42,008 nucleotides of DNA from an uncultured SAR324 cluster bacterium (GTDB lineage Bacteria > SAR324 > NAC60-12), in assembly GCA_902562015.1 (NCBI GenBank), contig CACERX010000009.1, positions 1 to 42,008 on the forward strand. Direction: 5' to 3'. How positions within the stretch are numbered: the stretch's first letter is position 1; each line of letters starts with the position of its first letter. The translations under genes were made by a program, and so were the position numbers. The notes under the pieces were generated by a model that saw only the letters and a program-made list of their open reading frames with translations, was not told where the DNA came from and searched no databases. Positions 1 through 42,008 of the stretch are shown here, piece after piece.

Positions 1-1
1 A

Positions 2-346
2 ACAGACATGATAACTCCAACACGAATGTTGTTGCTAGAGAAGTTATTTCCTGAAGCAATCTTTATTTCTGCAATAGAAGAAAAAAACAAAAAATATGAA
101 AATTCTGCGAATTTTATTCACAAAATTAGAAAGCAGATAATGGTCTTCTTTGAAGAAAGAATGAAGACTGTGAAAATAAGGCTGGATTACCAGCACTGTC
201 AGAAATTAGCAAATATTTATGAGTGGAGTCGAGTTGATAATATCGATTACCAAGATAACGGCATTATGATGACGCTGACAGCAGTACCACGCAATTTAGA
301 ACGTTTGCGTCATCATTTAGGATCTAATATAACGGAAATAAGATGA
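2..346 (+). CDS. hflX: GTPase HflX, C-terminal end (5' truncated by window edge)
   Basis: Open from the first bases to the TGA at 346, so this is the tail of a longer gene; the internal ATG at 8 is unlikely to be a real start. The residues TDMI followed by EAIFISA fit the end of a Ras-like GTPase fold: the NKxD region, then the SA motif of G5. The rest, with a KTVKIRLDYQHCQ segment and a final LTAVPRNLERL stretch, matches the C-terminal beta-alpha-beta domain of HflX, the ribosome-splitting GTPase that rescues stalled 70S ribosomes. The Walker A motif and N-terminal domain lie outside the window. The next gene starts about 130 bp downstream. Identification rests on about 114 residues, so a related Obg/HflX GTPase is possible. 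Confidence 0.72.
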   Translation, partial: TDMITPTRMLLLEKLFPEAIFISAIEEKNKKYENSANFIHKIRKQIMVFFEERMKTVKIRLDYQHCQKLANIYEWSRVDNIDYQDNGIMMTLTAVPRNLERLRHHLGSNITEIR

Positions 347-473
347 ACTAATCTATTTTAAATTCATTACAAATAATAGGATGATATTCTGTTTTATCAA
401 CACTAAATTAACTATAATTTTCTGAAATTATATAATTATTCGATCATTCTGTAATTTTCAAACTAACTAAAAT

Positions 474-1761
474 ATGCAAAAATTTATTGTGGAGGGGGGG
501 AGTAAATCTTTCAGGGAGTATTACTCCTTCTGGCAATAAAAATGAATCTCTGCCGGTACTAGCCGCTACTTTGCTAGCTAAAAAACCTGTAATAATTCAT
601 AACGTACCTGAAATACTGGATATTTCTATTATGAAAGACCTGCTTACAGGTGTTGGCGCGGTTATAAAAAAATCTGATAAGCACTCTTACCAAATAGACT
701 CAGGAAATATTCATAGTAATAATCCAGATCAAAAAAATGCAATTCGCATTCGGGGATCTTTCCTTTTAGCGGGACCTCTCTTAGCTAGAAAAAAATCTGT
801 TGCTTTACCTTCTCCTGGTGGAGACAGGATTGGATTAAGACCTGTTCAAACTCATCTTTCAGCTCTAGAAAAACTTGGAGCCCGAATTAATCTGAATAAC
901 AACGGAATTTATGAGATGGAAACTGATGGTCTAAATGGAGCTGAAATTTACCTCGATGAAGCAAGTGTAATGGCTACAGAAAATGTGATCATGGCGGCAG
1001 TAACAGCTCAAGGAAGAACCAATATATATAATGCAGCCTGCGAACCGCATGTTCAGGGTTTATGCAATTTTCTAGTCCAGCTGGGTGCAAAAATAGATGG
1101 TATTGGCAGTAATTTTCTAATTATTGATGGTGTTTCAGAACTTTCTGGAGGTGAATACACAATTCAACCTGATCACACTGAAGTAGGTTCATTTATCGGC
1201 TTAGCAGCTGTGACTGGGAGTGAATTGAGGGTTAAAAATGCTGGAATAAAATATTTGCGCATGACAAGTCTCATGTTTAAGAAACTGGGTGTAGAAGTTC
1301 AATTTGAAGGTGACGATATTATCATTCCGAAAAAGCAAAAACTTAAAGTAGAGAGAGACATTCCTGGTGGGATTCCAAAAATAGATGACGCACCATGGCC
1401 AGGATTCCCAGCTGATTTAACCAGTATCATGACGGTTGTAGCCACTCAATGCGATGGAGCAGTTTTGATATTTGAAAAGATGTTTGAAAGCCGTTTGTTC
1501 TGGGTAGATAAGTTGATAGAAATGGGAGCACAAATTATCCTTTGTGATCCACACAGAGTAGTAGTTTCGGGACCAAGTACTCTCAAAGGAGCAAGGGTTT
1601 CATCTCCAGATATCAGAGCAGGTATGGCATTGTTAATTGCGGCACTCGGAGCAAATGGTATCACGGAAATATACAATATTGACCAGATTGACCGTGGTTA
1701 TGAATCTATTGATGTGAGATTAAATGCCTTGGGAGCCAAAATTCAGAGAGTAAAAGATTAG
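474..1761 (+). CDS. murA: UDP-N-acetylglucosamine 1-carboxyvinyltransferase (MurA), with apparent frameshift in a G7 tract
   Basis: First committed step of peptidoglycan synthesis: transfers enolpyruvate from PEP to UDP-GlcNAc in the cytoplasm. The main frame (TTG at 487, 424 aa) carries the family signatures LSGSITPSGNKNESLP, GPLLARKKS, GLRPVQTHL, GFPADL and DIRAGMALL. The canonical MurA N-terminus, MQKFIVEGG, is encoded from ATG 474 in another frame. It would join VNLSG exactly if the G7 run at 494-500 had six Gs, so the intact protein would be about 428 aa. The catalytic cysteine loop reads SPGGDRIG, with Asp (residue 113 from TTG, 117 in the restored protein) replacing Cys. That natural variant occurs in Mycobacterium tuberculosis and Chlamydia and gives fosfomycin insensitivity. 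The helicase gene follows after 8 bp. Either a sequencing indel or a phase-variable start could explain the frame break. Confidence 0.93.
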
Positions 1762-1769
1762 AGGATTTA

Positions 1770-4220
1770 ATGCATAAAATAGAGAATTTATCAGTTGAAC
1801 AAAATAAAATTTTGGAGGAAGAACAGCAACTTTTACTAAAAGTTAAACAAGGTTTGTTGATGCATACTGCAGAAGAGAAAAAAGGAGAAATAAGTAAATC
1901 ACAACTGGAAAATATAATTGAACTTCGTGATTCTCTTTCGGAGACTCTTCCAGAGGATGTACCTGCAATAATGTCACAATTGGAAAGCATGGTACTGCTC
2001 CACACTCAACAGGATTCGCATTACAAAGATATCAACTTCAACCTTGAAACCCCATATTTTGCACATATACGTCTGAGAGAAAACAAGCGTGAGCGTGATT
2101 TACTCATAGGTAACCAGAACTGTTTTTCCACTCACCTACCCTGTTCGATTGTTGACTGGAAAAACGCACCGATAAGTCAAATTTTTTATCGATATCGTGA
2201 GGGAGAAGAATATGTTGAAGACATTGGTGAGCGTGAGATAGAAGGTGAACTGTTAACCAGAAGAATGCTACTCATAGAGAATGGTATTCTTAAGAGGATA
2301 AACTGGCCTGGAGGAGTATTAGAAAATTATTCAACAGATGCAAAAAATTCAAAAAAATGGCATTTAATTACTCATAAAATACCTAAATTGGAAAGTGGGA
2401 AAGAAAATTTTTTGGATGAATCTCAATCAAATGTTGTACAACAAAATAAGACAGAAGCAACTGCAATAAAAAACTTTTCAGGATACAGTGTTGACAAACA
2501 TCTTAGACAAATTACTGCACTTGTTGATCCACAGCAATTTGAAATTATAACACATTCTGAATCTGGAATAGTTTTGATTCAAGGTGGTGCAGGTTCGGGA
2601 AAAACTACCGTTGCGCTTCACAGACTAGCCTACTTGATGACAAATAAACCACAGTATTTTAAACCAAAAACTGTACTACCTATAGTTTTCGGTCCCGCTT
2701 TAGCAAACTATATGTCAAAAGTTTTACCTGCATTGGGTGTTCACGGAGTTAGACCTAGGACGTATCATAAGTGGGTGTCAGGTCTGAGACGTCGAGTTTT
2801 GCCTGAACTGCCTGGAAATTACGCAGAAAATACTCCAATGGACGTAATTGAATTAAAACGTCATCCATTGTGGCTGAGATACTATCGTGAAGAGGTGCAG
2901 AAACGGACAAATAATTACAGGGAATTATTAGAAGAAAAACTCTCAAGAGTTGAAGGTTTAGAACAGGTTTTGAAGGCATGGGATTCTATGAAAGACGTGC
3001 CTTTAATACCTCGTTTAATTCGTCTACTGCGATGGTCAAAAGGAGAATATTCACTTAATAATATAGCTAAGCTTTCTAGTATAAGAATGGAGAAACAACT
3101 GGAAAATCAGTTGGAACATGCATTCCCTGAATTGCAGGAGAATCCTCATATATTGACAACTCAAATCTGGAACGATTGTCTTGTACGTAAAGAATTGTTA
3201 TTTGAAACAGTGGAGAGACTCGCCCCAGGAGAATTTAGTGAAACACAGCTTACTAGTGTTTGTACATGGGCAGTAAGACAATATCAAAAACGTCAGGAAA
3301 TGGAAGAAGCTTTTGTGAATGAGCAGGGGAAGGCTTCACATTTAGATGAGCATCAAGATCTAGAAACTGAAAATTTAAATTTTATGGATGATAAATCTTA
3401 TCTAGATGAAGAGGATGATACACTTTTGCTTTTACTTTTCCAACTTCTGATGGGTCCCATCAATCGTAAAAATGGCCGCCAACTCCTCTATACGCACTTG
3501 ATGCTGGATGAGGCTCAGGATTTTGGTGCACTTGAGTTCCAGCTATTGGTTAGTCTGACTCCTGCAAATAGGATTAGTGTTACATTGGCAGGGGACTTGG
3601 ACCAGCGGATAATGCTCGGTCGTAAAAATGAAACATGGGAGGAGTCTTTGGGTCATCTGACTTTGCCAGACGGTTCAAAACCTGATGTCACAGCTTTAGA
3701 ACCTTTAAAAATTGGTTATCGTTCAACAAATGAAATCATGTTAGCAGCAAAAAATGTGATTGGTAATCATACTGCGAACGTAGAATGGCATTCAACCCGT
3801 CATGGTGCTCCGGTAGATGTTTTCAGATTCAAGCAGCGTGGGGCAATGATTGCTTTTCTTGCAGAGACATTGAAAGATTTATCTGTTAGGGAACCTCTTG
3901 CAAGTGTGGCTGTTTTGACACGGACTCCTGAAACAGCTGAATTTATTTATGAAGGACTGAAACTAACAGATATTGTTGATTATCGTATTATCAGGGAACA
4001 GGAATTTAGTTTCACTCCAGGTATTGATGTTACAGATATAACACAGACAAAAGGTCTGGAATTTGACTCAGTAATTATTGCTGATGCAGATGCTTCAACT
4101 TATGGTCCTGATATTCGTTCACGACAATTGCTTTATGTTGGGGTGACTCGTGCTTCCCACCAACTATGGTTGCTGCATTGTGGTAATCCATCATCTTTGA
4201 TAAAAGGTATTAAAGAGTAA
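1770..4220 (+). CDS. HelD-like superfamily 1 (UvrD/Rep family) helicase/ATPase
   Basis: An 816-aa SF1 ATPase. The N-terminal ~250 residues are helical, rich in Glu and Lys, with a YFAHIRLRENKRERDLLIG segment typical of HelD proteins. Walker A GGAGSGKTT lies at about 271-279, the Walker B-like LDEAQD at about 578, and a Gln-motif-like AGDLDQRIM follows. The C-terminal helicase core has QTKGLEFDSVIIADAD (about 759) and LLYVGVTRA (about 787), which are UvrD motifs V and VI. HelD proteins recycle stalled RNA polymerase from DNA, and the coiled N-terminal arm and split ATPase fit that group better than UvrD or Rep. The ATG lies 8 bp after murA and the next gene starts 11 bp later, so the three are probably co-transcribed. 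The precise role is inferred. Confidence 0.85.
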   Translation: MHKIENLSVEQNKILEEEQQLLLKVKQGLLMHTAEEKKGEISKSQLENIIELRDSLSETLPEDVPAIMSQLESMVLLHTQQDSHYKDINFNLETPYFAHIRLRENKRERDLLIGNQNCFSTHLPCSIVDWKNAPISQIFYRYREGEEYVEDIGEREIEGELLTRRMLLIENGILKRINWPGGVLENYSTDAKNSKKWHLITHKIPKLESGKENFLDESQSNVVQQNKTEATAIKNFSGYSVDKHLRQITALVDPQQFEIITHSESGIVLIQGGAGSGKTTVALHRLAYLMTNKPQYFKPKTVLPIVFGPALANYMSKVLPALGVHGVRPRTYHKWVSGLRRRVLPELPGNYAENTPMDVIELKRHPLWLRYYREEVQKRTNNYRELLEEKLSRVEGLEQVLKAWDSMKDVPLIPRLIRLLRWSKGEYSLNNIAKLSSIRMEKQLENQLEHAFPELQENPHILTTQIWNDCLVRKELLFETVERLAPGEFSETQLTSVCTWAVRQYQKRQEMEEAFVNEQGKASHLDEHQDLETENLNFMDDKSYLDEEDDTLLLLLFQLLMGPINRKNGRQLLYTHLMLDEAQDFGALEFQLLVSLTPANRISVTLAGDLDQRIMLGRKNETWEESLGHLTLPDGSKPDVTALEPLKIGYRSTNEIMLAAKNVIGNHTANVEWHSTRHGAPVDVFRFKQRGAMIAFLAETLKDLSVREPLASVAVLTRTPETAEFIYEGLKLTDIVDYRIIREQEFSFTPGIDVTDITQTKGLEFDSVIIADADASTYGPDIRSRQLLYVGVTRASHQLWLLHCGNPSSLIKGIKE

Positions 4221-4231
4221 TCGTAGCAAAT

Positions 4232-5521
4232 TTGAGTTCAAAGAAATATAACATTGAAATGCGTCCAATTATTAACACTCAAATAAGTGAATTAAAAGAA
4301 TCAGCAACTCTATCAATTAATCAGCATGCGATAAAATTACTTAATGATGGGGAGGATATATGTCACTTGGGATTTGGTGAATCTCCTTTCCCTGTGCCAG
4401 GTCCAATGCAAATAGCCTTAAGGGAAAATTCGCATCGCAAGCAATATATTTCTGGTAGAGGATTACCAGAATTAAGAAAAGCAGTAGCTGATTTTTTTCA
4501 CAATCAATTTGGCTATAATTATACTGCTGAAAATATATTTATTAGTCCAGGCAGTAAAGAGATGATTTTTCAGCATGTTTATCTGTTAGAGGGGCCACTA
4601 ATGGTTCCATCTCCAAGCTGGGTCAGTTACGGTCCGCAGGCTGCGATCCGGTCGAAAACTTTCATTCCAATTCCTACAGACATAAATAATGGATACAGAT
4701 TGCAGGCAGAAGAGTTGGATAAAACATTATCCAACCAAGTATTCCCTCAATCTATTCTTATTTTAAATAATCCGAACAATCCAACTGGGAGTGTTCATTT
4801 TCCTGAAGAATTAAGCGACTTAGCGGAGGTTTGCAGAAAACACAGTGTGATTGTTATTTCTGATGAAATTTATGGACTGACTAAATTTGGAGGGATTTTT
4901 GAAGGCATAGCCAAACACTACCCTGAAGGTACAATAACTACAAGCGGAATTTCAAAGGCATTTTCTGCAGGGGGATGGCGTCTTGGTTTTGCTATGATTC
5001 CACATGAATTAGAAGAAATAGTCCCTGCACTTAGTGCGTTTGTTAGCGAGACATTCAGCTGCGTGAGTTCTCCGGTACAATATGGTGCACTCCAAGCTTT
5101 CCAAAATTATGAATCTGTCAGAGGCCATGTTGAACTATGTCGAGATATACATGAAGCTGCAGGAACATTTTTGTACCAAAGGTTTTTGGAAATAGGACTG
5201 AATTGTCCAAAACCTGAGGGTGCATTTTATTTGTTTCCAGATTTTGAAAATTATAAAGATAAACTTAAATCCCGAGGAATTAACTCAAGTACTGAATTAA
5301 CGCAAAGTCTTTTAAACGAAGTAGGAGTTGCCCTGCTTCCAGGTTCAGATTTTTATTTGCCTAATGAATTTCTCGGAGTACGTGTTGCCAGTGTGGATTA
5401 TAATGGAGAACAGGTTCTGAAAGACTTCCCTGTAAGCTCAAAGCTAAATCAGGAAATTGAAAAAGTTCTCTTTCCTAAATTAGTTGATGCATGTGAAAGA
5501 ATTGAAATGTGGCTTAAATAA
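4232..5521 (+). CDS. Class I/II PLP-dependent aminotransferase
   Basis: A 429-aa fold-type I aminotransferase. Recognisable elements are the substrate loop LGFGESPFPVP, the cofactor-contacting NNPNNPTGS, the PLP-phenol-binding ISDEIYG, and the Schiff-base lysine in GISKAFSAGGWRLGF at about residue 242. The C-terminal GVALLPGSDF is typical of aspartate or aromatic aminotransferase relatives. Substrate cannot be read from the sequence. The TTG start 11 bp after the helicase stop gives good spacing for coupled translation; an ATG at 4259 is an alternative that drops nine residues. It is the last gene of the murA cluster, with about 190 bp of AT-rich sequence after it. Confidence 0.88.
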   Translation: MSSKKYNIEMRPIINTQISELKESATLSINQHAIKLLNDGEDICHLGFGESPFPVPGPMQIALRENSHRKQYISGRGLPELRKAVADFFHNQFGYNYTAENIFISPGSKEMIFQHVYLLEGPLMVPSPSWVSYGPQAAIRSKTFIPIPTDINNGYRLQAEELDKTLSNQVFPQSILILNNPNNPTGSVHFPEELSDLAEVCRKHSVIVISDEIYGLTKFGGIFEGIAKHYPEGTITTSGISKAFSAGGWRLGFAMIPHELEEIVPALSAFVSETFSCVSSPVQYGALQAFQNYESVRGHVELCRDIHEAAGTFLYQRFLEIGLNCPKPEGAFYLFPDFENYKDKLKSRGINSSTELTQSLLNEVGVALLPGSDFYLPNEFLGVRVASVDYNGEQVLKDFPVSSKLNQEIEKVLFPKLVDACERIEMWLK

Positions 5522-5710
5522 TAAACTCTCATCCACAATACTTCTTTTATAATCAGTATGATGTGTAAATTATATTAACAAAGGTCTATGATATCACTAA
5601 AATAATTTACCTTATTTAATATTATTTTTTGTAGGAAAGAAATACGGGCACCTTTCATGCAGAATATCCTTTGATACCGCATTTCCAAAACAAAATATAT
5701 AAGGTTAAGA

Positions 5711-6049
5711 ATGAAACTGGTTAAAGGATATTTGGGACCTGATTTTCAAATGGAAGGTAATCTCTCAAGTAGTGATAGCATAAGAATAGACGGCACCTAT
5801 ATTGGAATGGTGTCCAGTGAACAATCCGTGACTGTGGGGGCTTTGGGAAAAGTTAAAGGCCAAATCGAGGCTCCTTTGATTCAAATAGATGGTTGCGTTG
5901 AAGGTAATCTAAAGGCCACAAGGCTTTTAGAGGTTTTAAAAAATGCTCAAATTGAAGGTGACATTTTCACGCCATCTGGAGGTTTGAAATTTATGATTGG
6001 CGGAGCCTTTAAGGGAAATTTGTTTGTGATACCTTTAATTCAAAACTGA
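5711..6049 (+). CDS. Bactofilin (polymer-forming cytoskeletal protein)
   Basis: A 112-aa protein made almost wholly of the short beta-helix repeats of the bactofilin domain, seen in SIRIDGTYIG, KVKGQIEAP, IQIDGCVEGNL and AQIEGDIFT. Bactofilins polymerise without nucleotide into filaments on the inner membrane and organise cell-wall enzymes, stalks or polar proteins. This is a minimal version: the beta-helix starts within about 15 residues and there is no long disordered C-terminal tail. It stands alone, with about 190 bp of AT-rich sequence upstream and a convergent gene 30 bp downstream, so its partner cannot be inferred. Confidence 0.9.
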   Translation: MKLVKGYLGPDFQMEGNLSSSDSIRIDGTYIGMVSSEQSVTVGALGKVKGQIEAPLIQIDGCVEGNLKATRLLEVLKNAQIEGDIFTPSGGLKFMIGGAFKGNLFVIPLIQN

Positions 6050-6079
6050 ATTTTTTGAAACTAATCAAAAAACAGATTT

Positions 6080-6706
6080 TTAAATGCTCCGATTTATAAC
6101 GGCGGTATTAACCTTTTGATTGTTATTCTGAGTCGCCTTTGCTGAAGATGTTTGAACTGGGTTTTCTAAAATTGGTGTAGATTCAGATAAAATTCCCCCT
6201 GCATGTTTTACAGCTGAAGGTTTTACAGCTGACTGTGCAGTGTAAGTTTTAGACACTGGTTTATTTTCTGCACGCATTAAATCTGCAAATTCTGGTACTC
6301 TCAAAAATTTCAGCAAAGCGGTATTCTTATCTTCATTTCTAATATCATTTTTTATCATTTCAGGGATATCATCTAAATCTTTCAATTCCAGTGTTTTCAC
6401 TTCAGGAATTTTCATTAACATTTGCCTATCTGCTTCTGTCATTGCATCGATCTGATTTTTTACTGCCCCTGCAAAACCTTCAATTGCGGCATCTGGCAGT
6501 TTGTCCTGAATTAAAAGATTTTCGACTCTGGAGAGAACCTTTAAGTATTGTGAAGTTTCATTTTGTGCAGCTCCTTTTTCTGATCCTTGTTCTTCCAATT
6601 TAGTAGATTGAACTGAGAGATTTTTGGAAGAAGGTGTTTCCTTGCTTCTTACCTGTCTCTCCAGGCTAGTTTGTTTTTCAGTAATTGGATTTGAAATAAC
6701 TTGCAT
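6080..6706 (-). CDS. Hypothetical protein, low complexity, function unknown
   Basis: A 208-aa protein of no recognised family. The N-terminal ~60 and C-terminal ~60 residues are Ser, Thr, Gln and Asn rich and probably disordered. The central ~80 residues (VLSRVENLLIQDKLPDAAI, then a DDIPEMIKNDIRNED segment) look helical. There is no signal peptide or membrane segment. It is convergent with the bactofilin gene, ending 30 bp from it, and divergent from the methyltransferase. A continuous frame of this length, an ATG start and its own intergenic space support a real gene. A structural or secreted-substrate role is possible, but nothing in the sequence shows it. Confidence 0.6.
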   Translation of the reverse strand: MQVISNPITEKQTSLERQVRSKETPSSKNLSVQSTKLEEQGSEKGAAQNETSQYLKVLSRVENLLIQDKLPDAAIEGFAGAVKNQIDAMTEADRQMLMKIPEVKTLELKDLDDIPEMIKNDIRNEDKNTALLKFLRVPEFADLMRAENKPVSKTYTAQSAVKPSAVKHAGGILSESTPILENPVQTSSAKATQNNNQKVNTAVINRSI

Positions 6707-6903
6707 GACTAAATGGTTCGGCTTATCGAGAATGTATATTTTTAATTGAGTTGGATTTCATGCACTACTTGAGATTAATCTTGGAATTCAATATTTAAGC
6801 CATAAGGTTTGATAAAAATTAATTTTTTAAACAGTCTCAAACATGATCTAATGTAGTGGTTAACTGGTAATAATTAATTAAATAGAATGGAGTAAAATTT
6901 TAA

Positions 6904-7710
6904 ATGAAAAATTACAAATGGGATGCTCAAGAATATGAGAAGCACTCTCAAGGTCAGCTAAAATGGGCAAGAGAACTCTTAAAAAAAATTTCACTTAAAG
7001 GAACAGAGAATGTACTAGATTTAGGATGCGGAGACGGTAAGGTAACAGCAGAAATATCTAAAATAGTCAGTGAAGGATCAATCATCGGAGTTGATAATTC
7101 AGCTGGAATGATACAACTCGCTACAGAAAGACATCCTGCAGATATATATTCAAATTTGTCTTTTCAAGAGATGGATGCAAAGAATTTAGATTTTAATGAT
7201 CGTTTTGATCTAATTTTTTCAAATGCCGCACTTCATTGGGTAAAAGATCAGAAACCAGTTATTAAAGGGATGTTCAAAAGCTTAAAACAGGGTGGCAGAA
7301 TTCTTATTCAAATGGGGGGTAAGGGGAATGCTTCTGGAATAGTTGATGTGCTATCAGAATTACGGACTGAAAAGAGGTGGCATTCATACTTTAATAAATT
7401 CAGTTTCCCTTTCTATTTTCCTGGAATAAATGAATACGAAACACTTCTAATAGATTGTGGATTCAAGCTGAACCGGATTGAGCTTATACCAAAAAAAAAA
7501 GACCACGCAGGAATTGAATCTTTAAAAGGTTGGATACGTACTACGTGGTTGCCTTACACTCAAAGAGTTCCTGAAAAAGAAAGAGAAAAATTTATTGATA
7601 TTGTTTCAAAAAAATATATCGAAAGTAACTCGGTTAATTCAGAAAGTATAATTAATGTTCAAATGGTTAGGCTTGAAGTTGAAGCAGAAAAAAATAGCTC
7701 TGCTGATTAA
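6904..7710 (+). CDS. Class I SAM-dependent methyltransferase (Tam/BioC-like)
   Basis: A 268-aa Rossmann-fold methyltransferase. The SAM-binding motif I VLDLGCGDGKVT is at about residues 37-48, the acidic loop GVDNSAGMI follows, then FDLIFSNAALHWVKD (motif IV). The last motif plus a C-terminal helical cap resembles trans-aconitate methyltransferase and malonyl-ACP methyltransferase BioC. No biotin genes are nearby, so BioC is not supported over a generic small-acid or lipid methyltransferase. An A10 run at about 7490-7499 lies inside the gene and could be prone to slippage or sequencing error, but the frame is intact. hisA starts 41 bp after the stop. Confidence 0.85.
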   Translation: MKNYKWDAQEYEKHSQGQLKWARELLKKISLKGTENVLDLGCGDGKVTAEISKIVSEGSIIGVDNSAGMIQLATERHPADIYSNLSFQEMDAKNLDFNDRFDLIFSNAALHWVKDQKPVIKGMFKSLKQGGRILIQMGGKGNASGIVDVLSELRTEKRWHSYFNKFSFPFYFPGINEYETLLIDCGFKLNRIELIPKKKDHAGIESLKGWIRTTWLPYTQRVPEKEREKFIDIVSKKYIESNSVNSESIINVQMVRLEVEAEKNSSAD

Positions 7711-7751
7711 AAAGATTTAACTTAAAAATAGAGAAATACTGAAAATCAGTT

Positions 7752-8483
7752 ATGCAGTTAATTCCAGCAATAGATTTGAAAAATGGTTCCTGTGTAAGAC
7801 TCCTGCAGGGTAATTCTGATAAGGAAACCGTTTATTCTCATGATCCTGCTGGCATGGCAGTCAAATTTGAAGAAGCAGGAGCAAAAAGATTACATTTAGT
7901 TGATCTTGATGGGGCATTTCAGGGGATAAGTTCCAATATTACTAGTATCCGTTTGATTATGAAAAATGTTTCGATACCAGTTCAAATTGGAGGAGGTCTG
8001 CGTACGGAAGAAGACATTGACAATATGATTGATCTAGGGGTTGCATCTGTTATTGTAGGAACAATGGCAGTCAATTTGCCGGATGTACTTGAGAAACTTT
8101 TAAATAAATACACTGATGAACAAATAATTCTTGGAATAGATTCTCGTAATCGCAAAGTTTCAATTGAAGGCTGGAAGGAGAACACTCAAATTCAAGATGT
8201 AGAATTTGCTTTAAGATGGAAAAATTCAGGTATTAAGAGAGTGGTTTTTACAGATATCTCCCGAGATGGAATGTTAAGTGGACCAAATTTGGTTGCACTT
8301 CGAGAAATGGCAGAGCATACGGGATTGAAAATAGTTGCATCGGGAGGAATTTCTTCCTTAGAAGACCTTGAAAAGCTTAAAAATCTTGAGCAATATGGTG
8401 TGGATCAGGTTATCAGTGGAAAAGCCATTTATGAAAGGAAAATAGATCTCAAAAAGGTTTTCAAATGCTTGCAAAGAGAATAA
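7752..8483 (+). CDS. hisA: HisA, ProFAR isomerase of histidine synthesis
   Basis: A 243-aa (beta/alpha)8 barrel of the usual length. It isomerises ProFAR to PRFAR, the fourth step of histidine synthesis. The catalytic Asp sits in the N-terminal IPAIDLKNG; phosphate-binding loops GGGLRTEEDI and ASGGISSLEDL and the second-half motif FTDISRDGMLSGPN are all present. The start ATG gives the canonical MQLIPAIDL. The 3' end overlaps hisF by 19 bp, which implies translational coupling of successive pathway enzymes. hisH, the usual glutaminase partner of hisF, is not in this window. Confidence 0.97.
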   Translation: MQLIPAIDLKNGSCVRLLQGNSDKETVYSHDPAGMAVKFEEAGAKRLHLVDLDGAFQGISSNITSIRLIMKNVSIPVQIGGGLRTEEDIDNMIDLGVASVIVGTMAVNLPDVLEKLLNKYTDEQIILGIDSRNRKVSIEGWKENTQIQDVEFALRWKNSGIKRVVFTDISRDGMLSGPNLVALREMAEHTGLKIVASGGISSLEDLEKLKNLEQYGVDQVISGKAIYERKIDLKKVFKCLQRE

Positions 8484-9259
8484 TTCCTTGTCTTGACATT
8501 AAAGAAGGACGAGTAGTTAAAGGCACCAGTTTTATAAATTTGCGAGACGCAGGTAACCCATTAGAACTTGCTCAGCGTTATAATGATCAGTCAGCCGATG
8601 AACTTGTTTTTCTTGATATAACTGCTTCTAAGGAAAAACGTGCAACCACAATTGAGATGGCAACTAGGTTGGCACGTGAATTGTTTATACCTTTTACAAT
8701 AGGAGGTGGTGTAAACTCACTTGATGATATACATTCTCTTGTAAACGCCGGTGCTGATAAAGTGTCTATAAACACAGCTGCTATCAGCAATGCAGATCTG
8801 ATAACTGAAGGTGCAAAACGTTTTGGATCGCAGTGTATTGTTGTAGCGATTGATGCTAGAAAAAGTAAAAAAAAGTCAAATGGCAATCATACTGAAAATT
8901 CAAAAGCGAAATGGGAAGTTTTCAGTCATGGTGGAAGTCAGACCACTGGAATTGATGCCGTTGTCTGGGCAAAAGAAGTTGAATCAAGAGGTGCTGGAGA
9001 AATCTTACTGACAAGTATGGATACCGATGGACATCAGGATGGTTTTGAGCTTGAGTTGACTGCAACCGTAAGTAGTCTGCTTAAAATTCCCGTAATTGCA
9101 TCTGGAGGTGGTGGAACCTTAGATCATTTTCGTGATGCTCTCACAGTCGGAAAAGCAGATGCTGTTTTGGCAGCTTCAGTTTTTCATTTTGGGAAATTTA
9201 CTGTTTCAAAGGTAAAAGAGTATCTTAAATTACATAATGTGCCAGTTCGTATAGTATGA
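8465..9259 (+). CDS. hisF: HisF, imidazole glycerol phosphate synthase cyclase subunit
   Basis: A 264-aa (beta/alpha)8 barrel, slightly longer than the usual ~253 aa. With HisH it makes IGP and AICAR from PRFAR and ammonia. The catalytic Asp in MLAKRIIPCLDIKEGRVVKG, a second Asp in VVAIDARK, and phosphate-binding GGGVNSLDDI and ASGGGGTLDHF are present. The extra length is a Lys/Ser/Asn-rich insert after AIDARK, at about 137-151, before the WEVFSHGG strand. The gene overlaps hisA by 19 bp and the next gene by 4 bp (ATGA), so the group is one transcript. Confidence 0.97.
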   Translation: MLAKRIIPCLDIKEGRVVKGTSFINLRDAGNPLELAQRYNDQSADELVFLDITASKEKRATTIEMATRLARELFIPFTIGGGVNSLDDIHSLVNAGADKVSINTAAISNADLITEGAKRFGSQCIVVAIDARKSKKKSNGNHTENSKAKWEVFSHGGSQTTGIDAVVWAKEVESRGAGEILLTSMDTDGHQDGFELELTATVSSLLKIPVIASGGGGTLDHFRDALTVGKADAVLAASVFHFGKFTVSKVKEYLKLHNVPVRIV

Positions 9260-9864
9260 AAATCTTGTTTTATAAATCTATATCCTTATCAAACTTAGTC
9301 AGGAAACTTTCAGCACTATTAGTATTAATAGTATTATTGGTTTTAAGCAACAGTTACAGAGGTAGTGTTTTTGCAGAAAATGAAAATCATTTGCGATCAT
9401 CGAATAAGCGTCTATGGTCAATCATTTCCGAAAAAATACCATTTGAGTCTAAATATTCACCTGAAAACATTCGAAAATCTTCACCAAAGCAAGAACTTAT
9501 TAAAACTCCTCAACCTAAGAAAAAATACCGAAATACGAATGCAAAGAAGATTTTGAAATTGCTTGAAGCCCCACCTGACCAAGAAAAATTCAAGAAGGAA
9601 TCTCATAAAAAATACACAACAAGCGCGAAAGGTAGAGCGGAAGATCTTCATGAAGATCCGATTGCCATAAGGCAATTTTGTGAATATCAAGCCACAACTT
9701 CATTTTGTATACGCCGAGGCGTTGGTCGTTTTAAATACGTTGGTAACACTCCTAGGAAACATCCTAGAGATTTGGATTTCAGTTCGAAAAATCTCGCAAA
9801 TAGAAAAAAAGGATCTAAGCAATTAATCCAAAGTTTGATGAAAATTCAAAACCTTTCAAATTAA
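9256..9864 (+). CDS. Small secreted basic protein of unknown function
   Basis: A 202-aa protein with an N-terminal signal peptide: basic MKILFYKSIS, then a hydrophobic SALLVLIVLLVLS core and a likely cleavage after SVFA at about residue 40. The mature part is strongly basic and rich in Lys, Arg and Ser, with no recognised domain. A late IRQFCEYQATTSFCIRRG segment contains two Cys that could form a disulphide. The start overlaps the hisF stop by 4 bp and nnr begins immediately after its stop, so it is locked into the his operon although it looks unrelated to histidine synthesis. Possibly a periplasmic RNA-, peptidoglycan- or LPS-binding protein, but this is a guess. Confidence 0.65.
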   Translation: MKILFYKSISLSNLVRKLSALLVLIVLLVLSNSYRGSVFAENENHLRSSNKRLWSIISEKIPFESKYSPENIRKSSPKQELIKTPQPKKKYRNTNAKKILKLLEAPPDQEKFKKESHKKYTTSAKGRAEDLHEDPIAIRQFCEYQATTSFCIRRGVGRFKYVGNTPRKHPRDLDFSSKNLANRKKGSKQLIQSLMKIQNLSN

Positions 9865-11460
9865 GTGGAATCTCTGGAAAAAAATTTAATCAGACTTGTA
9901 GACGCTAAAACGATGCGTGAAATGGATCGTCATGCAATGGAGGATTTGGGAATCCCAGGAGTAGTATTAATGGAAAACGCAGCACGCAGTGTCGCTGATT
10001 GGGTAGAAGAAAATAGGTTAATAAATGATCATGGAGCAACAGTTGTAGTATGTTGCGGTAAAGGTAATAATGGGGGTGACGGATTTGCAATTGCCCGTCT
10101 GTTAGCAAACAGGGGATACAATATCAGCGTTGTGGATGCAGGTAAACCAGGGAAAAAAGATGCATTGAAAAACAAGCAGTTATGGGAGAAATTTGGAATC
10201 AGTGCTTCATTCCCGGACCAAAATGCAACCCGCATGATAGAAGAAGCGGATGTATTGATAGATGCAATTTTTGGTATAGGTATGGAGCAACCCATAGAAG
10301 GAGCCTATAGAGAATGGATAGAAATTTTTAATTCCAACAAGAAGGCATTGAAAATAGCAGTTGATATTCCTTCTGGTGTTTCTTCAGACGAAAGCAGGAT
10401 TTTTGGTGTGGCAGCAAAATGTCAGCACACAATTACTTTTCAGGCGGGGAAACCCGGATGTTATCAGTATCCAGGTGCAAAGCATTCTGGAAATGTGATA
10501 ATAAGGGATATTTCGATTCCACGACACTGGCCTGACAATGTACTTGATGATGATGAAGATTCTGGTGCTTTTGACAAAAAAATATCTCCTTCCATGTTTT
10601 TATTAACCGGTAATTATGTTAGAGATTTAGTTCCAGAACGTGCTGAGGATTCACATAAGGGTACTTTTGGACATGTACTTTCTGTCTGTGGTTCAGCTGG
10701 AATGGGTGGTGCAGCAAGTCTTACATGTTTGGGAGCTCTTAAAAACGGAGCAGGATTAGCTACGGCATGTGTTCCAAATGAACTTCGTGACCGACTCCCC
10801 GGACAGTCACCGGAAATTATGACTGTAACACCTCACAATGCTCCAGAATTTTTCACAGAAGAGCATGCAGAATTTGTAGAACAAATTGCTGAATCACGTG
10901 ATGCTGTAGTTCTTGGTTGCGGATTAGGCGTCCACTCCCAGACAGCAGGATTTGTACAGCAGTTGACAAAACATCTAGAGGGACCGCTTCTAATTGATGC
11001 GGATGGACTTAATAATCTTGATCAGGAAACCCTAAAGGAAAGGCTAGGAATTGCAGTTATTACTCCTCATCCTCGAGAATTATCAAGATTATCCGGTAAA
11101 AGTGTAACAGAAATACAGGAGAATAGAATTGCTACTGTTCGGAGACTTTCTCAGGAATGGAATGTTGTACTTTTACTTAAAGGAGCTTTTACTGTGATAG
11201 GCAGTCCGGATGCCAGTATTTTCATTAATCCCACCGGTAATTCTGCCTTGTCTACAGCTGGATCGGGAGATGTCTTAAGCGGGTTCATTGGAGCATTCAT
11301 GGCTCAAGGACTTTCTCCGCTCCATGCCACTTTAGCCGGTGCTTTTCTGCACGGCCTTGCGGCAGATTGTTTTGTTGAACAAAATAATTCCAATTACATG
11401 TTAGCCAGCGATCTCTTTGAAGGCTTGCGGTTAGCAAGGAATTCAATCAAAATCAATTAA
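9865..11460 (+). CDS. nnr: Bifunctional NAD(P)H-hydrate epimerase / ADP-dependent dehydratase
   Basis: A 531-aa fusion that repairs hydrated NADH and NADPH in the cytoplasm. The N-terminal ~230 residues are the YjeF_N epimerase, with GKGNNGGDGFAIARLL and IFGIGMEQPIEG. The C-terminal ~280 residues are a ribokinase-like dehydratase, with HKGTFGHVL, TPHPRELSRL, and the ATP/ADP-site motif STAGSGDVLSGFIGA. Length and order match the standard fusion. The GTG start abuts the TAA of the preceding gene; an in-frame ATG at 9913 would remove 16 residues but also cut into the conserved DAKTMREMDRHAM region, so GTG is preferred. Confidence 0.95.
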   Translation: MESLEKNLIRLVDAKTMREMDRHAMEDLGIPGVVLMENAARSVADWVEENRLINDHGATVVVCCGKGNNGGDGFAIARLLANRGYNISVVDAGKPGKKDALKNKQLWEKFGISASFPDQNATRMIEEADVLIDAIFGIGMEQPIEGAYREWIEIFNSNKKALKIAVDIPSGVSSDESRIFGVAAKCQHTITFQAGKPGCYQYPGAKHSGNVIIRDISIPRHWPDNVLDDDEDSGAFDKKISPSMFLLTGNYVRDLVPERAEDSHKGTFGHVLSVCGSAGMGGAASLTCLGALKNGAGLATACVPNELRDRLPGQSPEIMTVTPHNAPEFFTEEHAEFVEQIAESRDAVVLGCGLGVHSQTAGFVQQLTKHLEGPLLIDADGLNNLDQETLKERLGIAVITPHPRELSRLSGKSVTEIQENRIATVRRLSQEWNVVLLLKGAFTVIGSPDASIFINPTGNSALSTAGSGDVLSGFIGAFMAQGLSPLHATLAGAFLHGLAADCFVEQNNSNYMLASDLFEGLRLARNSIKIN

Positions 11461-11663
11461 AAATGTTTAAAAATAACAATAATGCTTAGCTTTCCTTAGA
11501 AGAAGATCTCCTAGTATCATTCCCTTTGATAGCTGTTTTATCCCATACATATATATTTTATTTTGGAGGGTTAAACAATAGAAAGCTTGAATTATTAAGT
11601 TATAGCTCTGTAATTTGATTACAAATTATTTCATATTTAATACTTTTTCATGGGAAACAAATT

Positions 11664-13034
11664 ATGAATCTGACTCAAAATACTTCTGAGCTTCAAAAAC
11701 TTGACAGTCAACATTTTATTCATCCTTTTACGGATCCGAAAGCTCTTCAGAAAAAAGGTGCTAGAGTTATAACACGAGCTGAAGGAATATATCTTTGGGA
11801 TTCTGATGGTGAAAAAATACTTGACGGTATGGCGGGTCTCTGGTGTGTAAATGTGGGCTATGGTCGGGAAAAACTTGCTCGTATTGCTTTTGAGCAGATG
11901 AAGCAACTGCCTTATTACAACAGTTTTTTCAATACTACCCATCCGCCTGCTATAGCGTTAGCAAAAAAACTGTCGGAGGTTACTCCAGATGGATTTAATC
12001 AAGTTTTTTTCACAAATTCAGGATCAGAGTCCAATGACACAGTACTAAGAACATCTAGAAGATTTTGGCGTTTACTGGGAAAGCCTGAAAAAAGAATATT
12101 TATCTCTCGTATGGAGGCATATCACGGAAGTACTGTGGTAGGTGCAAGTTTATGTGGTCAAAGCTATTACCATGAAATGGATGGGCTACCCATTCCAGAT
12201 ATAGAACACATTGAATGTCCTTACTGGTACAAGAATGGTGGTGAACTTTCTAAAGATGATTATGGTTTAAAGGCAGCCAGGGCGCTTGAAACCAAAATTA
12301 AGGAACTTGGAGCAAATCGAGTCGCAGCATTTATAGGGGAGCCTGTCCTAGGAGCTGGAGGAGTAATCATTCCTCCAGACACATACTGGCCTGAAATTCA
12401 AAGAATTTGCAAAAAGTACGATATCCTGATGATAACAGATGAAGTTATATGCGGATTTGGTCGTACTGGGAGTTGGTTTGGATGTGAAACTTACGGGGTT
12501 CTCCCAGACATTATGCCAATTGCCAAGGGACTTTCTTCAGGATATTTGCCTATTGGTGGAGTTATGATCAGTGATAGAATAATGGATGTACTGATAGAAA
12601 AAGGAGGGGAATTCGCGCACGGCTTTACATACTCCGGTCACCCTGCAGCTTGCGCAGTAGCTTTGGAAAATATAAATATTTTGCAGGAAGAAAAACTTGT
12701 GGAAAAAGTTTCAAATGAAACCGGACCATACCTAAAAAAACGTTGGCAAGAATTCGAAGATCATCCTCTTGTGGGAGAAGTGAGGAACGTTGGTTTGCTT
12801 GGAGCACTTGAATTAGTGGAAGACAAAACAAAACGAAAGCATTTCTCAAAAGATAGAAAGGTAGGGGAAATTTGCCGTGATATATGTATTGAAAAAAACA
12901 TAGTTATGCGTGCCATAAAAGACATAATGGTTGTTTCACCTCCATTAATCATTACCAAAGAGCAAATAGATGAGATGCATGATTTAGTTAAATCATGCCT
13001 GGATTTGACTGCAAAAAAATTGGGAGTAATATAA
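11664..13034 (+). CDS. Class III aminotransferase, SpuC-like (putrescine/omega-amino acid - pyruvate)
   Basis: A 456-aa omega-aminotransferase. It matches the SpuC-type pattern along its whole length: HFIHPFTDPKALQKKGARVI at the N-terminus, GMAGLWCVNVGYGR, GSESNDT, the PLP-binding ITDEVICGFGRTGSWFG, and the Schiff-base lysine in IAKGLSSGYLPIGG (K288). These enzymes deaminate putrescine, beta-alanine or related omega-amines to pyruvate. The start is ATG at 11664, about 200 bp after nnr. The convergent gene downstream encodes an amine dehydrogenase and the next a gamma-glutamyl-amine ligase, so a role in diamine or amine breakdown is likely. The exact amine cannot be fixed from sequence. Confidence 0.87.
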   Translation: MNLTQNTSELQKLDSQHFIHPFTDPKALQKKGARVITRAEGIYLWDSDGEKILDGMAGLWCVNVGYGREKLARIAFEQMKQLPYYNSFFNTTHPPAIALAKKLSEVTPDGFNQVFFTNSGSESNDTVLRTSRRFWRLLGKPEKRIFISRMEAYHGSTVVGASLCGQSYYHEMDGLPIPDIEHIECPYWYKNGGELSKDDYGLKAARALETKIKELGANRVAAFIGEPVLGAGGVIIPPDTYWPEIQRICKKYDILMITDEVICGFGRTGSWFGCETYGVLPDIMPIAKGLSSGYLPIGGVMISDRIMDVLIEKGGEFAHGFTYSGHPAACAVALENINILQEEKLVEKVSNETGPYLKKRWQEFEDHPLVGEVRNVGLLGALELVEDKTKRKHFSKDRKVGEICRDICIEKNIVMRAIKDIMVVSPPLIITKEQIDEMHDLVKSCLDLTAKKLGVI

Positions 13035-13069
13035 CAGGCATTGTTTCATCAATTATGAATCACTAACAT

Positions 13070-15142
13070 CTAGACTTGTACTCTCTCCCTTAAGAAAGGG
13101 ACTTCTTCTGGTTGATCAGACTCAAGCTCTCTTGCAGCAAGGTGACCAGAATAAACGGCAGCTGCAATAGTTGATGGAGCAAGGCAGTCCCCAATGCACT
13201 TGATTGTCTTTATTCCTGCCTCGGAAAGGTTTTCTGGTTTTTCTTGAAGTGAGTGGTATAGTTTGTCGTTAGGAATCCTCTCTGTTATAAGTACTAAACT
13301 GTCGCAGTCTTTTTCGATACGTCTGTCAGTAAAAACGCATGATAGTTCAACCATTCCTATATCAGCCGAGGCCAAGTCGGTCTGAGTTGCAAACTCTACT
13401 CCAATTTCTATCAAAAGTTTTTGTGTTTGTTCCTGCTCCAGTGTCCATTCAGACCAGCTTGATATTTTAGCGGCCGGTGTAACTAGCAGGACTTCATGCC
13501 CATCCCTTCGCAGCTTTTCAGCTATTACTCCCCCTAAGTAGTAATGATCATCATCAAAAATAATAACTCGTCCCTTAACTGAAATGTCATTCATTATGTC
13601 ATCCGGAGTAAAAACATCAATTTTTTCAAGGCCTGGGATAGTTTCACGATGATTCCTTCCAATGCCATCATTTCGCCAATATGAACCAGTTGCTAATATC
13701 ACATGGGAATAGTCAAAATGATCTTTAGAACTGAATTCAATTATTTCCTCTGAGCTTAATGTGTTCCCAAGATAGACGGTCACTTCATTTATTCGGTCTA
13801 GCATTTGTACCCTGTAGTCTCTAACTCTTCCCCATTCTGAAAGTCCGGGCAGAAGACTTTCTCTGCTGACACGACCACCCATTTCTGATAAAGACTCAGA
13901 AAGTATCACTCGGTATCCGCGCTGACCTAGAGCAAGCGCGCATTCAAGTCCTGAAGGTCCGGCACCTACTAAAAGTATTCCGTCATCACTTTTGCATGGT
14001 TCAATCTTTTCTGGATGCCAACCGCGTCTCCATTCTTCGCCCATTGTAGGATTTTGTGTACAACGGATTGGGACAGAAAACTGATCCCCCATCACACAAA
14101 TATTACAACCGATACATTCCCTGATTTCATTTATTCTACCCTCTTCAATTTTTTTTGGAAGGAATGGATCAGCAATCGATGGGCGTGCTGCACCAATCAT
14201 GTCCATCACTCCGCGCTTAATTTGTGAGACCATTGTGTCCGGAGACGTGAAACGACCAACTCCAACTACAGGCTTTGAAGTGAGTGATTTTACAAAACTG
14301 ATGTATGATTCCTGGTAGCCTTCACTTTCAAATCTTGATGGAGCAGAATCCATATTCCAATCACTAATATTCACATCCCAGAGATCAGGTAATTCAGCAA
14401 GCATATCAACAATCTCCTTCCCTTCGTTCTCTGAAGTAATTCCCATTGGGCCTAGAAACTCCTCTACTGCAAATCGGACTGCTACAGCACAACTATCCCC
14501 CACTGCATCTTTTGTATCTTCAATTAACTCGCGAAAGAGGCGGACACGGTTTTCCAGGCTGCCTCCATATTCGTCGGTACGTTTATTAATCATTCTGGAA
14601 AGGAAATTAGTCAAGAGTGTACCGCTGTGTGCAGCATAGACATAAATTAGGTCAAATCCAGCTTGTTTAGACCTCAATGCTGCTTTTTTGTGCCATTTTC
14701 TAAAGTTGGCGATATCTCTCTTGTCCATTGCTCTTGCCTGCACAGGATTATAGGTGCTGGAAACAATTGAGCTTGGAGCAATTGGAGGTATTCTGCTGTA
14801 ATTGTTTGAACTACTATATCCCCCATGCTGGAGCTCTATTCCTGCAAGCGATCCATGTTTATGAACTGCTTCCGTCATTTTGGCTAGGGCTGGTATATCT
14901 CCGTCGTCCCATAAAATTCCTTCAGCATGAGGAACGATTTCAGAACTATGATGAATCCATACCTCTTCAGTGCAGACCACACTCCACCCTCCTTCTGCTT
15001 TTATTTCTCTCATTTTGGAAAGGCTATTTGGACGAACATATCCCATTCCATTACAGTGGGGAACTTGATAAAAACGATTTCGAGCTGTAACAGGTCCAAT
15101 TTTAACTGGTTCAAATAGAATATCGTAGCGTGGGTCTCGCAT
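13070..15142 (-). CDS. Cys-FMN, 4Fe-4S amine dehydrogenase of the trimethylamine/histamine dehydrogenase family
   Basis: A 690-aa flavoprotein collinear with trimethylamine dehydrogenase (TMADH). Residues 1-340 form an Old-Yellow-Enzyme-like barrel with C30 in FYQVPHC for the 6-S-cysteinyl-FMN bond and catalytic Y169 and H172 (YVYAAHS), with D265. C343, C346, C349 and C361 (CIGCNICV...RC) bind a 4Fe-4S cluster. From ~388, LLVGAGPSGLE starts the ADP-binding Rossmann domain. Relative to TMADH, the substrate bowl Tyr60/Trp264/Trp355 reads Glu60/Trp262/Asp353, close to the Gln/Trp/Asp reported for histamine dehydrogenase. A larger or diprotonated primary amine is therefore more likely than trimethylamine. 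The gene is divergent from the PuuA-like ligase, with a 412-bp shared control region. Confidence 0.9.
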   Translation of the reverse strand: MRDPRYDILFEPVKIGPVTARNRFYQVPHCNGMGYVRPNSLSKMREIKAEGGWSVVCTEEVWIHHSSEIVPHAEGILWDDGDIPALAKMTEAVHKHGSLAGIELQHGGYSSSNNYSRIPPIAPSSIVSSTYNPVQARAMDKRDIANFRKWHKKAALRSKQAGFDLIYVYAAHSGTLLTNFLSRMINKRTDEYGGSLENRVRLFRELIEDTKDAVGDSCAVAVRFAVEEFLGPMGITSENEGKEIVDMLAELPDLWDVNISDWNMDSAPSRFESEGYQESYISFVKSLTSKPVVGVGRFTSPDTMVSQIKRGVMDMIGAARPSIADPFLPKKIEEGRINEIRECIGCNICVMGDQFSVPIRCTQNPTMGEEWRRGWHPEKIEPCKSDDGILLVGAGPSGLECALALGQRGYRVILSESLSEMGGRVSRESLLPGLSEWGRVRDYRVQMLDRINEVTVYLGNTLSSEEIIEFSSKDHFDYSHVILATGSYWRNDGIGRNHRETIPGLEKIDVFTPDDIMNDISVKGRVIIFDDDHYYLGGVIAEKLRRDGHEVLLVTPAAKISSWSEWTLEQEQTQKLLIEIGVEFATQTDLASADIGMVELSCVFTDRRIEKDCDSLVLITERIPNDKLYHSLQEKPENLSEAGIKTIKCIGDCLAPSTIAAAVYSGHLAARELESDQPEEVPFLRERVQV

Positions 15143-15554
15143 TTTCAGAGGCTTTAATTAATCTTTTTTATAAGATGTATTCGTTTTTTGATCAATACTA
15201 GGGTGTATATAGAGTCATCAACAATATATAAATATAGATATCATCCGTGTTTTCAGAGCTCAAGTCTCAAATAAGTGCCTTGACCATTGTTTAAGAGGGT
15301 ATTTAAAGAGTAATTGTTAAAAAAGTAAATAAACGCTATAATCTCCGGTTCAATATAGGTTTGATTTACAACATTTGAAAAATTAGATGTTCCTGAATTT
15401 ATGAGAGAATTATTAAATTTTATTGAATTTAACTACTTTGGTAGGAGTTTTTAGTAGTTTGGTAAGGGAGGCCTTCATCTCCAAATATCTCTCAAGTCTA
15501 TCTAGCAAAACTAATAACTGATAATCATCAGTAACATTTCATAAACTAGTAATA
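15143..15554. promoter_or_regulatory. Divergent control region between amine dehydrogenase and PuuA-like ligase
   Basis: 412 bp with no plausible gene on either strand, strongly AT-rich near both starts. It must hold the promoters for the two divergent genes. The only clear structure is a pair of direct repeats around 15432-15466, listed separately. I see no convincing hairpin or riboswitch. Confidence 0.6.
15432..15466. promoter_or_regulatory. Pair of direct repeats, candidate operator
   Basis: Two copies of a pattern A-S-T-A-S-TTTGGTA-R-G begin at 15432 and 15453, exactly 21 bp apart, about two helical turns. They place two binding sites on the same face of the DNA. They lie about 90 bp upstream of the PuuA-like gene and 290 bp from the dehydrogenase start. 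The regulator is unknown. Confidence 0.35.
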
Positions 15555-16919
15555 ATGGAAACTGGAAATATTTCAGAAGCAGAAGATTTTCTAAAGAATA
15601 ATCAGAATATTGAAGAATTTGACCTGCTTCTTCCGGACATGAATGGTGTACTAAGAGGTAAAAGAATTAAACGCGAAAACCTTATCAGCATATATAAAAA
15701 AGGCATATATTTACCAGTTTCAGTCTTTGGATTAGATGTTACAGGTGAAACAATGGAAGAAACCGGACTTGGCCTTAAAAGCGGAGATATGGATTTTCGA
15801 TGCTTCCCACTTGAAAAGACATTGAAAATTGTACCGTGGCAAAAAGGGCGTGGGCAGCTATTTTTGGAAATGTTTGGACAGGATGGAGTCCTATTTTACG
15901 GGAATCCAAGAGAAGTTCTTAAATCTGTTTGCCAGAGAATGTCAGATTCTGGCTTTAAAGCCGTGGTAGCAGTGGAAATGGAATTTTTCCTTACTGAATT
16001 GAAAAAACGCCCGTCACAGATTCCCAGACCGGCGCGCTCTCCTGAATCTGGACAAAGGGATAATGAAGGTCAGCTTTATTCATTAACTAGTTTGGATGAT
16101 TACAATTCATTCTTTCAGGAAACATCTTCAGCCGCAGAAAACCAAAACATTCCAATTTATACGGCTATTTCAGAACTATCTCCAGGACAATTTGAGATAA
16201 ATCTACATCATGTCCCTGATGCACTTGAAGCATGCGACCATGCTGTTATGCTTAAGAGAATAATACGTAGCATTGCTAATATACATAAAATGGAAGCCAC
16301 GTTTATGCCTAAGATATATCCAGATCATCCGGGAAATGGTATGCATGTACATTTGAGTATACTTGACTCAAAGGGTAAGAATGTTTTTCAGGGAGACAAT
16401 TCTTTAGGTAGTCCAGCAATTAGGTACGCCGTTCAGGGGTTACGTGAATTGATGAATGAAAGCATGCTGATATGTGCTCCTCATGCTAATTCATATCATA
16501 GATTCCAGAATGATTCATGTGCTCCTGTAAATACTTCATGGGGATACAATAACCGTACAGTTTCTATCCGAATTCCTCCTAGTGAAGGTCAGGATACCAG
16601 GATTGAGCACCGTCTTGCAGGAGCTGATGCTAATCCCTATCTGCTCGTTTCTTCTTTGCTCTGTGGAGTTCTTCATGGATTAAATCAGAAAAAAGATCCT
16701 CCTCCGCCTGAGGATGGTAATTCTTACCTTCAGAACGATTCTGAATTGCCCAGGACTTGGGAAGAGGCAAGAAATAATTTTGAACAGGCAGAAATTATTC
16801 CAAAATATTTTGGTAATGATTTTTGTGAATTGTTTGCAAATTTAAAGAGAGGTGAGCAATATAGGTTTTTGAGCAGAATTTCTCCTCTTGAATACGAGTG
16901 GTATTTGAGAACTGTTTAA
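15555..16919 (+). CDS. Glutamine synthetase-like ligase, gamma-glutamylputrescine synthetase (PuuA) type
   Basis: A 454-aa member of the glutamine synthetase superfamily in the branch that joins glutamate to amines. The N-terminal beta-grasp region reads LLLPDMNGVLRGKRI, the catalytic barrel carries VEMEFFLT, GQFEINLHH and GMHVHLSI, and the C-terminal core has RIPPSEGQDTRIEHRLAGADANPYL. The last motif is typical of PuuA- and SpuI-like enzymes, not of nitrogen-assimilating GlnA; no adenylylation-site Tyr motif is seen. PuuA makes gamma-glutamylputrescine as the first step of polyamine breakdown. Its neighbours are a SpuC-like aminotransferase and an amine dehydrogenase, which fits. The amine substrate is inferred from context. 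Confidence 0.85.
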   Translation: METGNISEAEDFLKNNQNIEEFDLLLPDMNGVLRGKRIKRENLISIYKKGIYLPVSVFGLDVTGETMEETGLGLKSGDMDFRCFPLEKTLKIVPWQKGRGQLFLEMFGQDGVLFYGNPREVLKSVCQRMSDSGFKAVVAVEMEFFLTELKKRPSQIPRPARSPESGQRDNEGQLYSLTSLDDYNSFFQETSSAAENQNIPIYTAISELSPGQFEINLHHVPDALEACDHAVMLKRIIRSIANIHKMEATFMPKIYPDHPGNGMHVHLSILDSKGKNVFQGDNSLGSPAIRYAVQGLRELMNESMLICAPHANSYHRFQNDSCAPVNTSWGYNNRTVSIRIPPSEGQDTRIEHRLAGADANPYLLVSSLLCGVLHGLNQKKDPPPPEDGNSYLQNDSELPRTWEEARNNFEQAEIIPKYFGNDFCELFANLKRGEQYRFLSRISPLEYEWYLRTV

Positions 16920-17032
16920 AAAAGAATTTTTAAATGATTTAATTAAGAATATTCTGGGACTGCTTAATCCCAAAAAATTAATTTCGTCGTGGAGTATCTT
17001 TCTTAAAATTTTATTCCCACATATATTATTGG

Positions 17033-18640
17033 ATGCCTGTATTTAAAACAAAAATTGATCTTCATTCTAATGATTCCCAAAGAAATGCTCAGCGAATGAG
17101 GGAATTGGTTGGTGATCTTAAGAAAAAAATTAAGAATACCTCTAATGGAGGAAGTAAAGAGGCAAGGGAAAAACACATTGAAAGAGGTAAGCTTCTGCCA
17201 AGAGAAAGGGTAAATTTATTGCTTGATTCCGGCAGTCCATTTTTGGAATTTTCTCAACTAGCTGCTTATGAAATGTATGATGACGATGTACCTGCTGGCG
17301 GAATAATTACAGGCATAGGCCGCGTGTCCGGAAGAGAAGTTGTTATCGTTGCAAATGATGCAACTGTAAAGGGCGGTACATACTATCCTGTAACTGTCAA
17401 AAAACACCTTCGTGCACAGGAAATCGCCTTGGAAAATCATCTGACTTGTATATATCTAGTCGATTCAGGTGGAGCGTTTCTTCCATTGCAAGATCAGGTT
17501 TTCCCAGATCGGGATCATTTTGGTCGCATATTTTATAACCAGGCCAAAATGTCTGCAAAAGGGATATCCCAAATTGCGGTTGTAATGGGATCTTGCACTG
17601 CTGGAGGGGCTTATGTGCCAGCAATGAGTGATGAGAATGTTATCGTTAGACAGCAGGGTACGATATTTTTAGGTGGTCCTCCACTTGTCAAGGCAGCTAC
17701 AGGAGAGACTGTGTCAGCTGAAGAGCTTGGGGGTGGTGAAATTCACAGCATGATTTCCGGAGTATCTGATCACCTTGCTGAAAACGATAAAGATGCTCTA
17801 AGAATTGCTAGAGGTATTGTGTCCGGTCTTAGCAGGAAAAAAATAATTTCACTAGAAACAAAACAAAGTTTGGAACCAATATATGCTAGTGAGGAACTTT
17901 ATGGAGTCATACCTGATGATAACAGGCAAATGTATGATGTCAGGGAAGTTATAACTAGGATAGTTGATGGTTCAGAATTTAATGAATTCAAGGAGCATTA
18001 TGGCACAACACTGGTGACTGTATTTGCACATATTCATGGTTATCCGGTAGGAATTGTTGCAAATAATGGTGTATTATTTTCAGAATCTGCTCTTAAGGGT
18101 TCTCATTTTATCGAATTATGTTGTCAAAGGCTTATTCCACTGATCTTTTTTCAAAACATTACAGGCTTTATGGTTGGGAAGGAATATGAACACGGCGGTA
18201 TTGCCAAAGACGGTGCAAAAATGGTAAATGCAGTCTCATGTGCAAAAGTACCTAAATTTACAGTTATTATTGGAGGATCTCATGGGGCTGGAAATTACGG
18301 CATGTGTGGCAGGGCTTATGGACCAAGAATGCTTTGGACATGGCCTAATGCTAGAATTTCAGTGATGGGAGGAGAGCAGGCAGCTTCTGTGCTAGCTTCA
18401 GTCAGGCGTGATAAAATTGAGTCTTCAGGTAAAAAATGGAGCTCAAATGATGAAAAAAAATTTAAGCGTCCCATTTTGGAACAATACGAAAAACAGGGAC
18501 ACCCATTTTATGCAACGGCACGTATCTGGGACGATGGAATAATTGATCCAGCAGATACCAGGATGGTGCTTGGATTAGCACTCTCAGCGTCTTTTAATTC
18601 ACCTATGGAAAATACTAACTATGGAGTCTTCAGGATGTAG
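17033..18640 (+). CDS. mccB: 3-methylcrotonyl-CoA carboxylase, carboxyltransferase (beta) subunit
   Basis: A 535-aa biotin-dependent carboxyltransferase of exactly the usual MccB length. It transfers CO2 from carboxybiotin to 3-methylcrotonyl-CoA in leucine breakdown. Both crotonase-like halves are intact: N-terminal [20 protein letters not shown] and [16 protein letters not shown], and C-terminal [35 protein letters not shown] and [13 protein letters not shown]. The [15 protein letters not shown] segment favours MCC over propionyl-CoA carboxylase. The biotin-carrying alpha subunit and other leucine-pathway genes are absent here, which is unusual because they normally adjoin. It lies 113 bp after the PuuA-like gene. 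A short hairpin (18656-18688) follows. Confidence 0.9.
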
Positions 18641-18655
18641 AAAATTCAATTTATT

Positions 18656-18688
18656 GCTGGCTTGAATTCTGCATTTAAATAAGCTAGC
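18656..18688 (+). terminator. Hairpin after mccB, weak terminator candidate
   Basis: GCTGGCTT pairs with AAGCTAGC (one G-U) around a 17-nt loop, 15 bp after the mccB stop. There is no T-run after it, so it may be only an attenuating or mRNA-stabilising hairpin. Confidence 0.3.
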
Positions 18689-18750
18689 ATGTCGCTACTT
18701 ATGTGAAATGCGCAAACTTTTCCAGAATTTTTACACATAGGGCAGTTCAG

Positions 18751-20379
18751 ATGTTATCATCAGAAAAAATTACTCTTTTTTTCTCTACAGTTTTAATACT
18801 ATCGGCAGTTTTTCTTAGTACTTGTTCTGAGACAAGCGAATACGGTGACGCAAGTGACTACGAAAAATTAGGAGCCGCTGATACTATTAGTCCAATCGTA
18901 TCTTCTCTTAGTCCTTCAGATAATTCCTCCGATGTCGCTGTTGCTTCTACTATTGCTGTAACATTCAATGAAGCAATTTCTACTGGGACAGTGACAACAA
19001 ATACAAGTGATACTTCCTGTTCAGGCAGTTTTCAACTATCATCAGATAATTTTTCTAGCTGTATAAAAATGTCATCTATACCAACTGTTTCCAATGATGA
19101 TAAGACATTTACCTTAACTCCTGCAGAAAGTCTTAGTACGAGGACAACATACAAAATTAAATTAACATCATCTGTAACAGATGCTAATGGAATTGCACTA
19201 GAATCTTATACTACGAATGGATTCATCACATATTATGATAGATTTACTTCAGGTTCTGGAGTAATTAGTGGTGCGACTATAAAACAATCTGACAGAAGTG
19301 CTTTGGAGGATGTTTCCGTAGAATATAATATTGGGGGGTATACTAAAACAGTGACTTCTGATAGTAGTGGTGTCTATGGTATTTATAAGCTAACTGAAGG
19401 CTCCTATACACTTACCTACAGCAAGACTGGATATTCAGGGACGACACAGTCAGCAACTCTGTCATCGGATACTGATAATATTACTGTTGCAACTCTATCG
19501 ATGCTTTCAAGTGGCTGTTCTTCAGGAAATATTTCAGGAACAATCAAAAATGCCGTCACAGGCAACACAGTTTCAGGTGTATCTATTAGCATCAGGAGTG
19601 GAATAAATGTTAGAACAGGTAGTACAATTTCTGGGGCGACTGCTACTACAAACAACAGCGGAGTATACACCCTAAGCAGTGTCTCTGCTGGTTTATATAC
19701 AGCAGAAGCAAGTAAGACTGGCTATATAACATCATACTTTAATACAAGTTCATGTGGAAATATGACAAATCAGAATGCAAACATGTCTGAGACATTACCT
19801 GACGGTGCAATGAGAATTGTATTGACATGGAATGGGTTAAAAGACTTTGACTCACATCTTGAAATTCCTGTAACTGATGCTCAAGATGGTGCCTCGGACT
19901 CTACCGATAGTACTCACCTGTTTTATCAAGTTAATCAAACCAATGCAGTTTCTTACACTGGTGTGTCCACAAATGATTATCATGAATACACAGATATTGT
20001 CAGCTCTGGAGACTATGTAACGCTTGATCAGGATAATCAGGCGGGTGTCGTTAGTAGTAGTAGTTGCAGTGGAACGGCTCACGGTGAATGTGGTCCTGAA
20101 ACAGTAACAATTTCTATGGTAAGGAGTAGCGGCAGCTATCGTTTTCATGTTCACAATATTACCGATTTAAGTGCTAACACCACTAACAACATTTCCACGG
20201 CCCTTGCAGATAACGGAACTTTTGTGCAGGTTTTCTATGATGATGTGTCATACAACTTTGATGTTCCAAAAAGGGCTGGAAATCTTTGGACAGTCTTTGA
20301 TTTCGATAACAGTACTGGTTTCACCCAGATAAATAATATGAGCAATGAGAGTACAGTCAAAAGCATTGATGATCATTAA
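18751..20379 (+). CDS. Surface lipoprotein with Ig-like and carboxypeptidase-regulatory-like domains
   Basis: A lipoprotein of about 542 aa from the ATG at 18751, which gives a clean signal MLSSEKITLFFSTVLILSAV ending in the lipobox LSTC with Cys at residue 25. A GTG at 18703 would add 16 residues and is less likely. Next is a Big_5-type Ig-like domain (SPSDNSSDVAVASTIAVTF, then the TLTPAESLSTRTTYKI region), two carboxypeptidase-regulatory-like beta domains each containing a GVY(G/T)-Y/L-type turn (SDSSGVYGIYKL, NNSGVYTLSSV), and a C-terminal YfaP-like domain (IVLTWNGLKDFDSHLEIP). It is rich in Ser, Thr and Asn. It is probably anchored at the outer membrane, in adhesion or scaffold roles. Function is inferred from domains only. 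Confidence 0.8.
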   Translation: MLSSEKITLFFSTVLILSAVFLSTCSETSEYGDASDYEKLGAADTISPIVSSLSPSDNSSDVAVASTIAVTFNEAISTGTVTTNTSDTSCSGSFQLSSDNFSSCIKMSSIPTVSNDDKTFTLTPAESLSTRTTYKIKLTSSVTDANGIALESYTTNGFITYYDRFTSGSGVISGATIKQSDRSALEDVSVEYNIGGYTKTVTSDSSGVYGIYKLTEGSYTLTYSKTGYSGTTQSATLSSDTDNITVATLSMLSSGCSSGNISGTIKNAVTGNTVSGVSISIRSGINVRTGSTISGATATTNNSGVYTLSSVSAGLYTAEASKTGYITSYFNTSSCGNMTNQNANMSETLPDGAMRIVLTWNGLKDFDSHLEIPVTDAQDGASDSTDSTHLFYQVNQTNAVSYTGVSTNDYHEYTDIVSSGDYVTLDQDNQAGVVSSSSCSGTAHGECGPETVTISMVRSSGSYRFHVHNITDLSANTTNNISTALADNGTFVQVFYDDVSYNFDVPKRAGNLWTVFDFDNSTGFTQINNMSNESTVKSIDDH

Positions 20380-20395
20380 GTGATTTTTGAAAAAA

Positions 20396-21301
20396 ATGAA
20401 GCAGAAATTTACTCATGAAACTCTCCTTCTGCACAGTACGGCCAGTAATACGAAATTTGAAATTGATGTCTGGCGCTACAACCATCCTGATGCAACCGAG
20501 ACAGTCTACCTGCAGGGTGGAATTCATGGAATTGAGTTAACCGGTATTCCGGTTGTTCATGAGTTCATCAAAGAAATAGAGGAACATCAGCTTGTATACA
20601 ATTTCATTTGTGTACCTCTTTCAAATCCAATGGGATTGGATAGCCAGATCATGGGAGTCCAAACCGGCTACAATAATATTCACACCAACCAGCAAAACTG
20701 TTGGAACTGGAACCGCATTACCAACCTAAAGGATGAACCCAGCCAGGAAGGGAACTGGATTAAGACCTTGCTGGATTTAGCTGAGTCAGCGGATATTGTT
20801 CTTGACCTACATACTGCAGGTGTGGAAGCGGTTCCACATATCTACTCTCATGTTACCGAAATAAAACATGCCGAGGGTTTGGGCATACCTCATGTGCTTG
20901 CCTGGAATAATCCTTTAGATAGCTTCGCAGATACGCATCATCAGCTTGATAAAATAGCACTTACTTTTGAACTATCCTCAAGCAGAAGTGTTCGCTTAGA
21001 ATGGGTGGAAGAGAGCCTAATATATTTGCGTCGATTTTTTGGCATTCTGCCCAAAGTAGAGGGATCAAGAACTTGGCAGGTAGAGAACCAGATTAAAAAA
21101 TGGCATTCATCGGAGGGAGGAGTTCTTTGCTGGAATATCGATGCTGGTGATTCAGTATCTGAGGGAGATGTGATCGCAACACTTTACAATCGTCAAGGAA
21201 GAGTTGTATTGGAATCACCTTATACTGGGGTGCTCCTTTTGAAGAACCCTTCTCATGCTCCTCATGAAAGACAGGAACTGGCAAAATTTCTTGTGGAATA
21301 A
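20396..21301 (+). CDS. M14-family metal-dependent deacylase/carboxypeptidase (succinylglutamate desuccinylase/aspartoacylase-like)
   Basis: About 301 aa. The zinc-site motif QGGIHGIELTG (HxxE) is near residue 40 and the third ligand lies in DIVLDLHTAG at about 138. The downstream TFELSSS segment is where these enzymes carry a catalytic Glu. The C-terminal ~80 residues fold as a biotinyl/lipoyl-like barrel (GGVLCWNIDAGDSVSEGDVI, SPYTGVLL), common in this subfamily. Members hydrolyse N-acyl amino acids. The TTG at 20387 would add three residues; the ATG at 20396 was chosen for being standard. It begins 16 bp after the lipoprotein stop. It looks somewhat less AT-rich than its neighbours, which could mark a separate origin. 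Confidence 0.82.
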   Translation: MKQKFTHETLLLHSTASNTKFEIDVWRYNHPDATETVYLQGGIHGIELTGIPVVHEFIKEIEEHQLVYNFICVPLSNPMGLDSQIMGVQTGYNNIHTNQQNCWNWNRITNLKDEPSQEGNWIKTLLDLAESADIVLDLHTAGVEAVPHIYSHVTEIKHAEGLGIPHVLAWNNPLDSFADTHHQLDKIALTFELSSSRSVRLEWVEESLIYLRRFFGILPKVEGSRTWQVENQIKKWHSSEGGVLCWNIDAGDSVSEGDVIATLYNRQGRVVLESPYTGVLLLKNPSHAPHERQELAKFLVE

Positions 21302-21444
21302 ATCTTTCTTGGCACTGCTTTAAGGCAGATTTAGATGAAAGATACTCCTCAAATTTTTCTATTTCAGTTAGGCTCTATACAATTCGTCTTGTTCATTCAA
21401 TTTATCCCTTCATAAATTCTTATAAAATTTTTTAATTTTTGCAA

Positions 21445-21825
21445 ATGACTGAATTATCTTTATTTGCAATTGCAATAGGTGGTGGTTTGGGGTCAATTGC
21501 GAGATTTGTTATTTCCAGAGAAATGGGAATTTGGTTGGGTAATTACCTTCCTTACGGTACTTTGACAGTTAATATCGCAGGTTCTCTTGCTCTTGGCTGG
21601 TTTATTACGTTCTTTTTTGATCGACCAGAATTAAGCAGTGCTCTAAGGCTTGGAATAACTGTGGGTTTCCTGGGGGCATTCACGACATTTTCTACATTCA
21701 GCTTTGAATCATTACAATTACTGCTAGATGGTGCATTTTGGCGAGCAGTTTTTAATGTTGTCCTAAATGCTGCTGTATGTATTGGTATGTGCTACGTAGG
21801 AATGCAGATGGCCAGGTTGATGTAA
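21445..21825 (+). CDS. crcB: Fluoride channel CrcB/FluC
   Basis: A 126-aa small membrane protein with four predicted transmembrane helices, the standard length for FluC. It forms antiparallel dimers that expel fluoride. The conserved GGGLGSIARF, VNIAGSLALG and the pore Phe-box segment GFLGAFTTFSTFSFE are present. The ATG at 21445 gives a normal N-terminus; the in-frame TTG at 21439 would add two residues. About 140 bp of AT-rich sequence precedes it, with no clear fluoride riboswitch. Confidence 0.95.
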   Translation: MTELSLFAIAIGGGLGSIARFVISREMGIWLGNYLPYGTLTVNIAGSLALGWFITFFFDRPELSSALRLGITVGFLGAFTTFSTFSFESLQLLLDGAFWRAVFNVVLNAAVCIGMCYVGMQMARLM

Positions 21826-21867
21826 CTGATTAAGTATTTGGAAAATTAAACCAGAAATAATTTTTTA

Positions 21868-22269
21868 TTATTCATTTACTGGAACTAATTTAATATTTCT
21901 TCTTTCATCGATTCTGCTTTGCCAGATTTTACCCAGCTGTTCTCGAGAGATTTGAGGAATGTTATGATCTGTTCTGAGTGCATAATGACCGCTTTCGATT
22001 ACTGGAACACCTGAAGGGAAAAGAATTAAACGATTTTTCCCATCTCGCTTAAGAATTGCGAATTCAAAGAATCCACTTGTTTTACTTTTCACAATGATCA
22101 TTTTATTTTCAGACTCAATCCAACTGAAATATTCATCTCCCTTTAGATGAGCCTGGAAAGTAGATCCGTCAGGCTGAGCAAAGGTGATTAAAAAAGGTGC
22201 TGCAGGTACAGCCAATATTTTTACTGCAAAACCCATCAGTATAAGGGCTATGAGGCTTATTAATTTCAT
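21868..22269 (-). CDS. Secreted protein resembling the N-terminal prodomain of M6 metalloproteases
   Basis: A 133-aa protein with a signal peptide (MKLISLIALILMGFAVKILA, likely cut before VPAAP). The mature part, ITFAQPDGSTFQAHLKGDEYF followed by an ENKMIIV strand and FAILKRDG, matches the pattern at the N-terminus of M6 (immune inhibitor A-like) peptidases: TQPDGS, then GDEY, then a glycine or aromatic strand. In those enzymes it is part of the propeptide. Here it is a separate gene starting 7 bp after the metalloprotease stop in the same operon. A chaperone or inhibitor for that protease is plausible. This is an inference from position and pattern. Confidence 0.7.
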   Translation of the reverse strand: MKLISLIALILMGFAVKILAVPAAPFLITFAQPDGSTFQAHLKGDEYFSWIESENKMIIVKSKTSGFFEFAILKRDGKNRLILFPSGVPVIESGHYALRTDHNIPQISREQLGKIWQSRIDERRNIKLVPVNE

Positions 22270-22276
22270 TTCTTAT

Positions 22277-23761
22277 TCATTTGCTTATAGTTAAAGTCAT
22301 ATTATCTCCGGCTGCACTAATATTTGTTAGACTGATGCCAGAAGAATTATCATCATACAGATTACTGTTTGGGGTACTGCTATTGTCAAAAGTAACGCTG
22401 TTCCCACTGTAAAAAAGATGTGTGGTTCTGCCGTTTGAAGACGCGTTGTCTAAGTCGGCATCATTGGCTTCCTCAAGGTCAAGAAGTGGGGGATTTAGTA
22501 CCACACAGTTATTCGAATCCAAACAACTGCTGAGAATATCCTTAACATGCCAGACAGCAAGTCCTCCTGTGTAGTCAGTTCCTATGAATTCGCTTGAATT
22601 ACTCTCATAGATTAGGTAATTCAGTCCCTCATCATATCCTCCAGCAGATCTGTTTTCAAAGAGAAAATATTCATCACTGTTAGAAGTACTAGCTTTATAG
22701 ATTCCACATGATGAAGAATTATCTATCATTTGATATACCGCTGGAAGAGTATAGTTGTCTGCTCCTGAAGACACAATCTGTGGGTTACATACATCAAGCT
22801 TTTCCTTGGACCATGCATTGAAATGAACTGGTGTTGATCCAATATTTTCAGTTTGAGACTTTTTACCCCAAGCTCCACCTCCCATAACCCCAAATGCGCC
22901 GATACCTGAGCTGGCAGTGGAATCGTAAGTATTATAAAAATCCGGCAAGTTAAAATAAGCATGTCCTAGTTCGTGGGCCATTACACCGATAGTAGCGTCC
23001 CAAGAAATGTTGGTACTAAATCCATGACGCTCACCAAATTGCGAGTACCCGTTTTGTCCGTAAGCAGATGAATTAATTCCTAACATTCTTACATTATCTA
23101 GTGTTATGCCATGCTCACCAGACTCGTCTGCGTAGAGACCATCTTCATTTACATCGCATAGGAGACTTGCTGCCATCGCCCAAACGCCACCAGGAGAATT
23201 TAATCCGGTTGCGCTTTCTCCTCCAGCTATCAGAAAAATAACCTGCAGTTCACTATTACTAAGTTTACCATTGTTGTCTGTGTCAAAAGTGGAGAAATTA
23301 ATACTTGAATCTGATTCGGCAATAGCTTTTGCAGCATAGCATGCCCATGAATTTTTCTGCGTATTTGGATGATCTTCATCCAAATTAACTGTGATAACGC
23401 CGTCATTACTGCATCCGGATGACTCCGATGCAGGTGAGAACTGGTAATTATTATAAGTGGTTTCTGCCATGTAGTGATTCATCTGACCTTCAGTGGTGCC
23501 AAACATTTTATTGGCCCAGGTAGTTTCATCACTGGTAAAACATGAATTATTGTACTGAACACGCACTAAAAGTAGAGGAATTTTATTAGATGCTGTCAGT
23601 GTGCCCGAAGATGTACACGAACCTTCGTCAGATGGTGACGAAATGTAGCATGGATTTGAGGAACTAATAGAGTCTTCACTTTTTCGGCATGAATTTAATA
23701 TTAGAACAGAAATGAAGGACCAAAATAGAATTAATCCATTTTTTCTAAAAGAGGAACTCAA
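22277..23761 (-). CDS. M6-family metalloprotease lipoprotein
   Basis: A 494-aa secreted lipoprotein. The TTG start is supported by an AAAGGG ribosome site 6 nt upstream. The signal ends in LNSC, giving a lipidated Cys near residue 25. The catalytic domain has the zinc-binding HELGH in TIGVMAHELGHAYFNLPDFYN, with the following PDFYN typical of M6 peptidases. Two calcium-binding, EF-hand-like loops are visible: DTDNNGKLSNSE and a DVNEDGLYADE segment. There is no N-terminal propeptide, unlike typical M6 enzymes; that region seems to be the separate 133-aa gene just downstream. It probably degrades extracellular protein. Confidence 0.85.
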   Translation of the reverse strand: MSSSFRKNGLILFWSFISVLILNSCRKSEDSISSSNPCYISSPSDEGSCTSSGTLTASNKIPLLLVRVQYNNSCFTSDETTWANKMFGTTEGQMNHYMAETTYNNYQFSPASESSGCSNDGVITVNLDEDHPNTQKNSWACYAAKAIAESDSSINFSTFDTDNNGKLSNSELQVIFLIAGGESATGLNSPGGVWAMAASLLCDVNEDGLYADESGEHGITLDNVRMLGINSSAYGQNGYSQFGERHGFSTNISWDATIGVMAHELGHAYFNLPDFYNTYDSTASSGIGAFGVMGGGAWGKKSQTENIGSTPVHFNAWSKEKLDVCNPQIVSSGADNYTLPAVYQMIDNSSSCGIYKASTSNSDEYFLFENRSAGGYDEGLNYLIYESNSSEFIGTDYTGGLAVWHVKDILSSCLDSNNCVVLNPPLLDLEEANDADLDNASSNGRTTHLFYSGNSVTFDNSSTPNSNLYDDNSSGISLTNISAAGDNMTLTISK

Positions 23762-24104
23762 TAAGCCCTTTCAATTATTTTTAAAGAAAGAAATTTTTTT
23801 TAACAACCTGTATTTAAGAATATTCTCTGAAAACTAACAATGTTGTTAGGTGGGAGAAGGCTTGTAATTACTTTTTTTATTGAGACAAATTAAATCTCAG
23901 TCAAGCTCACAAAACAATTTTATCACCAACTATCTTGATTCATAATAGTTGATATTTTTATTCTTTAAAAGAAATTCTATAAATATTTGACATTTTTTCC
24001 TATAAAATAGCAAACATAATTTATTTAGATAATCACTTTACTTTTATGATTTAATATATATTTAATCATAGAAAAATCTATTAGAATTAAAGATCACATA
24101 TAGA
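23762..24104. other. Intergenic region with AT palindrome
   Basis: 343 bp between two minus-strand genes, about 75-80% AT, with no plausible ORF. It must contain the metalloprotease promoter near 23770-23830 and the end of the MORN-protein transcript. The only clear structure is the palindrome at 24046-24069, 36 bp past the MORN stop. Confidence 0.5.
24046..24069. repeat. AT palindrome, copy A
   Basis: ATGATTTAATAT then ATATTTAATCAT: a near-perfect 24-bp palindrome with one mismatch, 36 bp after the stop of the MORN gene. It is one of six related elements between 24 and 34 kb. The position suggests a transcript end or mRNA 3' structure. Confidence 0.6.
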
Positions 24105-25862
24105 TCAATTCCGTTTAACACCATTCTCATATTCTCCAGTTATATTACCGTCTTTTTCATAAATAATTATATCCCAGTATTTTCCATCATTCCATTTTCC
24201 TTCATACCTAACTCCTTCTGCTGATGTAAGTATACCTTGACCATGCAATTTGCCATTTTTAAAGTTCCCTATGTATTTTTTCCCGTCGGAAAAAGTGTAC
24301 GTTCCTTGACCTTCCCTTTCACCATTCTTATATTCACCTTCATACTTGTCTCCTTTCCAATTCCCCTCACCAAAAATGTATATACCATGCCCATTGTATT
24401 TCCCATTCTGCCACTGACCTTCATAACTCTCTCCTCCGGGTGATATGAATTTCCCTCGACCATTGAATTCACCATTCAGCCATTCTCCGTCATACTTTCT
24501 ACCATCAAAATACGTTTGCGTACCTTTACCGTTTATTTCTCCGTTCTCATATTCTCCTTCATATTTATCCCCGTTATTCCACCTAAAAATACCTAGGCCA
24601 TGAATTTTATCTTTCTTGAATTCCCCTGAATAAATGTCCCCATTAACATAATTATATTTACCATGTCCATGTTTTCTGTCATCTTTGAATTCACCCTCAT
24701 ACTTATCACCCTCGAATTTACCTATTCCATAAGTGATTGTTCCTTGTCCATTTTTCAAACCATTCCTGAATTCACCAGAATACTTGTCTCCATTGGGTGA
24801 TATGTAAATACCTTCCCCGTTTTTTTTATCATTCTTGAATTCTCCATCATATTTATCACCTTCGAATCTTCCTATTCCGTATGTAATTGTTCCTTGCCCA
24901 TTTTTTAGACCATTCTTGAATTCACCGACATACTTGCTGCCGTCAATTTGATTGTAAATGCCATGTCCATTTTTTTTGCCATCCTTAAACTCACCCACAT
25001 ATAAATCTCCTTCGAATTTACCCTTACCGTAAGTGAGCGTGCCCTGGCCGGATTTCAATCCATCCTTGAATCCGCCAACATATTTGTTTCCATTAGTTTG
25101 AAGATATATGCCATACCCATTTTTCTTACCATCTTTAAATTCACCTTCATACTGGTCTGAATCAGACCAAGTAAACAATCCTCTACCATGGTATTTCCCG
25201 TCCTTAAATTCCCCCTCATACTTGTTGCCACTGAAAAAAGTAAGTGTTCCCTGACCATTTTTTCTTCCATCTTTCCATTCTCCTATATATTTTTCACCAT
25301 CAGGCCAAGTTAATGTCCCTTCATTGCTAGGTAATCCATTAAAAATTATCCCTTCATATTTGCCATCCTTGTCATCATATCCTTCTTTGTACCATCTAAA
25401 TTCTCCATTCACCGAACGAAGGAATAAGAATCCCTTATGCTTCTTTTCTTGTACAAAAATATTTTCATGTTTTTTACCAATGACAAAATTCTCAACTATA
25501 TTTCCCAACATTTCATTCAACTCAGTGGTATTACAACTAGCACAAAGTTTCGTTTCCTTTTTATTGTATTCATCATTTGTCATTCTCAAACTCAGCCGGG
25601 AATCTCCATTATGTTTTTCTACTTCTAGTTGAAAAAAATTGCACCCTATAAGGCATTCGCCACTTTTATTTTGAGGAGGAGGAGAAATATCAAAATAATT
25701 TGACAAAGAATCATCCAGAGTTATTAGTAAAAATTTAATTTGGATATCAGAAATATCGCCCTTTACTTTTGGTGGAATAACAAAAACAGTAGGTTTTGAA
25801 GTCTGTCCAAATAGGGGTGAAACTAGGAGATAGAATGAGAGTAAGAAAATTAAATTTTTCAA
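24105..25862 (-). CDS. Secreted MORN-repeat protein (about 17 repeats)
   Basis: A 585-aa protein. The TTG start has an AGGAAG site 5 nt upstream. The signal MKNLIFLLSFYLLVSPLFGQ is followed by a ~140-aa unknown domain containing two Cys pairs (CLIGC and CASC). From about residue 165 there are around 17 MORN repeats of the form Y-x-G-E-F/W-K-x-G-x-x-x-G-x-G. Two lengths alternate, 23 and 27 residues; the longer one carries a GKFEGDK-type insert. Repeats 5-10 form three 50-residue pairs. MORN repeats stack as a beta-hairpin solenoid and in bacteria may bind membranes or act as scaffolds. Function unknown. A second MORN protein is at 33484-34425. Confidence 0.88.
   Translation of the reverse strand: MKNLIFLLSFYLLVSPLFGQTSKPTVFVIPPKVKGDISDIQIKFLLITLDDSLSNYFDISPPPQNKSGECLIGCNFFQLEVEKHNGDSRLSLRMTNDEYNKKETKLCASCNTTELNEMLGNIVENFVIGKKHENIFVQEKKHKGFLFLRSVNGEFRWYKEGYDDKDGKYEGIIFNGLPSNEGTLTWPDGEKYIGEWKDGRKNGQGTLTFFSGNKYEGEFKDGKYHGRGLFTWSDSDQYEGEFKDGKKNGYGIYLQTNGNKYVGGFKDGLKSGQGTLTYGKGKFEGDLYVGEFKDGKKNGHGIYNQIDGSKYVGEFKNGLKNGQGTITYGIGRFEGDKYDGEFKNDKKNGEGIYISPNGDKYSGEFRNGLKNGQGTITYGIGKFEGDKYEGEFKDDRKHGHGKYNYVNGDIYSGEFKKDKIHGLGIFRWNNGDKYEGEYENGEINGKGTQTYFDGRKYDGEWLNGEFNGRGKFISPGGESYEGQWQNGKYNGHGIYIFGEGNWKGDKYEGEYKNGEREGQGTYTFSDGKKYIGNFKNGKLHGQGILTSAEGVRYEGKWNDGKYWDIIIYEKDGNITGEYENGVKRN
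24712..25061 (-). repeat. Tandem 150-bp DNA repeat inside the MORN gene
   Basis: The string TCGAAT recurs at 24712, 24862 and 25012 with diverged but aligned sequence between, giving a 150-bp period. Each unit encodes one 27-residue and one 23-residue MORN. It shows growth by duplication of a two-repeat block. Confidence 0.7.
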
Positions 25863-25955
25863 TTGGCTTCCTATTGGTGGTTTAGGAGAACCTTACATAT
25901 AACAAAACTTAGGGGTTCTTTCAAGGAGTGACATATTGGACAGGGTTAATAATAA

Positions 25956-25977
25956 TGATTTAATATATATTAAATCA
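25956..25977. repeat. AT palindrome, copy B
   Basis: A perfect 22-bp palindrome, TGATTTAATAT then its reverse complement. It lies 60 bp past the stop of the GNAT gene and 94 bp upstream of the MORN gene start. Confidence 0.65.
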
Positions 25978-26036
25978 AATATAATACTTGTCATCTAATC
26001 TATAAAGCTGCTAATTGTCCCTAGTGAAATATTCAT

Positions 26037-26558
26037 TTATTTACAATTTCTGGTTGGTAATCCCCGTCCTCCAGTTTTTTGGCTGCGTCTTTCCAATAAA
26101 ATCACGTTGTGCCATATGCCTTGTCGATGTCCCAATTTTTCTAGATAACCAACTTCCCTGAATCCGCATTTTTTATGCAAGCTCAGACTAGCCAAATTCT
26201 CAGAAATAATTTCAGCAGTTATAGTCCAGTATTTTTCTTTCTCCGATGCAGCCAAAAGAGTTTTGAGTAAAGCTGACCCAATTCCTTGTCTTTGTTTTTC
26301 AAGTCTCACATGTACGCTGACCTCAGCGACTCCAACATATCCTCAGGTACTTGAAACAGGACTCAGTGTTGCCCAACCTAAAACAATTTTCCCTTTACGG
26401 GCAACAAAACGACAACATGACAGACGGCTGGAATCCCACTCTCTCCAGTTTGGAGGTTTAGTGTCAAAGGAAGCAACTCCTGTACTAATGCTTTCAGCGT
26501 AAATAGATCGAACCTGTAACCAGTCTTTTTTTAGGAGTTGTTTAATTTGATAACTCAT
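26037..26558 (-). pseudogene. GNAT acetyltransferase (phosphinothricin-acetyltransferase type) interrupted by one in-frame TGA
   Basis: Read through one stop, this is a 173-residue GNAT enzyme of normal length. The first part (MSYQIKQLLKKDWLQVRSIY, then VLGWATLSPVSST) ends at TGA 26345-26343, codon 72. The same frame continues GYVGVAEVSVHV, then the acetyl-CoA loop RQGIGSALL and a normal C-terminus with KKCGFREVGYLEKLGH. No frameshift or other stop is present. Relatives often read SSRCVY there, so TGA sits where Cys is common. Just after it is a hairpin resembling a bacterial SECIS, listed separately. Either a single nonsense mutation or a selenocysteine codon would explain this. Relatives acetylate phosphinothricin, methionine sulfoximine or other amino acids. 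No SelB or tRNA-Sec is in the window. Confidence 0.75.
26310..26345 (-). promoter_or_regulatory. SECIS-like hairpin starting at the in-frame TGA
   Basis: On the minus strand the TGA is followed after 19 nt by the apical loop AGGT, closed by CGCTG/CAGCG, with outer ATGT/ACAT pairing. Loop distance and a G in the first loop positions fit the published bacterial SECIS pattern, and the loop resembles the AGGUCU of E. coli fdhF. A chance palindrome within coding sequence cannot be excluded. Confidence 0.35.
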
Positions 26559-26609
26559 TTTTTTCTTTATTTATTTGTCTAACAAAGTTGTATTAGGTGA
26601 TCCCAATAA

Positions 26610-26645
26610 ATAACATCAATAGGTTTGTTATGCAAGAATTGGGAA
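26610..26645. repeat. Dispersed 36-bp repeat, copy 1
   Basis: 36 bp matching 31805-31840 at 31 positions; both contain GGTTTGTT and CAAGAATT. It is intergenic, between the GNAT and MAPEG genes. It is not a coding repeat and is too short to be an insertion sequence. Confidence 0.5.
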
Positions 26646-26770
26646 TTATTATTGTGACTGTCTTACTGGACTGGGATACAAAATTTTAGTAAAATTAACA
26701 GTATTAATATGAGATAGTATTTTAAAATATTTTTCATAATTTAATTTTAAATTAAATCTAGGGATTAGAC

Positions 26771-27202
26771 ATGAATATAGAAATATTTTGGCCAATGTTT
26801 TATTTGATGTTACTAACTGTCGGTGTTTTTTTGTTTTCAACATTAATAAGACTTAAAGAAATTTTTTTAAATAAAAACGTACCTGGAGAAGAACATAGAC
26901 ATCCCCCATTTGATCAGGGAAGTAGCATATTAAAAAATGCCCAAAGAAATTTAACAAATTTATTTGAGTTTCCCATACTTTTTTATGCTGTATGCATTTG
27001 TATATACGTTTCTGGAAGTGTGGACGATTATTTTGTAACTTTGGCTTATTGGTTTTTCTATTTTAGAGTTGCTCACTCAATTTATCACGTATTTTTTAAC
27101 CAATTAATATTTAATGGTACTTTCCCAGTACGTACTTTTATATGGGTGCCAGCAACAGCAACTTTGGTTTGGATGTGGGTTAGATTTATTACTTTTATCT
27201 AA
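26771..27202 (+). CDS. MAPEG family membrane protein
   Basis: A 143-aa protein with four predicted membrane helices. N-terminal MFYLMLLTVGVFLF, a polar RAQ-like segment KNAQRNLTNLFEFPILFYAV, and the C-terminal FRVAHSIYHVFFNQL match MAPEG (membrane-associated, eicosanoid and glutathione) proteins. The FNQL / RNLTNLFEFP pattern is the family signature around helix 2. Bacterial members are often glutathione-dependent or of unknown role. It is followed after 23 bp by a cupin gene. Whether it has enzyme activity cannot be seen. Confidence 0.85.
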   Translation: MNIEIFWPMFYLMLLTVGVFLFSTLIRLKEIFLNKNVPGEEHRHPPFDQGSSILKNAQRNLTNLFEFPILFYAVCICIYVSGSVDDYFVTLAYWFFYFRVAHSIYHVFFNQLIFNGTFPVRTFIWVPATATLVWMWVRFITFI

Positions 27203-27225
27203 TAGGTGAATAGTTAACAAAAACA

Positions 27226-27498
27226 ATGCATCAAGAAAAAATAAGGAAAAACTGGGAATCAAGAGGCTACAGCTTTGGAGTCTTTAAAGACTCCCCAGGA
27301 CAGGTTTGGGCAGATTTTATCCATAAGACAGATGAACTTTTTTTATTAGCAGGAGGAGAAATTGAAATTGAAATTGAAGGAAGGTCACAACAACCCCAGA
27401 TTGGAGAAGAAGTTTTTATTCCTGCCAATGCTTTACACACAGTTAGGAATATAGGTAAGACAAATAATGTCTGGTATTTTGGGTACAAAAACAGATGA
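27226..27498 (+). CDS. Small cupin-domain protein
   Basis: A 90-aa single-cupin protein: the FGVFKDSPGQVWADFIHKTDE strand, then GEIEIEIEG and the second cupin motif IGEEVFIPANALHTVRNIG. The typical metal-binding histidines of motif 1 are largely absent, and one His (LHTV) remains. It could be a sugar- or small-molecule-binding protein or an isomerase subunit. It follows the MAPEG gene by 23 bp, so the two are probably co-transcribed. No substrate can be assigned. Confidence 0.82.
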   Translation: MHQEKIRKNWESRGYSFGVFKDSPGQVWADFIHKTDELFLLAGGEIEIEIEGRSQQPQIGEEVFIPANALHTVRNIGKTNNVWYFGYKNR

Positions 27499-27710
27499 AA
27501 GGATAATTATTTATTACTTGGATCTCATTTCCCTTCTCTCACTCATCAAAAAACACTATATTCACATATCTTACCTGCTTAATCTGCTTCTTTTTAGGTT
27601 TTACCATTTTCATCATAATCAAAAACTCCCTTTTTACTAATTTCTAATAACAGATTACAAAATCAACATTTTTATAAAAAAATGCAAAATAGTCTTCACC
27701 CTATTTTTTT

Positions 27711-27742
27711 CATAAATTTATTTCTAATTTATGGGTTTTTTT
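27711..27742 (+). terminator. Rho-independent terminator candidate after MAPEG-cupin pair
   Basis: CATAAATT pairs with AATTTATG around a 7-nt loop, followed by GG and seven Ts. All eight pairs are A-T rich, so it is weak but well shaped. It lies about 210 bp past the cupin stop. Confidence 0.45.
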
Positions 27743-27900
27743 ACTGAAAAGTGTTTTTCTTTAATGAGTTGTTAGATAGGCTGGATTCAAAAATAATTAA
27801 GTATATATTTAATTAAATATACTTTTAATTAGATCGACATTTATTAACTCAGTTGCCCAGAAGGTTCAAAGAAATAATGTATAGGGCAAGAGTATTAATT

Positions 27901-27924
27901 ATGATTTAATATATATTAAATCAT
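27901..27924. repeat. AT palindrome, copy C
   Basis: A perfect 24-bp palindrome, ATGATTTAATAT then its reverse complement, identical in core to copy B. It lies 33 bp upstream of the renalase-like start, unlike the copies found after stops. Confidence 0.65.
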
Positions 27925-27957
27925 AAATCTATTAAATTCTCTAAACTTACTCCCAAT

Positions 27958-28968
27958 ATGTATGATTCTAAACTTATAAAAACTGACTACATTGTAATAG
28001 GTTCTGGACTTTCTGGTCTGACAATAGCTAATATTCTATCAAAAAATGGCTTAAAAACTATAGTAGTTGATAAAGGTCGTAAAGCAGGTGGTAGAATGAG
28101 TCATGGTGTAATGAATCGAACTGAAGTTGAAGGAAATGACTTTGAATATGATCATGGCGCACAATTTTTTACAGCAAGATCAGATGAGTTCAAAAAAGAA
28201 GTAGATGTTTGGTTAGAAAATAAATGGATAAAAAAATGGTGCAATGGATTTAATAGAAATGATGGGTATCCTAGATACATAGGAGTTGATGGAATGCATG
28301 CAATACCCTTAAAACTCTCGAAAAAATTAAATGTTTTTCAAAAAACAAATATTAAAACGCTAAAATTACTGAAAGATAATTGGTTATTAGAAGGGGCAGA
28401 CAACATAAATTTTTCTTCAAAGTATCTAATAATGACACCACCTCTACCACAAACAATAAAATTATTAGCCAAACATATTTATTTTTTTGATAAAAAATTT
28501 TTAGAGGAAATTTATAATATTAATTATGACAAATGTATATCTTTAATGATGAGTATAAAAAAAGAAACAAATATTAAATTTCCGGGAGCAATGCAAAAAC
28601 CGAATAGATTTTGGGATTTTGTCGCTGATAACAAACTAAAGGGAATTTCAAAAAAACATTGTATTACTGCCCATGCATCACCATCTTTTAGTGATTCTAT
28701 TTGGGAATTTAATGATGAAAAATGTATGAGTATCATGCTTGATGAATTAGCAAAATTAGTAAATTTTGACAAAATTGAAACAAAAATTCATAAATGGAAA
28801 TATGCTAAGCCAAAAAATGTTTTAAATTATTTCTTCAAACAAGCTAAACATAATCCGAATTTAATAATCACTGGTGAAATTTTTGGAGGAGCAAAATTGG
28901 AGGGAGCTTTCCTTTCTGGAATTAATACAGCGAATTACTTGGTAAATAATAGAGTTGAAGGGCTATAA
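27958..28968 (+). CDS. Renalase-like FAD/NAD(P)-dependent amine oxidase-fold protein
   Basis: A 336-aa flavoprotein. The dinucleotide motif IVIGSGLSGLTIANIL opens the protein, followed by the VVDKGRKAGGRMSHG second FAD motif and a DHGAQFFTARSDEF segment, which is the signature of the renalase/NAD(P)-binding monoamine oxidase-like family. The C-terminal ITGEIFGGAKLEGAFLSGI is the closing FAD contact. Bacterial renalases oxidise 2- and 6-dihydro-NAD(P) isomers. The gene is clearly more AT-rich than those in the first 20 kb. The DUF427 gene follows after 18 bp, so they may form a pair. Substrate is not shown. Confidence 0.83.
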   Translation: MYDSKLIKTDYIVIGSGLSGLTIANILSKNGLKTIVVDKGRKAGGRMSHGVMNRTEVEGNDFEYDHGAQFFTARSDEFKKEVDVWLENKWIKKWCNGFNRNDGYPRYIGVDGMHAIPLKLSKKLNVFQKTNIKTLKLLKDNWLLEGADNINFSSKYLIMTPPLPQTIKLLAKHIYFFDKKFLEEIYNINYDKCISLMMSIKKETNIKFPGAMQKPNRFWDFVADNKLKGISKKHCITAHASPSFSDSIWEFNDEKCMSIMLDELAKLVNFDKIETKIHKWKYAKPKNVLNYFFKQAKHNPNLIITGEIFGGAKLEGAFLSGINTANYLVNNRVEGL

Positions 28969-28986
28969 AAATACTAAAACTTAGTT

Positions 28987-29454
28987 ATGAAAAAAGAATC
29001 TGTTTGGGATTATCCAAGACCTCCTAGTTTAGAATATTGTTCTAAAGAAATAGAAATTATCTTCGGCAGCATTATTGCCAAAACAAATAGTTCCTATAGA
29101 GTCCTTGAAACAAGTCATCCTCCTACTTTTTATTTGCCAAGATCAGCCTTTAAGGATGGTGTATTAATTCATATTCATAGGAAAACACATTGTGAGTGGA
29201 AAGGAGAAGCAGAATACTATGATATCAAATCTACAGATGGAAGAATTTCAAACAAGGGTGCTTGGAGCTATAATTCCCCATCAGATGATTTTATTAAAAT
29301 CAAGGGATACATTGCGATATATCCAAATTCAGTAGATTCATGTTTGTTAGACAATGAAGAGGTAAAATCTCAAGAAGGTGATTTTTATGGTGGCTGGATA
29401 ACTTCAGATATTGTGGGACCATTTAAAGGAGGAGTTGACTCTTATGGCTGGTAA
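28987..29454 (+). CDS. DUF427 domain protein
   Basis: A 155-aa protein with the DUF427 pattern: WDYPRPPSLEYC at the start, a ETSHPPTFYLPRSAF strand, CEWKGEAEYYDI and GYIAIYPN. Members form a small beta-barrel of unknown function and often carry one or two tandem copies of the fold. The ATG lies 18 bp after the renalase-like gene and 31 bp before the EamA transporter. No active site can be named. Confidence 0.85.
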   Translation: MKKESVWDYPRPPSLEYCSKEIEIIFGSIIAKTNSSYRVLETSHPPTFYLPRSAFKDGVLIHIHRKTHCEWKGEAEYYDIKSTDGRISNKGAWSYNSPSDDFIKIKGYIAIYPNSVDSCLLDNEEVKSQEGDFYGGWITSDIVGPFKGGVDSYGW

Positions 29455-29485
29455 ATAGGTTATCTTAGGGGCAATTATTCTAAAT

Positions 29486-30385
29486 ATGTTTAATCCTGCA
29501 ATTCAAAATTCATTTCGTGCTGCACTAATGATGACAGCGGCAAGTTGTTTTATTGGTATGACTGCCATACTCGCTAAGTCTCTGGGTCAGGGTTTTAACG
29601 GAGAATCTTTGCATCCTCTTCAAGTTAGTGCGGGACGTTTTGGTTTTGCATTGTTATCAATATTAATTTTTTTGTTAATTAAGCAAAACAAGTTTGAAAA
29701 GCCTAACTATCTAATACATTTTAGTCGTTCATTTTTTGGATGGATTGGTGTTACTTGTATGTTTGCTGCAGTTACATTAATTGCCGTTCCAGATGCTATT
29801 TCTATAAGTTTTCTCAATCCAGTATTTGCAATGTTTTTGGCAATTTTGATCTTAAAAGAAAGAGTTGGTGCTTTACGTTGGTCTGCTGCTGGAATAGCAT
29901 TAGCAGGTTCTTTCATTCTTTTGAGGCCGGGTTTTGATGGTTTCCATTTAGGTGCTATTATAGCATTCGTAGCTGCATTATGTTTTGGAATAGAAGTAAT
30001 TCTTATTAAAAAACTATCTGGAATGGAGGCCCCTTTACAGATCCTTTGCATAAATAATGGTATCGGGTTTGTAATTTCATTAACTGTAGCTTCTTTCGTC
30101 TGGATCAACCCCACTGAACGTCAATGGGTAGAATTGCTGGCATTGGGTGTAATCATGGTTTCAGCACAAGCATTATTTATTCAAGCAATGCGAAGCAGTG
30201 ATGCAAGTTATGCTTTACCTTTTTCTTACCTTTCCCTTGTATTTGCAACTATTTATGATTTCTTGATTTTCAGTAGCCAACCGGATTGGATAAGCTACTT
30301 AGGAGCATTCACCATATTATCAGGTGCGATTATTCTTAGTTTGAAAGGGTATTACGAGCATCGCCAAAATCTGGCAAGAGCGTGA
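29486..30385 (+). CDS. EamA/DMT-superfamily transporter
   Basis: A 299-aa inner-membrane protein with ten predicted helices in two EamA halves. The first begins at FRAALMMTAASCFIGMTAILA and contains PVFAMFLAILILKERV; the second starts near GFHLGAIIAFVAALCF and ends with the FLIFSSQPDWISYLGA and GAIILS elements. The PVF...LKER loop is the usual EamA signature. Such proteins export metabolites or amino acids, but substrate cannot be read. It follows the DUF427 gene closely, and palindrome copy D follows its stop. Confidence 0.88.
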   Translation: MFNPAIQNSFRAALMMTAASCFIGMTAILAKSLGQGFNGESLHPLQVSAGRFGFALLSILIFLLIKQNKFEKPNYLIHFSRSFFGWIGVTCMFAAVTLIAVPDAISISFLNPVFAMFLAILILKERVGALRWSAAGIALAGSFILLRPGFDGFHLGAIIAFVAALCFGIEVILIKKLSGMEAPLQILCINNGIGFVISLTVASFVWINPTERQWVELLALGVIMVSAQALFIQAMRSSDASYALPFSYLSLVFATIYDFLIFSSQPDWISYLGAFTILSGAIILSLKGYYEHRQNLARA

Positions 30386-30410
30386 AGAAGTTTACTAAAG
30401 TAATGAGCAT

Positions 30411-30436
30411 TATGAATAAATATATATTAAAGCATA
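30411..30436. repeat. AT palindrome, copy D (diverged)
   Basis: An imperfect palindrome centred on ATATATAT with flanking TATGAATAA and TTAAAGCATA arms, 25 bp past the EamA stop. It is related to copies A-C but with several changes. Confidence 0.45.
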
Positions 30437-30468
30437 AATAAATAAATTTTACAGGCATGAAGCAGAGA

Positions 30469-30493
30469 GAGAGGCGTCCACATTACGCCTCTC
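30469..30493. terminator. GC-rich hairpin between convergent genes
   Basis: GAGAGGCG pairs perfectly with CGCCTCTC around a 9-nt loop, 84 bp past the EamA stop and 130 bp from the end of the minus-strand gene that converges on it. No T-run follows on either side, so it may be a bidirectional or Rho-linked terminator. It is the strongest hairpin in this intergenic space. Confidence 0.5.
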
Positions 30494-30624
30494 ATCCCTT
30501 GCTAATGCAGGCATTGCATTATTTATCAAAAATATGTACCACCATTTTTACCCCCAAATGATCGGCTTAGAAAAGCTGATCTGGAGTGATTTTTCTTTCT
30601 GGTAATTAATACCCTGAATGTGAC

Positions 30625-31014
30625 CTAAGCTATGTTCAGTTTTGTTCGTGACCAGAAACTAAGGACGGCTAATGCTCCCGTGGCTATTACTGGTGGCACG
30701 AGCAACGGAAGACCACGACCAGGACCTTCCAATATAATTATGACAGCGCACATCACAGCGGTACCGATAGAAACACCCAACAAAATTGCTTTTTGGTCAT
30801 CCACTTTCTCAACGTTTCTGGATTGAAATGCAATACACGCAGTCATGAACAGCATACCTGCCATAACATATCGCTGAGTTATACCTACTTCCATAGCTAA
30901 CCCTTCTGCATTTGGGTATGACCCTAAAATAAAAAAATGTGGTACAGCAAGAAAAGCAATCGCAAATAGTAGAGGTACTGCTGATGCTAAAGACATCATT
31001 ATTTTATATGGCAT
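30625..31014 (-). CDS. Small four-helix membrane protein, unknown
   Basis: A 129-aa integral membrane protein with four predicted helices (including SAVPLLFAIAFLAVPHFFIL and VMAGMLFMTACIAF) and a short polar loop NVEKVDDQK. The start is well supported: AAGGAG lies 7 nt before the ATG. The third and fourth helices (GVSIGTAVMCAVIIIL, LVPPVIATGALAVLSF) complete the protein. It has no recognised family or active-site motif. It is convergent with the EamA gene. A stray low-specificity transport or membrane-stress role is possible, but nothing shows it. Confidence 0.75.
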   Translation of the reverse strand: MPYKIMMSLASAVPLLFAIAFLAVPHFFILGSYPNAEGLAMEVGITQRYVMAGMLFMTACIAFQSRNVEKVDDQKAILLGVSIGTAVMCAVIIILEGPGRGLPLLVPPVIATGALAVLSFWSRTKLNIA

Positions 31015-31101
31015 ATAAACTCCTTAAAAAGGGTTATGGTTAAAAATGTGAATAATAAATCTTATTTCATGAATGTCAAGGACTATAACTTTTTTTACTA
31101 A

Positions 31102-31368
31102 TTAGGGGTTTGGACAATTTTCGATTGGTACAATACAATAGCCATCTTTTTCAACTCTATCAGCAACATCAGTCTTTGCCTCTTCAGTGTGACAAAATTC
31201 GCAACTGTCTAATTTGACAGAATCTGTTGATTCAGCAATTATTTTTATAAAATCTTGAGCATAACTTGTAGCTTGCACCTCATTCCCTCCAATAGGAAGC
31301 ATTACATCAAAATGAATTTTAATACCTTTATCTGAAGTGGCATAGGTGTCATAAACTTCTATTTCCAT
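31102..31368 (-). CDS. DUF2024 family protein
   Basis: An 88-aa protein with the DUF2024 pattern: start MEIEVYDTYATSDKGIKIHF, then DVMLPIGG and the C-terminal SCEFCHTEEA Cys pair followed by EKDGYCIVPIE. The AAAGGG site 6 nt before the ATG supports the start. The Cys pair could bind metal or form a disulphide. Function of the family is unknown. Confidence 0.85.
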   Translation of the reverse strand: MEIEVYDTYATSDKGIKIHFDVMLPIGGNEVQATSYAQDFIKIIAESTDSVKLDSCEFCHTEEAKTDVADRVEKDGYCIVPIENCPNP

Positions 31369-31451
31369 AGTTTCCCTTTCTAATACATTGGGGTGGGACA
31401 GTTTTTATTCAGATTGCTTTACCATATTTAAAACTCATAACAGCATGAGTT

Positions 31452-31748
31452 TTAATTTGAACCTTCTGCTCTAATTACACCGTCATGTTTGTCTATAAGA
31501 GTTATTCCTAACTCTTCAGAAGATTCTTTTCTATGTGCTTCAATTCTGGCTGTGTGGTTTTCAAAAGCTTCTTTACTAGGATAAGTTAATACTGAACCGT
31601 GTGTACTTTCATCAATTTCAAACCATCTAACTGTTGTTCCTTTTTGCGCATCTGGTTGATTTATTACTTCAGTCAGCATTGCTTGCATATCAGCCCAGTC
31701 AATAGGTTTTGAATGTTTCCAAACTGTAACGCTTACATATTCATTCAT
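31452..31748 (-). CDS. Small protein, possible dimeric alpha/beta barrel (ABM-like)
   Basis: A 98-aa protein with a beta start MNEYVSVTVWKHSKPI, a helix (WADMQAMLTEVINQP), a strand VRWFEIDE, and a second helix with SKEAFENHTARIEAHRKE. This order resembles antibiotic-biosynthesis-monooxygenase-like or stress-responsive dimeric barrel proteins. The ATG has AAAGGAG upstream. It is the second of two small minus-strand genes with DUF2024 downstream at 83 bp. Family assignment is weak. Confidence 0.6.
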   Translation of the reverse strand: MNEYVSVTVWKHSKPIDWADMQAMLTEVINQPDAQKGTTVRWFEIDESTHGSVLTYPSKEAFENHTARIEAHRKESSEELGITLIDKHDGVIRAEGSN

Positions 31749-31804
31749 ATGGCTCCTTTGTTTCAGTTGAACTTAATTTGAAAACGTATGGTAAAAGGTA
31801 ATGT

Positions 31805-31840
31805 ATAACACCAATCGGTTTGTTTTACAAGAATTAGGAA
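31805..31840. repeat. Dispersed 36-bp repeat, copy 2
   Basis: 36 bp matching 26610-26645 at 31 positions. Here it is followed closely by palindrome copy E. Confidence 0.5.
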
Positions 31841-31867
31841 GGACTTGTGGGGCAGGATTCTTAATTT

Positions 31868-31889
31868 TGATTAATTATATATATAATCA
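31868..31889. repeat. AT palindrome, copy E
   Basis: TGATTAATTAT then ATATATAATCA: a near palindrome with the same outer TGATT/AATCA arms as copies A-C. Confidence 0.5.
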
Positions 31890-32078
31890 AATATATTCTT
31901 AACAAGAATTGTTCTTCGATCCATTATGGGTTGGCTCAATATTCAATCTTTTTTTATTTGAATTTTTAGGAAGTTAGTAATTGTCTTGGAGAGTCTTTAA
32001 TTGATTGAAACTGAAGATTGTTTATAAAGGTAAACGGAAAGGATTTTCTATGGGGTCTCTCCTTTCTTCAAAAATGAT

Positions 32079-32465
32079 TCATTTCTTTATAGCTTTTTCA
32101 ATATAAGAAATAAATCCTTCGTCATACCAATTTAAACACTGTAAGAAGCTTTTTACATTTTCATCTTTTACATCATTAAATTTTATACTTCCCCTACCAT
32201 TCTCTCCACAATTTAAAAAATTATTTATTATCAATGACTCTCCCAAAATAATTCCGTTGACTGATGTATAAACGGCTTCTCCATCAATTTCATCAGGCAG
32301 TTCAATATCACCGTCTTCATTATAGTAATCAGAATCATCACCCAATATCTCTCTATGCCTAGTTGATAATTCATATCCTTCTGAAGTCTTTTCGAAGCAA
32401 AGGTATTCATTCCAAGCCCCCCCAACTTCTCGCTCATCTAATATGATTAAATCCCCAACTTTCAT
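32079..32465 (-). CDS. Hypothetical cytoplasmic protein
   Basis: A 128-aa acidic protein of no recognised family. The start MKVGDLIILDEREV is a beta strand, followed by a CFEKTSEGYELSTRHREIL segment, an acidic stretch with DDSDYYNEDGDIEL, and a C-terminal helix QCLNWYDEGFISYIEKAIKK. The small size and Asp/Glu/Tyr richness are like immunity proteins of the SMI1/KNR4 or SUKH group, but no diagnostic motif is visible. There is no signal peptide or ribosome site beyond a weak purine run. It precedes 190 bp of AT-rich DNA. Confidence 0.55.
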   Translation of the reverse strand: MKVGDLIILDEREVGGAWNEYLCFEKTSEGYELSTRHREILGDDSDYYNEDGDIELPDEIDGEAVYTSVNGIILGESLIINNFLNCGENGRGSIKFNDVKDENVKSFLQCLNWYDEGFISYIEKAIKK

Positions 32466-32597
32466 CTTATGCCATACTAAACTATTTCTTCTTTAATTTA
32501 TGTACTATTTTACGGAGGTGGCCTTTTTTTAAAAGGGCATCTTCGAACAAAGTATTTAGAAAGGTTATCTAGGGTGTCTTATTTCGAAGAATTATTA

Positions 32598-33332
32598 CTA
32601 TTTTATTAGATTCTGACAACTCCTTATAACAATCTCATTCCTGTTACCTTGTATTTTCTCAATCCTTTTTGCTCTTTCACACTCCCACTCATCTACAGGG
32701 TCATTTCTATGCCATGCTTCAAAGAGTTTCCAGTTTTTCTTTGAGATAATCCCTCTGCCAGAGTAAACAGAGTCCATATACATATATGTTCTCGCAATCT
32801 CACCTCGAATCTCTTCCCGTGGTTCAACTTTCCGGCTCTTTATTTCAACATCACATTTTCCAAACTCCCTTATCTCTCCTTCAATGATTCCCATTGAGTA
32901 GTTGCTTCTTCTTCCATTCACCTCTCCTATGGCAGGGTAGAGATTAAACATGTCTGCTTGCATTCTTCTGTATTCTTCATTCACCTTTTGTGCGCACTTT
33001 CTCCCTTTAAACTTCTTACCATTCTTACTGACACACTTTGGATGTCCAGTTCTCCACTCAGAGAAAGACTGACCGAATGCATGTGCAGGAACAACATGTT
33101 CCCATTCAATTCGATTAGCTCTTTTTTTGTCCTTTTTGGGAATGTATCCACATGAAGACAGGTTGGGTTTCTTACCCTTGAATGAGCAACCACAGTAGAG
33201 AGTGACAGGATTATCCTTGTAGACCTTTAGAAGTAGCTTCTTGGACTTGGAGAAAGATGTTATTTGTGTATTTTGAGAGAAAGCCTGGGGTGATAGGAGA
33301 ATTACGGAAAGAATTATGAAAAAATGTTTCAC
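32598..33332 (-). CDS. Secreted endonuclease I (EndA-type DNase)
   Basis: A 244-aa secreted nuclease. Signal MKHFFIILSVILLSPQAFSQ, then VTLYCGCSFKGKKPNLSSCG (two disulphides), the metal-binding EWEHVVPAHAFGQ with the catalytic His, and the C-terminal NLYPAIGEVNGRRSNYSM motif of endonuclease I. Periplasmic or secreted EndA enzymes cut double-stranded DNA, useful for nutrient scavenging or competing with free DNA. The start is GTG. It is preceded on the minus strand by palindrome copy F and the MORN-HTH gene. Length and motifs match the family well. Confidence 0.92.
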   Translation of the reverse strand: MKHFFIILSVILLSPQAFSQNTQITSFSKSKKLLLKVYKDNPVTLYCGCSFKGKKPNLSSCGYIPKKDKKRANRIEWEHVVPAHAFGQSFSEWRTGHPKCVSKNGKKFKGRKCAQKVNEEYRRMQADMFNLYPAIGEVNGRRSNYSMGIIEGEIREFGKCDVEIKSRKVEPREEIRGEIARTYMYMDSVYSGRGIISKKNWKLFEAWHRNDPVDEWECERAKRIEKIQGNRNEIVIRSCQNLIK

Positions 33333-33418
33333 AAATTTACTATATATTTGGACAGAATAATTATATGTTTTAGAAGTGTTGTTTCGAAATCGAGGAATTT
33401 GGAGAAATAATTTAAATT

Positions 33419-33442
33419 TTGAATTAATATATACTAAATCAT
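33419..33442. repeat. AT palindrome, copy F (diverged)
   Basis: TTGAATTAATAT then ATACTAAATCAT, a diverged palindrome, 41 bp past the stop of the MORN-HTH gene and 86 bp before the EndA start. Confidence 0.45.
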
Positions 33443-33483
33443 AAACAAATAAATATATCCTACAAAATTACAGATATTTTGAA

Positions 33484-34425
33484 TTAATTTTTTATCTTAA
33501 CAGTCTTAAATCCACTCCCATCAATAATTATTACATTGGATTCCTCTTCTTTCAAAGTATCTTCAGCATTAACTTTCTCTAACACTTCCTTCTCGAACTC
33601 TTTTTCCACATCATTTGTTAATACATCAGTATTAGTCCGGTTAACATCTTCACGAAATTCATTTAGTTTATTTCTCAAAGTTCTAAGGGCTATACCTAAT
33701 GTATTTGCTGCATGTGTCCGGTTCCCTCTAACATCATGAAGTGTTTTCAAAATAAATCGTTTTTCTACCTCTTTCATCGACATTCCCACTTTAATTCCAA
33801 GTCCTAAATGTTTTTCTACTTGATCACCATCCTCATAATTTGTTAGTCCATCAAAATTAATCTGGTCAACATCTTCACGAAATTCATTTAGTTTATTTCT
33901 CAAAGTTCTAAGGGCTATACCTAATGTATTTGCTGCATGTGTCCGGTTCCCTCTAGCATCATGAAGTGTTTTCAAAATAAATCGTTTTTCTACCTCTTTC
34001 ATCGTCATGCCCAGTTCAATTCCAGGACCCTCATGTAAATTTATTTTAACTTCTTCCAATTCATTTTCATATTTTTCTCTGTCAGTTGAAGTGCGTCTTT
34101 CTTGTTCAAGTAACTCTCCATCCTTCCATTCTCCCACACTTTTTTCTCCGTCAGCATAAGTGTAGATTCCGTGCCCATGTTTTTTATCCTGCTTCCATTC
34201 CCCTACATATTTTTCTCCGTCATCCCAAGTATAGCTTCCGTGCCCATGTTTTTTACCCTGCTTCCATTCTCCTACATATTTTACTCCGTTAAAATGAGTG
34301 TAAATTCCATAACCATGTTTTTTACCCTGCTTCCATTCCCCTTCATATTTATCTCCGTCATCCCAAGTATATGTACCTTGTCCATGATATTTCCCATCCT
34401 TGTAATTTCCTTTATACTCACCCAT
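33484..34425 (-). CDS. MORN-repeat protein fused to two Fis/NtrC-type helix-turn-helix domains
   Basis: A 313-aa cytoplasmic protein from the ATG at 34425 (a TTG directly before it is less likely). Residues 1-105 are about four to five MORN repeats (YKGNYKDGKYHGQGTYTW and so on), without a signal peptide. After an acidic linker come two nearly identical copies of a Fis-type DNA-binding domain, each reading MKEVEKRFILKTLHD then RGNRTHAANTLGIALRTLRN, the C-terminal helix-turn-helix of NtrC-family activators. A short acidic tail follows. No AAA+ sigma-54 domain is present. MORN plus duplicated Fis HTH is an architecture I do not know. It may be a scaffold or DNA-bending regulator; function is unproven. 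Confidence 0.85.
   Translation of the reverse strand: MGEYKGNYKDGKYHGQGTYTWDDGDKYEGEWKQGKKHGYGIYTHFNGVKYVGEWKQGKKHGHGSYTWDDGEKYVGEWKQDKKHGHGIYTYADGEKSVGEWKDGELLEQERRTSTDREKYENELEEVKINLHEGPGIELGMTMKEVEKRFILKTLHDARGNRTHAANTLGIALRTLRNKLNEFREDVDQINFDGLTNYEDGDQVEKHLGLGIKVGMSMKEVEKRFILKTLHDVRGNRTHAANTLGIALRTLRNKLNEFREDVNRTNTDVLTNDVEKEFEKEVLEKVNAEDTLKEEESNVIIIDGSGFKTVKIKN
33643..34004 (-). repeat. Duplicated 137-bp HTH-coding block
   Basis: 33643-33779 and 33868-34004 differ at one position in 137. The 225-bp offset is 75 codons, so the duplication keeps frame. The near identity points to a recent duplication or gene conversion inside one gene. Confidence 0.9.
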
Positions 34426-34807
34426 CAAATATGCTCTAATTCTGAATTACCGATTATATCTATCAAAATCTGTTTCTGATTATTTTTTGTAAATTCTCAA
34501 ATTAGTTACAAAACAACATGATATATAATAATTATGGAAATTTTGCAAAAGGGAATTATATGTCCCTTGAAATTTTTGGGGCAAATAAAGATTATGAGAA
34601 TTTAAATCTCAGGACTCAATGGTATATCTAAAGAAGCTGTAAAAATTTTTTGAGAATTAAAATGATAAAAATTCGAATCGCTAAATTTGTAAATTTTATC
34701 CTTAAACGTAAGTTGTCTTTAATTAGAAAGAAGTGTAGTTTGTTGGCAATAATAATTTAATAATATTTATTTTAATCATTTAAATAGTCCAGAATGCTTA
34801 GGAAAAA
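34426..34807. other. Divergent control region between MORN-HTH gene and Nudix-macro operon
   Basis: 382 bp, about 73% AT, with no supported ORF. It must hold the promoters of both divergent genes. I see no strong hairpin. AGGA at 34800-34803, 5 nt before the TTG at 34808, may be the ribosome site for the Nudix-like gene. Confidence 0.45.
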
Positions 34808-36481
34808 TTGGAACAGATAATCAAACTTCTTAAAAATATTCTAGATAACCTCCCGCTTGTAGCAGAAGAGGGAGAATACAGAGACAAGATTTCAAGGGAT
34901 AAACTATGTGAAATTCTTAAAGAGCAGACTCTTGTTTCAAATGACGCAATACAGGTTGTCATAGAGATGGTTGAACTCCAGTGGAGTAAAGCTGGTTTGT
35001 TTGAGCCAATTGAACTTGAGGTGGGAAATTGGCAGTTCATTTCATTCCCCGCCTTATTGGCTGCAAAATCATGGCTTGAGGTAATGTCTGTCAAAGACGG
35101 ATATTGGTTTCCATCAGGATGGTGGGCAGATAATATGAACTCTGATAAACATAGAAAAATTATTTCAGAACTTGAAAATCTGAGAATGAAAGGTAGCAGT
35201 GGCAGTGATCTTCGCCCAATCCGTCAGATATATGTGGCATGGGCTCTTATAAAAATCGACGATCACCTTCTTTTTACAGAAAGAGAAGATAAACAGCGAG
35301 AAGGGATCCCTCATTTTGTTTTGCCCGGTGGTCGCCTAAGCATGCCAGATCTTATAAATAATCTTAAAGAATTTAATACATCAGAGCTACTAAAAGTCCT
35401 TCAAAGCTCATCATCCAGTAAAGCTTTAGATTCCTTACCACAGGCACTGAAAAGAGAACTTGAAGAGGAACTTGAACTCAATTCTTCAGAATATTCTGCT
35501 GGTAAAGCTTTCAGACTTGATCCCTATTTTAAACTGGAGGGTGCAGGTGCAAGTCATGCCTATACGTGCTACGAAATATCAATTTTCCCAATAAAACTTA
35601 ATTTCAACGGATTCAGACGGCTCGGTGGTTTAAGTAATGCTAAAGGGAATGAGGAGGTGATTGGTAAAAATCCGACTGTCTGGTTTACACTGCAAGAGGT
35701 AGTTCGTTCACAAAAAGGCAATAAAATGGCATTTATAGAAGCATGGCATGAGCATTATGAGAAAAATGAGGGCAATATACTGAATCAGTTAATTGAACTG
35801 CCGGAATCATTTGAGGACAATTACCAGTTCAATGAAATGATTGATATGCCAATAGTATCAGGAGACCCTTTTCAATGCGGTCCTACAGGGCATAACGAAA
35901 AGAAATACTACGTGAATTTGGAGAATGATGAATTGAGTATCTTATTAGCAATGGCTTGGCACAGGCGACATGGTAAAGATTATCCACTGACTGTAAAATC
36001 ATCTATTTCATTATGTCTATCAGGTTGGTTTGAAATTAAGGACAGCAAACTTATAGAGTCTATTATAACATTGCAGAATAAACTTGATAGTTCCGAATTA
36101 CCTCTGATCGAGTCTTATGACCGCAACTGGTTCAGGCTCTCTGTAAACAGTGAGAATCTTTTCTTCAATGGGGAATTTTTCTCTTTTGTACTTAAAAAAC
36201 CCACATCTGACACATGGGAGATAAAACTTTTTCCAGAAATTATTGATTCACCTCTGGGGAAGTCACCCGAATCAGTTTTCAGTTTTAAACTACATTCTGA
36301 GAAAATGTATAAATATCTGAGATCACTTGAACAAGGTGAAGAAGATGAAGAAGTATACAGCGATCAGGACAACATGATGCGAAAAAATTTGGATCCATTA
36401 GTGAGAAAAGCGGGCCTCCGTAAACTTGTCAGAACTACAAGTGGTTCAAGGGAGATTATTCCTTTTCCCAAAGATACATAA
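34808..36481 (+). CDS. Large protein with a divergent Nudix-like domain
   Basis: A 557-aa protein. Residues ~1-135 are helical (possible winged helix). A Nudix-like fold follows from RQIYVAWALIKIDDHLLFTERE (139), with LPGGRLS at 172 and ALKRELEEELEL at 213-224. In a normal Nudix box these two halves are ~13 residues apart; here ~29 extra residues separate them and the Glu of GX5E is not obvious, so it may be a modified hydrolase or a binding-only domain. The C-terminal ~200 residues are unknown. Nudix enzymes split ADP-ribose, NAD and related nucleotides. The macro-domain gene starts 17 bp later. Start is TTG; no ATG fits better. Confidence 0.75.
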   Translation: MEQIIKLLKNILDNLPLVAEEGEYRDKISRDKLCEILKEQTLVSNDAIQVVIEMVELQWSKAGLFEPIELEVGNWQFISFPALLAAKSWLEVMSVKDGYWFPSGWWADNMNSDKHRKIISELENLRMKGSSGSDLRPIRQIYVAWALIKIDDHLLFTEREDKQREGIPHFVLPGGRLSMPDLINNLKEFNTSELLKVLQSSSSSKALDSLPQALKRELEEELELNSSEYSAGKAFRLDPYFKLEGAGASHAYTCYEISIFPIKLNFNGFRRLGGLSNAKGNEEVIGKNPTVWFTLQEVVRSQKGNKMAFIEAWHEHYEKNEGNILNQLIELPESFEDNYQFNEMIDMPIVSGDPFQCGPTGHNEKKYYVNLENDELSILLAMAWHRRHGKDYPLTVKSSISLCLSGWFEIKDSKLIESIITLQNKLDSSELPLIESYDRNWFRLSVNSENLFFNGEFFSFVLKKPTSDTWEIKLFPEIIDSPLGKSPESVFSFKLHSEKMYKYLRSLEQGEEDEEVYSDQDNMMRKNLDPLVRKAGLRKLVRTTSGSREIIPFPKDT

Positions 36482-36497
36482 AATTAACACGTATTTT

Positions 36498-38306
36498 ATG
36501 AGCACCACTGTCACCATCAATCAGGCAATCTCTCCTGTAAAAATAATGGCTGTCAAAGGTGACATTACAGCCATAAGGACTGATGCAATGGTCAATTCTG
36601 CCAATACTGCGATGGTACTGGGTGGCAGCAGATCAGTTGCTTCACGAATTAATGAGCTGACCGGTGGACGTCTCGAGTCAATTCTCGCAAATAATGAAGC
36701 TTACCCCAAACCGGTTCCGCTTGGACAGGTATGTGTTACTGAATCAGATAATCTTCCCTGTAGTTTCGTTTTTCATTTGTCGACTCACGGCGACATGGAT
36801 GAGATGGTTGCAGCTGCAAATGAATTTGATGAACATGATGTACTGTCGGAGAGATTCCAGAAAGTTATCTTAAATACTATAATGACAGGTGTTACGAATC
36901 TGCTCCGGGAATGTGAAGAACGGCGTCTAAAACGATTGACAATCCCTCTTATCGGCAGTGGTACGCTGAATCTGCCAAAACTACTTGTTATAGAGGTCAT
37001 TGTAGGTTCTCTTACGGGACAAGTAATGGAATTATCTCCTAAATACATCAGAGAAATAAACATTGTCACGCCGGAAAGTTCAATTTTTAGTTTTCTCAAT
37101 AATTACCTTGAAAACATGGAAGTAGAAGTTTCTCCAAACCTTATTGATAACTCCGTTGGGAATGAAGAAACTTACTCTTCAGTTCCAGACATAATAGAAA
37201 GTCCAGATATTTTTAAAAGCGTTGAGATAGAAGGAGATTGGGAGTCAATAAGGGAAGAGGGAAGTGAGAATTTAGGCAGCATAGCCTTTGAAGCAATTGA
37301 AGAAATAAATATTCTAAAAAAAGAACTTAGAAAAACTATGATTGAAAATAAGAAACTTGAAGATCTAAATCAAGATTACCGAGAGGAACTAACAAATTTG
37401 TTGGATCAGAAACGAGAGCTGGAGCGAAATTTTCTTTTGACAAATAGAAAAGTTAAAACTCCAGAAGAAATATGGCTTCGTACCGATCTACCTCTGCCTC
37501 TAGCATATGCACAGGACATACTTAATTCGGAGAAAGATCCAAACAGGAGATACCTTCTAGCTATAGCTGCAATTGGAATTGTCCACAAATATTTTTTTTC
37601 ACTTCTTTGCGCTGAATATAAAGCGGCAGATTGTTTTGACCCGAAAACAAATGATCTTGTTAACGAACGTTTCAGGCAAAATTCTGTTACAGACGGATCA
37701 TGGCATTGGATAGGAATGTTAATCACAAGAGCATTCAAAGACCATAATAAAGAGGGGAAGGTTGTCAAAGATTTTGTTAAACTTCTTCTGAAGGATGATG
37801 GAAGCTGGTCCAAATTTTCAGAAGTTCTTAAAGATCTGGTTAAACTCCGGAATCAAATTCATGAAACGGTTATACCTGATAATGCCAGGGCTCTTGAATG
37901 GCTGGAACAGTTCTCCGATCTATGGAATGAAATGTGTAAACTCAGTGCAAGTCTTCTTGAATACGAGCTCGTCTATATCGATTCAATTCAAAAATTCCTG
38001 CCTGGTGAAAGGTACCGGTATAGCGTCAAATATCTCAGGGGAGGTTACTTTGCTCCACAAAGCGGGACTCTTGAGCTAGCCGAGAAATATAATCCTGAAG
38101 AACTGTTCCTGCGGGATCCTTTGTCTGACAGAATGCTGGCTCTGAGTCCATTCATAGTTTTTGAATATAGCAGGATAACAAATTCCCGTGAAGCGTTTTG
38201 TCTGGACCATTTAGCTAATGCACGCTTTCATTTCCGAGCTTTTCGTTATGCCCAGTTCCACTACGAAAACCATGAAGGTGATGGTCCTTTTTTTAATGAA
38301 CGATGA
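36498..38306 (+). CDS. Macro domain - coiled coil - HEPN-like protein
   Basis: A 602-aa protein from the ATG at 36498, 17 bp after the Nudix-like stop; an upstream in-frame ATG at 36426 would overlap that gene. Residues 1-205 form a macro domain: KGDITAIRTDAMVNSANTAM with the ADP-ribose-binding NSAN, then LGGSRSVASRIN and IPLIGSGTLNLP. About 260-320 is an acidic coiled coil. About 330-490 is a helical domain ending in LVKLRNQIHE (R451-H455), near the RNxxxH motif of HEPN ribonucleases but one residue shorter. The C-terminal ~110 residues (YSVKYLRGGYFAPQSG, then FLRDPLSDRMLALSPF) are unknown. Macro domains bind or remove ADP-ribose. RNase activity is only a possibility. Confidence 0.82.
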   Translation: MSTTVTINQAISPVKIMAVKGDITAIRTDAMVNSANTAMVLGGSRSVASRINELTGGRLESILANNEAYPKPVPLGQVCVTESDNLPCSFVFHLSTHGDMDEMVAAANEFDEHDVLSERFQKVILNTIMTGVTNLLRECEERRLKRLTIPLIGSGTLNLPKLLVIEVIVGSLTGQVMELSPKYIREINIVTPESSIFSFLNNYLENMEVEVSPNLIDNSVGNEETYSSVPDIIESPDIFKSVEIEGDWESIREEGSENLGSIAFEAIEEINILKKELRKTMIENKKLEDLNQDYREELTNLLDQKRELERNFLLTNRKVKTPEEIWLRTDLPLPLAYAQDILNSEKDPNRRYLLAIAAIGIVHKYFFSLLCAEYKAADCFDPKTNDLVNERFRQNSVTDGSWHWIGMLITRAFKDHNKEGKVVKDFVKLLLKDDGSWSKFSEVLKDLVKLRNQIHETVIPDNARALEWLEQFSDLWNEMCKLSASLLEYELVYIDSIQKFLPGERYRYSVKYLRGGYFAPQSGTLELAEKYNPEELFLRDPLSDRMLALSPFIVFEYSRITNSREAFCLDHLANARFHFRAFRYAQFHYENHEGDGPFFNER

Positions 38307-38345
38307 TTTTCGTAAACTCGACCTGAAAGTTTCACTATAAATATT

Positions 38346-39338
38346 TTAGCTATTTTTACCTTGGTTCCTATGACGGTAACCAGCTATTCGATTCGGATAA
38401 TGCTTTTTACCAATCTGCCTTGAAAAGGCCGAAAGATGAATCAGCTCCTCTTTTTCAACTAGAGCAGAGCCGATGAGAAAATCAGATTCGAGTCTAATAT
38501 CATTTCCAGCCGCAACAGATGGATAAGTATCTTGGGTGGCACTCCATAAGTGTTCCATAAAACGCTGGGATTCTTCAATAGGGAGTTCCTGCATCATTCC
38601 GGGGAATGCTTCGTCCAGGGCATCCATTGTATAGCTAGCTACAAGCTGGTTATGGACTTCGAGATAACAATCTGAACTAGATAAGTATTCAAATCCCGCC
38701 ACCTTTCCTCCAAGGCCGACTATTATTCCGCATTGTTCTTCGATAGGTTTGAAGTTATTCAGAAAATTATCCAGATTCCCCTTTTCAGAATCAAAAATAT
38801 CCTTCATCGCTGAAGTTGCTGAACTGGCCTTTCTTTTTCTTTGTAATGTTGAAATATCTTGCCAGACTTCCTGTTGATTTGACCGATAGCCTTCCCCATA
38901 TTTTAGTGACTGGTGAACATGGCTCATTTTTTTCTCGCGGGCTCTTCCGAACATTATCTTATCTGAATCACGAAATGATGCCGATATACTGGCCCAACGT
39001 CCCTGTTCAGTACAACTTACAGGTACACTTAGCTCAGATTCCGGATATACTAATATAGTTGTATTAAGTACACGATTCTGTTTGGCACCCTCAAGTTCCT
39101 GTCCGTCCAGCAACAGAATGTGGTATTCGGAAGTATTATATATTTTAAGCTCAGGGACGGAACCGGTCTCAGAAATTTCGGTAATTTTCAGGTATTCATG
39201 GTTTAATGCCTTTCGCAGCATTTCATATTCGAGTTTGGATTGTCCTGAAGTAAAAAGCGGAAAAATGCTCATATTCCGGTAATGTTGTGACTCGCCAAGT
39301 TTTATCTCATTAAGTTTATCTTCAATTATATTCAGCAT
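38346..39338 (-). CDS. ARPP-1 domain protein
   Basis: A 330-aa protein from the ATG at 39338, chosen because TGGAGG lies 7 nt upstream; a GTG nine codons earlier has no such site. The sequence matches the ARPP-1 domain (ADP-ribosylglycohydrolase and rhodanese-phosphatase associated): EISETGSVPELKIYN, LLLDGQELEGAKQNRVLNTT (77-93), VSCTEQGRW (107-115) and SATSAMKD. ARPP-1 is found near ADP-ribosyl and NAD-processing genes in bacterial conflict systems; its activity is unknown. It converges on the macro-domain gene, with 39 bp between their stops. The well conserved GAKQNR and CTEQGRW motifs suggest an active site. Confidence 0.87.
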   Translation of the reverse strand: MLNIIEDKLNEIKLGESQHYRNMSIFPLFTSGQSKLEYEMLRKALNHEYLKITEISETGSVPELKIYNTSEYHILLLDGQELEGAKQNRVLNTTILVYPESELSVPVSCTEQGRWASISASFRDSDKIMFGRAREKKMSHVHQSLKYGEGYRSNQQEVWQDISTLQRKRKASSATSAMKDIFDSEKGNLDNFLNNFKPIEEQCGIIVGLGGKVAGFEYLSSSDCYLEVHNQLVASYTMDALDEAFPGMMQELPIEESQRFMEHLWSATQDTYPSVAAGNDIRLESDFLIGSALVEKEELIHLSAFSRQIGKKHYPNRIAGYRHRNQGKNS

Positions 39339-39446
39339 ATTATTCCTCCATTGTAAGTTTTTCACACAAAGATTTAGGAACTATTCCTCTGGGACATTCA
39401 ACCAGCACACTATCAAAGTGATGTGACCATTTTAATACTCCTGGAT

Positions 39447-39512
39447 TTGAACCTTGAGGTTCAACGGGGGTCCTTGACAGATTACAGTCTATTATGCCTC
39501 CCAAACCCCCGT
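39447..39512. ncRNA. Structured intergenic element, possible small RNA or regulatory leader
   Basis: TTGAACC-TTGA-GGTTCAA forms a perfect 7-bp hairpin at 39447-39464. Directly after, ACGGGGGT (39464-39471) pairs with ACCCCCGT (39505-39512) across 33 nt. The element is about 50% GC in an AT-rich region. On the minus strand it contains GGTTCAAATCC, like a tRNA T-arm, but no full tRNA folds. It lies between the divergent ARPP-1 gene and a 79-aa gene. Confidence 0.4.
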
Positions 39513-39580
39513 AGGACCTGGACCTTATAATGTCCTCAAAAATATAATGGCTTCATTAAAAATTAAAACAGGAGCCTGCA

Positions 39581-39820
39581 ATGAATGAAAATAATAATTT
39601 AAAGGAATTCAACTGGATCAATGAGGATCTTCTTAAAGAAGATCCTGAGGTTCAAAAAATGTCTGCATATTTATCCTTCACAAATAAAGTCAGTCACCTG
39701 CCGCCTAGCCGAAAGGCATTGTGTTTTTCTGGCGAGTGGTTCATCAGCAGTCCCGATGGTAGCAGTTATGAACTCTGGGAAGATCTTCGTGCATGGCTTG
39801 AATCAGAGAATTTCTTCTAA
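39581..39820 (+). CDS. Small unknown protein
   Basis: A 79-aa protein with a clear AGGAG ribosome site 6 nt before the ATG. It has no recognised motif; the sequence is acidic (NEDLLKEDPEVQKMS) with an aromatic C-terminus (SSYELWEDLRAWLES). Small size and position near ARPP-1 and AIPR genes would fit a regulator or immunity-type factor, but nothing confirms this. Confidence 0.6.
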   Translation: MNENNNLKEFNWINEDLLKEDPEVQKMSAYLSFTNKVSHLPPSRKALCFSGEWFISSPDGSSYELWEDLRAWLESENFF

Positions 39821-39903
39821 ACAAGCGTATTTATATTCTTAAGGGTCAGCAGTTTTAATATTAGTCTAAAAATAGATTATTACTAATTTAGGTTAAAAAT
39901 ATT

Positions 39904-40149
39904 ATGGAAAATCAAATAAACAATTACATCAGTATAGAAGAGGGAATGCATAGTAAGAGTAATGAATCTGATTGGGCATCCGCTTTTTGTTCCAATGAAG
40001 TGTCGCAATTCTGTATTTGTCGAGATGAACATATGGAAATAATTCATAAAGCATTAGTAATTGTGCATCAGAAATTTGTTTCATGGGGAAATTATGATGA
40101 GGCACTTAAAATAACAAAGCTTCTTGCTGAAAATCTTGATGATAAGTGA
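39904..40149 (+). CDS. Small unknown protein
   Basis: An 81-aa protein with four Cys spread over FCSNEVSQFCICRDEH, which is too few and too irregular for a known zinc finger. A helix IIHKALVIVHQKFVSW follows. The ribosome site is weak. Not recognised. It lies 83 bp after the 79-aa gene. Confidence 0.5.
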   Translation: MENQINNYISIEEGMHSKSNESDWASAFCSNEVSQFCICRDEHMEIIHKALVIVHQKFVSWGNYDEALKITKLLAENLDDK

Positions 40150-40232
40150 TTCTTTGTATTAATTTTAAAAACTAAATCTATATGAATATCGAATCTTTAA
40201 TAATTTTAACCAGTCAGACAAAAGAGGTTATT

Positions 40233-40541
40233 ATGAAAAAAATTATACTAATTTTAGCTTTTTCAACTGGAGTATCACTTTCTCATGGACAGGAATATAA
40301 GTTGGTCTGTGAAAGGATCACTGTATGTCCTTTAATAAATGGAACTTGCCCGACCTGCAAAATTGTTGGGAGTGGCAAAACCCGGGAAGAGTTAGATGCA
40401 AAAATTGACAGGATTCTTGAGGAATATAAGGCTGAAATTAAAAAGAAATATGGCTCTGAAAATTTTAAAAAGGCAAGAAATATAAAACCAGGATGGGAAT
40501 GGGATGGTCCTACATGGCGAGGATTACGAGTTTTATATTAA
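40233..40541 (+). CDS. Small secreted protein with Cys pairs
   Basis: 102 aa from the ATG at 40233, preceded by AAGAGG 6 nt upstream; an ATG 17 codons earlier lacks this site. Signal MKKIILILAFSTGVSLSHGQ is followed by LVCERITVCPLINGTCPTC, four Cys that may form disulphides or bind metal, then a charged helix EELDAKIDRILEEYKAEIKK. Not recognised as a family. It precedes the AIPR-fusion gene by 138 bp. Confidence 0.65.
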   Translation: MKKIILILAFSTGVSLSHGQEYKLVCERITVCPLINGTCPTCKIVGSGKTREELDAKIDRILEEYKAEIKKKYGSENFKKARNIKPGWEWDGPTWRGLRVLY

Positions 40542-40679
40542 CCGAGTAAAAAAAGGTGACTGTACTATTCAGCAGACTAGTGATATAAGAAGCAAGCAAA
40601 ATTGATTAACAGGATGAAATTCGTTTCAAAAATTATTTTCCCAAATATATTAGAAGCATAAATGGCGGGTGTAAATTAA

Positions 40680-42008
40680 ATGTCAAAAAAAGATAAAAAA
40701 GCGAGTAAATGGACTATAGAGTTCCCTAATATCTTAAAAGAATGGGACTCTGAAAAGAATGGAAAACTGAAGCCTGAAGATTTTACTCCAGATAGTAACA
40801 AAAAAGTCTGGTGGCTCTGTCCGGAAGGACATTCTTATGATACTTCAATAAAAAATAGAATAAATGTAAAAGCAATGGGTCTCTGTCCTTTTTGTGTGGC
40901 GGAGTTTCTGCCGGGTGAAGAACTTCACCCAATTTTAATTGTAGATTATAAAGATTGGAACCTAAAACAAATGGTAAACCGATTGGAGAATGATTTTTTT
41001 CATTTGGAAACATCCAAAAACTCAGAAGATGCTCTCAAAAAGATCAAAGTAAAAAAATATAGCCTAATTATCACATATAATATTGAATTAATTAGAGAAA
41101 TAAATTCTATATCTCCTTTAACACGTGTGATAATTTTATTATATCGGTCTATGCTAGTTACAGAACCTGAAATTTTTTTAAGTGTGCATAACGCAGGACC
41201 AATTAGAGCATTATGTCTCACTGTTGGCAGGATGGTAAATAAAAACGAACTAGGTGATAAGGATGACCCGGGGAATTTATTTTCACAAATTATTAAAGAA
41301 GAGATATATAAAACTCTTAATGAAAGAATTGAAAGAATTGAAAATACAGTTGTTATTAGTCCTAAAATTCGTAACCGTGACTTCCACCCGGAACATAAAG
41401 CTCAATCAGAATTTGGACATTTAATTAGTCAAGAAATTTTAATTAAACAAAATAATCAATTACGTAATTTAGAAATACTCAGAGAAAAGAATAATGAAGA
41501 CAAACTTTCAAATATTTTTGTGCAGATGAAGCTCACAGTAATTCATGACCACGATCGTGTTGAAGAGATAGTCCCTCTAATAAGTGAATATTCTAATTCG
41601 CAGAATAGAGTACAGTTAGCTGATCTGTCAGCAAACAAGAAACCCCACCCGCAAATTCAGGCAATTTCAGAAAAGTTGCCAGCTCCAGATCCTACCAAAG
41701 GTTCAAAAACAACTTACTGGTTTTATGAAAGATCAAGAGGAAGCTATGAGGAATTAAAACGTCTGACAGCAAAAACACCGGTTCAAAAAAAGAATTTTGA
41801 GGAGGAATGGCCGAAAAAACAGAGATTTGATAAACTGAAATTAGCCAAAGTATGGAACACCTATCTTTTATGGCCTCATACAGTTTGTTTGGGAGGTCAA
41901 AAGAATTTTGCGATTTTTAACAAATGGGTTCACGGTGAAGCAGATAAGGATTTAAAAATTTTCTTCAGGGAATCAGTTTCACTCCTTATTTTATGGAATG
42001 AAACAGAA
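40680..42008 (+). CDS. Zinc ribbon - degenerate receiver - AIPR domain protein (3' end beyond window)
   Basis: Open from the ATG at 40680 to the window end: 443 residues with no stop. Residues ~10-75 are a treble-clef zinc ribbon of the DUF4379 type: FPNILKEWDSEKNGKLKPED, then KVWWLCPEGHSY and GLCPFC with C47, H51, C69 and C72. Residues 85-~180 resemble a response-regulator receiver (ILIVDYKDWNLKQMVNRLE, then SEDALKKIKVKKYSLIIT), but the loop with the phosphorylated Asp is deleted and the active-site acid pair is reduced. From ~278 it matches AIPR: LSNIFVQMKLTV, SEYSNSQNRV, YWFYERSRGSYEEL and LGGQKNF. AIPR proteins act in abortive infection phage resistance. The normal AIPR N-terminal half is replaced. 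Confidence 0.82.
   Translation, partial: MSKKDKKASKWTIEFPNILKEWDSEKNGKLKPEDFTPDSNKKVWWLCPEGHSYDTSIKNRINVKAMGLCPFCVAEFLPGEELHPILIVDYKDWNLKQMVNRLENDFFHLETSKNSEDALKKIKVKKYSLIITYNIELIREINSISPLTRVIILLYRSMLVTEPEIFLSVHNAGPIRALCLTVGRMVNKNELGDKDDPGNLFSQIIKEEIYKTLNERIERIENTVVISPKIRNRDFHPEHKAQSEFGHLISQEILIKQNNQLRNLEILREKNNEDKLSNIFVQMKLTVIHDHDRVEEIVPLISEYSNSQNRVQLADLSANKKPHPQIQAISEKLPAPDPTKGSKTTYWFYERSRGSYEELKRLTAKTPVQKKNFEEEWPKKQRFDKLKLAKVWNTYLLWPHTVCLGGQKNFAIFNKWVHGEADKDLKIFFRESVSLLILWNETE

Follow-up and report, generated by a model that had tools for sequence, protein, structure and literature searches.

The window, a stretch of 42,008 nucleotides from an uncultured SAR324 cluster bacterium, carries two adjacent genes coding for a Nudix-like protein and a macro-domain protein which we propose, at a probability of roughly one in three, to form a unit that combines a ligand reader with its own effector and a Nudix partner that would cleave the ligand. 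The pair looks undescribed in the open-access literature searched, and the claim to novelty sits with these two genes and not with the three-gene set, ARPP-1 included, that the initial annotation had put forward as a candidate NAD/ADP-ribose conflict module. The genes of the region and the parts of the macro protein are as follows:

34808..36481, + strand, Nudix-like gene, 557 aa (ORF call)
36498..38306, + strand, macro-domain gene, 602 aa (best start, ATG at 36498)
36498..37142, + strand, macro domain, residues 1–215, with a conserved NSAN-type stretch and GSG loop
37275..37448, + strand, long helix, probable coiled coil, model residues 260–317
37494..38303, + strand, conserved helical region (helices ~333–488), C-terminal β region (~490–548) and tail
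38346..39338, − strand, ARPP-1 (DUF6569) gene, 330 aa (PF20208, E=1.4e-92)
40680..42008, + strand, AIPR-family gene, truncated where the window ends (PF10592, E=7.6e-37; DUF4379, E=4.2e-19)

The Nudix stop codon and the macro ATG are separated by 16 bp and both genes lie on the + strand. ARPP-1 is read from the other strand and has start signals of its own. The macro and ARPP-1 genes are convergent, and their stop codons are 39 bp apart. The identities and positions given to the three genes in the initial annotation are borne out by ORF calls, Pfam matches and the predicted Nudix and macro folds, as are the convergent 39-bp arrangement and the presence of an AIPR gene beyond ARPP-1. The AIPR gene is best regarded as a neighbour whose membership of the unit would be putative; its similarity to the MzaE model is partial and far below the cut-off (91.3 bits, cut-off 1050). 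Its N-terminal DUF4379 is a probable zinc-finger domain. It is doubtful, though conceivable, that all these genes are chance neighbours in a variable region that also holds AIPR, endonuclease I and short orphan genes. The mixed strands, the several short ORFs at 39.5–40.6 kb and the nearby AIPR gene speak for such a region, while the shared strand of the Nudix and macro genes, their 16-bp gap and a possible shared contig (see below) speak against chance as the origin of the pair. The short ORFs carry no family assignment. A PHROGs comparison of six proteins returned nothing useful. Elsewhere in the window, an Endonuclease I family gene (32598–33332, PF04231) has an N-terminus that looks like a signal peptide by eye, a 585-aa protein (24105–25862) contains 13 MORN-repeat stretches, and the product of 33484–34428 joins MORN repeats to two downstream stretches of the Fis-type HTH_8 family, which strikes us as an odd combination.

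The macro-domain protein is a member of the macro superfamily by both profile (Macro Pfam match, E=2.9e-10) and fold, the latter confirmed by a structure search with the predicted model. The best sequence entries for the domain are the macrodomains of PARP14 and macroH2A1.1, both of which are ADP-ribose binders. At the presumed position of the catalytic Asp of MacroD-type hydrolases, the family mostly carries S-V-A or S-V-S. The domain thus most likely reads ADP-ribose or a related nucleotide. Reader and hydrolase macrodomains tie in the fold list, which lowers confidence in the proposed reading of the pair.

In the part that follows the macro domain, the long helix is probably a coiled coil, and coiled-coil Pfam models are weakly matched by some family members. 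Further on, the R, N, I and H of an RN-x-I-H motif (residues 451–455) are invariant in 39 of 39 aligned family members, as are the T, G and W of a TDGSW motif across the same 39 rows; the C-terminal part is therefore under constraint. No domain was found for the helical RN-x-I-H part among the matches listed for family members (25 of 73 Pfam families), and the structure-search lists for the model (mean pLDDT 75.2 overall, below 50 for residues 558–594) are filled by macro-domain matches, so that the searches barely probed the C-terminal part. One relative, P0060, has a precomputed Pfam label PF27921 in addition to Macro. The HEPN motif reads R-x(4-6)-H. The RN-x-I-H region might be called HEPN-like by motif resemblance, but the HEPN spacing is absent, three residues separating R from H in all 39 rows, and the family gave no match to the profile of DUF4145, one of the HEPN families.

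The Nudix domain occupies approximately residues 136–333 of the Nudix-like protein and is flanked by extra N- and C-terminal regions, which appear winged-helix-like by eye in the secondary structure of the model and were barely covered by the fold search. The window protein itself has no Pfam match at E≤1, and PF00293 is matched by 26 of the 29 aligned family members (best E=7.5e-08). The predicted model matches the Nudix fold, and the Nudix box can be traced as G175-x5-D181-(34 residues)-R216-E217-L-x-E220-E221, with D181, R216, E217, E220 and E221 invariant in all 29 rows; by fold and box together the protein belongs to the Nudix superfamily. The box departs from the standard one in having D in place of the first E and an interruption of 34 residues at a site where the usual spacing is 7.

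The reader, effector and cleaving-partner scheme is proposed because of this domain logic and the precedent of TM-macro ThsA (PMC11204291). The macro domain would bind its ligand and relay binding through the coiled coil to the helical effector region with its RN-x-I-H motif, which might then act through clustering and might have RNA as its target. The Nudix protein, whose acidic box is kept, would hydrolyse this ligand or one related to it and in this way set the threshold of the response or end the signal; any role in phage defence is likewise an extrapolation. In its most specific form, namely an immune or stress switch made of a macro nucleotide sensor, a new RN-x-I-H effector and an interrupted-box Nudix that degrades the signal, with ARPP-1 as a separate ADP-ribose-related gene, the proposal is unlikely. 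The pair could instead have a house-keeping role, which is possible though less likely than not: the Nudix protein would trim capped RNA or dinucleotides in the manner of RppH, and the macro protein would read or strip off ADP-ribose carried by RNA or protein, neither of them taking part in conflict. Against such a role, the fold-match ranks of the Nudix model do not separate substrates, and Nudix relatives are rare in Pseudomonadota, a full-length one being present in 1 of 398 genomes, which is itself a genome on which the sample was centred (short matches occur in five).

Relatives of both proteins were collected by protein searches, which gave 36 matches for the macro family and 22 for Nudix, the window protein included in each; a search with the C-terminal region of one macro relative gave 44 matches, the window protein again among them, nine of which were new. 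Few of the relatives have names (Candidatus Lambdaproteobacteria, P0029; Deltaproteobacteria, P0067; ‘bacterium’, P0063), and Dechloromonas denitrificans (P0056) is among the distant Nudix matches. The first two names suggest a probably marine lineage of proteobacterial type. For every macro-family match except the window protein, the longest contig is shorter than 12 kb. When 15 close ones of the 21 other Nudix matches were compared with all 44 other macro matches by the length of the longest contig, two values, 5434 and 2269, were shared, and the source agrees for 5434 only: Nudix match P0043 and macro match P0030, both from ENA, have it in common. The shared length hints, weakly, at a recurrence of the pair. 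That the pair is conserved as a unit is tentatively suggested by the operon-like spacing and by this one shared length.

Distant Nudix relatives are found in at least 11 genome loci (L001–L011), mostly from Betaproteobacteria; in L001–L009 most of the protein aligns at 27–30% identity. Unlike the Nudix gene of the window, these have other partners (DUF3825, YhcG and genes without family assignment): the macro profile matches nothing in the 11 loci, although the sequence of L008 and L011 stops at the Nudix gene or inside it. Short macro-domain matches were found in three of the 11 genomes, and full-length macro relatives in none. Among the flanking ORFs, which were partly scanned, a YhcG gene adjoins the Nudix gene in one of five loci. 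DUF3825 genes stand directly beside it in two of the same five partly scanned loci (L002:7748–8956 and L009:9410–10498), and one of these DUF3825 proteins carries an OST-HTH domain; no mention of DUF3825 was found in the open-access papers searched. We count these YhcG and DUF3825 neighbours in favour of the proposed reading of the pair. In the 398 Pseudomonadota genomes, with at most three first-look candidates scored per genome for either family, no full-length macro relative was found and short macro-profile matches occur in 97; those listed fall within profile positions 4–259 of 590, and none reaches RN-x-I-H. No macro relatives were found in viral contigs or plasmids and no Nudix relatives in viral contigs.

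The window ARPP-1 comprises the whole domain, the PF20208 match spanning positions 2–297 of 297. It was aligned with three other ARPP-1 proteins, and the conserved Cys and Gln of the signature DGQELEGAKQNR...PVSCTEQGRW are kept; by our own reading, these correspond to the absolutely conserved residues described in the relevant part of PMC9503650. According to the same source, ARPP was named for its link to ADP-ribosylglycohydrolase (ARG) and rhodanese-phosphatase genes, and it was on this link that the ADP-ribose theme of the initial annotation drew. For the macro and ARPP-1 proteins that theme is reasonable, and the association with ARG genes is seen in our data as well: with two plasmids counted once, an ARG is close to ARPP-1 in two of four neighbourhoods, in agreement with what PMC9503650 describes. 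In one (L016) it is the gene next to ARPP-1 (PF03747, 1.5e-37), and in another (L018) an annotated ARG lies one small gene further. In the remaining two, L015 (17 kb) and L017 (9.1 kb, truncated by a contig end), two ARG queries found none. In L016 (6285–10978), ARPP-1 and ARG also have as neighbour a divergent sigma-54 activator that matches CARF weakly, and the adjoining ORFs resemble type I restriction genes by eye. ARPP-1 is present in 3 of 299 Pseudomonadota genomes and in two plasmid records, both from Pimelobacter simplex and of nearly equal length; none was found in viral contigs.

In the window, no ARG was detected, either as a PF03747 match among the 37 ORFs, on a contig that ends 2.7 kb past ARPP-1, or by phmmer with the two ARG queries against ORFs of 60 aa or more. 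Because the two queries are themselves divergent (about 1e-6 when compared with one another), remote ARGs may have escaped them. Pfam likewise found no rhodanese-phosphatase or other phosphatase among the 37 ORFs, an absence that weighs little because, in the part of PMC9503650 concerned, rhodanese-phosphatase is reported in slightly over 55% of ARG-centred neighbourhoods.

The grouping of all three genes into one module, which the initial annotation proposed, received no support in the genomes tested. Besides the opposite strand, ARPP-1 was found in none of the 11 distant-Nudix genomes, in two runs (six genomes, with no positive genome in the run, and five, in a run in which three ARPP-1 genomes were detected). 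Conversely, this Nudix was found in none of three ARPP-1 genomes, in a run that had no positive genome and with a query that works in the 398-genome scan; neither this Nudix nor this macro family was found in the ARPP-1 loci L015–L017 and L018. The three families thus do not co-occur in the genomes that could be scanned. The genomes tested for co-occurrence carry distant relatives and include several metagenome-assembled genomes of unstated completeness, and the phylum samples, centred on the L001–L011 genomes, are Pseudomonadota and probably outside the lineage of the window, so the claim is weakened and not settled. It would be improbable, on balance, that the three genes are a reduced version of the ARG-centred systems, with macro in place of ARG and with the Nudix, macro and ARPP-1 proteins acting together on ADP-ribose adducts. 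Their contiguity, the Cys and Gln kept in ARPP-1 and the occurrence of all three kinds of protein in the ARG-centred systems of PMC9503650 favour such an arrangement; the separate strand and start signals of ARPP-1, the lack of co-occurrence in the tested genomes and the ARG-free window argue against it. ARPP-1 is treated here as a neighbour of the pair, with a putative connection.

The initial annotation knew of no described system with this composition, which is true in part. The ARG-centred systems in section 3.8 of PMC9503650 include Nudix-HTH regulators, Macro or NADAR accessories and ARPP, so that a neighbourhood combining ARPP with Nudix and Macro domains has a precedent; the window differs in showing neither ARG nor phosphatase among its 37 ORFs and in its convergent ARPP-1. 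Moreover, where the Nudix proteins described there are Nudix-HTH regulators, that of the window is a 557-aa protein with its acidic box kept, and the macro domain of the window is followed by a long, conserved C-terminal stretch. A second comparison is with TM-macro ThsA of Thoeris, which, as described in PMC11204291, oligomerises when it binds its ligands, ADPR and IAD. In the window protein, as in ThsA, the macro domain is joined to a further region that may be an effector, and the reading of an ADP-ribose-type ligand is, by analogy, the working model for it; unlike ThsA, it has a probable coiled coil and the RN-x-I-H region. No TIR match that would point to a ThsB gene was found by Pfam among the 37 window ORFs. 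The macro domain is also shared with DarG, the macro antitoxin of DarTG, and the PADLOC DarG profile matches 30 of 39 macro family members at E≤0.5 (best 1.3e-06; window member, E=0.017). The window ORFs gave no ART-type match that would indicate DarT (37 by Pfam, ten of them also by PADLOC and NCBIfam), and PADLOC called no system for the Nudix–macro pair.

If the proposed reading of the pair is correct, it would add to bacterial NAD/ADP-ribose signalling a macro-domain reader whose effector region is of a new type and whose off switch, the Nudix enzyme, is built in, carried by lineages that appear to be known mainly from environmental DNA. It would also be a further case of ARPP-1 standing apart from ARG genes, and this would bear on the chemistry of ARPP-1.
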